Of a stretch of DNA of 64,000 bases, positions 1 through 64,000 are shown piece after piece. This stretch comes from Lysobacter arseniciresistens ZS79 (GTDB lineage: Bacteria; Pseudomonadota; Gammaproteobacteria; Xanthomonadales; Xanthomonadaceae). The stretch's first letter is position 1, and each line of letters opens with the position of its first letter. The stretch is taken from the NCBI RefSeq assembly GCF_000768335.1, contig NZ_AVPT01000009.1, positions 1 through 64,000 on the forward strand. Reading direction: 5' to 3'. The position numbers were made by a program, and so were the translations under genes. The notes under the pieces are model-generated. The model did not search any database. It was not told where the DNA came from and saw only the letters and a list, made by a program, of their open reading frames with translations.

Positions 1-1
1 C

Positions 2-514
2 GGCGACCTCCCACTGGCCGAAGCCCGCGCCGCCTGCCTCTACCGGCCGCCGCTGGACCGCCTGCTGCCGCGCTTCAAGTTCCACCGCGACCTCGCCGCC
101 GGCCGGCTGCTGGCCCGGTTGATGGCGGTCGCGCTGGCGCCGCTCGCGCACGCGTGGCCGGCGCCCGCGACGCTGGTACCGGTCCCGCTGCACCGCGCCC
201 GCCTGCGCCGGCGCGGCTACGACCAGGCGCTGGAACTGGCCCGCCCGGTGGCCACCACCCTCGGACTGCCGCTGCAGGCCGGCGCGCTGGTGCGGGTACG
301 CCACACCGACCCGCAGTCGACGCTCGACGCCGACGCCCGCCGCGCCAACCTGCGCGACGCGTTCCGGGTCGTCCCGGGCGTCGCCTTGCCGGCCCACGCG
401 GTGCTGGTCGACGACGTCATGACCACCGGCGCGACCCTGCACGCGGCCGCCGACGCGCTGCGCCGCGCCGGCGTCGCGCGGGTCGATGCCTGGGTGTGCG
501 CGCGGGTGCCGTAG
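2..514 (+). CDS. comF: ComF family phosphoribosyltransferase (5' end missing)
   Basis: The gene runs in from outside the window; 170 C-terminal residues are visible. The type I phosphoribosyltransferase PRPP loop is clear near the end (VLVDDVMTTGAT), preceded by the RRGYDQA motif typical of ComF/GntX proteins and a YRPPLDRLLPRFKFH stretch. ComF proteins are cytoplasmic and linked to DNA uptake, but the enzymatic substrate is not established. The N-terminal zinc finger usual for the family would lie upstream of the window and cannot be checked. A REP pair follows directly. Confidence 0.85.
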   Translation, partial: GDLPLAEARAACLYRPPLDRLLPRFKFHRDLAAGRLLARLMAVALAPLAHAWPAPATLVPVPLHRARLRRRGYDQALELARPVATTLGLPLQAGALVRVRHTDPQSTLDADARRANLRDAFRVVPGVALPAHAVLVDDVMTTGATLHAAADALRRAGVARVDAWVCARVP

Positions 515-552
515 CCGCGCCCGGCACGCGCCCGCATCCGCCGCCGCTCTAC

Positions 553-688
553 GTAGGAGCGATATCAGTCGCGACCCACTGACCTCAAAAGAACGACGAT
601 CAGCGCGCTTCCGCGATCGCGCGACCGCTGCATCGGGTTGAGCGCGGCCGAACGGCTGTCAGTGGGTCGCGACTGACGTCGCTCCTAC
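553..688. repeat. Inverted pair of REP/SMAG-like GTAG palindromes
   Basis: A left unit starting GTAGGAGCGA and containing GTCGCGACCCACTGAC is mirrored about 100 bp later by its reverse complement ending TCGCTCCTAC. Each unit is itself an imperfect hairpin (GCGA..AGTCGC). It fills the gap between convergent comF and ubiA. Such GTAG-headed elements are known in Stenotrophomonas and other xanthomonads and are mobilised by REP-associated tyrosine transposases; none is encoded in this window. Confidence 0.8.
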
Positions 689-738
689 AGGAGTCCCGAC
701 GCCGCGGACCTTCGTCGGCACGGCCGCCGCAACGCCCC

Positions 739-1638
739 TCACCACAGCGCCAGATCCGCAGCGATCCCGGCGAACACCGCCAGCCCGACCCAGTGGTTGT
801 GCAGGAACGCCCGGAAGCACGCATCGCGCCCGCGCCGGCGGGTGGTCACGAATTCCCACGCCACCAGCACCAGCGCCACGCCCCAGCCGGCCCAGTAGTA
901 CCCGCCCAGCCCGGCGCGCTGCCCCACCAGCGCCAGCGCCGCGAAGAAGAGCGCGTACAGCACGCCCTGCGCGACGAGGTCCATCTCGCCGAACAGGATC
1001 GCGGTCGACTTGCTGCCCACCTTCAGGTCGTCCTCGCGGTCGACCATCGCGTACCAGGTGTCGTAGGCGGTCGACCACAGGATGTTGGCGACGTACAGCA
1101 GCCACGCCAGCGCCGGCACCTCGCCGGTGACCGCGGCGAACGCCATCGGGATGCCCCAGCCGAACGCCATGCCGAGGTAGACCTGCGGCAGGTAGGTGTG
1201 GCGCTTGAGGTAGGGGTAGCTGGCCGCCAGCAGCACGCCGACGAAGCTCAGCAGCACGGTCAGCCGGTTGAGCGTCAGCACCAGCGCGAACGCCGCCAGC
1301 ATCAGCACCGCGAACAGCGCCAGCGCCTCGCGCCCGCGCACCGCGCCGGTCGCCAGCGGGCGGTTGCGGGTGCGCTCGACGTGCGGGTCGAGCCAGCGGT
1401 CGGCGTAGTCGTTGATCACGCAGCCGGCCGAGCGGGTCAGCCACACCCCGGCGGTGAACACGAACCACGTCCACAGCGGCGGCACGCCTCCGGCCGCCAG
1501 CCACAGGCCCCACCAGGTCGGCCACAGCAGCAGCAGCCAGCCGATCGGGCGGTCATTGCGGGTCAGCTTCCAGTACAGCGCCAGCCGGGTCTTCCACGGC
1601 GCCGGTTCGGCCGCGGCGTCGGATCGTTCGTCACTCAT
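739..1638 (-). CDS. ubiA: 4-hydroxybenzoate polyprenyltransferase UbiA
   Basis: A 299-residue integral membrane prenyltransferase that attaches the polyprenyl tail to 4-hydroxybenzoate in ubiquinone synthesis. The first Asp-rich motif is visible ([20 protein letters not shown]) and the second lies around [17 protein letters not shown]. Eight or nine hydrophobic segments span the rest (for example [15 protein letters not shown] and [16 protein letters not shown]). The ATG at 1638 gives the family-typical start MSDERSD; the frame stays open far upstream only because of high GC. Length fits the family. Confidence 0.95.
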
Positions 1639-1675
1639 GGCGCGCAGGGTAACGGAGGGCGGCCGCGACCGCGCC

Positions 1676-1704
1676 AGACACGGCCGCGCTTTTGCCGCTA
1701 GAAT
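1676..1704 (+). promoter_or_regulatory. Probable promoter of tRNA-Arg
   Basis: A TAGAAT hexamer at 1699-1704 lies about 45 bp upstream of the tRNA and matches a sigma-70 -10 box. The -35 region at 1676-1681 (AGACAC) is weak. No other start signal is seen between ubiA and the tRNA. Confidence 0.4.
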
Positions 1705-1749
1705 GCCCTGCTCGCGTGCCCGGCCCGGCCGGCTGCGCGTCCAAGCCAG

Positions 1750-1826
1750 GCGCCCGTAGCTCAGCCGGATAGAGTAGTGGCTTCCGAAGCCATTGGTCGG
1801 GGGTTCGAATCCCTCCGGGCGCGCCA
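1750..1826 (+). tRNA. tRNA-Arg (anticodon CCG)
   Basis: A full cloverleaf can be drawn. The acceptor stem GCGCCCG (1750-1756) pairs with CGGGCGC (1816-1822), followed by discriminator G and encoded CCA. The D-arm is GCTCAGCCGGATAGAGT. The anticodon stem GTGGC/GCCAT holds the loop TTCCGAA, anticodon CCG. The T-arm contains GGTTCGAATCC. The 3' end lies only about 20 bases before the start of the cytochrome gene, so the two may share a transcript. Confidence 0.97.
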
Positions 1827-1845
1827 ACCTTACGTTTGGTGGATC

Positions 1846-2361
1846 GTGCGCAACTACGACCTCGAGTTCCTCAAGAAATTCTCCATGGTCATCGGCTTCC
1901 TCGTGCTGGTGACGCTCGGCCTGATCCTGGTGGCGTGGTTCGCGCACCGCTCGCTGCCGCAGGACGTGCCGGAAGGCGTGACGCGGCGGATCGAGGCGCG
2001 CATCGCCCCGGTCGGCGCGGTCTACGCCGGCAGCACCGGTGCCGCGGCACAGGCCGCCGCGCAGGCGGCCGCGGCCGCCGCCGCGTCGGCCCAGGTCGCC
2101 TACGGCGGCACGCTCGACGGTTCGGTGATCTTCAACAACCTCTGCACCGGCTGCCACACCTCCGGCGCCGGCGGCGCGCCGACCATGGCCGCGGCCGACT
2201 GGGCCTCGCGCATCCCGCAGGGCATCGACGTGCTTCACCAGCATGCGATCGAGGGCTACACCGGCAGCACCGGCGTGATGCCGGCCAAGGGCGGCAACCC
2301 GGCCCTGACCGACGAGCAGGTCATCGCCACCGTCGACTGGATGCTCGACAACCTGCAGTAA
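1846..2361 (+). CDS. Cytochrome c5 family protein, membrane-anchored
   Basis: A 171-residue protein: an N-terminal transmembrane anchor ([21 protein letters not shown]), an Ala-rich linker, then one c-type heme domain with CTGCH and a distal Met in GVMPAKGG. It should face the periplasm and carry electrons, probably to terminal oxidases. The frame is open back into the tRNA, so upstream ATGs are impossible. The GTG at 1846, preceded by GGTGG, gives [13 protein letters not shown], the likely true N-terminus. The Ala tract may be a flexible spacer. Confidence 0.85.
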
Positions 2362-2384
2362 CCGGCCCCGCCGTGCAGACGAAG

Positions 2385-2408
2385 ACGCCGCCTCCGGGCG
2401 GCGTTTTC
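2385..2408 (+). terminator. Rho-independent terminator after cytochrome c gene
   Basis: ACGCCGCC (2385-2392), loop TCCG and GGCGGCGT (2397-2404) form a perfect 8-bp hairpin running into TTTT, 23 bases past the stop codon. Confidence 0.8.
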
Positions 2409-2511
2409 CGTTGTGGCCGGGCGTCCAGCGCGGCGTCTTGCCGGAACCCCGCCCGGCCCGCACGCGCCGGCCTCGCACCAGCACCCCGACCGCGCGCCGT
2501 ATCATGGCCGG

Positions 2512-3216
2512 ATGGACACCCCCACTTTCCCGGCCGGCGACGACTTCCGCGCCGGCAAGCCCGTCGCACTGACCCTGTCCGGCCCGGCCGGCGCGATCGA
2601 GGCGATCGTCGAAGGCCCCGAGCCCGACGTCCCGCCGCGGCCGCTGGTCTGCGTGGTCTGCCACCCGCTGCCGACCGAGGGCGGGACGATGCACAACAAG
2701 GTCGTGACGATGACCGCGCGCGCGTTCCACCTGTGCGGCGCGAGCACGGTCCGCTTCAACTTCCGCGGCGTCGGCGCCTCCGAGGGCGCGTTCGACCACG
2801 GCGACGGCGAGGGCGAGGACCTGCGCGCGGTGTTCGAGTGGGTGCGCGCGCAGCGGCCCGACGCGCAGGTCTGGCTGGCCGGTTTCAGCTTCGGATCGTA
2901 CGTCGCCTACCGGATGGCGGCCGAGCTCAAGCCGGGCATGCTGGTGATGATCGCGCCGCCGGCCAACCGCGGTTACGGTTTCGACCGGGTCACCCCGTTC
3001 GACGGCCCGTGGCTGGTGGTGCAGGGCGAGGCCGACGAGATCGTCGACCCGCAGGCCGTGTACGCCTGGGTCGACGGCCTGAAGCAGCCGCCCGAACTGG
3101 TCCGCATCCCCGACACCAGCCACTTCTTCCACCGCCGCCTGATGGACCTGCGCGGCGCGGTCAAGAACGGCATCCGGCCGTACCTGCCGGCGGCGACCAC
3201 CACCCCCGATGACTGA
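2512..3216 (+). CDS. Alpha/beta hydrolase, COG2945 type
   Basis: A 234-residue cytoplasmic serine hydrolase. The nucleophile elbow is GFSFGSY, the oxyanion-side motif [19 protein letters not shown] is typical of the COG2945 group, and the catalytic His is probably in DTSHFFHRR. An acid is likely in QGEADEIVD. The ATG at 2512 was chosen because the open frame upstream has no family similarity. Substrate is unknown. It overlaps zapE by 8 bp, so the two are probably co-transcribed and translationally coupled. Confidence 0.85.
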
Positions 3217-4306
3217 GCCCGACGCGGCGCTGCCCAGCGCGCGCTATGCCGCCGGCGTCGCCCGCGGCGACTGGAACGACGACCCCGCCCAGCACCCGGT
3301 GCTGGTCGAACTCGACCGCCTGCACGCCGCGCTCGTCGCGCCGCCGAAGCAGCGCCTGCTCGACCGCCTGCGCGGCATCCCGGCGCCGGCGCCGCAGGGT
3401 CTGTACCTGTGGGGCGGGGTCGGCCGCGGCAAGACCTTCCTGATCGACCTGTTCTTCGACGGCCTGCCGATCGCGCACAAGCGCCGCACCCACTTCCACC
3501 GCTTCATGCGCGAGGTCCACGCGCAGCTGCGCGCCCACGCCGGCGAGTCCGACCCGCTGAAGACCATCGCCCGCCAGTGGCGCGACGACCTGCGGGTGCT
3601 GGTGCTCGACGAGTTCTTCGTCACCGACATCGGCGACGCGATGCTGCTCGGGCGCCTGCTCGAGCGCCTGTTCGCCGAGGGCGTGGCACTCGTGACCAGC
3701 TCCAACATCGAACCGGCCGGGCTGTTCAAGGACGGCCTGCAGCGCGAGCGCTTCCTGCCCGCGATCGCGCTGATCGAGCGCCACTGCAAGGTGCTCTACA
3801 TGGACAGCGACACCGACTACCGGCTGCGCGCGCTGACCCGCTCGCCGGTGTACCGCGCACCGCTGGACGCCGGCAGCGACGACTGGCTGCGCGAGCGCTG
3901 GGACGAGCTGACCGCCGGCGCCCCGCGCGAGGACGGCCCGCTGGTGGTCGACGGCCGGCCAATCCCGGTGCGCTGCCTCGCCGAGGGCCACGCCTGGTTC
4001 GACTTCGCCGCGCTGTGCGAAGGCCCGCGCTCGGCGGGCGACTACATCGAGATCGCCACCGAGTACCACACCGTGCTGGTCGGCGGCGTGCCCTGCTTCG
4101 ACGGCGGCAACGACGACCCCGGCCGCCGCTTCGTGCACCTGGTCGACGAGCTGTACGACCGCCACGTCAACCTGGTCTGCACCGCCGCCGCCGCGCCGCC
4201 GGCGCTGTACACCGGCCGCAAGCTGGTCGGCGCGTTCGAGCGCACCGCCTCGCGCCTGATCGAGATGCAGTCGGCCGAGTACCTCGCGCTCGAACACCGC
4301 GGCTGA
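3209..4306 (+). CDS. zapE: Cell division protein ZapE (AFG1-like AAA+ ATPase)
   Basis: A 365-residue P-loop ATPase with Walker A GGVGRGKT at residues 69-76 and Walker [11 protein letters not shown] near 130. The [12 protein letters not shown] segment and the C-terminal [10 protein letters not shown] and SRLIEMQS blocks are characteristic of ZapE/AFG1. In Gammaproteobacteria ZapE acts at the constricting Z ring. Its length is normal. It overlaps the upstream hydrolase gene by 8 bp. Confidence 0.93.
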
Positions 4307-4375
4307 CCACCACCGACACGCGGCCTGAACATCGCCGCGCCAATAGTCGGTCCGGACTGTCCACGGACCGACGCC

Positions 4376-4670
4376 ATGAGCCGACCACGCGAGTCCCAGG
4401 GGCTCGACCTCGACCAGCAGCTCGACTTCCAGCGCCACATGTTCGCGGTGCGGCGGGTCGGCGTCGCGCTGCTGTCCGCCGGCGTGCTGGCGACGCTGGC
4501 CGGACTGTTCGGCGGCAAGGGGCCGCTCGCGTCCGGCCATGCGGAGACCGGTGCGTTCAGTGCGACCTGGCCGCGCTTCAGCCGCTACCAGATGCCGGAC
4601 CGGCTCGCGTTCGAGATCGACACCGCGGCGCTGCCGGCCGGCGACACCTTCGAGCTCGTCATCGCAGGGG
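4376..4670 (+). pseudogene. Truncated membrane protein gene, 5' portion
   Basis: The reading frame starts MSRPRESQGLDLDQQ, has one hydrophobic segment (VGVALLSAGVLATLAGLF), then a short extracytoplasmic beta-like region ending near FELVIAGDD. After about 4665 the frame continues only as shadow sequence with no protein character. The real coding sense there passes to another frame that encodes the end of a DUF421 protein. The simplest reading is that a deletion removed the end of this gene and the start of the next. I do not recognise a named family for this portion. Confidence 0.55.
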
Positions 4671-4976
4671 ATGATGGGCGACGACTTCTCGGTGACGACC
4701 GCGCTGGTGCTGGTCAGCACGCTGGTGCTGATGGAGCTCGGGCTGGCCTTCATCAAGCAGCACTCGAAGACCGCCGAGCGCTGGCTCGACGACGCACCGC
4801 TGGTCGTGGTCGAGGACGGCAAGCCGCTGCAGGAGCGGATGGACCGCGCCCGGGTGGACGTGGAGGACGTGCTGGAGGCCGCACGCAGCAGCCACGGGCT
4901 GGAGAACCTGTCGCAGGTGAAATACGCGGTGCTGGAGCGCGGCGGAACGATCTCGGTGATCCCGCGGAAGAACTGA
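4671..4976 (+). pseudogene. DUF421 (YetF/YcaP-like) membrane protein, N-terminally truncated
   Basis: The frame yields 101 residues from the ATG at 4671, preceded by an SD-like CAGGGG. It has one membrane segment (MMGDDFSVTTALVLVSTLVL) followed by the conserved DUF421 C-terminal domain: LVVVEDGKPLQERM, ARVDVEDVLEAAR and QVKYAVLERGGTISVIP. Family members usually carry three membrane helices and exceed 140 residues, so the first two helices are missing. The remnant might still be translated from 4671. Confidence 0.65.
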
Positions 4977-5020
4977 GCGCGGCGCGCTAGGATCGGCGGA
5001 CCACATCCGGGGGACCACCG

Positions 5021-6349
5021 ATGCGCCGACTGCTGCTGCCCGCCCTGCTCGCCAGCCTGCTGGCCCCGACCGCCGCGGCGCAGACCGCAGCGACCGCACC
5101 CGCCGCCACCGAACGCCCCGAAGTCAGCGCCGCCGCCGAGCGCCTGCGCGACGACGTGGTCGCGCTGCGCCGCCACTTCCACCAGTTCCCGGAGCTGTCC
5201 AACCGCGAGGCCGAAACCGCGGCCAAGGTCGCCGAGCACCTGCGCGGGCTCGGCCTGGAGCCGCGTACCGGCATCGCCCACCACGGCGTCACCGCGATCA
5301 TCACCGGCGGCAAGCCCGGCCCGCGGATCGCGCTGCGCGCCGACATGGACGCGCTGCCGGTGACCGAGCAGACCGGCCTGCCGTTCGCGTCGAAGGCGAC
5401 CACCACCTTCAACGGCCAGCAGACCGGCGTCATGCACGCCTGCGGCCACGACGCCCACACCGGCATCCTGCTCGGCGTCGCCGACGCGCTGGTGGCGATG
5501 CGCGAGGAGCTGCCGGGCGAGGTGATGCTGGTGTTCCAGCCGGCCGAGGAAGGCGCGCCGGCCGGCGAGGACGGCGGCGCGTCGATGATGCTCGACGACG
5601 GCCTGTTCTCCGACTTCGAGCCGGAGGCGATGTTCGGCCTGCACGTGTTCTCGTCGCTGCAGGCCGGCACGATTGGCGTTAGACAGGGTCCGCTGATGGC
5701 GGCGTCGGACAAGTTCACCATCACCGTGCAGGGCGTGCAGACGCACGGTTCGCGGCCGTGGGGCGGGGTCGACCCGATCGTCGCCGCGGCCGACCTGGTC
5801 GGCACCGCGCAGACCGTGGTCAGCCGTCGCAGCGACATCGCCAGACTGCCGGCGGTGGTCAGCTTCGGCGCGATCCACGGCGGCATCCGCTACAACATCA
5901 TCCCGGACTCGGTCGAGCTGGTCGGCACCATCCGCACCTTCGACGAGGGCATGCGCGAGAAGATCCACGCCGACCTGAAAAACGTCGCCGAACACGTCGC
6001 CGCCGCCCACGGCGCCACCGCCGACGCCCGGGTGCCCGACAGCGAGGGCAACCCGGTCACCGTCAACGACCCGGACCTCACCGCGCGGATGCTGCCGAGC
6101 CTGCGCGCGGTCGCCGGCGCCGCCAACGTGATCGAACCGCCGTTGCAGATGGGCGCCGAGGACTTCGCCTACTACGCCCGCGAGGTGCCGTCGATGTTCT
6201 TCTTCGTCGGCGCCACCGCGCCCGGCATCGACCCCGCGACCGCGCCGGGCAACCACTCGCCGAAGTTCATGCTGGACGAGTCCTCGCTCGACCTCGGCCT
6301 GCGCGCGATGCTGCAGGTGACGCTGGATTACCTGCACGGCGCGCGATAA
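5021..6349 (+). CDS. M20 family amidohydrolase / peptidase, exported
   Basis: A 442-residue protein with a signal peptide ([21 protein letters not shown]). The M20D layout is clear: [13 protein letters not shown] carries the first metal Asp, CGHDAHT the His-Asp pair, and FQPAEEG the catalytic and metal-bridging Glu residues; a distal metal His is in PGNHSPKF. Relatives hydrolyse N-acyl amino acids, hippurate or indole-acetyl conjugates. The export signal suggests periplasmic scavenging. Eight bases separate it from queF, so they may be co-transcribed. Confidence 0.9.
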
Positions 6350-6356
6350 TGCGCGG

Positions 6357-7178
6357 ATGACGTCCTCCGACCTCCCCCTCGGCCGCCAGGTCGACTACCC
6401 GCACGGGTACGACGCGTCGCTGCTGTTCCCGATCGCGCGGTCGCTCGGCCGCGGCGAGATCGGCCTTGGCGACGCCGCGGCGCTGCCGTTCGCCGGCCAC
6501 GACCGCTGGCACGCCTACGAGCTGGGCTGGCTCGACCGCCTCGGCAAGCCGCGGGTGGCGACGGCGACGCTGACCGTGCCGGCCGATTCGCCGAACCTGG
6601 TCGAGTCGAAGTCGCTCAAGCTCTACCTCAACTCGTTCAACGCCAGCCGCTTCGACGACGACGACGCGGTGCGCGAGCGCATCGCCGACGACCTCTCGCG
6701 CGTGGCCGGCGCGCCGGTCGCGGTCGCGTTCGGGCTGCCCGGGTTCGACCGGGCCGACGATGCCCGCGTCCACTGCATCGACGACCTGCCGGTCACGATC
6801 GATCACTACGGCCCGCCGCGCGCCGACTTCCTGCAGGCCGACGCCACCGGGATCGTCGAGGAGACCCTGTCCAGCGCGCTGCTGAAGTCCAACTGCCCGG
6901 TCACCGGCCAGCCCGACTGGGCGCGCGTGCTGGTCGCCTACCGCGGCCCGCGGATCGACCGCGCCGGGCTGCTGCGTTACCTGGTCTCGTTCCGCGACCA
7001 CTGCGAGTTCCACGAGCAGTGCGTCGAGCGCATCTTCATCGACCTCATGCAGCGGGTCGCGCCCGATCAGTTGTCGGTGGAAGCGCGCTACACCCGCCGC
7101 GGTGGCCTCGACATCAACCCGTGGCGCGCGACCCCGGGCACCGCCGCGCCCGCCGCCGGCCGCGACCTGCGCCAGTAG
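6357..7178 (+). CDS. queF: NADPH-dependent preQ0 reductase QueF (long form)
   Basis: A 273-residue nitrile reductase converting preQ0 to preQ1 in queuosine synthesis. The QueF signature [13 protein letters not shown] is present, the catalytic Cys lies in [13 protein letters not shown], and [10 protein letters not shown] closes the substrate pocket. The length identifies the two-domain type II form (E. coli-like). No other queuosine genes lie in the window. Confidence 0.97.
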
Positions 7179-7283
7179 CGCGCCGCGTCGCCGCGGCAAT
7201 TCGTAAGCGGCCCGTTCACGTTTGCGACATCACCGCTTAACAAACCGGCTGTCATGTTGTGCGCGCCCTTACCAGAAGGCCCG

Positions 7284-7607
7284 ATGCACATGACCCCTGA
7301 CAGGAAAGCCGACTTTTCCGGCGTGAGTTCCAGCGTCGACACGACCGGCGACACCACCGGCCGCAAGGCCGATTTTTCCGGCGTGAGCAGCAGCGTCGAC
7401 ACCAGCGCCGACGTCGTGGACGGCGGCGAGCAGACCTACACGGTCGAGAGCGGCGACACCCTGTCGCACATCGCCAAGCGCTTCTACGGCAAGGCCGGCG
7501 AGTGGAACCGGATCTTCCAGGCCAACCGCGACCAGCTCGACGACCCCGACCTGATCCAGCCCGGCCAGGTGCTGCGCATCCCCCCGCACGACACCGACGC
7601 CGACTGA
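7284..7607 (+). CDS. Small LysM-domain protein with duplicated N-terminal motif
   Basis: A 107-residue protein whose C-terminal half is one LysM domain ([19 protein letters not shown] through [10 protein letters not shown]), which binds glycan chains such as peptidoglycan. The N-terminal half holds two copies of [14 protein letters not shown] about 20 residues apart. An SD-like AGAAGG sits 5 bases before the ATG at 7284, which is preferred over the ATG at 7254. No signal peptide is visible. It resembles small cytosolic or periplasmic YgaU-type proteins. Confidence 0.8.
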
Positions 7608-7653
7608 GCCACGCGGCCAGCCCCGCGGCCGAACCCTCAAGGAGAACCACCCG

Positions 7654-8160
7654 ATGAGCCTCACCCCCCGCCATGCCCTTGCCGCTGCCGTGCTCGCCTG
7701 TGTCGTCATGGCCGGCTGCAAGAAGGACGAGGTCGACACCACCGCCGACACCGGCATCACCCCGCCGGTCGCCAGCGAGCCGGCACCGGCCCCGCTGCCG
7801 CCGGCCGACGCCCCGGCACCGACCGCTACGGCCGCGCTCGACGTCAGCTCGGTCACGCTCGGCACCGCCGCCGGCGCCGACCTGTCGATCACCAACCCGA
7901 CCAGCACCTTCGGCGTGAACGACCCGATCATCGTCTCGGTCGCGACCAACGGCGCGGCCAGCAACGCCGAGGTCACCGTCCGCCTGAAGTACCAGGACGG
8001 CCAGCAGGCCGGCGAGGAGTCCGAGACGATCACCACCACCGGCGCCGAGACCACCAACTTCACCTTCGAGAACGCCAACGCCTGGCCGGCCGGCAGCTAC
8101 ACCGCCGAGGTCTGGATCAACGGCACCCAGGCAGAGACCAGCACATTCACGGTCCGCTGA
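7654..8160 (+). CDS. Putative lipoprotein of unknown function
   Basis: A 168-residue protein beginning MSLTPRHALAAAVLACVVMAGC, with a signal-peptidase II lipobox (VMAGC). A Pro/Ala-rich tether follows, then a beta-rich domain (VTVRLKYQDGQQAG, YTAEVWINGTQAETSTF) that looks like an Ig-like fold. An AAGGAG ribosome site lies 9 bases before the ATG. A strong terminator follows. Function is unknown; the domain resembles those of surface or adhesion-associated lipoproteins. Confidence 0.75.
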   Translation: MSLTPRHALAAAVLACVVMAGCKKDEVDTTADTGITPPVASEPAPAPLPPADAPAPTATAALDVSSVTLGTAAGADLSITNPTSTFGVNDPIIVSVATNGAASNAEVTVRLKYQDGQQAGEESETITTTGAETTNFTFENANAWPAGSYTAEVWINGTQAETSTFTVR

Positions 8161-8199
8161 AAGAGCGACATCTCTCTCCTCCGCTAACGCGGGCAAGCT

Positions 8200-8231
8200 G
8201 GGCGCGAGCACTCTCGCGCCCTCTTTTTTTT
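8200..8231 (+). terminator. Strong rho-independent terminator
   Basis: GGGCGCGAG (8200-8208), loop CACT and CTCGCGCCC (8213-8221) form a perfect 9-bp stem, followed by TC and eight T residues. It ends the lipoprotein transcript just before betT. Confidence 0.93.
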
Positions 8232-8257
8232 CCGGACCACGCCAACCGCCGACACCG

Positions 8258-10234
8258 ATGACCGCGCCCGCCACCCGTCCCCGCCACCGCATCAACCCGC
8301 CGGTGTTCTTCACCTCGTTCGCGCTGGTGCTGGTGTTCGTCGGGGCCGCGGTGATCTGGCCGCACGAGTCCGAGCGCATGTTCGTCGCCGTGCAGGGCTG
8401 GGTGATCCACAGCGCGGGCTGGTTCTACGTGCTGGCGGTGGCCGGCTTCCTGGTGTTCGTGGTGGCGGTGGCGGCTTCGCGCTACGGCGCGATCAAGCTC
8501 GGCCCCGACCATAGCGAGCCCGACTACAGCTACACCGCGTGGTTCGCGATGCTGTTCTCGGCCGGCATGGGCATCGGCCTGATGTACTTCGGCGTGGCCG
8601 AGCCGATCATGCACTACACCAGCCCGCCGGTCGGCGAGCCGGCGACGGTGGCCGCGGCGCGGCAGGCGATGCGCATCACGATGTTCCACTGGGGCCTGCA
8701 CGCGTGGGGCATCTACGCGGTGGTCGGGCTGGCGCTGGCGTACTTCTCGTTCCGCCAGGGGCTGCCGCTGGCGATCCGCTCCTCGCTGTACCCGCTGATC
8801 GGCCGGCGCATCCATGGCCCGATCGGGCACGCGGTCGATGTCTTCGCCGTGCTCGGCACCCTGTTCGGCGTCGCCACCTCGCTGGGCTTCGGCGCGATCC
8901 AGGTCAATTCGGGGCTGGACTACCTGTTCGGCATCCCGGTCGGCACCGGCGTGCAGGTCGCGCTGATCGCGGTGATCACCGCCTTCGCCACCCTCTCGGT
9001 CGGGTTCGGGCTGGACGCGGGTATCCGCCGGGTGTCGGAGTTCAACCTGATCCTCGCCGTCGCCCTGCTGCTGTTCGTGCTGGTCACCGGGCCGACGATC
9101 TTCCTGCTGCAGACGCTGGTGCAGAACACCGGCGCCTACCTGTCCAACCTGTTCTCGATGACGTTCAACCTCTACGCCTACCAGCCGACCGGCTGGATCG
9201 GCGGCTGGACGCTGTTCTACTGGGGCTGGTGGATCGCCTGGTCGCCATTCGTCGGCATGTTCATCGCGCGCATCTCGCGCGGCCGCACCATCCGCCAGTT
9301 CACCGTCGGCGTGCTGCTGGTGCCGCTGGGCTTCACCTTCCTGTGGATGACCGTGTTCGGCGACACCGCGATCCACATGGTGATGGTGCAGGGCATCACC
9401 GGGCTGGCCGACGCGGTCGCCACCGACGAGTCGGTCGCGCTGTTCCGCTTCCTCGGCGAGCTGCCGCTGGCGTCGGTCTCCTCGCTGCTGGCGACGGTGC
9501 TGGTGGTGACCTTCTTCGTGACCTCGTCGGACTCCGGCTCGCTGGTGGTCGACATGCTGACCTCCGGCGGCGCCGGCGACTCGCCGACCTGGCAGCGGGT
9601 GTTCTGGTCGGTGCTGGAGGGCGTGATCGCCGCGGCGCTGCTGGTCGCCGGCGGGCTGGGCGCGCTGCAGACCGCGTCGATCGCCAGCGCCCTGCCGTTC
9701 GCGATCGTGATGATCGTGATGTGCTGGGGCCTGCTGCGGGCACTGCGGATCGAGGGCGCCAAGCGCACCAGCCTGCGGGAGGCGCGGGTCGGGCCGCACG
9801 GGCCGCACGCCGCGCTCAACTGGAAGCAGCGGCTCGGCCAGATGCTGCACCACCCGACCCGCGCCGAGGTGGTCGAGTACCTGCACGAGACCGTCGAGCC
9901 GGCATTGCAGGAAGTCGCTTCCGAGCTGCGCCGGCGCGGGCTGGACGCGGTGGTCGAACACGGCGACGACGGGCGGGTGTGGGTGGAGGTCGGTCATGGC
10001 GAGGAGATCGACTTCCACTACTCGGTGCGGCCGCGCCCGTACGAGCCGCCGGCCTTCGTGCTCAACGACACCCGCGACGAGCGCGCCGAGGCACTGAAGT
10101 ACTACCGCGCCGAGGTCCACCTGCGCGAGGGCGGGCAGGACTACGACATCATGGGCTGGCGCGGGGAGACCGTGATCAACGACGTGCTCGACCACTACGG
10201 CCGCCACCTGCACTTCCTCGCCGCGGTGCGCTGA
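8258..10234 (+). CDS. betT: BCCT family choline/betaine transporter (BetT-like)
   Basis: A 658-residue, 12-helix transporter. The BCCT signature WTLFYWGWWIAWSPFVGMFIARISRGRTIR is intact (its core is at WWIAWSPFVG), and MFHWGLHAWGIYA and FVTSSDSGSLVVD match family blocks. A hydrophilic C-terminal domain of about 150 residues (from LRIEGAKRTSL to ILDHYGRHLHFL) is diagnostic of the BetT subgroup, where it helps sense osmolarity. Choline uptake is inferred; no bet oxidation genes lie nearby. Confidence 0.88.
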   Translation: MTAPATRPRHRINPPVFFTSFALVLVFVGAAVIWPHESERMFVAVQGWVIHSAGWFYVLAVAGFLVFVVAVAASRYGAIKLGPDHSEPDYSYTAWFAMLFSAGMGIGLMYFGVAEPIMHYTSPPVGEPATVAAARQAMRITMFHWGLHAWGIYAVVGLALAYFSFRQGLPLAIRSSLYPLIGRRIHGPIGHAVDVFAVLGTLFGVATSLGFGAIQVNSGLDYLFGIPVGTGVQVALIAVITAFATLSVGFGLDAGIRRVSEFNLILAVALLLFVLVTGPTIFLLQTLVQNTGAYLSNLFSMTFNLYAYQPTGWIGGWTLFYWGWWIAWSPFVGMFIARISRGRTIRQFTVGVLLVPLGFTFLWMTVFGDTAIHMVMVQGITGLADAVATDESVALFRFLGELPLASVSSLLATVLVVTFFVTSSDSGSLVVDMLTSGGAGDSPTWQRVFWSVLEGVIAAALLVAGGLGALQTASIASALPFAIVMIVMCWGLLRALRIEGAKRTSLREARVGPHGPHAALNWKQRLGQMLHHPTRAEVVEYLHETVEPALQEVASELRRRGLDAVVEHGDDGRVWVEVGHGEEIDFHYSVRPRPYEPPAFVLNDTRDERAEALKYYRAEVHLREGGQDYDIMGWRGETVINDVLDHYGRHLHFLAAVR

Positions 10235-10291
10235 GCAAGGCCCCGCCGGCTACCATTGCCGCCCGTGACATCCCCCGCCGAGACCCGACCG

Positions 10292-11002
10292 ATGACCAAG
10301 CCCACCCACCTCGACGACGCCCAGATCGAGCGCCTGGCCGACCTGCTCGAACAGCGCGCGGTGCCGTTCAAGGGCTTCAACCTGGAGGCGCTGGACGGCT
10401 ACCTGTCGGCGCTGGCGGTGTCGCCCGGCGAGGCGCTGCCGATGTCGGCGTGGGAGCCGGACGTGTGGGGCAAGCCGCCGCGCTGGGACGACGAGGCCGA
10501 GCGCGCCGAGGTCGTCACCCTGCTGCTGGCCCACCACCACATGGCCACCGCCCGCGTGCGCCACGGCGACGACGACCTGCCCGACCACCTCGCCCCGCTG
10601 CTGTGGCTGCCCGAGGACCCGGAGGAGGAAGCCGACGACGAACTCGACGTCGGCCGCGACTGGGCGCTGGGCTTCTTCACCGCGGTCGCCCTGCGCGAGG
10701 CCGAGTGGGACCGGTGGCTCGACGACAACGAGTGGATCGACGACATCTTCGGCCTGCTCGACCGCCTGGCCAGCGGCGAGGTGCTGGCCGAGGACCCGAC
10801 CGCCCCGGCCACCCCGATCAGCTACCGCGAGCGGCTGGAGATCATCGCCGGCCTGCCCGACATGCTGGCCGACCTGCACCACCACCGCATCGACGCCCTG
10901 ACCCCGCGCGAACCGATCCGCCGCGACGCCACCCCCGACCGCAACGACCCGTGCCCATGCGGCAGCGGCAAGAAATACAAGAAGTGCTGCGGCGCGAGCT
11001 GA
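10292..11002 (+). CDS. YecA/UPF0149 family protein with C-terminal SEC-C zinc motif
   Basis: A 236-residue acidic protein. Residues 5-200 match the YgfB/YecA all-helical fold ([27 protein letters not shown]), and the end carries the SEC-C zinc-binding tail [17 protein letters not shown]. The same tail in SecA binds zinc and contacts SecB or ribosomes, so a ribosome- or chaperone-linked role is possible but unproven. The ATG at 10292 gives the family-like start [12 protein letters not shown]. Confidence 0.88.
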
Positions 11003-11090
11003 GCCGGACGGGATGCGCGCCGCGGCCGATGGGCCGTGCCGGTAATCCTTGATCCGTAATCGTCCGGGGCACGCCCATTCACCGCTTTTC

Positions 11091-11163
11091 GTAGGAGCGA
11101 CGTAAGTCGCGACCCGCCGACCCCGCCTACCGATGTACAGGTCGCGACTCACGTCGCTCCTAC
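11091..11163. repeat. REP/SMAG-like inverted pair
   Basis: GTAGGAGCGACGTAAGTCGC at 11091 is mirrored by a reverse-complement unit ending GTCGCTCCTAC at 11163, with a spacer of about 30 bp. It lies between convergent genes. Confidence 0.85.
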
Positions 11164-11221
11164 ATCCAGGCGACCATCCGGTGCCCGCGGCCACGGGCTC
11201 CCGCCCCACCGCGCCCCATCC

Positions 11222-11560
11222 TCACAACAACCGCGTTCCCAGCGGCACCTCCCGATCGGGCACGCACAACGCCACGTCGCCGTTCGCGTCGTGGAAGCCG
11301 GTCACCAGGCACTCCGACATCAGCGGCCCGATCTGCTTGGGCGGGAAGTTCACCACCGCCACCACCAGCCGCCCGACCAGCTCGTCCGGCGTGTACAGCG
11401 CGGTGACCTGCGCGCTCGACTTGCGCACCCCGATCGCCTCGCCGAAGTCGACCCGCAGCACGTAGGCCGGCTTGCGGGCCTGCGCGAACACCTCGGCGCC
11501 GACGATGCGGCCGACCCGCAGCTCGACCTTCAGGAAGTCCTCGAAACCGATCGTGTCCAT
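11222..11560 (-). CDS. csaA: CsaA-like tRNA-binding domain protein
   Basis: A 112-residue single-domain OB-fold protein. FEDFLKVELRVGRIVGAE and LVVAVVNFPPKQIGPLMSECLVTGF match CsaA and the C-terminal domain of MetRS/Arc1p. CsaA has export-related chaperone activity and tRNA-binding ability in other bacteria. The ATG at 11560 has GGAG 8 bases upstream and gives the usual start MDTIGFEDFL; ATGs at 11572 and 11581 are less likely. Confidence 0.88.
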   Translation of the reverse strand: MDTIGFEDFLKVELRVGRIVGAEVFAQARKPAYVLRVDFGEAIGVRKSSAQVTALYTPDELVGRLVVAVVNFPPKQIGPLMSECLVTGFHDANGDVALCVPDREVPLGTRLL

Positions 11561-11658
11561 CGTCGTCTCCATGCGCGGCATCCTACGCCGCCGCCGGCGT
11601 CCGCACGCTTCAGCCGCCCGCGCGGAACCGCCAGGCCACCGTTGCTATCCTTCCGCGC

Positions 11659-11705
11659 GGAGGACGACCTCCCCCGTTGCGGGCACCACGACCAGGACGG
11701 CCTGG
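11659..11705 (+). promoter_or_regulatory. Guanidine-II (mini-ykkC) riboswitch
   Basis: Two hairpins with the diagnostic ACGR tetraloops lie just upstream of sugE: GGAGG-ACGA-CCTCC at 11659-11672 and CCAGG-ACGG-CCTGG at 11692-11705, joined by a 19-base linker. The 3' arm CCTGG (11701-11705) can instead pair with CCAGG at 11711-11715, which contains part of the sugE ribosome site. Guanidine binding would hold hairpin 2 closed and free the ribosome site, the known mechanism for this class upstream of guanidinium exporters. Confidence 0.9.
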
Positions 11706-11723
11706 CACCACCAGGAGCCTGCC

Positions 11724-12038
11724 ATGGCCTGGATTTCCCTGTTCTTCGCCGGACTGCTCGAAGTGGTCTGGGCGTTCTCGATGAAGCAGTCCGAAGGCTT
11801 CACCCGGTTGATGCCGAGCCTCGTCACCGCGGTCGCGATGACCGCCAGCTTCGCCCTGCTCGCGTTCTCGATGCGGCAGCTGCCGCTGGGCACCGCCTAC
11901 ACCGTCTGGACCGGCATCGGCGCGGTTGGCGCGTTCATCGCCGGCGCCGCCTTCCTCGGCGAACCGCTGACCCCGATGCGGGTCACCGCCGCGGCGCTGA
12001 TCGTGTCCGGGCTGGTGCTGATGAAGCTGTCGTCGTAG
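11724..12038 (+). CDS. sugE: SMR family guanidinium exporter SugE/Gdx
   Basis: A 104-residue, four-helix small multidrug resistance protein. The essential membrane Glu lies in LLEVVWAFSMKQSEGFTR, and the GTAYTVWTGIGAVGAF and GEPLTPMR motifs are typical of the SugE/Gdx branch rather than EmrE. The guanidine-II leader upstream supports guanidinium/H+ exchange as the real role. The ATG at 11724 follows CAGGAG. Confidence 0.95.
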   Translation: MAWISLFFAGLLEVVWAFSMKQSEGFTRLMPSLVTAVAMTASFALLAFSMRQLPLGTAYTVWTGIGAVGAFIAGAAFLGEPLTPMRVTAAALIVSGLVLMKLSS

Positions 12039-12073
12039 CGGCGGCCCGCCCCCGTCCGCGCGCCCCGGTTCCT

Positions 12074-12260
12074 GTAGGAGCGACGCAAGTCGCGACCCGC
12101 CGACCCCGCCAACCGACGTACAGGTCGCGACTCACGTCGCTCCTACCGCCGCACGCATCGCCACCACCCGTGCACCGACGCACCGCCCCATGTAGGAGCG
12201 ACGTAAGTCGCGACCCGCCGACCCTGCCTACCGACCCACAGGTCGCGGCCCGCGTCGCCC
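12074..12260. repeat. Two consecutive REP/SMAG-like inverted pairs
   Basis: The first pair spans 12074-12146 (GTAGGAGCGACGCAAGTCGC to TCGCTCCTAC). The second starts at 12192 with GTAGGAGCGACGTAAGTCGC and ends near 12260 with a decayed right arm (GTCGCGGCCCGCGTCGCCCC). Together they fill most of the gap between convergent sugE and crcB; nothing else is seen there. Confidence 0.85.
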
Positions 12261-12308
12261 CAACCGGCAAATGGATGCCGCGCCCGCCGGTGGATGCCCA
12301 CGCCCCGC

Positions 12309-12722
12309 TCAGCGCGGCAGCATCGCCACCGCGCGGATCCCCACCCACACCGCCGCGATGCCGAGCACCATGCTCGAGCCCGCGTACAGCGCCGCCACCG
12401 CGAACTCGCCGCGGCGGACCAGCTGGGTCGCTTCCAGCCCGAACGCGGAGAACGTGGTGAACCCGCCGAGCACGCCGGTGAACAGCAGCAGCCGCGTGCC
12501 CGGCCCGAACACCCCGTAGCGCGCCACCGCGCCGGCCAGCAGCCCCATCACCAGGCAGCCGGCCAGGTTGACCGCGAACGTCGCGAGCGGGAACCGCGTC
12601 GGCCCCGCGAAGTGCAGCACCCAGCCGCCCAGCGCATACCGCGCGACCGAGCCGGCGAACCCGCCGAGCCCGACCAGCAGCAGCTCCTTCAGCGCCACGC
12701 GCGACGCCCCGGCGCCGGCCAC
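12309..12722 (-). CDS. crcB: Fluoride channel CrcB (Fluc)
   Basis: A 137-residue, four-helix membrane protein that exports fluoride as an antiparallel dimer. The key motifs are present: GGFAGSVARY, the pore Asn region FAVNLAGCLVMG, and GVLGGFTTFSAFGLE with the Phe-box and TTFS sodium site. It lies 13 bp behind a small membrane protein gene. No fluoride riboswitch is visible upstream, so its expression may follow that operon. Confidence 0.95.
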   Translation of the reverse strand: MAGAGASRVALKELLLVGLGGFAGSVARYALGGWVLHFAGPTRFPLATFAVNLAGCLVMGLLAGAVARYGVFGPGTRLLLFTGVLGGFTTFSAFGLEATQLVRRGEFAVAALYAGSSMVLGIAAVWVGIRAVAMLPR

Positions 12723-12735
12723 GGGTGCGCCGTGG

Positions 12736-13032
12736 TCAAACCCGCGCCTCCAGCACCAGCCCGGCCAGCACCAGCCCGATGCCGAGCAGCGAGGCCCAGC
12801 GCCCGGTCGCGTCGACCGGCACCGGCTCGCCGGCGGCGTCGCGCGGGGTGCCGAAATCGTTGCGCCAGGTGCCGTAGGCGATCAGCCCCAGCCCGAGGCC
12901 GGTGAGCAGCTCGTCCATCGCCCAGCCGCCGGCGACGAAATCGGCCAGGTTGACCGCGGCGAGGATGCCCGCGACCCAGACGAAGACCTTGGCGCCGGTG
13001 CCGAGCGCGCGCGTCGGTGATGGATCGGTCAT
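12736..13032 (-). CDS. Small membrane protein of unknown function
   Basis: A 98-residue protein with three hydrophobic segments (VFVWVAGILAAVNLADFVAGG, LLTGLGLGLIAYGTW, WASLLGIGLVLAGLVLEA). I do not recognise a family. It is followed 13 bp later by crcB in the same direction, which suggests one operon. Confidence 0.6.
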   Translation of the reverse strand: MTDPSPTRALGTGAKVFVWVAGILAAVNLADFVAGGWAMDELLTGLGLGLIAYGTWRNDFGTPRDAAGEPVPVDATGRWASLLGIGLVLAGLVLEARV

Positions 13033-13083
13033 GTGTTGCCCCTGTGTGCGGTTGCGTTGTGCGGATGCCGGGCAGCTTACGCG

Positions 13084-13479
13084 TCACTCGAAACGTTCGA
13101 TGGCGTCGGGCAGCCGCACCCACGGGTGGCGGCGCGCGTCGTACACCGACACCCGCGGCGGCGGGAAGCCGGCGTCGGCGAACGCGCCGGCCGGGATCGC
13201 GACCATGCCGGGGATCGCGTCCATCAGGTAGTAGACCGTGGCGCCGCACACCGGGCAGAAGTGGAAGCGCGCGGCGGTGCCGGCGTCGCCGGTGCGCGCG
13301 AACACCGTGCTGTCGCCGGCGACCGTCACCGCGTCCTGCGGGAACCGCGCCTGCACGCCGAACACGCTGCCGGTGCGCCGCTGGCAGGCGTGGCAGTGGC
13401 AGACCGAAATGCGGACCGGCTCGCCGGTGGTGGTGGCGGTGAGCTGGCCGCAGCTGCAGGAGGCGTGGCGGGTGGTCAT
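13084..13479 (-). CDS. GFA family zinc protein
   Basis: A 131-residue protein of the glutathione-dependent formaldehyde-activating (GFA) / CENP-V fold. All expected Cys ligands are visible: CSCGQL, CHCHACQRRTGS and the distal FCPVCGATV. Members bind two zinc ions; most are not shown to act on formaldehyde, so only the fold is called here. It precedes two small membrane protein genes on the same strand after a 51-bp gap. Confidence 0.88.
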   Translation of the reverse strand: MTTRHASCSCGQLTATTTGEPVRISVCHCHACQRRTGSVFGVQARFPQDAVTVAGDSTVFARTGDAGTAARFHFCPVCGATVYYLMDAIPGMVAIPAGAFADAGFPPPRVSVYDARRHPWVRLPDAIERFE

Positions 13480-13590
13480 GGGGGGAATCTACACGGCCAC
13501 GATCCGTCGGGCATCGCAGGACGCGCAGCGACCGGGGCCTGTATCCCCTTGTTATGCTGCGCCCGGTTTCAAGGCGATATGGAGATTGCC

Positions 13591-14586
13591 GTGTCACGGA
13601 TGTGGATCGTACTGGGTGATGTCACCACCAGCGGCGGGCGGGTGGTCACCGCCTCGCAGTTCACCGATATCGACGGGAAGGGCGTTGCCCGGCGCAACGA
13701 CAAGGCGACCTGTCCCCAACACAAGGGCGTGTTCGCGATCGTGGGTGGCTACGACCCCACCACCGTCATCGACGATGCCGAAGTGGCCCTGCACGGGGCA
13801 ACGCTCGCGTGCGGTTGCCAGGTACTGGCCACGCAGCAGTTCCGTGTGCTCAACACCACCGCACCTGGCGCCTCCGCAGCGCCCGCTTCGATGAGCGACG
13901 GCGGTGCGCAACCCGTAGGTACGCGGCAGTTCATGCCAAACAGCGGTTCTGGCCTGGGGGCGGATCTTGCGGATGTATCGGCCGTCACCGCAGCGGACGT
14001 CGAGGCGCCGGAAGGCGCCGGACCCGACGACTGCGAAGCAAGGTTCCACAAGGTGTCCCGCGTTGTGCTCGCCAACGAAGGCGGGTTTGTCGACGATCCC
14101 GACGATGCCGGTGGCGCGACGAACATGGGCATCGCATGGCGTACGTGGCAGAACTATGCAAAGACCGACCTGGGCGTCGATCCAACACTTGAGAACCTGA
14201 AGCGACTGACCGAAGACCAGGCGGAGACGATCTACCGCAAGCGCTATTGGGAGCCCCGCGGCTTCTGCAGGATCGACAACCCGCGCGTCGCCCTGATGGT
14301 GTACGACTGGACCATCACTTCGGGAAAGGCCGTCCGCGAGGTACAGCAGGTGCTTTCGGGGCGGTTCGGGGCGGACGTCACTGTCGACAATGCGATGGGT
14401 GGACAGACCATCGACGCCATCAACGACGTGCCGGATCAGGAGGCGCTGCTCAACGCCATCGCGGACGCACGCAAGGACTATTACCGCTCCCTGACCTTCA
14501 ACCGGGACGGCAGCCGCAACAGCAATCAGAAGTTTCTCAAGGGCTGGCTTGCCCGTGTCGACCGCTGCCTGGGAGTGGGTCAATGA
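13591..14586 (+). CDS. PAAR-domain T6SS effector with GH108 muramidase domain
   Basis: A 331-residue protein. Residues 1-90 form a PAAR repeat domain ([35 protein letters not shown]), the sharp tip of a type VI secretion spike. After a linker, residues 155-330 match glycoside hydrolase family 108 with the catalytic Glu in LANEGGFVDDP (E163) and GGATNMGIAW. It probably delivers a peptidoglycan-cleaving toxin into a rival's periplasm. The GTG at 13591 has GGAG 6 bases upstream and aligns with the start of the paralogue at 17979; an ATG at 13579 is possible. It overlaps the next gene by 4 bp. Confidence 0.85.
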   Translation: MSRMWIVLGDVTTSGGRVVTASQFTDIDGKGVARRNDKATCPQHKGVFAIVGGYDPTTVIDDAEVALHGATLACGCQVLATQQFRVLNTTAPGASAAPASMSDGGAQPVGTRQFMPNSGSGLGADLADVSAVTAADVEAPEGAGPDDCEARFHKVSRVVLANEGGFVDDPDDAGGATNMGIAWRTWQNYAKTDLGVDPTLENLKRLTEDQAETIYRKRYWEPRGFCRIDNPRVALMVYDWTITSGKAVREVQQVLSGRFGADVTVDNAMGGQTIDAINDVPDQEALLNAIADARKDYYRSLTFNRDGSRNSNQKFLKGWLARVDRCLGVGQ

Positions 14587-15023
14587 AGTGTCTGAAAGCC
14601 ATCGTCATCGCCTTCACCTGCATCGTCTTGAGCGCCTGCGCTGCAACCCGAGCCGACTCGGGATCATCCGCCCTGGCCGGCAGTTGGGAAGAGGAAGTCC
14701 TGCGCGACGGCAGCGATGTCCCCTACTCGGTGCTCACGGTCGAGTTGCGCGTGTCCGGTCAGACGCTCGCTGGCTCCTACTGCTTCGTGACCCGATTCGG
14801 CGGGAAGATCGATTGCGACCCGGAGAGCGGCGACAACCTTGCAGGGGTGGTTCACCCGGATGGGTCGGCCACCGTTTACTTCGATTCGACGTTCGGCGCG
14901 ACCGGCGGCATGGCCGTGCTGAAGTCCAGTGGCGACCGGTTGGAATGGACGACCGTGGAACCGCCGACCGGCGGCGATTTCTACGGCCCCGACTCGGCGG
15001 TGCTGCATCGAGTCGAGCGCTAG
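14583..15023 (+). CDS. Probable immunity lipoprotein of the muramidase effector
   Basis: A 146-residue protein with signal peptide and lipobox (IVLSACAATRA), then a beta-rich domain (LAGSWEEEVLRDG, LTVELRVSGQTLAGSYCFV) resembling small periplasmic inhibitor folds. The ATGA overlap with the effector gene, periplasmic location and lower GC fit a cognate immunity protein that blocks the muramidase. No named family is recognised; the role is inferred from position. Confidence 0.7.
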   Translation: MKCLKAIVIAFTCIVLSACAATRADSGSSALAGSWEEEVLRDGSDVPYSVLTVELRVSGQTLAGSYCFVTRFGGKIDCDPESGDNLAGVVHPDGSATVYFDSTFGATGGMAVLKSSGDRLEWTTVEPPTGGDFYGPDSAVLHRVER

Positions 15024-15040
15024 ATGTGATCTCTCAGTAG

Positions 15041-15186
15041 GTTGTTCATCCGGGGTGATCCCGGAAGACTGGAGGTGCGAATCAACGCCTTGCGGTCGAG
15101 CCCTTTTGGTTGAGCGGGTGTTCGAACAGGGTTTGCGGGTGGAGGAGGCGGCACACGCTGCCAGAGTGAGCGTGCGCAGGACTAAG
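15041..15186 (+). mobile_element. IS481-family transposase relic, left end only
   Basis: One frame (15079-15186) encodes STPCGRALLVERVFEQGL followed by RVEEAAHAARVSVRRT, which matches the N-terminal helix-turn-helix of IS481-type transposases. The start codon region and everything past the HTH are missing. The flank TGTTCATCCGGGGTGATCCC at 15041 looks like the element's left terminal repeat, and GTGACCCCGGAC at 15281-15292 may be a decayed right end. It is a dead fragment just upstream of abiF. Confidence 0.55.
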
Positions 15187-15256
15187 TCTGACCCGCATGC
15201 GGAAATCATCTTAATGACAAGCGGTTTTCCGGGTCGTGGCACCCGCGTGAGTAGAC

Positions 15257-15291
15257 TCCGGGGGGGCATCACGGGGCATGGTGACCCCGGA
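15257..15291 (+). promoter_or_regulatory. Long hairpin immediately before the abiF ribosome site
   Basis: TCCGGGG (15257-15263) pairs with CCCCGGA (15285-15291), and TCAC (15269-15272) with GTGA (15281-15284), giving 11 bp with one asymmetric bulge. It ends two bases before the AAGGAG of abiF. It could restrict translation or stabilise the mRNA, or may be only the remnant end of the IS481 relic. Confidence 0.4.
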
Positions 15292-15302
15292 CAAGGAGCG
15301 TC

Positions 15303-16280
15303 ATGGCATACGACCGACCATGGAAGTCATTTGAGGAGCAACTGGAGCTGCTGCGATCGCGCGGGCTACAGGTGTCCGATGAGCAGGCTGCGCTTCGCTG
15401 TCTGGAGCGCATCGGCTATTACCGCCTGAGCGCCTACTGGTACCCGTTCCGGGTGTTCCGGCACGTGCAGGATCCTGGCACCCACGCTCTGACGACGGTC
15501 AGGACTGACGAGTTCGTGCGCGACACCCACTTCTCGGATGCGTACGAGCTGTACTTGTTCGACAAGAAGCTGCGCCTGCTGGTGCTCGACGCGATGGAGC
15601 GGATCGAGATCGCGCTTCGAGTGGACGCGGCGTACGAACTCGGGCGCAGCGGGGCATTCGCGCATCTCGGAACCGAAGCCCTTCATGCCGTCGCCAGCAA
15701 GACGAACCGCCGCACGGGCCGTACGCGGTACGAGGAGTGGCGCTCCCGGTTCGACTCGCTTCTCGATCGCTCCAAGGAGGATTTCGTTGAGCACTACAGG
15801 GAGCGCCACGGCGCCGACCTGCCGATCTGGGTGGCGGTCGAGGTGATGGATTTCGGCAGCGTCTCCCAACTGTTCTCGATGATGAAAGTTTCCGCCCTGC
15901 GAAACATCGCGGACAAGTACGGAGTGCCGGATACCCGAGTACTGCTCGGCTGGCTGCGGTCGCTGAACTACCTGCGCAACCTCGCGGCACACCACAGCCG
16001 CTTGTGGAACCGAAACGTGATCGATCAGCCGGTGCTGTGCGGGCCTAGCGAACTGGAGTGGTGTGATGCCTTCATCGGCCAGCCCTCCCTGGTTGCAAAA
16101 CCATTCCTGCTGTTGGCGATTGCACGGCACATGTTGCGAGCGCTTTTCCCCGAGACCCGCTGGGCGGCGCAGGTGGCAGAGCACCTGAACCACTTCCCCA
16201 GGCAACAATCGAGCCGGAAGCTTTCCCTGACCGATATGGGAGCACCCGACGGGTGGGAAGCCTGGTGGACACGCAAATAA
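15303..16280 (+). CDS. AbiF/AbiD-type abortive infection protein (Abi_2, HEPN RNase fold)
   Basis: A 325-residue Abi_2 (PF07751) protein. The N-terminal block IGYYRLSAYWYPF (residues 37-49) and LRLLVLDAMERIEIALR are family hallmarks. The C-terminal part carries RNLAAHHSRLWNR, in which R225-x4-H230 is an Rx4-6H HEPN RNase motif. Family members stop phage growth by killing or arresting the cell; AbiF-type proteins are reported as RNA-controlled toxins related to Cas13 ancestors. AAGGAG precedes the ATG. It sits alone between two convergent effector modules, beside a structured RNA on the other strand. Confidence 0.9.
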   Translation: MAYDRPWKSFEEQLELLRSRGLQVSDEQAALRCLERIGYYRLSAYWYPFRVFRHVQDPGTHALTTVRTDEFVRDTHFSDAYELYLFDKKLRLLVLDAMERIEIALRVDAAYELGRSGAFAHLGTEALHAVASKTNRRTGRTRYEEWRSRFDSLLDRSKEDFVEHYRERHGADLPIWVAVEVMDFGSVSQLFSMMKVSALRNIADKYGVPDTRVLLGWLRSLNYLRNLAAHHSRLWNRNVIDQPVLCGPSELEWCDAFIGQPSLVAKPFLLLAIARHMLRALFPETRWAAQVAEHLNHFPRQQSSRKLSLTDMGAPDGWEAWWTRK

Positions 16281-16329
16281 AAACCCCCGCGCAGTTCCCA
16301 GCGATTTGCAGGGAGGCGGGGGCCGTGTT
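16277..16329 (-). ncRNA. Candidate AbiF-associated RNA (RNA antitoxin), doubling as terminator
   Basis: On the minus strand, an RNA starting near 16329 would read AACACGG, then CCCCCGC (16322-16316), UCCC, an 11-base loop UGCAAAUCGCU, GGGA, ACUGC, GCGGGGG (16290-16284) and U5AU3. The outer 7-bp and inner 4-bp stems are perfect. Loop bases GCA can also pair with UGC beside the stem, forming a small pseudoknot. A promoter-like sequence lies just upstream. It overlaps the abiF stop codon. A conserved abiF RNA is known beside Abi_2 genes. A plain terminator for the leftward operon is the alternative. Confidence 0.6.
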
Positions 16330-16336
16330 GACGCTA

Positions 16337-16365
16337 ACGTTAGGCGTTCGGACCATTGCTGTCAA
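16337..16365 (-). promoter_or_regulatory. Promoter of the candidate AbiF-associated RNA
   Basis: A perfect TTGACA -35 box (16365-16360) is separated by exactly 17 bp from TAACGT (16342-16337), which keeps T1, A2 and T6 of the -10 consensus. Predicted start is near 16329. The -10 lies within the palindrome CTAACGTTAG. Confidence 0.5.
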
Positions 16366-16394
16366 TTCCGCCGGGGACAACGGGTCAGCCGCTG

Positions 16395-17043
16395 CTAATT
16401 CCCGTCGGACTGGGCAGGACGGCACTTCACTTCCCGCGCCTCCCCGCCCACCGGGACAAGTACGTTCTTCTCCAGCGTCCGGACCAGCAGCGCCCCCGAA
16501 GCCAGCCGGTGCCAGCGGGTCGGGGCGCCGGGCAACTCCACCGACGTCGTGTGTACCGTGTCGCCCTGCTCGGTGACCGTGATGATGGAACCGACGCCGT
16601 TCATGGAATCCATGAAGCCCCGCCCGGCCACGACCTGGAAGCCATCGGGGATCGGCTGGATACCCCGGATGTTGATGTCTGCCAGCATCCGGTCGGTCCC
16701 GTTGCCATCGCGGTAGACCAGCTCGCCGCCGAACTCGCCGTGGTCGCGACCCAGCAGCCAGCCGTCGAATGCGCGGACGGCAACGGTGGGCGCTATCGGT
16801 CCCGGCGGGTGGATGCCCACGGTGTAGGACAGGTGCTCGAGTCCACCGTCACGATGCGTGGCGTGCAGCACCTGCGCCGCGGCAGGATTCTCGGCCGGGC
16901 TACAGTCGATCGGGCGAGCCGCGAGGTAGGCAGTCCATTCGTCCGGGGGCGCGAGTGCGAGGGTGGCGGCAACGACGGCGACAGCGGCCCCCAATCCGAG
17001 TGCGAGGGCCAGTCCCAATCGCGGCCTGCGGCGATCGGACGAC

Positions 17044-17057
<14 letters not shown>
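16395..17057 (-). CDS. Probable membrane-anchored immunity protein
   Basis: A 220-residue protein with a short basic N-terminus, one transmembrane helix (LGLALALGLGAAVAVVAATLA) and a periplasmic domain rich in beta strands (SYTVGIHPPGPIAPTVAVRAF, GFQVVAGRGFMDSM). The start at 17057 overlaps the upstream PAAR gene by 14 bp, so the pair is translationally coupled. The topology fits protection against a toxin acting in the periplasm. I do not recognise a family; the immunity role rests on position. Confidence 0.65.
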
Positions 17058-20380
<3,323 letters not shown>

Positions 20381-20419
20381 TCTGAAGCGGGTCGCGGCCG
20401 CGCGCGGGGGGTCTGCGCG

Positions 20420-20442
20420 GTCGCGACTTGCGTCGCTCCTAC
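20420..20442. repeat. Single REP/SMAG-like unit
   Basis: One right-hand unit (GTCGCGACTTGCGTCGCTCC followed by TAC) lies between icd and a convergent gene. A decayed left partner may be the GGGTCGCGGCCGCGC just upstream, near 20389. Confidence 0.6.
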
Positions 20443-21479
20443 AGGGGTTTGGCGGGGGTGGGCTCCACCGCGGCCGGGACGCCGTTTTCGCCGCGGCTCC
20501 GGGCGCGGCCCTGCAGCCAGGCTTCGGCTTCCTCGGCCGTCATCTCGTAGGCGGGGGCGAGGTGCGGGGCGAGCAGGCGGACCCAGGCGTCGTTGGCGCG
20601 CTGGGCTTCGGCGGGGCAGGTCTTGGCGCGGCTCTCGGGCAGGTCGCCGCGGTCGACCATGTCGGCAAAGCGCTCCGGGTCGGAGCCGTACAGCAGGCAC
20701 TGCAGGTTGAAGTAGCGCTGCAGGCCCAGCGAGTGCATGTCGGCGTAGGCCTGCAGGCTGACGTCGGTGGCGGCCTCGGCCAGGAACGAGTGGCTGGCCA
20801 TGCGCAGGTTCTGGGCGACCTCGCGCGGGGATTCGTCCTCGCCGCCGATGCGCTGCATCAGGGCGGTGGCGAACTGGTCGACGGCGTCCTCCTCGCGGCC
20901 GGTGATCGGCAGGTCGAGCAGGTCGATCAGGGCGTGGCCGGTCTCGTGGGCGACGATGAAGCGCAGGTTGGCCCAGACGTAGCGCTCGGCCAGCTGGTCG
21001 GCCGGGATGTCGGGCAGCTCGAGCGCGCTGCCGCCGGTGGCCGCCAGCTGCTCGCCCTGAGCGTACAGCGCGTGCAGGGTCTCGTAGCACAGCACCACCT
21101 CGCGCTTGGCCGGCAGGTAGTAGGCGTCGGGCTTGCCGCAGGCGGTGGCGACGTAGGTGACAGGCGCCGGCAGCAGCAGCAGGCCGTCGAGCCACTTGAC
21201 CTCGGGCAGGCGGCGCAGCAGGTCTTCCTCGCGCACGCGGGCGGCGGTGGCGGCCATCGCCGGGTCGAGCGGGTCGAGGTAGCGGTAGGTGAAGTTGACC
21301 GGGTCGGGGGTGGGCGGCTCGGCCGCGGGGTCGGGTTCGGGCGCGGCCGGGGGTGGCGGCGGCACCGCCGGCGGCTGCGGCGCGTCGGCGGCATCGGCCA
21401 CCGCGGTGGCGTAGCCCCAGGCGCCGACGACAACGCCGACCAGCACCAGCATCAGTCCCGCGAGAATCCTGCCCAGCAT
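20439..21479 (-). CDS. DUF4344 family putative metallopeptidase
   Basis: A 346-residue protein with an N-terminal signal or anchor (MLGRILAGLMLVLVGVVVGAW), a Pro-rich linker, then a domain with a zincin motif HETGHALIDLL and downstream EEDAVDQFAT supplying the third ligand Glu. This pattern matches DUF4344, a secreted metallopeptidase-like family of unknown substrate. The ATG at 21479 has a G-rich SD; a GTG at 21500 is possible. It lies 55 bp downstream of an ABC permease gene on the same strand. Confidence 0.8.
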   Translation of the reverse strand: MLGRILAGLMLVLVGVVVGAWGYATAVADAADAPQPPAVPPPPPAAPEPDPAAEPPTPDPVNFTYRYLDPLDPAMAATAARVREEDLLRRLPEVKWLDGLLLLPAPVTYVATACGKPDAYYLPAKREVVLCYETLHALYAQGEQLAATGGSALELPDIPADQLAERYVWANLRFIVAHETGHALIDLLDLPITGREEDAVDQFATALMQRIGGEDESPREVAQNLRMASHSFLAEAATDVSLQAYADMHSLGLQRYFNLQCLLYGSDPERFADMVDRGDLPESRAKTCPAEAQRANDAWVRLLAPHLAPAYEMTAEEAEAWLQGRARSRGENGVPAAVEPTPAKPL

Positions 21480-21534
21480 CGGTCGCCCCCCCTTGCGCAC
21501 GCCGCCATCCTACGGCGGCGGCGTGTGCCCGGCG

Positions 21535-23004
21535 TCAGTACGGCAGGAACGGGTGCGGGCGATTGTTCAGCCGGCGCCAGGCCGCGGCGATGGCGAGGCC
21601 GAGCAGTGCGTAGGCGGCCAGCCAGGTCAGTGCGAGCACCAGCGGCGTGGTCGGGCCCGGCGCCTTGACCGCGGTGGCATAGGTAATGGTGCCCATCGCC
21701 AGCAGCAGCACCGGCGCCGCCAGCAGCAGCATGCGCCAACCGTTCATCGGCAGTCCGGCCAGCGGGCGCAGGCAGGACAGCGCGGTGGTCAGCACGACGC
21801 CGACGCCGGCCATCACCACGAGCGCCAGCAGCCGCGGCTCCAGACCGATCGCCAGTCCCAGGCCGAGCAGCAGCACCAGCACCATCGCCATCGCAATTGC
21901 CGGCGCGCGCGCCACCGCCGACAGCAGCCGCGTGCGACGCAGCGGCATGTCGCCCAGGCCGGGCAGCAGCGCGAGTTCGTCGAGCTCGGTGCCCGGCTTG
22001 CGGTAGATCGCCTCCAGCCGCTGCGCGTACATCACCACCATCACCGCCGCGCCGCCGGCCGCGCCGCCGACGAGGGTGCTGGCATCGTGCGGGTCGCCGT
22101 CCATCTGCAGCAGGAAGTAGGCGATGACCACCACGCCGATGCCGAGCTGGACCACCAGCTGCCCGCCCGACAACGGCGCGAACGGCGTGCCCATCAGCGC
22201 GCGCATGGCCCGCACCGGTCGCGCCGGGCCCGCGCCGAAGGTCTGCCCGGCCGGCCACAGCCAGTCCGGCAGCTGTGCGCTGGACGCGTCGCCCGACAGC
22301 CAGTCGAAACCGCCGCCGGTGCGCGGGTTGGCGGTCACCGCCGGCTGCCACCAGACCGACCGCGCATCGTCCGGCGCCTGCCGCGCGACCTTGAACCAGC
22401 GCCAGCCGGCCAGCGCCAGCACCGGCAGCACCGCCCAGGTGATGTACTCGGTGCGCATCGGCGGCAGCTCCAGCGCGCCCGCAGGCAACAGGCGTTCGGC
22501 CAGCGAGTACAGCAGGCCAAGCAGCAGCGGTGCCAGGCACAACAGCAGATAGAAGATCCGCGGCAGGGTCGCGACCAGCACGCCGGCGCCGGCAGCCAGC
22601 GCCAGCGCGCACACCGACAGCGCGAAGTCGATCCCGCCGGCGGCCAGCAGCAGCGACGGCAGCAGCACCGTCGCGAGGAACGCCAGCGACACAGTGCCGC
22701 CGATCGCCATCTCGACCCCCGGCGTGCGCGACTGGCGGGCCTCGGTGTGCAGCAGCACCAGCCGCGCGAGCCAGATGCCCCACAACGCCGAGACCGCGAG
22801 GCCCGACAGGAACAGCGTGACCGACAACCACTCCCCGTTGTCGATGGTCGCCAGTGCCAGCGCGGAAAGCGCGCCGAACGCCACCGCCAGCGCCACCGCC
22901 AGCACCCGCATCGACCGGCTGGCGCAGCTGCCCAGCAGTGCCGCCGCGTGGCGCGTGCGCCAGCCGAAGCTGTCGGTCTCGAACGGGTAGGCGCGGGCGT
23001 TCAC
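21535..23004 (-). CDS. ABC transporter membrane protein of a GntR-controlled operon
   Basis: A 489-residue protein with about 12 hydrophobic segments and little else; no named permease family is obvious. It starts at a GTG whose last bases overlap the stop codon of the ATPase gene (GTGA), so it is the ATPase's partner. The arrangement regulator–ATPase–permease matches YtrA-type operons responding to cell-envelope stress or lantibiotics, but the substrate is unknown. Confidence 0.75.
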   Translation of the reverse strand: MNARAYPFETDSFGWRTRHAAALLGSCASRSMRVLAVALAVAFGALSALALATIDNGEWLSVTLFLSGLAVSALWGIWLARLVLLHTEARQSRTPGVEMAIGGTVSLAFLATVLLPSLLLAAGGIDFALSVCALALAAGAGVLVATLPRIFYLLLCLAPLLLGLLYSLAERLLPAGALELPPMRTEYITWAVLPVLALAGWRWFKVARQAPDDARSVWWQPAVTANPRTGGGFDWLSGDASSAQLPDWLWPAGQTFGAGPARPVRAMRALMGTPFAPLSGGQLVVQLGIGVVVIAYFLLQMDGDPHDASTLVGGAAGGAAVMVVMYAQRLEAIYRKPGTELDELALLPGLGDMPLRRTRLLSAVARAPAIAMAMVLVLLLGLGLAIGLEPRLLALVVMAGVGVVLTTALSCLRPLAGLPMNGWRMLLLAAPVLLLAMGTITYATAVKAPGPTTPLVLALTWLAAYALLGLAIAAAWRRLNNRPHPFLPY

Positions 23005-23936
23005 TCCGCCACCTCGACGAACAGGTCCTCCAGCGAGAGCACGTCGGCGTGCACGCCCGGTGCGGTCGCCAGCGCCGGCCAGGCGTCGCCCTCGTCGCGC
23101 ACGATCACGATCGACAGCGCACCGTCGGCCAGCGCGCGGCGGGCGACCTCGCCCGGCACCCGGCCGTCCAGCTGGGCCGCCGCCGAGGCCGGCACGCGCA
23201 GGCGCAGGTGGCGCTCCTTCAGTGTGTCCAGCTCGGTCTGCAGCACCACCCGGCCCTCGTGCATGAAGGCGACGTGCGAGGCGGCGCGCTCCAGGTCCGA
23301 CACGATGTGGGTCGAGAACAGCACGCTGGTGCCGGACTCGCCGGCGCGCTGGGCGATCTCGCGCAGCAGCTCGCGGCGGGCGACCGGGTCGAGCGCGGCG
23401 GCCGGTTCGTCCAGCACCAGCAGGTCCGGCCGCGGCGCCAGCGCGCGGATGATCGCGACGCGCTGGCGCTCGCCGGGCGACAGCTTGGCCAGCACCTTGT
23501 TGCGCGGCAGGCCCCAGCGGTCGAGCGTGGCGGCGACGAAGCCGGCGTCCCAGCGCGGGTAGAAGCGGCCGACGAAATCCAGCATGTCGCCGACCTTCAG
23601 CCACGACAGCGCCTCGGGCTGCTGCGGCACGTAGCCCAGCCGCGCCTTGCGGGCGTCGTCGAGCATCAGCGACGACTGGCCCCAGACGCGCGCCTGGCCG
23701 GCATCGGGTTCGACCAGCCCGAGCAGGACCCGGATCAGGGTCGACTTGCCGGCACCGTTGCGGCCGATCAGGCCGAGCACCGCGCCCGGCTCCAGCTGCA
23801 ACGAGGCGCCCGCGAGCACGGTCTGGCCGTCGTAGCGCTTGTCGATGGCGGTGGCGGCCAGCGGCGGCTCGATGCCGGGCTGCGACAGGTCGAGCGGCGC
23901 GGCGGCCGGGGCGATTGCGTTGGCGACGGCGTTCAT
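23001..23936 (-). CDS. ABC transporter ATP-binding protein
   Basis: A 311-residue ATPase with Walker A GLIGRNGAGKST, signature LSPGERQRVAIIRAL, Walker B DLLVLDEPAAALDP and switch His in LFSTHIVSDLERA. The order and C-terminal extension are of the drug/lantibiotic export type (CcmA-like). It overlaps the GntR gene by 4 bp (ATGA) and the permease gene by 4 bp, forming one tight operon. Confidence 0.93.
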   Translation of the reverse strand: MNAVANAIAPAAAPLDLSQPGIEPPLAATAIDKRYDGQTVLAGASLQLEPGAVLGLIGRNGAGKSTLIRVLLGLVEPDAGQARVWGQSSLMLDDARKARLGYVPQQPEALSWLKVGDMLDFVGRFYPRWDAGFVAATLDRWGLPRNKVLAKLSPGERQRVAIIRALAPRPDLLVLDEPAAALDPVARRELLREIAQRAGESGTSVLFSTHIVSDLERAASHVAFMHEGRVVLQTELDTLKERHLRLRVPASAAAQLDGRVPGEVARRALADGALSIVIVRDEGDAWPALATAPGVHADVLSLEDLFVEVAE

Positions 23937-24322
23937 GCGTGTTCCTCCATCCGTAGGCGGAGCCGGGCGATGACCTCGTCCGGCGGAAGTTCGAGCTCGC
24001 CGGCCTGGCGGGCGAGCGCGTCGAGTGCGGGTTCCAGCAGGTCCCAGCGCTGCGCCGGCGATGGCGGCGCGGCGGCCCCGGCGGCGACCGCCATGCCCTT
24101 GCCGCGCTGGCGCTCGAGCACGCCTTCGGCCTCCAGCTGGCTGTAGGCCTTGGAGACCGTCATCGGGTTGATGGCATGGGTGGCGGCGACGTCGCGCACC
24201 GACGGCAGCGTGGTGCCGGCGGCGAGCTGGCCGCCGGCGACGAGGCGGCGGATCTGCTCGGCGATCTGCCGGTAGATCGGCTGCGGCGCGGCGGGCTGGA
24301 TGTGCAGCAGGGTTGCGTCCAT
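23933..24322 (-). CDS. GntR family transcriptional regulator, YtrA-like
   Basis: A 129-residue repressor-type protein. A winged helix-turn-helix (PIYRQIAEQIRRLVAGGQLA, LPSVRDVAATHAINPMTVSKAY) is followed by a short two-helix C-terminus, diagnostic of the YtrA subfamily. The ATG at 24322 is expected at the transcription start, so the mRNA looks leaderless. It probably represses its own operon with the two ABC genes. Confidence 0.9.
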   Translation of the reverse strand: MDATLLHIQPAAPQPIYRQIAEQIRRLVAGGQLAAGTTLPSVRDVAATHAINPMTVSKAYSQLEAEGVLERQRGKGMAVAAGAAAPPSPAQRWDLLEPALDALARQAGELELPPDEVIARLRLRMEEHA

Positions 24323-24358
24323 GTGTATTACTACAACGATACACTTGGGCGATGTCAA
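24323..24358 (-). promoter_or_regulatory. Promoter and operator of the GntR/ABC operon
   Basis: On the minus strand TTGACA (24358-24353) and TGTAGT (24335-24330) are 17 bp apart, and seven bases later comes the ATG at 24322, so transcription should begin at or next to the start codon. The inverted repeat GTGTAT-N10-ATACAC (24344-24323) covers the -10 box and fits the operator style of YtrA-type GntR proteins. Confidence 0.65.
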
Positions 24359-24423
24359 GCACTTTCTGCGCGCGGTTGCCGCTGCGCTACGCTGGCCGCC
24401 TTTCCGCCACCGGGACCGCCGCG

Positions 24424-25329
24424 ATGAAACGCCTCCTGCTTGCCGCCCTGCTGCCCGCCGCCGCCGCCTGCACCGTCAACATGTCGGGGTCCAACGCGGC
24501 CGGCGATGCCGAGGCCGCCTCCGCGCAGGCGGCCGCTCCTGCCGCCGAGACTGACGACACGGCACCGGCCGCGACCGACGCGCACCTCGCCGCGATGCTC
24601 GCCGGCGACTGGCGCGACCCGGCCAACGTCGCCCGCGACCGCTACCGCCACCCGGCCGAAACGCTCGGCTTCTTCGGGCTGGCGCCGGGGCAGACCGTGG
24701 TCGAGATCACCCCCGGCGGCGGCTGGTACGCCGAGATCCTCGCGCCCTACCTGCGCGACGGCGGCCAGTACGTCGCCGCGGTGGTCGACCCGGCCGCGCT
24801 GCCCGCCGGCGGCGGCCGCGACTACCAGCAGCGCAGCCGCGACCGGCTGGAGGCGAAGTTCGCCGGCGACGCCGAACGCTACGACCGCGCCACCGTGGTC
24901 GCGTTCGACCCGGCCGCACCGGTGTTCGGCCCGGCCGGCTCGGCCGACCTCGTCCTGACCTTCCGCAACGTCCACAACTGGCGCGGCGACGGCAACGCCC
25001 AGGCCATGTTCAACGGCTTCTTCGACGTGCTGAAGCCGGGCGGCACGCTCGGCGTGGTCGAGCACCGCGCCGCCGCCGACGTGGCCGACGACGACAAGAG
25101 CGGCTACGTCGGCACCGACCAGGTGATCGCGCTGGCCGAGGCCGCCGGCTTCGAGCTGGCCGGCCGCAGCGAGGTCAACGCCAACCCGGCCGACACCAAG
25201 GACCACCCGAACGGCGTGTGGACCCTGCCACCGGGCAACAACCACGACGAAGCCGACGCCACGAAGTACCGGGCGATCGGCGAGAGCGACCGGATGACCC
25301 TGCGCTTCCGCAAGCCGGCGGCAGGGTAA
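24424..25329 (+). CDS. Exported class I methyltransferase-like protein
   Basis: A 301-residue protein beginning with a signal peptide and lipobox-like end (LLPAAAACTVNM), then an Ala-rich spacer. The domain from residue 60 on has a methyltransferase-like fold: motif I VVEITPGGGWYAEILAPYL, a post-I Asp region, SADLVLTFRNVHNW and LKPGGTLGVVEHRA. It resembles COG4798 proteins, predicted methyltransferases found as exported proteins. How SAM would reach it outside the cytoplasm is unclear, so activity is doubtful. Confidence 0.75.
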   Translation: MKRLLLAALLPAAAACTVNMSGSNAAGDAEAASAQAAAPAAETDDTAPAATDAHLAAMLAGDWRDPANVARDRYRHPAETLGFFGLAPGQTVVEITPGGGWYAEILAPYLRDGGQYVAAVVDPAALPAGGGRDYQQRSRDRLEAKFAGDAERYDRATVVAFDPAAPVFGPAGSADLVLTFRNVHNWRGDGNAQAMFNGFFDVLKPGGTLGVVEHRAAADVADDDKSGYVGTDQVIALAEAAGFELAGRSEVNANPADTKDHPNGVWTLPPGNNHDEADATKYRAIGESDRMTLRFRKPAAG

Positions 25330-25357
25330 ACCACCCGTCACTGCCCGGCCCGTCCCG

Positions 25358-25516
25358 GTAGGAGCGACGTGAGTCGCGACCCACTGACCGATGGAGCCAC
25401 TGCGATCAACGCGCAACCCCGGTCGCGCGATCGCTGGACATCCGCCCACGAACACAACTCCGCGTGGACCGGCGCGCATCCCGTTGCCAGTGGGTCGCGA
25501 CTCATGTCGCTCCTAC
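25358..25516. repeat. REP/SMAG-like inverted pair, long spacer
   Basis: GTAGGAGCGACGTGAGTCGC at 25358 and its reverse complement ending at 25516 flank a spacer of about 105 bp. The CCCACTGACC / CAGTGGG flanks match those of the pair at 553-688, making these two the same longer subtype. Confidence 0.85.
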
Positions 25517-25562
25517 CGGCGCGCGGGTCGGCGCACAGTGATCCACGACGGTACGAGGCTCC

Positions 25563-26129
25563 ATGCTCATCGCCTTCAACAAACCCTATGGCGTGCTGTG
25601 CCAGTTCACCGACCGCAGCACCCCGCCGCGGCCGACGCTGGCGGGGTTCGGGCTGCCGCCGGGGGTGTACGCCGCCGGTCGGCTCGACCACGACAGCGAG
25701 GGCCTGCTGCTGCTCACCGACGACGGCGGCCTCGCGCACCGGCTGACCGACCCGCGCCACAAGCAGCCCAAGACCTACCAGGTGCAGGTGGAAGGCGAGC
25801 CGCGGCCTGAGCAGCTGGCGGCGCTGCGCCGCGGGGTCGAACTGCGCGACGGCCCTACCCGTCCCGCGAAGGTCGAGGCGATCGCGGCGCCGGCGCTGTG
25901 GCCGCGCGATCCGCCGGTGCGGTTCCGCAGGACCGTGCCCGACGCCTGGCTGCAGCTGGTGATCGGCGAAGGCCGCAACCGCCAGGTGCGGCGCATGACC
26001 GCGGCGGTCGGGCTGCCGACACTGCGGCTGGTGCGCGTCGCGATCGGCGCGGTCGCGCTGGACGGCCTGGAACCCGGCCAGTGGCGCGAGGTCGATCCGC
26101 GCCACGCCACCCGCGAGTCGCTCGCCTGA
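25563..26129 (+). CDS. rluE: 23S rRNA pseudouridine synthase RluE
   Basis: A 188-residue RsuA-family enzyme without the S4 domain, which fits RluE (modifies U2457 of 23S rRNA in E. coli). The catalytic Asp lies in AAGRLDHDSEGLLLLTDDG, and KTYQVQVEG and GEGRNRQVRRMTAAVGLPTLRLVR are family signatures. Confidence 0.92.
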   Translation: MLIAFNKPYGVLCQFTDRSTPPRPTLAGFGLPPGVYAAGRLDHDSEGLLLLTDDGGLAHRLTDPRHKQPKTYQVQVEGEPRPEQLAALRRGVELRDGPTRPAKVEAIAAPALWPRDPPVRFRRTVPDAWLQLVIGEGRNRQVRRMTAAVGLPTLRLVRVAIGAVALDGLEPGQWREVDPRHATRESLA

Positions 26130-26240
26130 ATGATTCATAAATCGCGCGCGGGATGATTGGCCTGCGCGGGCAAACCTGCGATTCTGCAAGGGTTGCCCGT
26201 TCAGCTTGATCGGGTGCGCCGGCTCCAGGTGGGGAACCCG

Positions 26241-27341
26241 ATGATGCACTCCGAAACCACCCTTGGCCGCATCCTGGTCGTCGACGACCAAGCCGCCAAC
26301 CTGCGCGTGGTCAGCGCGCTGCTGACGCGCGAGCGCTACCAGGTGATCACCGCCGCCAGCGGCGAGGAAGCCCTCGCGCGCTACGCCGAGGCGGTGCCCG
26401 ACATGATCCTGCTCGACATGATGATGCCGGGCATGGACGGTTTCGAAGTGCTCGCCGCGTTGCGCGCGCAGGAGCCGCCGCTGCGGATCCCGGTGGTGTT
26501 CGTCACCGCCGCGCACGACCGCGACCTGCTGCTGCGCGCATTCGACGCCGGCGTGGTCGATTACGTGACCAAGCCGTTCCTGCCGGAGGAACTGCTGGCG
26601 CGGGTCAACGCGCACATCGGCCTGAAGCTCACCCGCGACCGGCTGGAGCGCGTGGCGCGCGAGCGCGAGGAGCTGGTCAACCTGGTCGCGCACGACCTCA
26701 AGAACCCGCTGTCGAGCGTGCTGTTCGCCAGCGACATCCTGATCAACCACGGCTGCAAGCCCGAGCGCATCCCGCGCTACCTGCAGATGATCCACGAGAG
26801 CGCCGACGACGCGCTGGGCTACATCCGCCATTACCTGGAGTCGCGCGCCGGCGCCGACGGCCACCGCGTCCGCGACTGCGGCGACCTCGGTGCAACGCTG
26901 GAGTGGCTGGTCGACCGCTACGAGTTCCAGCTCGACGCGCGCGGCATCGCGGTGGAGCTGGCCTTGCCGCCGGCCGACACGCACGTCGCGATCGACACGC
27001 GGGTGCTGCGCCAGCTCGGCGAGAACCTGGTCACCAACGCGATGAAGTACGCCCCCGGCAGCGAGCTGCTGCTGGCCGGCCGTGCCGGTGCGCCGGGCTA
27101 CTGGCAGCTGGTGGCGGCCGACCGCGGCCCCGGCATCCCGCCGGCCCAGCAGCGCGAACTGTTCAAGCCGTTCACCCGCCTGCAGCAACCCGAGGACGGC
27201 ATCTCCAGCGGCCTCGGGCTGTCACTGGCCAAGCAGATCGTCGCCAACGCCGGCGGCCAACTCTGGTACGAGGACCGCGAAGGCGGCGGTGCCTGCTTCG
27301 TGATCGAACTGCCCGAGGCCGACGGCGACGCCGACTGCTGA
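26241..27341 (+). CDS. Response regulator–histidine kinase hybrid (REC–HisKA–HATPase)
   Basis: A 366-residue soluble protein. An N-terminal receiver domain (phospho-Asp in PDMILLDMMMPGMDGF, Lys in VTKPF) is followed by a coiled linker, the H-box LVAHDLKNPLSSVLFASD and an HATPase domain (GENLVTNAMKYA, DRGPGIPP, GLGLSLAKQI). There is no sensor or membrane segment, so it probably relays signals from another kinase. The ATG at 26241 follows AGGTGGGG. No partner gene lies next to it. Confidence 0.92.
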   Translation: MMHSETTLGRILVVDDQAANLRVVSALLTRERYQVITAASGEEALARYAEAVPDMILLDMMMPGMDGFEVLAALRAQEPPLRIPVVFVTAAHDRDLLLRAFDAGVVDYVTKPFLPEELLARVNAHIGLKLTRDRLERVAREREELVNLVAHDLKNPLSSVLFASDILINHGCKPERIPRYLQMIHESADDALGYIRHYLESRAGADGHRVRDCGDLGATLEWLVDRYEFQLDARGIAVELALPPADTHVAIDTRVLRQLGENLVTNAMKYAPGSELLLAGRAGAPGYWQLVAADRGPGIPPAQQRELFKPFTRLQQPEDGISSGLGLSLAKQIVANAGGQLWYEDREGGGACFVIELPEADGDADC

Positions 27342-27391
27342 GCCGGCGTCGCGGTTGAGCGATCGACCGGTCGGGCGATTTGCCGGGTGCC

Positions 27392-27781
27392 TCAGTCCGA
27401 GCTGGGCGTGGTGGCGGCGCCGCTGCGCGCCCTGCTCGTGGTCTTGCGCGCGGTGGACGAACTCCGGGCAGTCGACGAGCCATTGGAGCGACGCGCCTCG
27501 ACCCGGCGCGCGTTGCCTTCGATCGGCGCCTCCTGCGCCTGCCGTGCCCTGCGACGGGCGGCGTACCACAACAGGCCGGCGCCGGCGGCGGTCGCCACGA
27601 GCAGCGCCGGGTGGCGGCGGGCGAAGAACCTGGCCGCGCGCAGGCCGCCCTTGGCCGCGCCGAGCTTCATGCCGGTGCCGAGCAGGACGCCGGCCTTGCT
27701 CGGCACGGCGTTGCGCAGGCTGTCGCCGACGCTGCTGGCCAGGCGCAGGGTGTGGTCGGACAGGGTGTCGAAACGGCTCAT
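27392..27781 (-). CDS. Small membrane protein with basic, Ser/Thr-rich tail
   Basis: A 129-residue protein with one weak and one clear hydrophobic segment (HPALLVATAAGAGLLWYAARRR), followed by a low-complexity Arg/Ser/Thr/Ala tail. No family is recognised. It lies 91 bp downstream of hrpB on the same strand. The tail may bind nucleic acid or be disordered. Confidence 0.6.
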   Translation of the reverse strand: MSRFDTLSDHTLRLASSVGDSLRNAVPSKAGVLLGTGMKLGAAKGGLRAARFFARRHPALLVATAAGAGLLWYAARRRARQAQEAPIEGNARRVEARRSNGSSTARSSSTARKTTSRARSGAATTPSSD

Positions 27782-27872
27782 TCGTGGGTCCTCGCGGGGG
27801 GCGTATGCGAAGCAGTTTCCGCAGCGCCGCGTAGTCCCCGCGTGAGCCGCGCCGGCGCCGTTGGGGTGGCGC

Positions 27873-30395
27873 TCAGGTCCCGCGCGGCTTGGCCCGGTGG
27901 GTGGCGGTCGCGGTCCACGGGTCGTCCGGCCACGGATGGCGCGGGTAGCGGCCCTTCATTTCCTTGCGGACCTCGGGGTAGGTGCGCTCCCAGAAGCTGC
28001 GCAGGTCGCCGGTGACCTGCAGCGGACGGCCGCCGGGCGACAGCAGGTGCAGGGTCAGCGGCACCCGGCCGTCGGCGATCCGCGGGGTGTCGGCCAGCCC
28101 GAACAGCTCCTGCAGCTTGACCGCCAGCACCGGCGCCAGCGGTTCGCCGGCGATGTCGTCGAAGCCGTAGCGGACCGGCCGCTCCAGCCCCGACGGCACC
28201 GCGATCCGGACCGGCGCCAGCGCGTCGATGCGCTGGCGGGTGGCCCAGTCGACGCCGGATTTCAGCGCTTCGGCCAGTTCGGTTTCGGCCAGCGCGTCGA
28301 GCCGGGTCTTGCCGGCCAGGGCCGGTTGCAGCCAGTCGGCCAGGCGCTCGAGCAGGACGGTATCGAACAGGTCCGGCAGGTCGAGGTCCGGACACCAGTG
28401 GCGCAGGCTGCGGACGCGGTCGCGCCACTGCCGCAGCGTGTCGGTCCACGGCAGCGCGTCGAGGCCGAGCTGGCGAACCGCGTCGACCAGCGCCTCGGCG
28501 TAGCGCGCGCGATCGGGCTGGGCGATCGGACGGCGGTCGAGCACGATGCGGTCGAAGCGCCGTTCGCGCACCGCGGCAATGGCGTTGCGCCCGGCGTCCC
28601 AGACCACGCGGTCCTCGCTGGTGAAGCGGCCCGGCCAGTCGCGTTCCAGCCGCTGCGGGTCGAGCGGCGCGGCGCGCAGGATGCGGGCGTCGCGGCCGGG
28701 CTGGCGGCCGTCGTCGCGCAGCTCGGCGACCAGCAGCCACGGCTCGCCGAACAGGGCGCTGTCGTCGAACAGGCGCGCGCCGCGGCCGTTGGCGAGCTGG
28801 TAGCGCAGCGGGTCGGACGGGTGCTGGCGGGCGATGCGGTCCGGCCAGGCGTGGGCGAGCAGGTCGCCGATGCGATGCGGCGCGACGTGGTCGGGCGGTG
28901 TGCCTTCGACCCGCAGGCGACGGCGCCAGTGGCGCGCGGCCTGGTCGATCGCGGCAAGTGCGGAGCGCGACGCGGTGTCGGGTACGCGCCCCTGGCGGAA
29001 CCCGGCCAGCGCCTGCCAGCGCGCGGCGAACGCATCGCCACCGCTGCGCAGCGGGTCGCGCGCCTCGACCAGCGCGGCGAGGTCGCAGGCCAGCGCACGC
29101 TCGTCGTCACCGGCGGCCAGCAGCATCGCCGCCAGCCGCGGGTGGGTGCCGAGCGCGAGCATGCGCCGGCCGAGCGCGGTGATCGCGTCGCCATCGAGCG
29201 CGCCGAGGCGCTGCAGCAGTTCGCGCCCGGCGGCGAGCGCACCCGCGGGCGGCGGATCGGGGAAGCGCAGGTTGGCATCGCCCCAGCCGGCGAGTTCCAG
29301 CGCCAGGCCCGACAGATCGACCTGGGCGATCTCGGGCCGGCGCTGCGGCTCCAGCCGCTGCGACTGCGGCCACAGGCGGTAGGCCCAGCCGTCGGCGACC
29401 CGGCCGGCGCGGCCGGCACGCTGGTCGGCGGAGGACTGCGCGATGCCGACCACGTCGAGCCGGGCGAAGCCGCTGTTGGGGTCGTACCGCGGCTCGCGCG
29501 CGAGGCCGCTGTCGACCACCACCCGCACGCCGGGCAGGGTCACGCTGGACTCGGCGACGTTGGTCGCCAGCACCACGCGGCGGCGGCCGTCGTCGCCCGG
29601 CTGCAGCACGCGCGCCTGCTGCTCGACCGGCAGCTCGCCGTGCAGTGCGAGCAGTTCGACGCCGGGCGTGGCGGCTTCGAGCACGCGCAGGGCGCGGTCG
29701 ATCTCGCGGCGGCCGGGCAGGAACGCGAGCACGTCGCCCGGGTGCGTCGCCAGCGCATGCTCGACCGCGCGACGCAGCTGGTGCTCGGCCTTCTCGTCGC
29801 GGCGCGCGGGGAAGTGCGCGATGTCGACCGGGAAGCTGCGGCCGGCGCTGGCCAGCCGCGGCGCGTCGAGGAACTGCGCGAGGCGCTCGCCGTCGAGGGT
29901 CGCCGACATCACCACGATCCGCAGGTCTTCGCGCAGGCCGGTCTGCACGTCGAGCGCGAGTGCGAGGCCAAGGTCGGCCGACAGGTGGCGTTCGTGGAAC
30001 TCGTCGAACAGCAGGGCGCCGACACCGTCCGGCCCGCTTCCGCCAAGCTCGGGATCGTCCTGCAGCATGCGGGTGAGGATGCCTTCGGTGACGACCTCGA
30101 TGCGGGTGGCGGCGCTGACCTGGTGGTCGAAGCGGATGCGGTAGCCGACGGTTTGGCCGACGGGTTCGCCGAGCTGCGCGGCCATGAAACGGGCGGCGGC
30201 GCGGGCGGCGACGCGGCGGGGTTCGAGCATCACGATGCGGCGGCCGGCGAGCCACGGTGCATCGAGCAGGGCCGGCGGCACGCGGGTGGTCTTGCCGGCG
30301 CCGGGCGGGGCTTCGAGCACGAGCCGCGGGTGCGAGGCGAGGCTGTCGCGGATCCGCGGCAGCAGGTCGTCGATGGGGAAGGTCTGGGGGCTCAC
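27873..30395 (-). CDS. hrpB: ATP-dependent RNA helicase HrpB
   Basis: An 840-residue DEAH-type helicase. Motif I APPGAGKTTRVP, motif II LLFDEFHERHL (DEFH), motif III MSATLDG and motif VI QRAGRAGRV are in order, followed by the winged-helix and HrpB C-terminal domain (GRVPLTLHLLSPGGRPLQVTGDL). The length matches E. coli HrpB. Its RNA substrate is not well defined. The start is a GTG at 30395. It is divergent from tatD, with only 37 bp between the starts. Confidence 0.95.
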   Translation of the reverse strand: MSPQTFPIDDLLPRIRDSLASHPRLVLEAPPGAGKTTRVPPALLDAPWLAGRRIVMLEPRRVAARAAARFMAAQLGEPVGQTVGYRIRFDHQVSAATRIEVVTEGILTRMLQDDPELGGSGPDGVGALLFDEFHERHLSADLGLALALDVQTGLREDLRIVVMSATLDGERLAQFLDAPRLASAGRSFPVDIAHFPARRDEKAEHQLRRAVEHALATHPGDVLAFLPGRREIDRALRVLEAATPGVELLALHGELPVEQQARVLQPGDDGRRRVVLATNVAESSVTLPGVRVVVDSGLAREPRYDPNSGFARLDVVGIAQSSADQRAGRAGRVADGWAYRLWPQSQRLEPQRRPEIAQVDLSGLALELAGWGDANLRFPDPPPAGALAAGRELLQRLGALDGDAITALGRRMLALGTHPRLAAMLLAAGDDERALACDLAALVEARDPLRSGGDAFAARWQALAGFRQGRVPDTASRSALAAIDQAARHWRRRLRVEGTPPDHVAPHRIGDLLAHAWPDRIARQHPSDPLRYQLANGRGARLFDDSALFGEPWLLVAELRDDGRQPGRDARILRAAPLDPQRLERDWPGRFTSEDRVVWDAGRNAIAAVRERRFDRIVLDRRPIAQPDRARYAEALVDAVRQLGLDALPWTDTLRQWRDRVRSLRHWCPDLDLPDLFDTVLLERLADWLQPALAGKTRLDALAETELAEALKSGVDWATRQRIDALAPVRIAVPSGLERPVRYGFDDIAGEPLAPVLAVKLQELFGLADTPRIADGRVPLTLHLLSPGGRPLQVTGDLRSFWERTYPEVRKEMKGRYPRHPWPDDPWTATATHRAKPRGT

Positions 30396-30432
30396 CTGCG
30401 GAAGGATAGGGGTTCACCTAGAATCCGCGCCC

Positions 30433-31227
30433 ATGGACTTGATCGACATCGGCGCCAACCTCACCCACGACTCCTTCGACCACGACCGCGACGCCGTCAT
30501 GCAGCGTGCGCGCGATGCGGGCGTAGCGCAGATGGTCGTCACCGGCGCGAGCCGCGAGCACTCGCCGCAGGCGCTTGCACTCGCCCGGTCGCACCCTGGC
30601 GAACTTTTCGCCACCGCCGGCATCCACCCGCACCACGCCAGCGAGTACACCGCCGAGTGCGACGCCGAGATGCGCGCGCTGCACATGCATGCCGAGGTGG
30701 TCGCCGTCGGCGAATGCGGACTCGACTACTTCCGCGACTTCTCGCCACGACCGGCGCAGCGCCGCGCGTTCTCGATGCAGCTGCAGATCGCTGTCGACAC
30801 GGGCAAGCCGCTGTTCCTGCACCAGCGCGATGCACACGCCGACTTCATGTCGGTGATGCGCGAGTTCGACGGGCGGCTCGGCCCGGCGGTCGTGCACTGC
30901 TTCACCGGCAGCCGCGAGGAGCTGTTCGACTACCTCGACCGGGACTGGCACATCGGTATCACCGGCTGGCTGTGCGACGAACGCCGCGGCCAGCACCTGC
31001 GCGAACTTGTGAAGAACATCCCCGCCAACCGGTTGATGATCGAGACCGACGCACCCTACCTGCTGCCGCGCACGGTGAAGCCTTCGCCGTCGCACCGGCG
31101 CAACGAGCCGATGTACCTCGCCCACATCGTCGAGGAGCTTGCCCGCGACCGCGGCGAGGACGTCGCGGTGACGGCCGCCAACAGCACCGCCACCGCGCGC
31201 GCGTTCTTCGGGCTGCCGTCGCGCTGA
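30433..31227 (+). CDS. tatD: TatD family metal-dependent DNase
   Basis: A 264-residue TIM-barrel hydrolase very close to E. coli TatD. DIGANLTHDSF supplies the first metal site, GECGLDYFRDF the Glu, HCFTGSREE and GITGWLCDERRG the central strands, and ETDAPYLLPR the catalytic Asp. TatD has 3'-5' exonuclease activity and a role in DNA repair. Confidence 0.95.
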   Translation: MDLIDIGANLTHDSFDHDRDAVMQRARDAGVAQMVVTGASREHSPQALALARSHPGELFATAGIHPHHASEYTAECDAEMRALHMHAEVVAVGECGLDYFRDFSPRPAQRRAFSMQLQIAVDTGKPLFLHQRDAHADFMSVMREFDGRLGPAVVHCFTGSREELFDYLDRDWHIGITGWLCDERRGQHLRELVKNIPANRLMIETDAPYLLPRTVKPSPSHRRNEPMYLAHIVEELARDRGEDVAVTAANSTATARAFFGLPSR

Positions 31228-31263
31228 GCACGCACAACACGCGCGGCGTTGCGACGACCGCGA

Positions 31264-32307
31264 TCAGCCGAGCTTCACCAGCTCGACGCGGCGGTTCTTC
31301 GCCTTGCCGTCCTCGGTGCCGTTGTCCGCCACCGGCTGGTCCTGGCCCAAGCCCTGCGCCCGCAGGCGCGAAGCGTCGATGCCCTGCGCGGTGAGCGCGG
31401 CCACCACCGACGCCGCCCGTGCTTCGGAAAGCTCGCGGTTGCGCGCGGCGTCGCCGGTGTTGTCGGTATGGCCGTTGACAGACAGCTTCAGCTCCGGGTC
31501 GTCCTTCAGCAGCTGTACGACCTGATCGAGCTGCGGTTTCGACTCCGGCAGGATCTCCGCCTCGTTGGTCGCGAAGTTGACCTGCAGGGCGACCTTGCCG
31601 TCGGCGTCGAGCTTCTGCTTGATCTCGCTGGCCGGCAGCAGCGACGCGGTCGCCTCGAACGGCGCCGACTCGACCACCATCCACGAACCGCTCGCGGTGT
31701 TGCCGACGAAGTGCAGCCAGATGTTGCGGTCCGGCCGGCGCACCAGCCAGGTCGCCACCTTCTCGTTGTATATGTCGCCGCGGCCCTCCGAGTACGCCTG
31801 CTCCGCGTCCCAGGCGTCGATCACCTCCTGCGGCGGCCGGCTCTCGGTCACCTTGACGCCACCGGCCTGCGCGACCTGGTGGTCGAGGTTGCGCATCACC
31901 TCCGCCCGCGACCAGCCCTTGCCGTCGGCGGCATGCACGAGCGACTCGAACACGCGACCCTCGACCCACTCGAGCCGGTCGCCGGTCCAGACCGCGACGC
32001 GGTCGAAGTCGCGCACCGGGATCGGGCTGTTGGGGTTCCCGTAACCATTCGGCAGGCTGAAGTACGGGAAGTCGCCGAGCGGCGCCTGCGACACCGCGAC
32101 CGCGTCGATGTCGAAGCCTTTCGGCTCTGCCGGCGCGGCCGGGTCCGCGGGCGCGGCCGGGCTGGCGTCCGGCACCGTCGCGAAGGAGTCGGTGGCCGAG
32201 GCCGTGTCGGCGCCATCGGCGCTGCGGTCGCCACATGCCGTCGCTCCCACGGACAGCAGGACGAGCAGCAGGGCGTTGCGAAGTGGGCGACGCGGGTTGG
32301 GGTTCAT
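31264..32307 (-). CDS. OmpA-family lipoprotein at the end of the Tad locus
   Basis: A 347-residue protein with lipobox (LSVGATACGDRS), a central domain of unknown type, and a C-terminal OmpA peptidoglycan-binding domain (LQVNFATNEAEILPES, VNGHTDNTGDAARNRELSEARA, KNRRVELV). The lipid anchor would hold it in the outer membrane with the OmpA domain gripping the wall. OmpA-like proteins accompany many tad loci, so it may brace the Flp pilus. Confidence 0.85.
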   Translation of the reverse strand: MNPNPRRPLRNALLLVLLSVGATACGDRSADGADTASATDSFATVPDASPAAPADPAAPAEPKGFDIDAVAVSQAPLGDFPYFSLPNGYGNPNSPIPVRDFDRVAVWTGDRLEWVEGRVFESLVHAADGKGWSRAEVMRNLDHQVAQAGGVKVTESRPPQEVIDAWDAEQAYSEGRGDIYNEKVATWLVRRPDRNIWLHFVGNTASGSWMVVESAPFEATASLLPASEIKQKLDADGKVALQVNFATNEAEILPESKPQLDQVVQLLKDDPELKLSVNGHTDNTGDAARNRELSEARAASVVAALTAQGIDASRLRAQGLGQDQPVADNGTEDGKAKNRRVELVKLG

Positions 32308-32329
32308 TCGTACGATTCCTTGCGGTTTT

Positions 32330-32986
32330 TCAATGGCTGGTTCCGCCGGGACGCCGGGAGGTATGCGGCGCGTTCGCGGCATCGATTTGTTCGAGCGTGC
32401 GCGGAAGTTCGAAAAGTGACGCCTCGAGTGCCCCGTGTTCCACCGCGAACACCTCGTAACCGCGGACGTCGTCGCGCCCGGCAAGGCGGCCGCGGAACGC
32501 CATCAGCAGGCCGCTGCGCGGGTCGACCCAGAGGGTGCCGTTGTCGGTGCCGTCCGGGCCGCGTCCGTCGGCGCCGCGGTAGCGCCAGCGGCGTACGAGA
32601 CGGTTGGCGATGACGTCCACCGCGCCGGCCTCGCAGCGCGCGCCCATGTGCGCGCAGGGCGCATCGGGGTCGAGCCGGAAGTGCGCCCAGGCCGGCGACG
32701 GCACCGGCAGTGCGACGTCGCCGTCGACGCTGACCAGCCACGCCCGGTTGCCGGCGGTATCGGCCAGCAGATAGCCATCGTCGCCCCCGGGGATACTGAA
32801 ATCGATCCGCAGCCGCGACCCGGACATCCGCACCGTCATCGGCATCGTGGCATCGCCGCGCACCGGGCCGATGCCGGCGGCCCGTGCGTGCAGGATGACG
32901 TCGACTGCGCCCTCGCCTGCCACGGCGGTGCCCGCCGGCACCAGTGGCAGGCACAACCACAGCGCGATTCCGGCGATGCGTCGCAC
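32330..32986 (-). CDS. Secreted protein of unknown function in the Tad locus
   Basis: A 218-residue protein with a Sec signal peptide (MRRIAGIALWLCLPLVPAGTAVA) and a beta-rich body (MTVRMSGSRLRIDFSIPGG, LWVDPRSGLLMAFRGRL) with two Cys residues that may form a disulfide. No family recognised. It follows tadE by 1 bp on the same strand. Confidence 0.7.
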   Translation of the reverse strand: MRRIAGIALWLCLPLVPAGTAVAGEGAVDVILHARAAGIGPVRGDATMPMTVRMSGSRLRIDFSIPGGDDGYLLADTAGNRAWLVSVDGDVALPVPSPAWAHFRLDPDAPCAHMGARCEAGAVDVIANRLVRRWRYRGADGRGPDGTDNGTLWVDPRSGLLMAFRGRLAGRDDVRGYEVFAVEHGALEASLFELPRTLEQIDAANAPHTSRRPGGTSH

Positions 32987-32987
32987 T

Positions 32988-33665
32988 TCAGCGCAGGCCC
33001 GACGGATTGTCGATCGGCGACTGCATGCGCACGATCGCGTACGACTCCAGCCGGATCCGGCTGTAGTGGCCGACCGAGCAGCGCAGGCTCTCGCGCCAGG
33101 TGTCGCCCTCGGTAATCAGCGCCGACAGCCCGCCGATCACCCGGTCGACAAACGGCACGATCATCGGGTAGCAGTAGCGCACGCGGATCTTGAGGATGTT
33201 GGCGTCCTGTACGCTGACGCCACTGCTGCCGACGCGGGTGTCGCGGAAGGCGAGGTTGTCGTTGGGCAGCGCGCGCTTGCCGTCCCATTGCACCTCGGCG
33301 AACTCGTTCCAGGCGCGCCGGGTCGGGCTGACGATCTCGACGTCGGTGTAGGCGAGCACGTCGGCACGGGCCTTGACCGCGCCCTCCGCCACGCCCGCCA
33401 GCCCGGGCGAATCGACGTAGAGCGGCGTCAGCCCGCGGGTCAGTCCCTGGCGGATCTCGCCGCGGTCGGCACCGTGCACCGCGCCGCTGCGCGCGGCCTC
33501 GAGCGCGGCATAGTCGAGCGTTGCCTTGGCCCGGTAGATCAGCATGAACTGGAACACCGCCAGCAGCAGGAACAGGAAGGCCGGCACCACGATCACGAAC
33601 TCCAGCAGCGACTGCCCGTGCTGAGCCCGCCGCACGCCGGCAGGCATGCCCCGCACACGCTTCAT
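32988..33665 (-). CDS. TadE-family pseudopilin/assembly protein
   Basis: A 225-residue protein with the TadE N-terminus: basic leader, GQSLLEF cleavage-type motif and a hydrophobic helix (FVIVVPAFLFLLLAVFQFML). The rest is periplasmic. TadE proteins are minor pseudopilins processed by the Tad prepilin peptidase. The ATG at 33665 overlaps the DUF192 stop by 4 bp. Confidence 0.85.
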   Translation of the reverse strand: MKRVRGMPAGVRRAQHGQSLLEFVIVVPAFLFLLLAVFQFMLIYRAKATLDYAALEAARSGAVHGADRGEIRQGLTRGLTPLYVDSPGLAGVAEGAVKARADVLAYTDVEIVSPTRRAWNEFAEVQWDGKRALPNDNLAFRDTRVGSSGVSVQDANILKIRVRYCYPMIVPFVDRVIGGLSALITEGDTWRESLRCSVGHYSRIRLESYAIVRMQSPIDNPSGLR

Positions 33666-34021
33666 GCGTCGATCGGCTGCCATTGCAGCACCTCCCCTTT
33701 CACCGGGTCGAGCCGTGCCAGTCCGCCGGCGCGGAGCTCGACCGTCGCATGCGCGCCGCGCTGCGCACATGCGCGCCACGGCTTCACGTCTTCGCGCCAG
33801 CCGACCACCTCGCCGTCGCGACCCAGGAACAGCAGGTCGAGCGGATAGCCCATCCAGAACGTGTGCACCGAGTTGCACGGCGACAGCCACAACGCCTCGG
33901 CGCCATCGCCGGCGAGCGGGTGGCGACCGAGCAGGCCGCGCAGGCGCTGCCACCACCGGTCGGCGCGCCACACCCGTGGCACCAGGCAGTCGCCGTCGCG
34001 GCAGAGGCGACCCGTCTTCAC
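33662..34021 (-). CDS. DUF192 family protein
   Basis: A 119-residue protein matching DUF192 (WQRLRGLLGR, LWLSPCNSVHTFWMGYPLDLLFLG, VKPWR). The family is a small beta-barrel often found beside tad genes, with no proven function. The GTG at 34021 overlaps the tadC stop (GTGA), and its stop overlaps tadE (ATGA). It lacks the usual N-terminal signal peptide. Confidence 0.85.
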   Translation of the reverse strand: MKTGRLCRDGDCLVPRVWRADRWWQRLRGLLGRHPLAGDGAEALWLSPCNSVHTFWMGYPLDLLFLGRDGEVVGWREDVKPWRACAQRGAHATVELRAGGLARLDPVKGEVLQWQPIDA

Positions 34022-34908
34022 AGGATCCCCTGCTGTTTCATCTGCAGGTAGATGAAGTACGCCAGCACCAGGAAGATCAACGGAAAGAAGAACATCACCA
34101 GCGGCAGCATCATCTTGACCGGCGCTTCGAGCGCGAGCTTCTCGGCACGCAGGAAGCGCTCCTCGCGGCGCTGGCCGGCCTGCGCACGCAGCGCGTCGCT
34201 GAGGCTGGCACCGACGCGGTCGGCCTGGATCAGCGAGCTGGTGAAGTTGGAGATCTGCGAGATGTCCATGCGGTCGGCCATGCGCCGTAGCGCCTCGGCG
34301 CGCGGCAGGCCGGCGCGCAGGTCGCGCAGCATGCGCGCGAACTCCTGCCCCAGCGGACCCTGCGGCCCCTTCTGCACCGCCTGTTCGATCGCACCGGTGA
34401 TGTTGAGGCCGGCCTCGACCGCCATGGTGATGAAGTCGAGGTAGGTCGGCAGGTCGCGAACCACCTTGCGGCGGCGCAGGTTGCGCTTCTCGCTGAGCCA
34501 CAGGCTCGGGTACATCCAGCCCAGCGGCGCGCCGAACAGCACGCACATCAGCAACGTCGCGAAACCGGCGCGCCCTAGCATCAGCACCAGCAGCCCGAAG
34601 AACAGCACGACGACCGCGGCCGCGACCACGCGCAGGCCGTACAGGCTCTCGGGCGTCAGCACGTAGTCCTGGCCCGCCGACTGCAACGCGCGGTGGGTCT
34701 TCTCCAGCTGCGCCGACTTCAGCCGCGGCGCGATCGCCAGCGTGGTCGCGGTGACCACCGGCCAGATCAGCTGCAGCCCCTTCGGCAGCGGGTCCTGGTA
34801 ATGGCGGTCCTCGGCCGGCACCTGCTGCAGCAGCCCGCGGGTGGCCACCAGCACCAGCCCGACGGCACCGGCTGCGGCGATTGCGACGAGGATCAGCAGC
34901 ATGCTCAT
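34018..34908 (-). CDS. tadC: Tad pilus inner-membrane protein TadC
   Basis: A 296-residue type II secretion F-domain protein with four hydrophobic segments and the conserved block LPTYLDFITMAVEAGLNIT followed by LSDALRAQA near residue 245. TadC pairs with TadB as the inner-membrane platform of the Flp pilus. Start overlaps the tadB stop (ATGA). Confidence 0.93.
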   Translation of the reverse strand: MSMLLILVAIAAAGAVGLVLVATRGLLQQVPAEDRHYQDPLPKGLQLIWPVVTATTLAIAPRLKSAQLEKTHRALQSAGQDYVLTPESLYGLRVVAAAVVVLFFGLLVLMLGRAGFATLLMCVLFGAPLGWMYPSLWLSEKRNLRRRKVVRDLPTYLDFITMAVEAGLNITGAIEQAVQKGPQGPLGQEFARMLRDLRAGLPRAEALRRMADRMDISQISNFTSSLIQADRVGASLSDALRAQAGQRREERFLRAEKLALEAPVKMMLPLVMFFFPLIFLVLAYFIYLQMKQQGIL

Positions 34909-35753
34909 ACGTCGATCGTCATGATCTTGCGGCACATGCGGTAGCCGAGGTACTCCATCACCGCGCAGATGGCGATCACCGTCCATCCGATCGGGGTGTG
35001 GAACATCGGCCGCATGGTCTCGGGGTAGGCGAACGCAAGGAACGCGACCATCGCCACGGGCAGCATCGCCATGACGATGCCCTGCAGCCGGCCCTGCGAC
35101 GTCAGCGCCTTGACCTTGCCTTCCATGATCAGCCGGCGACGCAGTGTCTCGGCGAGGATGGTCAGGCTCTCGGCAAGGTTGCCGCCGACCTCGCGCGAGA
35201 TCTGCACCGCCGAGACGAACAGCTTGACGTCCTGCACCGGCACGCGCTCGGCGAAGTGGTCCAGCGCCTCCTCGGTCTTCACGCCCATGCGCTGCTCGCG
35301 CAGCACCAGTGCCAGCTCCTGCGCCAGCGGCGGCATGCCGTCGGCGACCATCGCCTCCATCGCGGGGCCGAAACCGACGCCGGCCTTCATGCTGCCGGCG
35401 AGCATCAGCAGGCCGTCGGGAAGCTGCTCCTGGATCCGGTCGATCCGGCGCTGGCGCATCCACACGTAGATCTTGCGCGGCAGGATCGCCAGCAGCAGCA
35501 CAGCCGCGATCGGCAGCAGCAGGTTGCCGGTGGCGACCCAGAGCAACAGCGGTACCAGTACCAGCAGGCCGATGTTGAAGGCGAACAGGTTGCCGGTGTC
35601 CATGAACATGAACATGTCGGCCAGGTTGATCCGCGCCTGGCTGACGAAGCTCTCCTGGTAGCGGTGCATGAACCGCTCGCCGGCCTGCACAGCGACGATG
35701 CCGGCCGCGGCTACGCCGGCGAACACCAGCAGGCCGATGAGCCACACGTTCAC
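34905..35753 (-). CDS. tadB: Tad pilus inner-membrane protein TadB
   Basis: A 282-residue T2SF-domain protein with LPDGLLMLAGSMKAGVGFGPAM and LAESLTILAETLRRR, an N-terminal membrane helix and two C-terminal ones. It forms the pilus platform with TadC. The GTG at 35753 overlaps the tadA stop by 4 bp. Confidence 0.93.
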   Translation of the reverse strand: MNVWLIGLLVFAGVAAAGIVAVQAGERFMHRYQESFVSQARINLADMFMFMDTGNLFAFNIGLLVLVPLLLWVATGNLLLPIAAVLLLAILPRKIYVWMRQRRIDRIQEQLPDGLLMLAGSMKAGVGFGPAMEAMVADGMPPLAQELALVLREQRMGVKTEEALDHFAERVPVQDVKLFVSAVQISREVGGNLAESLTILAETLRRRLIMEGKVKALTSQGRLQGIVMAMLPVAMVAFLAFAYPETMRPMFHTPIGWTVIAICAVMEYLGYRMCRKIMTIDV

Positions 35754-37459
35754 TCGATGCTCCCGGGCTTGCGGAAGATCGCCAGGTCGACCGGCACGCC
35801 GCGTTCGGCCAGCTCCTCGTAGAACTCCGGCACCGCACCGGTGGCGACGAAATCACCCTCGACCCGCCCATCGGCGCCGGCGTGGTTTCGCGCACGGAAC
35901 AGGAACACGTCCTGCATCTGGATGGTGCCGCTCTCCAGCCCGGTGATCTCGGTGATGTGGCTGACCTTGCGCGAGCCGCACGGGTAGCGGCGCTGGTGCA
36001 CGATCAGGTCGACCGCCGAGGCGATCTGCTCGCGCACGACGGTCATCGGCAGGTCCATCGACGACATCAGCACCATGACCTCCAGCCGCGAAAGCGCCTC
36101 GCGCGGGTTGTTGGCGTGGGCGGTGGTCAGCGAGCCCTCGTGTCCGGTGTTCATCGCCTGCAGCATGTCCAGCGCCTCGCCGCCACGGCACTCGCCGACG
36201 ACGATCCGGTCCGGACGCATGCGCAACGCGTTCTTGACCAGGTCGCGGATGGTGATCTGCCCCTTGCCCTCGAGGTTGGGCGGACGTGCCTCCAGCGCCA
36301 CCAGGTTGGGCTGCACCAGTTTCAGCTCGGCGGCGTCCTCGATGGTGACGATGCGCTCGTGGTCCGGGATGAAGTTGGACAGGATGTTGAGCAGCGTGGT
36401 CTTGCCCGAACCGGTGCCACCGGTGACCACGATGTTGCGACGCTCGCGCACGGCGATGGTCAGGAAGTCGAGCATCTGCTGGTTCATCGACCCGAACGAC
36501 AGCAGGTCCTCGCCGGTGAGCTTGCGCTTGGCGAACTTGCGGATGCTGACGCTCGCGCCGCGCAGCGCGACCGGCGGGATGATCGCGTTGACGCGCGAGC
36601 CGTCCTTCAGGCGCGCGTCGACCATCGGCGAGCTCTCGTCGATGCGCCGGCCCAGCGGGGTGACGATGCGCTCGATCGCCGACAGCACTGCGCGCTCGCT
36701 GGTGAAGCACACCTCGGATTTTTCGATCCGGCCGTTGCGCTCGATGTAGATCTGGTCGAACGCGTTGACCATGATCTCGGTCACCGTGTTGTCGTCGATC
36801 AGGTCTTCCAGCGGGCCGAGGCCGATCGCCTCGTCGAGCACCTGCTTGGCCAGCCGGCGCGGATTGATGTTCTTGGGCAGGTCGGCGAAGTCGCGCGCCA
36901 TGATCTCGTCGATGAGCTTCATGGTGGCCTCGCGCAGGGCCTCGTCGCTGAGGCTGCGCACGTCGAGCCGGCGCAGGTCCATCTGCTTGACCAGCGCGCC
37001 GTGCACGCGTGCGCGCCAGACGTTCATCTCCGGCGGCAGATCGGCGGCGCGGGCGATCTCGCGCGAGTCGGACATGCGCGCCGGTTCCGGGGCGGGCGAC
37101 GGCGGTACCGGGCGGGCCGGTGCGACCGGCTCGTTGGCCGCGGCGACCGGGGTACTGCGCGAATCCTCGTTGACCACCCGGATGCGGTACTCGCCGATCT
37201 CGACCAGGTCGTGGCGGGTCAGCGGCCCGTGGCTGGTCTTCACCTTCTGGCCATTGACCAGCACCGCCGCGCGGCCGCCTCCGAGCGACTCGATGAAGAT
37301 GCCGTCGTCCATCCGCCGCAGCGCGGCGTGGCGGCTGCCGATGTTCCAGCCCTGCAGCACCACCAGGTTGCCGTCGCCGCGGCCGATGCCGCACTCGCGG
37401 TGCAGGCAGCGCACCTCGCGCGGATCGCGGTTTCCGGTTTCGATCAGGACGTTGAACAT
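35750..37459 (-). CDS. tadA: FHA–TadA fusion: Tad pilus secretion ATPase
   Basis: A 569-residue protein. Residues 1-100 form an FHA domain (CGIGRGDGNLVVL, SRHAALR, VLVNGQKV), which binds phosphothreonine. After a Pro/Ala linker, residues 145-569 are a CpaF/TadA hexameric ATPase: NIVVTGGTGSGKTTLLN (Walker A), VTIEDAAELKL, RMRPDRIVVGECRGGEALDML (Walker B) and TTAHANNPREAL. TadA powers both pilus extension and retraction. The fused FHA implies control by Ser/Thr phosphorylation. Confidence 0.93.
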   Translation of the reverse strand: MFNVLIETGNRDPREVRCLHRECGIGRGDGNLVVLQGWNIGSRHAALRRMDDGIFIESLGGGRAAVLVNGQKVKTSHGPLTRHDLVEIGEYRIRVVNEDSRSTPVAAANEPVAPARPVPPSPAPEPARMSDSREIARAADLPPEMNVWRARVHGALVKQMDLRRLDVRSLSDEALREATMKLIDEIMARDFADLPKNINPRRLAKQVLDEAIGLGPLEDLIDDNTVTEIMVNAFDQIYIERNGRIEKSEVCFTSERAVLSAIERIVTPLGRRIDESSPMVDARLKDGSRVNAIIPPVALRGASVSIRKFAKRKLTGEDLLSFGSMNQQMLDFLTIAVRERRNIVVTGGTGSGKTTLLNILSNFIPDHERIVTIEDAAELKLVQPNLVALEARPPNLEGKGQITIRDLVKNALRMRPDRIVVGECRGGEALDMLQAMNTGHEGSLTTAHANNPREALSRLEVMVLMSSMDLPMTVVREQIASAVDLIVHQRRYPCGSRKVSHITEITGLESGTIQMQDVFLFRARNHAGADGRVEGDFVATGAVPEFYEELAERGVPVDLAIFRKPGSIE

Positions 37460-37470
37460 GCGCGCACCAC

Positions 37471-38991
37471 CTACTTGTCGAGCTTGCGCCCGAGGTCGTC
37501 CTCGTACATCCGGCGTATCTGCCGGCCCTGCTCGATCCGGTCGAGGTTCTGCTGCGAATCCGGCCCGACGATGCGCGGGGTGACGAACACCACTAGGTCG
37601 GTCTGGTTGGCGCGGAACCGGTCGGAGCGGAACAGCCGGCCGAGGATCGGGATCTCGCCGAGGATCGGGAACTTGTCGGCCGACTTGGCCGCGTTGATGT
37701 CGGTCAATCCCGAAATGACAATGGTCTCGCCGTCGCGGACGTTGGCTTCCGAGCGGGTGCGCCGGGTCAGGAACCCCGGAATCCCGTTGACGGTGATGCT
37801 CGGGTCGATCCGGCTGACCTCGGCCATCAGCGTGGTGAGGATCTCGCCCGAGCCGTTGACCACCGGCGAGATGTCGAGCTTGATGCCGTACTCCTTGAAC
37901 TCGACCTGGGTCTGGCCGAACAGCGAGGACACTGGGATCGGCACCTCGCCGCCGACCAGGAAGTTGGCCTCGCCGCCACTGCGCGTGCTCAGGTGCGGCG
38001 ACGCGAGCGCGTAGGCCTTGCCCTTGTTGACCAGCAGGTTGATCCGCGAGGTGATCGAGGTGGCCAGGCCGAACGCGGTCTGGATCGGGTTGGCCAGTCC
38101 GTCGAACTCGGGCTTGTCGAAGTCGCTGCCCTCCGGCAGCACGCGGAACTCCGAGGACGACGAGTCGTACAGCGCGCCGGCATTGGGGCCGTCGATGCTG
38201 CTGTCCCAGCGGATGCCGAGTTCCTCCAGCGCGTTGCGGTCGAACTCCATGATCTGCACGTCCATCGCCACCATCGGCCGCATGCCGACCGCGTCGACGC
38301 TGCCGAGGTTGACGATGCTCGGGTAGGCCTTGCGCATCTCCTCGATGCGGTACCAGTCGGCCTGGCTGATGTCCTGCCCGGTGACCACCACGTTGCCGCC
38401 GACGATCGCCACCCGCGCGCTGCTCGCCGGGCCGAGCATCGACTGCAGCACGCGCGCAGCCTGCCCGAGGTTGTCATCGACGATGGTGACCGGCACGTCG
38501 CGCTGGCTGCCGTCGGTGAACCACAGGTGCAGGGCGGTGTTGCCCGGCTCGTTGGCGATGATCACCAGCTCGCGGCTGCCGAGGGTCTTGACCTCCAGCA
38601 GCTTGCCGCTGCCGACGGCGACGCGGCGCAGCGCGCGGTCGACACCGTGCACCACCACCTGGCCGCCGTAGAGGGTCAACTCGGCTGGCAGCGGGCCCTG
38701 GCCGTTTGTGCCCGCGGCCGGGATCGCCGCTGCACCGGTCGCGCGGGTGCGTTCGATCTCGCTGGTCTCGGGCACGTAGGTGGCGCCCGCGGGGGGCGTC
38801 GCGGCCGGTGCCGGCTGCGCGGCGCCGCGCAGCATTTCGCCGGCGCGGCTGATCACCTCGGCGGCACTGGCGTCGCCACCTTCGTCCTGTCCCGCCCCCG
38901 CCGCGAACGCGGCGCCGCTCCACAACGCGAGCGGCAGCATCCATGCCGCCCGATGCCATCCCCTGCGACCCCATGTCGTCGACACCTTCAA
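37471..38991 (-). CDS. rcpA: Tad outer-membrane secretin (RcpA/CpaC)
   Basis: A 506-residue secretin with signal peptide (WMLPLALWSGAAFA), an N-terminal pilus assembly domain (ELTLYGGQVVVHGVDRALRR), a BON-like domain and the C-terminal secretin barrel (GGEANFLVGGEVPIP, RTRSEANVRDGETIVISGL). It forms the outer-membrane pore for the pilus. The start codon appears to be TTG overlapping the cpaB stop (TTGA); a GTG six bases further in is the alternative. Confidence 0.92.
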   Translation of the reverse strand: MKVSTTWGRRGWHRAAWMLPLALWSGAAFAAGAGQDEGGDASAAEVISRAGEMLRGAAQPAPAATPPAGATYVPETSEIERTRATGAAAIPAAGTNGQGPLPAELTLYGGQVVVHGVDRALRRVAVGSGKLLEVKTLGSRELVIIANEPGNTALHLWFTDGSQRDVPVTIVDDNLGQAARVLQSMLGPASSARVAIVGGNVVVTGQDISQADWYRIEEMRKAYPSIVNLGSVDAVGMRPMVAMDVQIMEFDRNALEELGIRWDSSIDGPNAGALYDSSSSEFRVLPEGSDFDKPEFDGLANPIQTAFGLATSITSRINLLVNKGKAYALASPHLSTRSGGEANFLVGGEVPIPVSSLFGQTQVEFKEYGIKLDISPVVNGSGEILTTLMAEVSRIDPSITVNGIPGFLTRRTRSEANVRDGETIVISGLTDINAAKSADKFPILGEIPILGRLFRSDRFRANQTDLVVFVTPRIVGPDSQQNLDRIEQGRQIRRMYEDDLGRKLDK

Positions 38992-39785
38992 CTTCCACCC
39001 CCGATGATGAATTCCACGCCGCCGCCACGCCGCCGGGCCACCGGCCGGGGCGCGCCGCGCAGCAGTTCGCTTTCAGTCAGTCCGTCGAGGCCGAACGCGG
39101 TGCCGTCCTCGCGCTGCCGCAGCAGCACGCGCAGGTCGCCGGCCTTGTCGGCCACGGTCAGGCGCTCGGCTTGGCGCGGCTGCAGCTCCAGGGTCATGGT
39201 CGAGAAGCCAAGCCCGCCCTCGTCGTTGGCCAGTTCCTCGCCGACCCGCGTGCCGGTGGCGAGCACGTTGATGTCCTCCAGCAGCGGCATCACCCGGGTG
39301 TTGCCGCCGTCCTGCTCGACCGACATCAGGATGTCGACGCGGTCGCCCGGCGTGACCATGCCCGAGATCGAGTTGGTCTCGTCGACCTGCAGCGTGTAGC
39401 CGACCCGGCCCTCGCCGATCACCCGCGAGAACTGGTCATACAGCGGCACCAGCGCGGCGCCCGGCAGCGGTGCGCCTTCGCGCACCGGCGCCCGCAGCAT
39501 GCGGCCCATCAACATGGTGTAGTTGTCCGGCGTGACGGCATCGGCCGGCACGAAGTCGACCGGCACCTCGCGCACCGCCAGGTCCTCCTCGTTGATCACG
39601 GTGCCGATGTCCATGTCGCGCTTGGGCACCGCGACCGGAACCATCTCGGTGGCGGCATCGCGCGTGCGCTCGTCGACCTCGGCGCGGATGTAGCCGACCG
39701 CGGCGACCGCGGCGATGACGCCGAGCAGCGCGGCCACCCCTATGTAGAGGAGGTTTCGGTTCACTGTGGGCATGCGGTTTTCCAT
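38988..39785 (-). CDS. cpaB: Flp pilus assembly protein CpaB/RcpC
   Basis: A 265-residue protein with an N-terminal membrane anchor (NLLYIGVAALLGVIAAVAAVGY), a SAF domain (AVPKRDMDIGTVINEEDLAVREVP) and the CpaB C-terminal region (SISGMVTPGDRVDILM). It bridges the inner membrane to the secretin. Its start follows the stop of the small pilin-like gene with no gap. Confidence 0.9.
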   Translation of the reverse strand: MENRMPTVNRNLLYIGVAALLGVIAAVAAVGYIRAEVDERTRDAATEMVPVAVPKRDMDIGTVINEEDLAVREVPVDFVPADAVTPDNYTMLMGRMLRAPVREGAPLPGAALVPLYDQFSRVIGEGRVGYTLQVDETNSISGMVTPGDRVDILMSVEQDGGNTRVMPLLEDINVLATGTRVGEELANDEGGLGFSTMTLELQPRQAERLTVADKAGDLRVLLRQREDGTAFGLDGLTESELLRGAPRPVARRRGGGVEFIIGGGS

Positions 39786-39977
39786 CTAGATGGGAATCTC
39801 GAACCAGGACAGCGAGATCGCGTCGACGAACGCGACGTAGGCGTCGCCGATCGCCTGCACGAGCTCGAGGATGATGTTCGGGTTGGCGACCAGCACGAGC
39901 ACCGCGCAAACCAGCAGCACGGTGTATTCGACCAGGCCTTGCCCGCGTTGGTAGTGGCGACCTCGCGGCGCGCGCAT
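39786..39977 (-). CDS. Small pilin-like protein inside the Tad locus
   Basis: A 63-residue protein: short basic leader ending RGQGLVEYTVLLVCAVLVLV, the class III prepilin pattern (cleavage after Gly, E5 and Tyr6), then a short C-terminal helix. It looks like a second Flp-type pilin or pseudopilin. GGAGGT precedes the ATG at 39977. Too short for many gene callers, but the motif and tandem context support it. Confidence 0.75.
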   Translation of the reverse strand: MRAPRGRHYQRGQGLVEYTVLLVCAVLVLVANPNIILELVQAIGDAYVAFVDAISLSWFEIPI

Positions 39978-40003
39978 GCGACCTCCCCCCGTCATCGCTC
40001 CCC

Positions 40004-40669
40004 TCATCCCCCCGTGCGGTTGGCCAGCACGGTGGTGCTGTCCCCCTCGCGCTGGATCGCCAGCGACAGGTGTTCGTCGCCGCGGCTGAACTCCACCAGG
40101 CAGCGACTGGCCATGACCGAACAGCCCGGGCCTTCCGGCTTCCAGCCGTCGGCGGCAAGCCGGCTGCGGTAGAACAGATAGTTCTGGCTGGGACCGAGCG
40201 TGTTGCGCAGCGCGAGCGTGCGCGGACGGCCGTCCAGGTCGAGGTATTGCACGTCGCTGAGCACCTCGGTGTTGGCCGGGCGGGCGAGCCAGGCGCCAGG
40301 GGGCTGCTCCGGCTTGCCGACGCGGGTGTCCATGATCCCGACGGTCGCTTCGGTGCCGCCGCCGACGCCCTCGATCTGCACGGTGATGTAGTACCTGCCC
40401 TCGAGGTGCCCGAGCACGGTGCCGGCACCGAGGTCGTTCTCGACCACCGCACCCGCCCATTCGTCGCGGTAGAAGCGCTTCACGTCGTCCGGCCGGTCGC
40501 TCGTGCGGAACTTGCGGGTGCTCATCGGCAGCCCGTTGAACAGCATGTCGGCAGCGACGTCGATGCCTTCCGCGCCGCCAGGCATCGGCACGTCCGGCCA
40601 GTCCGCCGCCGCGGCCGGCGTCGCGAGCGCAAGCAGCACGAGCGCGAACACCTCAACGACGAGGCGCAT
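40004..40669 (-). CDS. Exported protein of unknown function in the Tad locus
   Basis: A 221-residue protein with a signal peptide (MRLVVEVFALVLLALATPAAAADWP) and a soluble periplasmic body (STRKFRTSDRPDDVKRFYRDEW, FYRSRLAADGWKPEGPGCSVM). It overlaps the upstream TadE-like gene by 17 bp. No named family recognised. Confidence 0.7.
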   Translation of the reverse strand: MRLVVEVFALVLLALATPAAAADWPDVPMPGGAEGIDVAADMLFNGLPMSTRKFRTSDRPDDVKRFYRDEWAGAVVENDLGAGTVLGHLEGRYYITVQIEGVGGGTEATVGIMDTRVGKPEQPPGAWLARPANTEVLSDVQYLDLDGRPRTLALRNTLGPSQNYLFYRSRLAADGWKPEGPGCSVMASRCLVEFSRGDEHLSLAIQREGDSTTVLANRTGG

Positions 40670-41507
40670 ACGGCTCCAGTCGGGGCTTGGGCACCACGTC
40701 GGGTTCGATGTGGCCGATGTCGAGGTTGTCGAGGACACCGACCACCGGGATCACGTCCGGAATCTTCCAGTCGGGCAACACTCCGTCGAGGTATGAGCTC
40801 GGTACCAGGGTGCGTACCTGGGCGAGGACACTGCGCGGGTGCGGCGACTCGCCCTTGCCGGCGCCGGCGGCGTTCCAGGCATCGGCCAGAAGCATCTGGT
40901 GCGATTCCATCCGCAGGTTGATTGTGTCGAACGGCGCGAGGTAGACCGCTGGCCGGCCATCGATCGTGCGCAGGTTCTGCGGATTGATGTTCACCCGGGT
41001 TTCGACAAGCCCCTTGTCGTTGGGCGGGAACTCGCCGGGAAACGATTCGGCCATATCCAGCACGTCGTCCATGAAGCCCGGCGCGCCGCGGTTCGCGTAG
41101 CGACCGAGCTGGACGTCCGCCCGGCGCAGCAGCGGCTGGTTGCTGAAGGTGTTGAGAAACACACCGGGTACCGGCGAACGCGGCGACGGCGCCGCCGGGA
41201 CGGTGCTTCGGACCGGTTCGTTGGCTGGTGCGAAGTGGCGGGCCATCAGCAGCCGTTCCATGCGCGCGCGCTCGGGCACGCCGTAGTCCTTGTGCACCGT
41301 GGCCTGCCAGGCGGACGCCCGGGCCATCTGCTCGCCCTTGTGCTGCAGGTGGATGTACTTGGCGAGGATCGGCACCAGCAGGAACAGTGGCACCAGCACC
41401 GCACCCATCACCGCGACCTCGGTAAGGGATTGCCCACGCTGGCGCCGGTGCCACGCGCGCCGCCCACGGCGAGGTATCGAGCCCGTAGCGTCCCGGCGCA
41501 CGTTCAC
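40653..41507 (-). CDS. TadE/TadG-like pseudopilin protein
   Basis: A 284-residue protein with a basic leader, a pilin-like GQSLTEV motif and hydrophobic helix (AVMGAVLVPLFLLVPILA), then a long periplasmic part. The pattern is that of TadE/TadF minor pseudopilins. Its GTG start overlaps the preceding lipoprotein stop by 4 bp. Confidence 0.75.
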   Translation of the reverse strand: MNVRRDATGSIPRRGRRAWHRRQRGQSLTEVAVMGAVLVPLFLLVPILAKYIHLQHKGEQMARASAWQATVHKDYGVPERARMERLLMARHFAPANEPVRSTVPAAPSPRSPVPGVFLNTFSNQPLLRRADVQLGRYANRGAPGFMDDVLDMAESFPGEFPPNDKGLVETRVNINPQNLRTIDGRPAVYLAPFDTINLRMESHQMLLADAWNAAGAGKGESPHPRSVLAQVRTLVPSSYLDGVLPDWKIPDVIPVVGVLDNLDIGHIEPDVVPKPRLEPYAPRR

Positions 41508-42391
41508 GCGTCATCTCCGTCCGGATCGGCATAGGCGTCCGGATCCAGTGCCTCGCCAACGGTGAACGCAAGTGTGCGGATGCGACAACCCTTCCCGTCG
41601 AGGGGTTCCTGCGACAGCACGATCGCATCGAGGCTGGCTTCGACCGGACGCGTCGGGCTGCAGCCCTCTCCCGCGTCGCGATCGTCGAAGCCGAACGCGC
41701 GGCCTCCGGACCACAGGCATTGTTCGATCCCGCCCTCGATGCCACGTCCGCGCCACGCGCGGCACGACGCGCCGGCCACCTGGCTGGTGCCGATCGCCGT
41801 AAAGCCCGCCGGCGCGTCGGCCGCCGGATCCAGCGGGAAGCGCGGCAGGATTTCCCCGCCGGGCACCGGTTCGACCACGCCGGAGCCGGCCGACGCGGCG
41901 GTGCCCAGTTCCCGGCTCATCTCCGTCGAACCGTTGGCGTGGCTGTAGCGCCCGCTGTACTCGAGCTGGAACAGGCAGCTGTCGACCGGGGCACCGTCCT
42001 CCAGCCCGAGCGTCCAGTGATCGTCGCGGATGACTTCCAATCCCGGCGAGATCCACATCCGCAGGCGGGTGGTGCCCAACCGCTCCAGTTCGGCGACCTC
42101 CAGCTCGCGGACCGGCCAGCCGGTCTCGCGGCAGCGGTCCAGCGCGAGGTGGTAGTCGCGACGGGCGGCGTTCTCTCCGTCCACCATCCGCTCCTGTACC
42201 TGGTCGAGGTGGATCGCCGGCCAGTCTTCAACGGCGCCGTCGGGGGCGGAAAGATCCAGCCCGGCGCCGGGAGCCGGCGGCGTGTACTCGGCCTCGGCGG
42301 CGGGCCCGTCGGTGCAAGCCGCAAGACCGATTGCAAGCACGAGTGCCAGAACCGGCGTCACCGGGCCGGCCATACCTGCCCGCCGCGTCAC
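41504..42391 (-). CDS. Lipoprotein of unknown function in the Tad locus
   Basis: A 295-residue protein starting at a GTG that overlaps the TadG-like stop. It has a lipobox (LAIGLAACTDG), then a soluble domain with several Cys residues (GAPVDSCLFQLEYSG, GASCRAWRGRG). No family recognised. It may be the pilotin-like or outer-membrane lipoprotein that Tad systems need (the TadD role), but TPR repeats typical of TadD are not visible. Confidence 0.65.
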   Translation of the reverse strand: MTRRAGMAGPVTPVLALVLAIGLAACTDGPAAEAEYTPPAPGAGLDLSAPDGAVEDWPAIHLDQVQERMVDGENAARRDYHLALDRCRETGWPVRELEVAELERLGTTRLRMWISPGLEVIRDDHWTLGLEDGAPVDSCLFQLEYSGRYSHANGSTEMSRELGTAASAGSGVVEPVPGGEILPRFPLDPAADAPAGFTAIGTSQVAGASCRAWRGRGIEGGIEQCLWSGGRAFGFDDRDAGEGCSPTRPVEASLDAIVLSQEPLDGKGCRIRTLAFTVGEALDPDAYADPDGDDA

Positions 42392-43872
42392 GTCACGCCA
42401 CCTGCAAGGCCAAGCGCGTTGCGCACGGCGCCGGGCGTCTCGACCAGCCTCGCTTGCCAGTAGGGGCTGAAAAGGCTGCCCCATTCGCGTAGCCCGTCGT
42501 GGCGTCGGAACATGTCCAGTGTCACCGGTCGTTCGAAGTAGACCTCGGCCGACGCCAGCGCGGAGATGCGCGCGGTCCGCTCACGCAATGCCATCCGGCC
42601 GCTCGCAAGGCCAACGGTGTTGCTGGTCCGGGCTTCGCGCATGTCGACGGTGGCCTCGACGGTGAACACCGGGCCGTTGCCGTAGGTGCCCTTCTTGTCT
42701 TTCTTGAGGTCGTGGTAGTCGCGCAGCCCGTTGTAGCCGGTGAAGTAGGCGCCCTTGGGCTGGCCGCCGTGAACCCGGACGTTGGGGTCGCCGCTTGCCG
42801 AGCGCGTGACGAGATCGCGCGGGTTCATGCCGCCGTAGATGCCGTGGCGCCGGTTGTCGAACGGCGAACGCCAGCCGCGGTTGCGGTTGAATCCCGGCAG
42901 GAAACGCTGGCGCCGGTAGCTGGATACCGCCTGGGCCCCGCCCCAGCCGGCCGGGATGTCGATGTCGTCCATGCCCAGCCAGCTCGGGAAGTCGATCTTC
43001 AGTTGCATCGTGTCCATGGCCGCCCAGCGGTCGTACTCGACCATGTCGGTACCGCCGTAGGTCGCGAACTTGATCGCGAAGCCGAGCGACTGGCTGCGGT
43101 TCCAGCTGAACTCGTCACGCGACTGCATGACGACGTTGCGGTAGCGGTTGAACGCCTCGCTCTGGCCGCGACGCGGAAGGCGGTGGAAGTCGAGGAAGCG
43201 GTTCTGCGACTCCACCAGCTGGCCGACGAGCACGCCGGCACCCAGAGTGCTCAGCCTGGCCCGGTCCACGTTGCCCTTGAGCACAGTGCTGGCAATATGC
43301 ATCGCCTCGGCTTTGGAGGCGAAGGTGATCGCCAGCGCGGCCGCCCCGGCATAGAACCCGTTGAGCTCGTCCAGCAGGGTTATCGCCCCTTGGATCAGAG
43401 GCTGCGCCGTTCTACGGGCGGCTTTGAGGCCCTGGTCCGCAACCTTGAAGCCGGTCGCCAGGAACCGTGCGGGTATCGCCACCGGCGGAAACGGAATGAG
43501 GCTGAGCGCATCGAACAGGGTCTTGAGATTGAACGCAGCCTGGTTGAGGTGGTTGATCCACGAATAGATGCTGACGAACTGCGCCACCGCCACTTCGTTG
43601 GCTACCCGTCCGCGGTTCATGTAGGCCGCGAAGTTCCATGCGCGCGCCTGCTGCACGGCGACGCTGTAGGCGGCGGCGTCGGCGGCATTGGTCAACTGGA
43701 CCTTGCGATGCACCACCTGCCCGGTGTTGAACAGCAGTACCGTGCCGACCGCGAGCACCAGGAGGAACACCACGCCCAGCACCAGTGCCTGCCCGCGTTG
43801 CCGGCGGCCTGCGGTCGCCCGGACCGCGCCGCGGCGAAACGGGCGGGGCCGGTCGGATGGGGTTGCTTGCAT
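42388..43872 (-). CDS. TadG-like putative Flp pilus-assembly protein
   Basis: A 494-residue protein with the TadG-type N-terminus: RRQRGQALVLGVVFLLVLAV, helix, then RKVQLTNAADAAAYSVAVQQAR, which is the conserved region after the helix. A large periplasmic part follows. TadG-like proteins sit at the membrane and aid pilus anchoring. It is the first gene after the pilin and its terminator. Confidence 0.8.
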   Translation of the reverse strand: MQATPSDRPRPFRRGAVRATAGRRQRGQALVLGVVFLLVLAVGTVLLFNTGQVVHRKVQLTNAADAAAYSVAVQQARAWNFAAYMNRGRVANEVAVAQFVSIYSWINHLNQAAFNLKTLFDALSLIPFPPVAIPARFLATGFKVADQGLKAARRTAQPLIQGAITLLDELNGFYAGAAALAITFASKAEAMHIASTVLKGNVDRARLSTLGAGVLVGQLVESQNRFLDFHRLPRRGQSEAFNRYRNVVMQSRDEFSWNRSQSLGFAIKFATYGGTDMVEYDRWAAMDTMQLKIDFPSWLGMDDIDIPAGWGGAQAVSSYRRQRFLPGFNRNRGWRSPFDNRRHGIYGGMNPRDLVTRSASGDPNVRVHGGQPKGAYFTGYNGLRDYHDLKKDKKGTYGNGPVFTVEATVDMREARTSNTVGLASGRMALRERTARISALASAEVYFERPVTLDMFRRHDGLREWGSLFSPYWQARLVETPGAVRNALGLAGGVT

Positions 43873-43940
43873 GCCCGGTCACCTCGCAACGGGGCCGCGG
43901 GCCATAGCCCGCGGTCGACGATGTCCTGGAGAGAAGGAGA

Positions 43941-43966
43941 AAAGGGCGTCGCCGTGGACGACGCCC
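43941..43966 (-). terminator. Intrinsic terminator between pilin and downstream tad genes
   Basis: On the minus strand GGGCGTCG and CGACGCCC (43966-43959 with 43951-43944) form an 8-bp stem with a 7-base loop, followed by TTTTC. It lies 50 bases past the pilin stop and would let pilin mRNA accumulate over the rest of the locus. Confidence 0.7.
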
Positions 43967-44015
43967 GGGCCGGCCGGTGCCCGTCCATGGGCGACCGCGC
44001 GGCGGGTGCGGCTGC

Positions 44016-44285
44016 CTACTTGTTGTTGTAGGCGTCCATCCCCTTGGTCTTGTCGGCTTCCGCCTGCGCCTTGTTGGAGGTGTTCTTGGCGCGGTTGATC
44101 GACTGGGTCGCGCTCTGGCCGGACAGTTCCTTGGCCATGCCGGCGACGCCGCTGCGGACCGTGCCGCCGAAGGCGGTGATGGCGGCAATGGCGGCGATCG
44201 CGATGAGTGCGGTGATGATGATGTATTCGGTCATGCCCTGGCCGCGCTGGCGGCCGGCACCGAAGCGGCGCTGCTGGATCTGCAT
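44016..44285 (-). CDS. Flp-type major pilin
   Basis: An 89-residue prepilin: leader MQIQQRRFGAGRQRGQG, then MTEYIIITALIAIAAIAAI with E and Y at the class III positions, then a short helical C-terminus. It is probably the main subunit of the Tad pilus. It heads the locus, has its own long promoter region with a Clp/CRP site, and is followed by a terminator. Confidence 0.85.
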   Translation of the reverse strand: MQIQQRRFGAGRQRGQGMTEYIIITALIAIAAIAAITAFGGTVRSGVAGMAKELSGQSATQSINRAKNTSNKAQAEADKTKGMDAYNNK

Positions 44286-44338
44286 TGGGATCTCCCTGCG
44301 AATTGGTTCGACTTGAATGACGTTCCCCGCATCACCTC

Positions 44339-44367
44339 AGTGACAAATAATGTCAACATGTGTCACT
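44339..44367. promoter_or_regulatory. Perfect inverted repeat in the pilin leader
   Basis: AGTGACA and TGTCACT arms (7 bp each) are separated by 15 bp and lie 54 bases upstream of the pilin ATG. It could be an operator for an unknown regulator or a hairpin in the 5' untranslated RNA. Confidence 0.4.
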
Positions 44368-44436
44368 TGAGGGCGAACCCGAGCCTACAAGGCACCCCCT
44401 TCAAGTCAACGGCAGTTAAATGACGATCAGCAGTTC

Positions 44437-44452
44437 TGTGATTTGAGTCACA
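44437..44452. promoter_or_regulatory. Clp/CRP consensus binding site upstream of the pilin
   Basis: TGTGA-N6-TCACA is an exact match to the CRP/Clp consensus (extended to CTGTGA/TCACAG). A weak promoter (TTGACT at 44409-44404, TAGGCT 16 bp on) would place it near -70, a standard class I activator position. In xanthomonads Clp is a c-di-GMP-responsive CRP homologue controlling surface structures. Confidence 0.65.
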
Positions 44453-44498
44453 GAATTTCCCCTGTTCATCCAGATTTTTGTGCTCTTCAGACAAACGA

Positions 44499-44532
44499 AA
44501 GCCGCGCGCCGTACTGGGACGACGCGCGGCTT
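44499..44532 (-). terminator. Terminator after the small lipoprotein gene
   Basis: On the minus strand AAGCCGCGCG pairs with CGCGCGGCTT across a 14-base loop, followed by TCGTTTGT. It lies 11 bases past the stop of the 44543-45010 gene. Confidence 0.6.
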
Positions 44533-44542
44533 GGAGACTGCG

Positions 44543-45010
44543 TCAGCGCAGGGAGGCGAGGACGGTTTCGCAGGTGTCCGTGCGCCGGCCGCCGGACATG
44601 GCGACGTCGTCGATCGCGACGCGGCGGGTGGCTACCGGCAGCGCCTCCTCGAACTGGCGGTCGAACTCGGCGGCGGCGGTGCCCATGGCGGTGGCCTGCT
44701 CGCGCTGGGCGGCCAGGTGCGCGTCGAGCTCGGCGGCGCTGGCGCCGCAGGCTTCGGCATAGGCGTGGTTGGTCGCGGCGGCGCCGGCCCAGCCCAGCTC
44801 CACCAGGCGTGCATCGAGCTCGGCGGCATCGCCCTCCGGCACGGCGCCGTCATTGCCCGCGACCGGATCAGCCGCTGGGCCAGCCATAGCTGCATCGTTT
44901 GCGGGACCCGGGGTGGCGCCCGTGGTTTCGGCCGGCGGCTCACTGCCGGAACAGGCCACAAGGCCGACGGCCAGCGCGGCGGCGATCAGGGTCGGGCGGA
45001 ACAGGGACAT
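44543..45010 (-). CDS. Small lipoprotein of unknown function
   Basis: A 155-residue protein with lipobox (AVGLVACSGSE), a Pro/Ala/Gly-rich tether and a helical acidic domain (LDARLVELGWAGAAATNHAY, DRQFEEALPVATRRV). AAAGGAG lies 6 bases before the ATG at 45010. Apparently monocistronic, with its own terminator. No family recognised. Confidence 0.7.
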   Translation of the reverse strand: MSLFRPTLIAAALAVGLVACSGSEPPAETTGATPGPANDAAMAGPAADPVAGNDGAVPEGDAAELDARLVELGWAGAAATNHAYAEACGASAAELDAHLAAQREQATAMGTAAAEFDRQFEEALPVATRRVAIDDVAMSGGRRTDTCETVLASLR

Positions 45011-45113
45011 GCGGACTCCTTTCAATATGGAATGAGGTGCCGCCGGTGGCGGGGGCCGGCCGGCGACGCGGTCATCATACGAAGGAGGCGGCCGCCGGGG
45101 CCGGCGCGGCGTC

Positions 45114-45880
45114 TCAGCTGCGCAGGCCGGTCCCGCGCCTGAGCAGCACCAGCCCGAACGCCGTCAGCGCGACCACGAACGCGAGCATCAGCGCGTACGC
45201 CACCCACAGCGGCACGTCGCTGACGCCGAGCAGGCCGTAGCGGAACGCGTTGACCATGTAGAAGATCGGGTTGGCGTGGGTCATCGCCTCGGCCCAGCCG
45301 GGCAGCAGCTTGACCGAATAGAACACGCCGCCCAGGTAGGTCAGCGGAGTCAGGATGAAGGTCGGGACGATCGCGATGTCGTCGAACTTGCGCGCGTACA
45401 CCGCGTTGACGAACCCGGCGAGGGCGAAGATGGTCGCGCCCAGCAGCACCGTGGTCAGCGTCACCAGCGGGTGCGGTACGCGCACGTCGGTGAACAGCGA
45501 GGCGATCAGCAGCACGATCGCGCCGACCGCCAGCCCGCGCGCGACCGCACCGGTGACGTAGCCGCCAAGGATCACCCAGTTGGGCATCGGGCTGACCAGC
45601 AGCTCCTCGACGTGGCGGCCGAACTTGGCACCGAAGAAGCTCGACGCGATGTTGCCATAGCTGTTCTGGATGATGCTCATCATCACCAGCCCCGGCACGA
45701 TGAAGTCCATGTAGGCGATGCCGTCCATGGTGCCGATGCGCGAGCCGATCAGGCCGCCGAAGATCAGGAAGTACAGCGTCATGGTGATCGCCGGCGGCAC
45801 CAGGGTCTGGGCCCAGATGCGCAGGATGCGGCTGATCTCGCGGCGGACGATGGTGCCCAGCGCGACCAGGTTGTGGCGGC

Positions 45881-45884
<4 letters not shown>
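45114..45884 (-). CDS. ABC-2 type transporter permease
   Basis: A 256-residue permease with six hydrophobic segments and the ABC-2 signature region (LLVSPMPNWVILGGYV, ANPIFYMVNAFRYG). It is close to E. coli YadH. It overlaps the ATPase gene by 4 bp (ATGA), forming an export pair of unknown substrate. Confidence 0.92.
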
Positions 45885-46885
<1,001 letters not shown>

Positions 46886-47072
46886 CGGGGCAACCTTGGG
46901 TCGTCGGAAGGACCGGCGCGGGCGGCGGCGCGGTGGCCACCGGCGAAGCCGCGCGGGCATTCCCGGTAGTATAGGCGGCCCGCAGGCGGCGGCCCGGTCC
47001 GCGCCTTGCACACACTGTTCCGCGGACTTCCCTGCCCCGCCGCCGCGAGGTCCCGCCTTCCCAGGGTACGCC

Positions 47073-47840
47073 GTGGCCATCCAGCACTTCCCCCTCAAGC
47101 TCGTCTCGCGCCGCATGCTCGCCCCGGGCGTCGGCCACTACGTGTTCGTGCGCGGCGACGGCGCGCCGCTGGACTTCATCCCCGGCCAGTTCATCCAGGT
47201 CCACTTCCGCTACGCCGACGGCACCGCGACCAAGCGCTCGTACTCGCTGGCGACCATCCACGACCACGCGATCGGCCCCGGCGAGGCGGTCGAGATCGCG
47301 GTCAGCTACGTGCCCGGCGGCGCGGCCACGGCACTGTTCGAAGGTCTCGACATCGGCGACGCGATCGACGCCAGTGGCCCGTTCGGCCGCTTCTGCCTGA
47401 TGCCGGCCGATGACAACCGCCGCTACCTGCTGATCGGCACCGGCACCGGGGTGACGCCGTACCGCTCGATGCTGCCGCTGCTGGAGCGGGCGATCGCCGA
47501 GCGTGGCATCCGGGTGGTGCTGCTGTTCGGTGCGCGCACGCCGGCCGAGCTGCTGTACGGCGACGAGTTCCGCGCCTTCGCCGACCGGCACCCGGACCAC
47601 TTCCGCTTCGTCCCGTGCTTCTCGCGCGAGCTGCCGGAAGCCGGTTCGCCGCACGCGCACGCCGACGTGCGCAACGGCTACGTGCAGCAGTTCCTGCCCG
47701 AGTTCGCGCCCGACCCGGCCGGCGACATCGCCTACCTGTGCGGCAACCCGAACATGGTCGACGCCTGCTTCGAGGCACTCAAGGACGGTGGGCTGGAGGT
47801 CAAGCAGATCCGCCGCGAGAAGTACGTCAGCTCCAAGTAA
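47073..47840 (+). CDS. fpr: Ferredoxin–NADP reductase
   Basis: A 255-residue FAD/NADP oxidoreductase. The FAD-binding motif KRSYSLAT and GGAATALFE loop are followed by the NADP site LLIGTGTGVTPYRSML and the C-terminal YLCGNPNMVDACFEALKDGG. It exchanges electrons between NADPH and ferredoxin/flavodoxin, supporting Fe–S assembly and oxidative stress defence. The start is a GTG at 47073 (MAIQHFPLKLV). Confidence 0.92.
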   Translation: MAIQHFPLKLVSRRMLAPGVGHYVFVRGDGAPLDFIPGQFIQVHFRYADGTATKRSYSLATIHDHAIGPGEAVEIAVSYVPGGAATALFEGLDIGDAIDASGPFGRFCLMPADDNRRYLLIGTGTGVTPYRSMLPLLERAIAERGIRVVLLFGARTPAELLYGDEFRAFADRHPDHFRFVPCFSRELPEAGSPHAHADVRNGYVQQFLPEFAPDPAGDIAYLCGNPNMVDACFEALKDGGLEVKQIRREKYVSSK

Positions 47841-47929
47841 CGGCGGCCCGCGGCACGACCTTTGTCACGTTTTCGGCGCCACCCCCGTCTGTCATCCTGA
47901 GGCGATTGGCCTTGGACCAGAGGGGATCC

Positions 47930-49450
47930 ATGCACACCACCCGTTTCCTGCCCGCCGCGCTTGCGGCCGCGGCGGCCGCGCTTGCGCTGGCCGGCTGCGG
48001 CCCCGCGAGCGACGCGCCCGCATCCGCCGGCGCGCGTTTCGGCGACATCGCCTTCGAGCCGTGCTCGCTGCAGGGCGCCGCCGGCGTCGAGCCGGTCTCC
48101 GCCCAGTGCGGCACGTTCGAGGTCGCCGAGAACCCGGCGCAGCCCGACGGCCGCCGCATCGACCTGCGCATCGCGTGGCTGCCGGCCAACAAGGGCAGCG
48201 CGGTCGGCACCGGCGACCCGGTGTTCTTCCTCGCCGGCGGCCCCGGCCAGGCCGCGACCGAACACGCCGCCGCGGTACAGCGGATGCTGGGCGACGTCGC
48301 CAAAACGCGCGACATCGTCCTGGTCGACCAGCGCGGCACCGGCGGCTCGAACCCGCTGGAATGCGTCGACGCCAACGGTGAACCGATGGCGTTCGGGCCG
48401 GCGCTGGAGTCGCCCGACCGGATCGCCGCGTTCGCGCGCGAGTGCGCCGCCGGCCTCGCCGACCACGCCGACCCGCGCTTCTACACCACCACCGACGCGG
48501 TGCGCGACCTGGAGGCCGTGCGCGCCGCGCTCGGGGTCGAACAGGTCAACCTGGTCGGCGTGTCCTACGGCACCCGCGTCGCCCAGCAGTACGCCGCCAC
48601 CCACCCCGACCGCGTGCGCACGATCGTGCTCGACGGGGTCGCGCCCAACAGCCTGGTGGTCGGCGGCGAGTTCGCGCAGACGCTGGAGGACGCGCTGGCG
48701 CTGCAGTCGGCCAAGTGCCGCGAGCTGCCGGCCTGCGCCCGGCGCTACCCGGTCGACATGCGCGAGCGCCTGCGCACGGTGATGGAACGGCTGGAGGCGG
48801 CGCCGGTCGAGGTCGACTACCGCCACCCGCGCACCGGCCGGCTGGAGCATGGCACCGTCACCGCCGACGCCGTCGGCGGGCTCGCCTTCATGTTCTCGTA
48901 CGCGCCGCAGACCGCGTCGCTGCTGCCGCTGGTGATCGACGAGGCGGCACAGGGCCGCTACGCGCCGCTGATGTCGCTGGTGGAAATGAACACCCTGCGG
49001 ATGGAAGGCCAGATGACCCGCGGCATGCAGTGGTCGGTGATCTGCGCCGAGGACGCCGGTCGCTGGCAGCCGGGCAGCGGCGGCGATGACACCCTGATGG
49101 GCGACGCGGTCGCCGAGGGCCTGTTCGCCGCCTGCGACGGCTGGCCGCACGGCAGCGCGCCGGAGGGCTTCCACGCGCCGTTCGCCTCCGACCTGCCGGT
49201 GCTGCTGCTGTCGGGCGAACTCGACCCGGTCACCCCGCCGCGCTACGGCGAACAGGTCGTCGAGCACCTGCCCAACGGCCGGCACCTGGTGCTGGCCGGG
49301 CAGGGCCACAACGTGTCGTGGATTGGTTGTGCACCCAAGCTGGTCGGGCAGTTCATCGAGGGCGCCGACGCGGCCGCGCTGGATGCCTCGTGCCTGGACA
49401 CGCTGAGCTACGTGCCGCCGTTCGTCACCTTCAACGGCTGGTCGCCGTGA
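47930..49450 (+). CDS. Exported alpha/beta hydrolase, tripeptidyl-aminopeptidase-like
   Basis: A 506-residue protein with signal and lipobox (ALALAGCGPAS). The serine hydrolase core has the HGGPG-like FFLAGGPGQ, VLVDQRGTGGSN, and nucleophile elbow LVGVSYGTRVAQQYA. The C-terminal TAP-like domain has PVLLLSGELDPVTPP (acid) and GQGHNVSW (His). Members cleave N-terminal peptides or esters in the envelope. AGGGG precedes the ATG. A 22-bp gap separates it from the next ABC genes. Confidence 0.87.
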   Translation: MHTTRFLPAALAAAAAALALAGCGPASDAPASAGARFGDIAFEPCSLQGAAGVEPVSAQCGTFEVAENPAQPDGRRIDLRIAWLPANKGSAVGTGDPVFFLAGGPGQAATEHAAAVQRMLGDVAKTRDIVLVDQRGTGGSNPLECVDANGEPMAFGPALESPDRIAAFARECAAGLADHADPRFYTTTDAVRDLEAVRAALGVEQVNLVGVSYGTRVAQQYAATHPDRVRTIVLDGVAPNSLVVGGEFAQTLEDALALQSAKCRELPACARRYPVDMRERLRTVMERLEAAPVEVDYRHPRTGRLEHGTVTADAVGGLAFMFSYAPQTASLLPLVIDEAAQGRYAPLMSLVEMNTLRMEGQMTRGMQWSVICAEDAGRWQPGSGGDDTLMGDAVAEGLFAACDGWPHGSAPEGFHAPFASDLPVLLLSGELDPVTPPRYGEQVVEHLPNGRHLVLAGQGHNVSWIGCAPKLVGQFIEGADAAALDASCLDTLSYVPPFVTFNGWSP

Positions 49451-49472
49451 ACCTGGCCGGGGAGCCCACCGC

Positions 49473-50215
<743 letters not shown>

Positions 50216-50219
<4 letters not shown>

Positions 50220-51409
50220 GCGCTTCCAGCACTTTCACCCAGCTGTGGGCGGTCGCGGTCAAGGAACTGCGCGACTTCGCCCGCGACCGCCGCACGCTCG
50301 CATTGACCCTGCTGATGGGGCCGCTGCTGTACCCGGCGATCATGCTCGGCCTCGGCACCATGGCCGAAAGCCGCGCCCGCACCCAGCTCGACGAGCCGCT
50401 GGAGATCCCGGTGGTCGGCGCCGAACACGCGCCGCACCTGGTCGCCTTCCTCGCCGGCCACGGCATCGAGGCGGCGGACGAGCTGCCGGCCGACGTCGAC
50501 GCCGCCGTGCGCGAGCAGACCTTCGACGTCGCACTGTCGATCGACGCGCAGTTCGGCGAGGACTGGCGTGCCGGCCGCCCGGCGCGGGTCGACGTGATCC
50601 ACGACAGCACCCGGCGCACCGCCGAGATCCCGGTCAAGCGCCTGCGCGCGGCGTTGCAGGCCTATGCCGGCCAGGTCGGCGCGCTGCGGCTGTACGCCCG
50701 CGGCATCGACGCCACGGTGACCCAGCCGATCGCACTGGGCAGCCGCGACCTCGCCACGCCGGAGGCCAAGCGCGGCGTGCTGCTGTCGATGCTGCTGCCG
50801 TACCTGCTGATCCTGATGTCGTTCCTCGGCGGCGCCTACCTGATCATGGACGCCACCGCCGGCGAACGTGAGCGGCAGTCGCTGGAGCCGCTGCTGGCGA
50901 CGCCGGCGTCGCGCGGGGCGATCGTCAGCGGCAAGATGGTGGCCGCATGCCTGGTCGGGATCGCCTCGCTGCTGCTGACCCTGCTGGCGTTCAAGCTCAG
51001 CGCGCAGTTCGCCGGCGGCACCGCGCAGATGCTCGACGTGCGCTTCAGCGCGATCGCCAAGCTGCTGCTGATCCTGCTGCCGATGCTGTTCATCGGCACC
51101 ACCCTGCTGAGCTACCTGTCGGCGGCGTCCAAGAGCATGAAGGAGGCGCAGAGCCACATGACCTGGCTGATGCTGCTGCCGATGCTGCCGATCATGCTGC
51201 TGGCGGTGAACCCGCTGAAGTACGAGCCGTGGCAGTTCGCGGTGCCGTTCCTGGCCCAGAACCAGATGATCCAGAAGGTGATCCGGGCCGAGCCGGTCGA
51301 TCCGCAGACCTGGACGATCTACCTGGTGGCGGGGTTCGGGCTGGCGGCGCTGCTGTGGTTCGCCGCGGTGCGCCGCTACCACCAGGAGAAGCTCGCGATC
51401 TCCGGCTGA
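50216..51409 (+). CDS. ABC-2 permease, NatB-like
   Basis: A 397-residue protein. An N-terminal helix (TLALTLLMGPLLYPAIMLGL) and a large extracytoplasmic domain (residues 50-190) are followed by five or six helices (LLSMLLPYLLILMSFLGGAY, ERERQSLEPLLATPASR). The layout is that of NatB/ABC-2_membrane_3 permeases. Starts ATGA-overlapped with its ATPase; a bidirectional terminator follows. Confidence 0.9.
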
Positions 51410-51427
51410 GCCGGCGGTCGCGGCCAT

Positions 51428-51457
51428 GAAAAAGCCCGGCGCGCGCCGGGCTTTTTC
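51428..51457. terminator. Bidirectional rho-independent terminator
   Basis: AAAAAGCCCGGCG and CGCCGGGCTTTTT form a GC-rich hairpin flanked by A and T tracts. It serves the permease gene on the plus strand and the TonB-type gene ending at 51484 on the minus strand. Confidence 0.93.
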
Positions 51458-51483
51458 GTTGCGGCGCTGTCCGCCGGGGCGGG

Positions 51484-52512
51484 TCAGCCGCCCGGGTTGA
51501 AGCCGATCGCGCGGCGGGTGGTCACCGGCGCGGAGATCGGCTGGAAGCGCCAGCTCTGCACCGCGTCGAGCGCCGCGCGGTCGAACACCCGGGCCGGCTC
51601 CGAGCGCACCACGCGCGCGGAGGTGACCGAGCCGTCGGTGCCGACGGTGTACTCGACCACGACCTCACCCGACTGGCGCGCACGCAGCGCGTCACGCGGG
51701 AACACCGGCGCCGACATCGACAGCGGACGCAGGTCGTCGGCGGTCGGCTTGGCAGCGGCGGCGGCACGCGCGGCGGCGGCACGGCGTTCGGCCGCCTGCT
51801 GCTCGGCCTGCTGCTCGGCGAGCCGCTCGGCTTCGGCGGCCTCGGCGGCCTCCTTGTCGGCAGCCTCCTTGCGGGCCAGTGCGCGCGCGGCTTCCTGCTG
51901 CTGGCGCTGCTGGTCGGCTTCGCGCTGGCGCTCGATCTCGGCCTGCCGCGCCGCCTGTTCCTCGGCGCTGGTCGCCTCGGCGGCGGCACGCGCCACCGCG
52001 GCCTGCTGGCGCGACTCGATGTTGGTCTTCAGGCGGTCCAGCGCCGGATGCGTCGGTTGCGCCTTCTCGACCAGCGCCGCCAGCCGGCGGGCCTCGTCGA
52101 AGTCCTCGCGGTTGATGCTCTGCTCGGTCGCGATGACGGTCATCGGCAGCAGGTCGGTCAGCGCGCTGGAGGCGCCGGCGTCGTCGGGTGCCTTGTCGCG
52201 CAGGGCGAGGTAGTACTCGACCGCGTTGTCCTCGGCCGGCGCGTACAGGCGGTTCTCGCTGTAGGCCGTGCGCGCGGCGGCTCGCAGTTCGTCGATGCTC
52301 AGCGCGTTGACCTTGTCGGAAACCGCGGTCTCGGCGGTCGGTGCCGGCGCGGTGTCGGCCGCGGCGGCGGGTTCGGCGGCGGCCGGTGCGGCGCCCCCCG
52401 GCGCCTCCTCGCTGCCACAGCCCGCCAGGGCCAGGCCAAGGGCCAGCACCAGCGACAGTTTTGCAACGGCAAAAGGACGGCCCGATGGCCGGTCGATGTC
52501 TGTAACGATCAT
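51484..52512 (-). CDS. TonB-domain lipoprotein with coiled-coil
   Basis: A 342-residue protein. It starts with a signal ending in a lipobox (LVLALGLALAGCGSEE) instead of a plain TonB anchor, followed by an Ala/Pro spacer, a helical domain (residues 85-180), a long Ala/Glu/Arg coiled coil (180-265) and a C-terminal TonB domain (PVFPRDALRARQSGEVVVEY and AVQSWRFQP). The ATG at 52512 follows GGGGAG. It may pass energy to outer-membrane receptors or serve a separate envelope role. Confidence 0.85.
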   Translation of the reverse strand: MIVTDIDRPSGRPFAVAKLSLVLALGLALAGCGSEEAPGGAAPAAAEPAAAADTAPAPTAETAVSDKVNALSIDELRAAARTAYSENRLYAPAEDNAVEYYLALRDKAPDDAGASSALTDLLPMTVIATEQSINREDFDEARRLAALVEKAQPTHPALDRLKTNIESRQQAAVARAAAEATSAEEQAARQAEIERQREADQQRQQQEAARALARKEAADKEAAEAAEAERLAEQQAEQQAAERRAAAARAAAAAKPTADDLRPLSMSAPVFPRDALRARQSGEVVVEYTVGTDGSVTSARVVRSEPARVFDRAALDAVQSWRFQPISAPVTTRRAIGFNPGG

Positions 52513-52675
52513 GAATGGAACTCCCCCTAAAGTGCGGCCGTTTGGGCGCACGCGCACAAGGTCACGACAGCGCGCCCGCTTTGTCAAGCGGGGCCGGGTG
52601 ACCGGCCGGCCATCCGCGCCGAAAGATGACGCCGGTCACGATTCCACGCAGCCGGCCGATCGCGCCCGCGGCCGG

Positions 52676-54061
52676 CTATTTGCCGACGCAGAAACTCGAA
52701 AAGATGTGGCCCAGCAGGTCGTCGGCGCGGACCCGACCGGTGATCTCGCCGAGCGCGTCGTGGGCGGCACGCAGCGCTTCGGCGGCCAGGTCGAGCGATT
52801 CGTGCGACAGCTGGGCGCGGGCCGCGGCCAGTTCCACCGCCGCCTGCCGCAGGGTGTCGACGTGGCGGCTGCGGGCGGTGAACGCGCCGGTGCCTTCGCC
52901 GATGTCGTCGCCGGCGGCGAGCGCCTTCAGGCGCGCATGCAGGGCGTCAAGGCCGACGCCGCTCAGGGCCGACAGCCGCAGTGGCGGTTCGTCGCTCGCG
53001 CCGGGGGTCGCGTCCGGTGCGCCGTCGTTGCCGGCGGGTGATGCGGGTTCGCCCGCCGCCAGCAGGTCGGCCTTGTTGTGGACCCATACGCGCTGCGGGA
53101 CGCCGGCGATCGCATCGGCCACCGCGGTGCGGCCGCCGGCCGGGTCGCGCGCGTCGAGCACGATGATCGCCAGGTCGGCGCGCTGGAGTTCGGCGTGGGC
53201 GCGGCGCATGCCCTCGCGCTCGATCGCGTCGCCACCATCGCGCAGGCCGGCGGTGTCGACCAGCGACAGCTCGACGCCGTCGATCCGCACCACTTCGTGC
53301 AGCAGGTCGCGGGTGGTGCCGGCGATGTCGGTGACGATCGCGCGGTCGCTGCCGGCCAGCGCGTTGAGCAGCGAGCTCTTGCCGGCGTTGGGCGGGCCGA
53401 CGATCACCGCATGCAGGCCGTCGCGCAGGCGGCGGCCGTGTTCGGCGCGGGCCAGCAACGCATCGAGCGCGTCGCCGGTGGCCGCCAGCCGCGCGCGCAA
53501 TGCGGCGCCGCCGAGGGTGTCGAGCGGTTCGTCGGCGAAGTCGATCGCCGCTTCGACATGGACCCGGATCGCCAGCAGCTCGGCGGCGATCGCCTCCACC
53601 CGTTGCGAGAACTCGCCGTCCAGCGCCCGTCGCGCGGCGCGGGCGGCACGGGCATCGCCGGCGGCGACCAGGTCGGCGACCGCCTCGGCCTGGGCGAGGT
53701 CGAGCCGGCCCTCGAGGAATGCGCGCTCGCTGAACTCGCCGGGCCGCGCCAGCCGCGCGCCGAGTTCGCGGCAGCGCGCCAGCAGCACCTGCAGCACCGC
53801 GGTGCCGCCGTGGCCCTGCAGTTCGACCACGTCCTCGCCGGTGTAGCTGGCCGGCGCGGCGAAGTAGAGCGCGATGCCGTCGTCGATCGCCTCGCCCGCG
53901 GCGTCGAGGAAGCGTGCGTGGTGGGCGTGGCGCGGACGCAGCGCACGGGCCGTCACCGCTTCGCCGATCGCCCGCGCGCGCGGCCCGGACAACCGCACGA
54001 TGCCGACGCCGCCGGCACCGGCGGCGGTCGCGATGGCGGCGATGGTGTCGCGGTCGGTCAT
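52676..54061 (-). CDS. mnmE: tRNA modification GTPase MnmE
   Basis: A 461-residue GTPase that, with MnmG, adds the cmnm5 group to tRNA wobble U34. The N-terminal folate-binding domain ([25 protein letters not shown]) is followed by the G-domain: [32 protein letters not shown] and HNKADLL. The essential C-terminus ends FCVGK. Its place beside yidC and rnpA is the standard origin-region order. Confidence 0.97.
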
Positions 54062-54090
54062 GGCGTCGCCAGTGTGTCGCAGGCGCAAAC

Positions 54091-54112
54091 GAAAAGCCCG
54101 CCGGTCGGCGGG
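54091..54112 (-). terminator. Rho-independent terminator after yidC
   Basis: On the minus strand GCCCGCC and GGCGGGC form a hairpin with a 4-base loop, followed by TTTTCGTTT. It lies between the yidC stop and the mnmE start, so mnmE needs another promoter or read-through. Confidence 0.8.
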
Positions 54113-54134
54113 CCTTCGCCTTGCTTCGCGGCCG

Positions 54135-55844
54135 TCAGGCCTTGGCCGGCGCCTCGCTGTACTTGCGGATCATCCACCACTGCTGCAGCAGGCCGAGGCC
54201 GGCGTTGGTGACCCAGTACAGCACCAGGCCGGCCGGGAAGAACGCGAACATCACGCCGAACACCAGCGGCATGAACTGCATCATCTTCGCCTGCATCGGG
54301 TCGACGCCGGTCATCGGGTTGAGCTTCTGCGTCGCCCACATCAGCGCCATGTTGATGACCGGCAGCACGAAGAACGGATCGCGCGCGGTCAGGTCGTCGA
54401 TCCACAGGATCCACGGCGCGTGGCGCAGCTCGACCGACTCGGCCAGCATCCAGTACAGCGCCAGGAACACCGGCATCTGCACCAGCAGCGGCAGGCAGCC
54501 GCCGACCGGGTTGATCTTCTCCTTCTTGTACAGCTCCATCATCGCCTGCTGCAGCTTCTGGCGGTCGTCGCCGTAGCGCTCCTTCAGCTGCGCCATGCGC
54601 GGCTGGAACTTGCGCAGCCGCGCCATCGACTTGTACTGCGCGGCCGACAGCGGAAACATGATCAGCTTGATGATCACCACCAGCCCGACGATCGCCCAGC
54701 CCCAGTTGCCGAACACGCCGTGCAGCTTGGCCAGCACCCAGAACAGCCAGCCGGCCAGCGTCGCCATGATGCTGAAGCGGCTGAAGTCGATCGCGCGCTC
54801 CAGCCCCGGCACCTGCTGCGACTGGATGTTGGCCACCAGCTTGGGGCCGACCCACAGCCGCGCCTGGGTCGCGGCGCTGGCGCCGGGGGCGACGCTGACG
54901 CCGGGGCCGAGCTCGCGGATCAGGTAGTGGGTGCCGCCGGTGCCGCTCGGCGTCGCCAGCGAGAACGTGCTGGTGTCGCCGGCCTCCGGGATCCACGCGC
55001 CGAAGAAGTGGTGCTGCAGCATCGCGATCCAGCCGCCGGTGACCTGGCGGTTGAGCGGGCCGTCGTCGACGAAGTCCTCGTAGTCGCGGCGATCGTACTC
55101 GCCGTCGCCGAACCACGCCGCGCCCTGGAAGCTGTACTGCTCGACGCTCATCGGCCCGGACGACTTGAGCGCGCGCGGCACCCGGCTCAGCTGGCGGTAG
55201 ACGAAGCCCTGCCACGGCGAGGCGCCGTTGTTGACCACCTCGTCGCGCACGTGGACGACGTAGTCGCCGCGGTTGAAGGTGTAGGTGCGGCGGATGGTGA
55301 CGCCGTCGGCGCCGGTCCAGGTGAACGGCACCACGACCTGCTCCTCGCCGGCATCGAGGGTGAGGTCGGCGCCGGCCGGCAGGGCGGCGCGGTCGAACGC
55401 GAAACCCGACTGGTGGGTCGGCGCGGCACCGCTGTTGCTGACCCAGCCGCTCTGGGCGACGAAGTAGTTGGCCGCGTCCTGCGCGAACAGGCGCACCGGC
55501 GCGCTGCCCTCGTCGGCGGTGCTCGGGTAGGCGAGCAGGTCGGCCTGGCGGACCTCGCCGCCATCCAGCACGACCTCGAGCACGTCGGTGCGCACGGTGA
55601 CCGCGGTCTCGGCCGGCGCGGCGGAACCGGGCGCGGCCGGGTCGGCCGGCTGTCCCGCCACCGGCACCACCGGCGCGGCGTCCATCGACGGCACGCTGCC
55701 GTCGCCCGGCACCGCCGGCGTGGCAGTGGTCGTGGTGGCCGGCGCGACGACCGGCGGGGTCGCCTGCTCCTTGTCCCATGCCATCCACAGCAGGGTCGCG
55801 ACCATCAGCCAGGCGAAGATCAGGAATACACGGGTCTGGTTCAT
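54135..55844 (-). CDS. yidC: Membrane protein insertase YidC
   Basis: A 569-residue Oxa1/Alb3 family insertase. An N-terminal helix ([18 protein letters not shown]), a large periplasmic beta domain (60-340) and five C-terminal helices with [21 protein letters not shown] and the conserved hydrophilic-groove Arg. It inserts proteins into the inner membrane alone or with SecYEG. The start at 55844 gives [12 protein letters not shown], the usual N-terminus. Confidence 0.97.
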
Positions 55845-55859
55845 GGGCAACCGGCAGGC

Positions 55860-56348
55860 TCAGCCGCCGCCGTTCGGCGGCGCGGGAAATGGGGGGGAAG
55901 ATGCGGCCGGCGCGGCCGGCGCCGGCATTGTGACGGCCGCCGCGGATGCCGGCAACGACGCGGCCGGCAGTGCACCGGCGCGACGCAGCAGGTTGAGGAA
56001 GGCCTCGCGCAGCTGCGGGCCGTCGCATTGCGCCGCCGCGGGACGCGCGACCACCACGTAGTCGCCGTCGGCCACCTGGCCGCGATACTGGCGGAAGCAG
56101 TCGCGCAGGACGCGCTTGATCCGGTTGCGGCCAACCGCGCGGCGGTCGACCTTGCGCGAGACCGCGAGCCCGAGGCGGGCGCCGCTGGCAGCGGTGCCAC
56201 CGGCGTCGGCGGCTTCGCCTTCCGGCGCCGGCCGCAGCCAATGCAGCGCGAGCACGGGCAGCGCCACGCGCCGGCCGTGCTTGAAGATGCGGTCGAAGTC
56301 GGAACGCGCGCGAACCCGCGCGGTGCGCGGGAAGCGGGTCGAGGTCAT
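55860..56348 (-). CDS. rnpA: Ribonuclease P protein component RnpA
   Basis: A 162-residue protein component of RNase P, which matures tRNA 5' ends. [22 protein letters not shown] leads into the RNR motif region [23 protein letters not shown] and [10 protein letters not shown]. The family is usually about 120 residues; here a Pro/Ala-rich tail of some 35 residues follows. The stop lies 15 bp before yidC; the usual intervening yidD is absent. Confidence 0.93.
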
Positions 56349-56427
56349 CCGGGAGTCGACGGCGGCGATGTGCGGCCGTCGCATCACTACGCGCGGCCCG
56401 GGAACCCCGGGGCCGTCGGCGCGGTGA

Positions 56428-56568
56428 TCAGGCGCAGAGACGCTTGCGGCCCTTGGCGCGGCGGCGCGCGAGGATCTTGCGGCCGTCGGCGGTCGCCATG
56501 CGGGCACGGAAGCCGTGGTCGCGCTTGCGCTTGAGGTTGCTGGGCTGGTAGGTGCGCTTGGTGGCCAT
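56428..56568 (-). CDS. rpmH: 50S ribosomal protein L34
   Basis: The 46-codon frame translates to [20 protein letters not shown] and on to [15 protein letters not shown], the complete conserved L34 sequence. It heads the rpmH–rnpA–yidC transcript leading away from dnaA. Confidence 0.98.
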
Positions 56569-56600
56569 GGAAACGGCTCTGGGGTTATGCGGAACCGGCA

Positions 56601-56630
56601 ATTTTAGCGGCCGCCGCGAAGCGCGGTCAA
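56601..56630 (-). promoter_or_regulatory. Promoter of rpmH
   Basis: On the minus strand TTGACC (56630-56625) and TAAAAT (56606-56601) are 18 bp apart, close to the sigma-70 consensus, about 30 bases upstream of the L34 start codon. Confidence 0.7.
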
Positions 56631-56767
56631 GCCGGCTGCGCCCTTCCCTGTTCGACGCCGCCCCCCGGTGCTAGTCTGGCCGGCCCCCTTCCGGTCCGAC
56701 GCCGCGGCCCCGCGGCCGCGCGATGGGTCCGTCCATGTCTGCAAGCACCACGATCACCAACATCCCT

Positions 56768-58105
56768 ATGGACGCCTGGCCCCGCTGCCTGGAACGCCTC
56801 GAAGCCGAGTTCCCGGCCGAAGACGTCCACACCTGGCTCAAACCCCTGCAGGCCAGCCGCCGCGACGATACCACCGTGCTGTACGCGCCCAATGCGTTCG
56901 TGGTGGAACACGTGCGCGAGCGCTACCTCGACCGCATCCGCGAGCTGCTCGGCCACTTCGCCGGCAACGACGCGGTCAGCCTCGAGGTCGGCTCGCTGCC
57001 GCGCGTGCCGGCCGCCGCCGCGCCGGCCGTCGCACCCACCGCCCGGACGGCCGCGCCGGCCCCGGCCGAGCCGTTCGACGGCCACCTCGACAGCCACTAC
57101 ACCTTCGACAACTTCGTCGAGGGGCGGTCCAACCAGCTCGGCCGCGCCGCCGCCTGGCAGGCCGCGCTCAAGCCCGGCGACCGCGCCCACAACCCGCTGC
57201 TGCTGTACGGCGGCACCGGGCTGGGCAAGACCCACCTGATGTTCGCCGCCGGCAACGCGATGCGCGCCGCGGACCCGTCGATCCGGGTGCTGTACCTGCG
57301 CTCGGAGCAGTTCCTCGCCGCGCTGATGAAGGCGCTGCAGGACAAGGCAAACGGCATGGCCGCGTTCAAGAAGCAGTTCCAGCAGGTCGACGCGCTACTG
57401 ATCGACGACATCCAGTTCTTCGCCGGCAAGGACCGCACCCAGGAGGAGTTCTTCCACACCTTCAATGCGCTGATCGACGGCAAGCAGCAGATCATCCTGA
57501 CCTGCGACCGCTTCCCGCGCGAGGTCGAGGGGCTGGAGCCGCGGCTGAAGTCGCGGCTGGGCTGGGGCCTGTCGGTGGCGATCGACCCGCCCGACTTCGA
57601 GACCCGCGCCCAGATCGTGCTGTCCAAGGCCGCCGAGCGCGGCGCGGCGATCCCCGAGGAGGTCGCCTACCTGCTGGCCAAGAAGATGCGCTCCAACGTG
57701 CGCGACCTCGAGGGCGCGCTCAACACGCTGGCGGCGCGGGCCAATTTCACCGGCCGCGCGATCACCGTCGAGTTCGCCCAGGAGACCCTGCGCGACCTGC
57801 TGCGCTCGCAGCAGCAGTCGATCTCGATCCCCAACATCCAGAAGACCGTGGCAGACTACTACGGGTTGCAGATCAAGGACTTGTTGTCGAAACGGCGGAC
57901 CCGCTCGCTCGCCCGTCCGCGCCAGATGGCGATGGCGCTGACCAAGGAGCTGACCGAGCACAGCCTGCCGGAGATCGGCGACGCGTTCGCGGGCCGCGAC
58001 CACACCACCGTACTGCACGCCTGCCGCCAGATCCGCAGCCTGATGGAGACCGACGGCAAGATGCGCGAGGACTGGGACAAGCTGATCCGCAAGCTCAGCG
58101 AGTGA
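56768..58105 (+). CDS. dnaA: Chromosomal replication initiator DnaA
   Basis: A 445-residue protein. Domain I ([20 protein letters not shown]) binds helicase, the domain II linker is Ala/Pro-rich, domain III is AAA+ ([35 protein letters not shown]), and domain IV has the DnaA-box signature ([19 protein letters not shown]). The ATG at 56768 (MDAWPRC) matches the known start in xanthomonads; ATGs at 56723 and 56735 are in frame but have no better ribosome site. Confidence 0.95.
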
Positions 58106-58347
58106 TCCACGGAGGGTGTGGGGCGGCTGGGAGCAAGTTGTGGACAACTGGCCCGGTCGGCCGCCGCGGAAAACTTGTCCACAGCTTGTACCCGGATTCC
58201 GGGGCGGTTTGTACCGCGGTTGGCGAAGCCGGAATTACCCGTGTTTTCAACAGCTTGCATGGCTTTTCCCGGATTTTCGGGCGCTCCACCACTACCACGC
58301 TTTTGATTTATTCAACTCTCTTGTATTGGGCATAGGGGAAGGACCGC
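58106..58347. other. oriC: Probable replication origin oriC
   Basis: The dnaA–dnaN gap holds two near-consensus DnaA boxes (TTGTCCACA) in inverted orientation at 58139-58147 (minus) and 58175-58183 (plus), a weaker box-like TTTTCAACA near 58243, and an AT-rich stretch at 58300-58330 (TTTTGATTTATTCAACTCTC) that could be the unwinding element. It is by far the most AT-rich spot nearby. Confidence 0.75.
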
Positions 58348-59448
58348 ATGCGTTTCAGCCTGCAACGCGAAGTGTTTCTCAAGCCGTTGGCGCAGGTCGT
58401 CAACGTGGTCGAACGCCGGCAGACCCTGCCCGTGCTGGCCAACCTGCTGGTCCAGGTCAACGGCGGCGAGCTGTCGCTGACCGGCACCGACCTGGAGGTC
58501 GAGATGGTCTCGCGCATCGCGGTCGACGACGCCGAGGACGGCGAGACCACGATCCCGGCGCGCAAGCTGTTCGACATCGTCCGTGCCCTGCCCGACGGCA
58601 GCCGGGTGTCGATCAGCCAGAGCGCCGACAAGGTGACGGTGCAGGCCGGCCGCTCGCGCTTCACCCTGGCCAGCCTGCCGGCGAACGACTTCCCGTCGAT
58701 CGACGAGGTCGAGGCGACCGAGCGCGTGCGCGTGGCCGAGGCGACCCTGAAGGAGCTGATCGAACGCACCGCGTTCGCGATGGCCCAGCAGGACGTGCGC
58801 TACTACCTCAACGGCCTGCTGTTCGACCTGCGCGAGGACAGCCTGCGCTGCGTCGCCACCGACGGCCATCGGCTGGCCCTGTGCGAGGCCGAGTACGAAG
58901 GCAGCGCCCAGACCAAGCGCCAGATCATCGTGCCGCGCAAGGGCGTGACCGAACTGCAGCGCCTGCTCGAGGGCGGCGACCGCGAGCTTGAGCTGGAGAT
59001 GGGTCGCGGCCACATCCGGGTCAAGCGCGACGACGTCACCTTCACCAGCAAGCTGATCGACGGCCGCTTCCCCGACTACGAGGCGGTGATCCCGATCGGC
59101 GCCGACAAGGAAGTGAAGATCGACCGCGAGGTGCTGCGGGCCTCGCTGCAGCGCGCCGCGATCCTGTCCAACGAGAAGTACCGCGGCGTCCGCATCGAGG
59201 TCTCGCCGGGGCAGCTGAAGATCAGCGCGCACAACCCCGAGCAGGAGGAGGCGCAGGAGGAGGTCGAGGCCGAGACCCGGGTCGACGACCTGGCGGTGGG
59301 TTTCAACGTCAACTACCTGCTGGACGCGTTGACCGCGCTGAAGGACGAGCAGGTGACCCTGGCCCTGCGCGACGCCAACTCCTCCGCCCTGGTGCGCGAG
59401 GCGTCCAACGACCGTTGCCGCCACGTCGTGATGCCGCTGCGCTTGTGA
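58348..59448 (+). CDS. dnaN: DNA polymerase III beta sliding clamp
   Basis: A 366-residue clamp, standard length. Starts MRFSLQREVFLKPLAQVVNV; NLLVQVNGGELSLTGTDLEVEM, the central VATDGHRLALCE motif and the C-terminal NDRCRHVVMPLRL (client-binding M-P-L-R-L end) are all present. AGGGGAAGG precedes the ATG. Confidence 0.98.
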   Translation: MRFSLQREVFLKPLAQVVNVVERRQTLPVLANLLVQVNGGELSLTGTDLEVEMVSRIAVDDAEDGETTIPARKLFDIVRALPDGSRVSISQSADKVTVQAGRSRFTLASLPANDFPSIDEVEATERVRVAEATLKELIERTAFAMAQQDVRYYLNGLLFDLREDSLRCVATDGHRLALCEAEYEGSAQTKRQIIVPRKGVTELQRLLEGGDRELELEMGRGHIRVKRDDVTFTSKLIDGRFPDYEAVIPIGADKEVKIDREVLRASLQRAAILSNEKYRGVRIEVSPGQLKISAHNPEQEEAQEEVEAETRVDDLAVGFNVNYLLDALTALKDEQVTLALRDANSSALVREASNDRCRHVVMPLRL

Positions 59449-59464
59449 TGTTCCACGTGGAACC
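59449..59464. other. parS: parS centromere site 1
   Basis: TGTTCCACGTGGAACC, a perfect inner palindrome matching the ParB target parS, starts inside the dnaN stop codon and runs into the gap before recF. The rest of the 94-bp gap to recF shows no other signal. Confidence 0.88.
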
Positions 59465-59542
59465 GGTTGATGTACGTAACGCGCCCGGCTTGTCCGGGCG
59501 TGTTGCCGTCTGGCCTGCTGATCCCTCCCCGGAGCATCCCCC

Positions 59543-60658
59543 GTGCGGGTGACCCGGCTCGACCTGCGCAACGTCCGCCGGTTCGACGAGGTGTCGATCC
59601 GCCCCGCGTCCGGCCTGAACGTGCTGACCGGTGGCAACGGCGCCGGCAAGAGCAGTGTGCTCGAAGCGCTGCACCTGATGGCGTACGGGCGAAGCTTCCG
59701 CGGGCGGGTGCGCGACGGGCTGGTCCGCAGCGGCGCGCCGGCGCTGGAGGTATTCGTCGAATGGCGCGAGCCGGTGACGGGTTCGGACGGATCGGTGGTC
59801 GGTGGAACGGAACGGACGCGCCGTGCCGGGCTGCGGCACTCGGGCCAGGACTGGGACGGCCGGCTCGACGGCCAGTCGATCGCCCAGCTCGGCGACCTGC
59901 TGTCGGCGTTGGCGGTTGTGACGTTCGAACCAGGCAGCCACGCGCTGGTCGCGGGCTCGGCCGATATCCGCCGACGCTACCTCGATTGGGGCCTGTTCCA
60001 CGTGGAACAGGCCTTTACCCCGGTGTGGCGGCGTTACGCGCGGGCGCTCAGGCAGCGGAACGCCCTGCTGAAATCGCGTGCCGGTGACGCGCAGCTGGAT
60101 GCCTGGGACCATGAGCTCGCGCAGGCCGGCGAACTGCTGTCGGGCTATCGCGAGACGTTCCTTGCCCGGCTGGAACCGGGGTTCCGCGCCTTGACCGGCG
60201 AGCTGGCCCCCGCCCTCGGCGGCACCGCGCTGGAGTACTCGCCCGGCTGGCGCAAACACGAACTCCCGCTCGCCGACGCCCTGCTGCTGGCCCGCGACCG
60301 CGACCGGCTGGCCGGATTCACCTCGGTCGGGCCGCACCGCGCCGACTGGCGGGTCGGGTTCGCCTCCCTGCCCGGCCGTGAGGCCCTGTCGCGGGGGCAG
60401 ACCAAGCTGGTCGCACTGTCGGCCCTGCTCGCGCAGGCCGATCATCTGGCGGCGGTCCGCGGTTGCTGGCCGGTGGTGGCGCTCGACGATCTCGCCTCGG
60501 AGCTGGATCGCGACCACCAGGAGCGCGTGATCGACCGCCTGCTGGCCAGCGGTGCGCAGGTCTGGGTCACCGGCACCGAACTGCCGCCGGCACTGGCGGC
60601 CGGCGACCGCGGCTTCTCCTTGTTCCACGTGGAACACGGCCGGATCGAGCCCCGCTGA
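59543..60658 (+). CDS. recF: DNA replication and repair protein RecF
   Basis: A 371-residue SMC-like ATPase. Walker A NVLTGGNGAGKSSVLEALHL, signature REALSRGQTKLVALSALLAQ and Walker B PVVALDDLASELDRDHQ. RecF loads RecA at gaps with RecO and RecR. The start is a GTG at 59543. Two parS sites are embedded in the coding sequence, each encoding FHVE. Confidence 0.96.
   Translation: MRVTRLDLRNVRRFDEVSIRPASGLNVLTGGNGAGKSSVLEALHLMAYGRSFRGRVRDGLVRSGAPALEVFVEWREPVTGSDGSVVGGTERTRRAGLRHSGQDWDGRLDGQSIAQLGDLLSALAVVTFEPGSHALVAGSADIRRRYLDWGLFHVEQAFTPVWRRYARALRQRNALLKSRAGDAQLDAWDHELAQAGELLSGYRETFLARLEPGFRALTGELAPALGGTALEYSPGWRKHELPLADALLLARDRDRLAGFTSVGPHRADWRVGFASLPGREALSRGQTKLVALSALLAQADHLAAVRGCWPVVALDDLASELDRDHQERVIDRLLASGAQVWVTGTELPPALAAGDRGFSLFHVEHGRIEPR
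59994..60009. other. parS: parS site 2, inside recF
   Basis: TGTTCCACGTGGAACA, a perfect 16-bp palindrome identical to the parS consensus form used by gammaproteobacterial ParB, encoding LFHVEQ within recF. Confidence 0.92.
60621..60636. other. parS: parS site 3, near the end of recF
   Basis: A second perfect TGTTCCACGTGGAACA palindrome, encoding LFHVEH a few codons before the recF stop. Confidence 0.92.
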
Positions 60659-60715
60659 CCCTCGCCGAGCGCCGTCCGGACAGCTGCGCGCCGGGTTCGC
60701 CGGGGCCGCGTCGGC

Positions 60716-60721
60716 TATACT
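60716..60721 (+). promoter_or_regulatory. Probable gyrB -10 box
   Basis: TATACT stands alone in GC-rich sequence 73 bases before the gyrB ATG. No clear -35 box lies 17 bp upstream. Confidence 0.4.
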
Positions 60722-60742
60722 CGGAGGCATCCATTCAAGTGA

Positions 60743-63259
<2,517 letters not shown>

Positions 63260-63351
63260 AGCACCGGGCCGGCGACCACCGCCGCCGGACCTTGACGGCC
63301 CATTCATCGAAGCGGGGCTACAAGAACCCTCCACGGAACAGGAACCCCGCC

Positions 63352-64000
63352 ATGAAACCGTTGCTGCCCGGCCTGGCCGTCGCCATCACCCTCGCCGTCA
63401 CCGCGTGCGCCACCACCACCTCGCCCACCGGGCGTACCCAGCAGGTCGGCGCGGTTCCGCAGCAGCAGCTCAACCAGATGGGCGCGCAGGCGTTCGCCGA
63501 GTACAAGGCGAAGCTGCCGCAGAGCAACGACGCCGGCCAGACCGCCTACATGCGCTGCGTGGTGTCGGCGGTGACCCGCCAGCTGCCGTCCAACATGCAG
63601 GCCAACTGGGAAAGCGCGCTGTTCGTCAACAAGGAACCCAACGCCTTCGCCCTGCCCGGCGGCAAGGTCGGCCTGTACACCGGCATCTTCACCGTGGCAC
63701 GCAACCAGGACCAGCTGGCCGGCGTGGTCGCCCACGAGATCGGCCACGTGGTGTCGCGCCACCACGACGAGCGCGTCACCCGCCAGCTCGGCGCCCAGGC
63801 CGGACTCGGCATCCTCGGCGCGCTGGTCGGCTCGCAGTACGGCTCCGGTGCCGCGCAGGCCACCCAGCAACTGGGTGGCGCCGCGGTCCAGGCCGCGTTC
63901 CTGCTGCCCAACAACCGCCAGCAGGAGTCCGAAGCCGACATCGTCGGCCAGCGGCTGATGGCACAGGCCGGGTTCGACCCGCGCGAGGCGGTGGACCTGT
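63352..64000 (+). CDS. M48 family metallopeptidase lipoprotein (3' end missing)
   Basis: The first 216 residues are visible and the frame is open at the window edge. A signal with lipobox ([12 protein letters not shown]) is followed by the M48 domain: [17 protein letters not shown], zinc motif [14 protein letters not shown] (HEIGH) and the second-ligand helix [21 protein letters not shown]. It resembles LoiP/YcaL-type periplasmic proteases that degrade misfolded outer-membrane proteins. Confidence 0.93.

Follow-up and report, generated by a model that had tools for sequence, protein, structure and literature searches.

A guanidine-II (mini-ykkC) riboswitch very probably occupies positions 11656–11705 of the forward strand in the 64,000-nucleotide stretch of Lysobacter arseniciresistens ZS79 DNA analysed here (contig NZ_AVPT01000009.1, positions 1–64,000; hereafter the window), where it is predicted to act as a translational ON switch before a Gdx gene. 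Its RNA belongs to a sub-architecture that has been overlooked in part, which carries a third small hairpin after the first hairpin, P1, and is tied to one Gdx clade. We consider it likely that this third-hairpin RNA turns on Gdx translation, with the 3′ end of its second hairpin, P2, taking part in the hairpin that covers the ribosome site. The guanidine-II class, its exporters and a ribosome-site hairpin overlapping P2 are already known, and the mechanism would be of a known kind; what is new is the sub-architecture, which tracks a single Gdx clade and in part escapes the Rfam threshold, and for which we infer ligand and function.

A covariance-model search of the window with Rfam RF01068 (Guanidine-II) matched 11656–11705 at 32.4 bits, barely above the gathering score of 32 (E-value 0.011 on the window scale and 1.3e-4 on the genome scale), and this was the sole match in the whole 3.09-Mb genome. 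The element consists of two G+C-rich hairpins with ACGR tetraloops, P1 (GGAGG-ACGA-CCTCC, 11659–11672) and P2 (CCAGG-ACGG-CCTGG, 11692–11705), each with five Watson-Crick pairs and each placed by the sequence and the RF01068 alignment. The first-pass annotation of this DNA had claimed a guanidine-II riboswitch with two perfect ACGR hairpins and had proposed a search with the mini-ykkC model, and on both points it was borne out. Between P1 and P2, at 11673–11683, lies the third hairpin (CCCG-TTG-CGGG), recognised from the sequence and from its conservation in the clade. The ribosome site begins 7 nt past the end of P2, with the Shine-Dalgarno sequence AGGAG at 11713–11717, and the ATG at 11724 follows after 6 nt. 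All these features lie on the plus strand. Like the RF01068 model, the window element thus has two ACGR hairpins before an exporter ribosome site and scores above the gathering score; it differs by the third hairpin in its linker, and its MKQ-type relatives (defined below) differ further by a P1 loop that is often enlarged, which takes them below the cut-off.

The folding energy of the 50-nt aptamer is ordinary compared with chance (z −0.73), and the element stands beyond chance by its conservation, not by folding energy alone. A fortuitous pair of ACGR hairpins with no role, for which the low Rfam score, the high G+C content and this ordinary energy could be cited, is very improbable: with the same position and spacing, the pair is conserved upstream of this kind of gene in 4 of the 10 genomes examined in the genus, counting the window, and in most of the best 80 named loci.

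The gene downstream (11724–12038, plus strand) encodes a 104-residue SMR-family protein of the Gdx/SugE type (Pfam PF00893, 99.3 bits), the kind of gene context, exporter or guanidine-degrading, in which the class is found. Its closest PDB chains are those of Gdx-Clo (8vxu, 108 bits; 6wk5, 106 bits), with EmrE at 56 bits, and 103 residues align with Gdx-Clo without gaps. Residues E13, W16, S42, Y59 and W62, which mark the Gdx subtype, are all present, and they were retained in 75/75 MKQ-type and 59/59 LKY-type proteins, a count in which one residue of L136 was skipped. According to the accessible text of PMC7695847, the guanidinium site of Gdx-Clo is formed or supported by E13, W16, S42 and W62, and Qac-subtype SMR proteins carry Gly or Ala where Gdx has W16; a role for Y59 in that site is described in the accessible text of PMC9574504. 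The nearness to Gdx-Clo and the retained residues support the annotation's view of the protein as a guanidinium exporter, an assignment made from sequence. After W16 the window protein differs from Gdx-Clo, reading MKQS in place of LKYS, and residue 60 is Thr in the window protein and in chain 8vxu, and Ala in chain 6wk5. The NCBIfam SugE equivalog (NF008512) gives the window protein 126 bits against a cut-off printed as 126, and gives 113.2 and 120.1 bits to two other MKQ proteins and 139.1 to one LKY protein.

Several further features were observed around this locus. A crcB/fluoride exporter gene (12309–12722, minus strand; TIGR00494, 94 bits) adjoins the guanidinium exporter gene, and within the window there was no fluoride riboswitch at the Rfam gathering score. 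An intergenic repeat, GTAGGAGCGACGTNAGTCGCGACC, is present in the window in 10 copies with at most 3 mismatches (0 in 100 shuffles), at 553–688, 11091–11163, 12074–12215, 20419–20442 and 25358–25516; several copies form inverted pairs, and two sets flank the tRNA-binding/SMR gene pair. Elsewhere in the L. arseniciresistens genome, a second SMR-like stretch (L037, G000:C19:171209–171358) covers the C-terminal half of the family only; it may be a truncated gene or may belong to a different protein.

Across the bacterial family, RF01068 matches were present in 69 of the 297 genomes sampled, 68 of them above the cut-off. Sorted by the downstream protein, these leaders comprised 62 before an LKY-type SMR gene (e.g., WAIGLKYT), 5 before an MKQ-type gene (e.g., WAFSMKQS) and 2 (L068 and L069) before a protein bearing a biotin carboxylase N-terminal domain. 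The five MKQ-type leaders are the window (L001) and four further genomes (L004, L005, L006 and L072) with the same two hairpins and the same kind of gene. Within the genus, 6 of 10 genomes had a match (window included), 4 MKQ and 2 LKY, and none had two. A protein search of named genomes gave a best 80 of MKQ loci, 72 of which carry a P2-type hairpin; by the rule used, L099, L104, L109, L110, L121, L141, L145 and L146 lack it.

For the comparisons below, identical leaders were merged, leaving 68 MKQ and 59 LKY, and representatives were obtained by removing leaders more than 85% alike, leaving 47 MKQ and 44 LKY, among which related sequences persist. Start codons for L066 and L136 were placed by hand, and L129, whose P1 had been misparsed, was excluded from the statistics. 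In a protein tree of 133 sequences, one branch separates MKQ from LKY (100/98); the tree was built from 106 columns for 133 rows with L136 left out and its bootstrap is unsettled, and only this main split is relied on. Residue 60 follows the same division, being Thr in 71/75 MKQ and Ala in 57/59 LKY proteins, and Gdx-Clo chains 8vxu and 6wk5 differ there in the same way. This residue may be linked to substrate range, a link for which our literature search found no paper. It should be noted that an MKQ-type SMR gene with P1 and P2 ACGR hairpins and an A+T-rich ribosome-site region also occurs in Dyadobacter bucti (Bacteroidota; L081:1430–1480), possibly through horizontal transfer.

The third hairpin distinguishes the two clades. 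Scored as at least 3 Watson-Crick pairs starting no more than 5 bases from P1, it was found in 40/47 MKQ representatives, window included, compared with a mean of 18.3 and a maximum of 28 in shuffled sequences (0/300 shuffles reached 40). The LKY representatives had it in 7/44, against a shuffled mean of 6.1, and 125/300 shuffles were as high. The linker fold energy gave the same picture, at −3.93 vs −1.91 shuffled (sd 0.21) for the 68 MKQ leaders and −0.38 vs −0.29 (sd 0.08) for the 59 LKY leaders. When linker halves were swapped between leaders, the native mean was reached in 0/2000 permutations for the 47 MKQ representatives and in 1489/2000 for LKY; the native partner was among the best tenth in 10/47 MKQ. 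The third-hairpin architecture tracks one transporter clade, MKQ; its sister clade LKY is without the third hairpin. RNAalifold on MAFFT alignment A1 (50 leaders) returned P2 only, and we take its miss of P1 to reflect misalignment of P1 loops that differ in length.

A hairpin running from the 3′ end of P2 over the ribosome site is likewise supported at the level of the clade, in many MKQ leaders. Presence/absence scoring of this hairpin was not discriminating (MKQ 40/47 vs 34.4 shuffled, LKY 29/44 vs 24.7), since the C residues of P2 find partners in the ribosome site itself; energy tests took its place. From the end of P2 to the ATG, the fold energy was −9.79 vs −4.61 shuffled (sd 0.24) in the 68 MKQ leaders and −4.07 vs −3.68 (sd 0.25) in the 59 LKY leaders, and the swap test reached the native value in 0/2000 permutations for the 47 MKQ leaders and in 8/2000 for LKY. 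The native partner was among the best tenth in only 11/47 MKQ, and when neither the P2 arm nor the ribosome site was allowed to change, just 19/47 MKQ and 5/44 LKY leaders fell below the 5th percentile of their shuffles. Among the five MKQ leaders of the family, the hairpin stands above shuffles in L006 only (p 0.025; window 0.37, L004 0.14, L005 0.895, L072 0.61). The P2 3′ arm and the ribosome site did not co-vary in MKQ (808/2000 swaps as good), in a comparison of low power, the P2 3′ arm being nearly invariant.

The first-pass annotation had read the ON mechanism directly from one pairing in the window, that of CCTGG at 11701–11705, the 3′ arm of P2, with CCAGG at 11711–11715. This helix can form (−7.3 kcal/mol), and with its 5-base loop CACCA it overlaps AGGAG at 11713–11717; the clade-level energy and swap tests uphold the involvement of the 3′ end of P2 in a ribosome-site hairpin. 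They do not extend to the exact window helix, which is only plausible as the mechanism: of 200 shuffles, 37% were at least as stable, the full pairing of the P2 arm with the ribosome-site region occurs in 1/47 de-duplicated MKQ leaders (the window only), and five contiguous pairs of this kind are possible in none of the other representatives (46 MKQ, 44 LKY). As a conserved switch it was rejected on that count of 1/47, and it is retained as one possible local state. Moreover, it makes up a minor share of the modelled ensemble, about 11–12% in two fold windows and about 0.1% in a third, and it competes with two other predicted covers. For 11656–11735 the free ensemble is at −32.60 kcal/mol; constraining the fold to P1 and the CCTGG/CCAGG helix gave −31.30 kcal/mol (~12% of the ensemble), to P1 and P2 −31.67 kcal/mol (~22%), and to P1 and a helix between the P2 5′ arm and the first codons −32.18 kcal/mol (~50%). 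For an RNA ending at the ATG the CCTGG/CCAGG helix holds ~11%, and extending the RNA 16 bases upstream leaves it and P1 plus P2 at ~0.1% each. The folds thus yield several different structures covering the ribosome site, and they show that no single helix suffices for reading the switch. CCTGG/CCAGG is perhaps the covering helix in L. arseniciresistens, at rather less than even likelihood.

The models leave out loop-loop kissing, the ribosome and the kinetics of transcription, so the folds cannot decide the covering helix. In the first of the two competing covers, the same riboswitch would use a linker anti-Shine-Dalgarno, 11674–11687 pairing with 11714–11727 from the ribosome site to the start codon with P2 enclosed, and kissing of the hairpins would withdraw the linker. 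This is the best fold of 11656–11726, and also of 11656–11735 with P1 and P2 enforced, where the ribosome-site GG remains covered mainly by the linker. A linker anti-Shine-Dalgarno has also been put forward as putative for the class in the accessible text of PMC9094411, in which the RNA studied is E. coli sugE, and linker/ribosome-site pairing of at least 5 bases is possible in 25/44 LKY leaders, with 17.0 expected from shuffles. However, such a cover would consume bases of the third hairpin, the conserved feature in MKQ, and in MKQ the linker does not co-vary with the ribosome site (1509/2000 swaps as good), the co-variation being weak even in LKY (114/2000); we hold it to be possible, if doubtful.

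The second cover would pair the P2 5′ arm (CCAGG, 11692–11696) with CCTGG at 11728–11732 in codons 2–3, so that one long hairpin hides the ribosome site and the start codon. It is the minimum free energy fold of 11656–11735, holding with P1 about half of the ensemble, and the codons ATGGCCTGG are common among relatives. These codons belong to a conserved M-A-W start, however, so the complementarity may be coincidence, and for an RNA that stops at the ATG a different fold is better than this helix; we regard it as unlikely. Still less probable, and in our judgement improbable, is that the P1 3′ arm CCTCC serves as the anti-Shine-Dalgarno and is released once ligand stabilises P1. At least 4 contiguous pairs between this arm and the ribosome site are possible in 32/47 MKQ leaders, and 5 in 10; but any CCTCC complements any good ribosome site, P1 persists in the modelled folds of 11656–11735, and the arm does not co-vary with the ribosome site (241/2000 swaps as good in MKQ). 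As anti-Shine-Dalgarno of the MKQ clade, both the P1 3′ arm and the linker were rejected for this lack of co-variation.

By consensus, the leader has no intrinsic terminator, which argues for translational control rather than termination; a transcriptional switch was rejected on this ground. There was likewise no promoter by consensus. TATCCT is found at 11646–11651 and TAGAAT-like boxes in some relatives, and the box pattern occurred in at least 4 leaders at just one offset (6/47 leaders), on which ground we claim no promoter.

The preferred reading, in which the P2 3′ end joins the covering hairpin, can be set out as follows. Guanidinium would bind P1 and P2 in their ACGR loops, the loops would kiss, and P2 would be stabilised. 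When ligand is absent, the 3′ end of P2 would be free to join the hairpin that covers the ribosome site, keeping translation low; when it is present, P2 would retain its 3′ end and the ribosome site would be freed. The ligand, the kissing loops and the ON direction are presumed here by analogy with earlier studies of guanidine-II RNAs. The present analysis itself provides the two hairpins, the exporter family and its retained binding-site residues, the conserved arrangement and the clade-level hairpin of the P2 end, and the identity of the covering helix in L. arseniciresistens, which we infer, is the least certain part.

According to the accessible text of PMC5486947, guanidine-II RNAs are found close to the ribosome sites of genes for exporters or carboxylases, and the expectation is that they switch translation on. 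For Gloeobacter violaceus the same text suggests a stem-loop that overlaps P2 and the ribosome site and is exclusive with the folded riboswitch; the window resembles it in having P2 near the ribosome site and a possible stem-loop overlapping both, and differs in that there it is a suggestion, whereas here there is a clade-level signal, but CCTGG/CCAGG itself lacks conservation. An anti-Shine-Dalgarno model appears in a figure legend of PMC7544219. For the Pseudomonas aeruginosa member, a translational and guanidine-responsive one, the accessible text of PMC9561414 reports measured guanidine-dependent initiation and a mutational test of P0, the covering helix proposed there, formed by the 5′ and 3′ flanks.

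The MKQ leaders also vary in their P1 loop. Among the 71 with a parsed P1, 31 were counted as ACGR (including the misparsed L129), 25 had one extra base and 15 had two; at least 40 of the 72 P2-bearing loci among the best 80 named thus have an enlarged loop (AACGR, CCACGT). P1 was unparsed in seven leaders (L070, L094, L107, L118, L131, L135 and L150), and the figure of 40 is a lower bound because L107, L118, L131 and L135, though unparsed, visibly have ACCACGTT- or CCACGT-like P1 loops. Of the 47 representatives, 20 had an enlarged loop: AACGA (6), AACGG (1), CCACGT (10), CAACGT (2) or CCACGA (1). The inner four P1 pairs were standard in 20/20 of these leaders (one G-T), and the fifth in 6/7 with one extra base and 4/13 with two; since the inner four pairs never vary in the two-base leaders, these are neutral on the P1 stem. 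None of the 40 enlarged-loop leaders passed the RF01068 cut-off (one of each kind, L074 and L084, scored 21.9 and 22.7 bits), and a match above it lies before the SMR gene in 16 of the best 80 named loci. The MKQ named loci were collected by protein and the LKY leaders by Rfam match, and for that reason enlarged loops had little chance of appearing in the LKY set.

A pattern for the two-base loop, containing no protein, matched in 6/398 genomes of the phylum (reversed control 0/398), and 6/6 matches, L158 among them, are followed immediately by an MKQ-type SMR gene, with starts that include GTG and TTG. The pattern for one extra base is loose, and its reversed control also matches; of its 11 places, 3 precede an MKQ-type SMR gene (L165–L167), 2 are canonical LKY leaders (L161, L162), and the remaining 6 look like chance. 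In the protein tree, enlarged-loop L149 sits among tetraloop Massilia and tetraloop L072 among enlarged-loop Stenotrophomonas, and L127 (Burkholderiales) is a further case of mixed neighbours. With differing sizes side by side in the tree, P1 loop size seems to have changed more than once.

A more far-reaching interpretation is that the MKQ leaders form a distinct guanidine-II sub-class with a shifted ligand (e.g., a substituted guanidine), a matched RNA-transporter pair missed by standard searches. The third hairpin, the P2-overlapping hairpin and P1 loops grown more than once (AACGR, CCACGT, CAACGT) while keeping ACG can be cited for it, as can MKQ transporters that differ at residues 19–23 and 60; we think it improbable and offer it as speculation. 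In the accessible passages, titles and abstracts of the guanidine-II literature we did not find the third hairpin or the P1 loop variants described. The accessible text of PMC12335538 updates the class consensus from 1977 bacterial examples, and that consensus may include some of the loop variants.

Two Guanidine-II matches immediately precede an ATP synthase subunit-a gene (PF00119), in Rhizobium setariae (L151:573–1386, 36.9 bits) and Kaistia granuli (L141:594–1406, 34.2 bits), and in both loci an MKQ-type SMR gene comes after it. Both genomes carry a further gene for this subunit, and a scan of 121 genomes from the order to which Rhizobium setariae belongs showed no other with two strong copies. 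The riboswitch-linked subunit reads SHSVRLFAV and the other copies SLSVRLF(A/G)N, a stretch that we take to surround the essential arginine, and the linked copy is perhaps a guanidinium-tolerant subunit. In the accessible part of the literature searched, guanidine riboswitches were not found linked with this subunit gene; the passages on riboswitches there concern Na+ riboswitches.

Taken alone, the window adds one further predicted guanidine-controlled exporter, and suggests that the NCBIfam name 'quaternary ammonium compound efflux SugE' is here better read as guanidinium export. Among the leaders examined, guanidine-II RNAs come in two architectures that track two transporter clades, and their expression platform varies more than a single model would imply. 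With 40 enlarged-loop leaders under the Rfam cut-off, the guanidine-II class may be under-counted.
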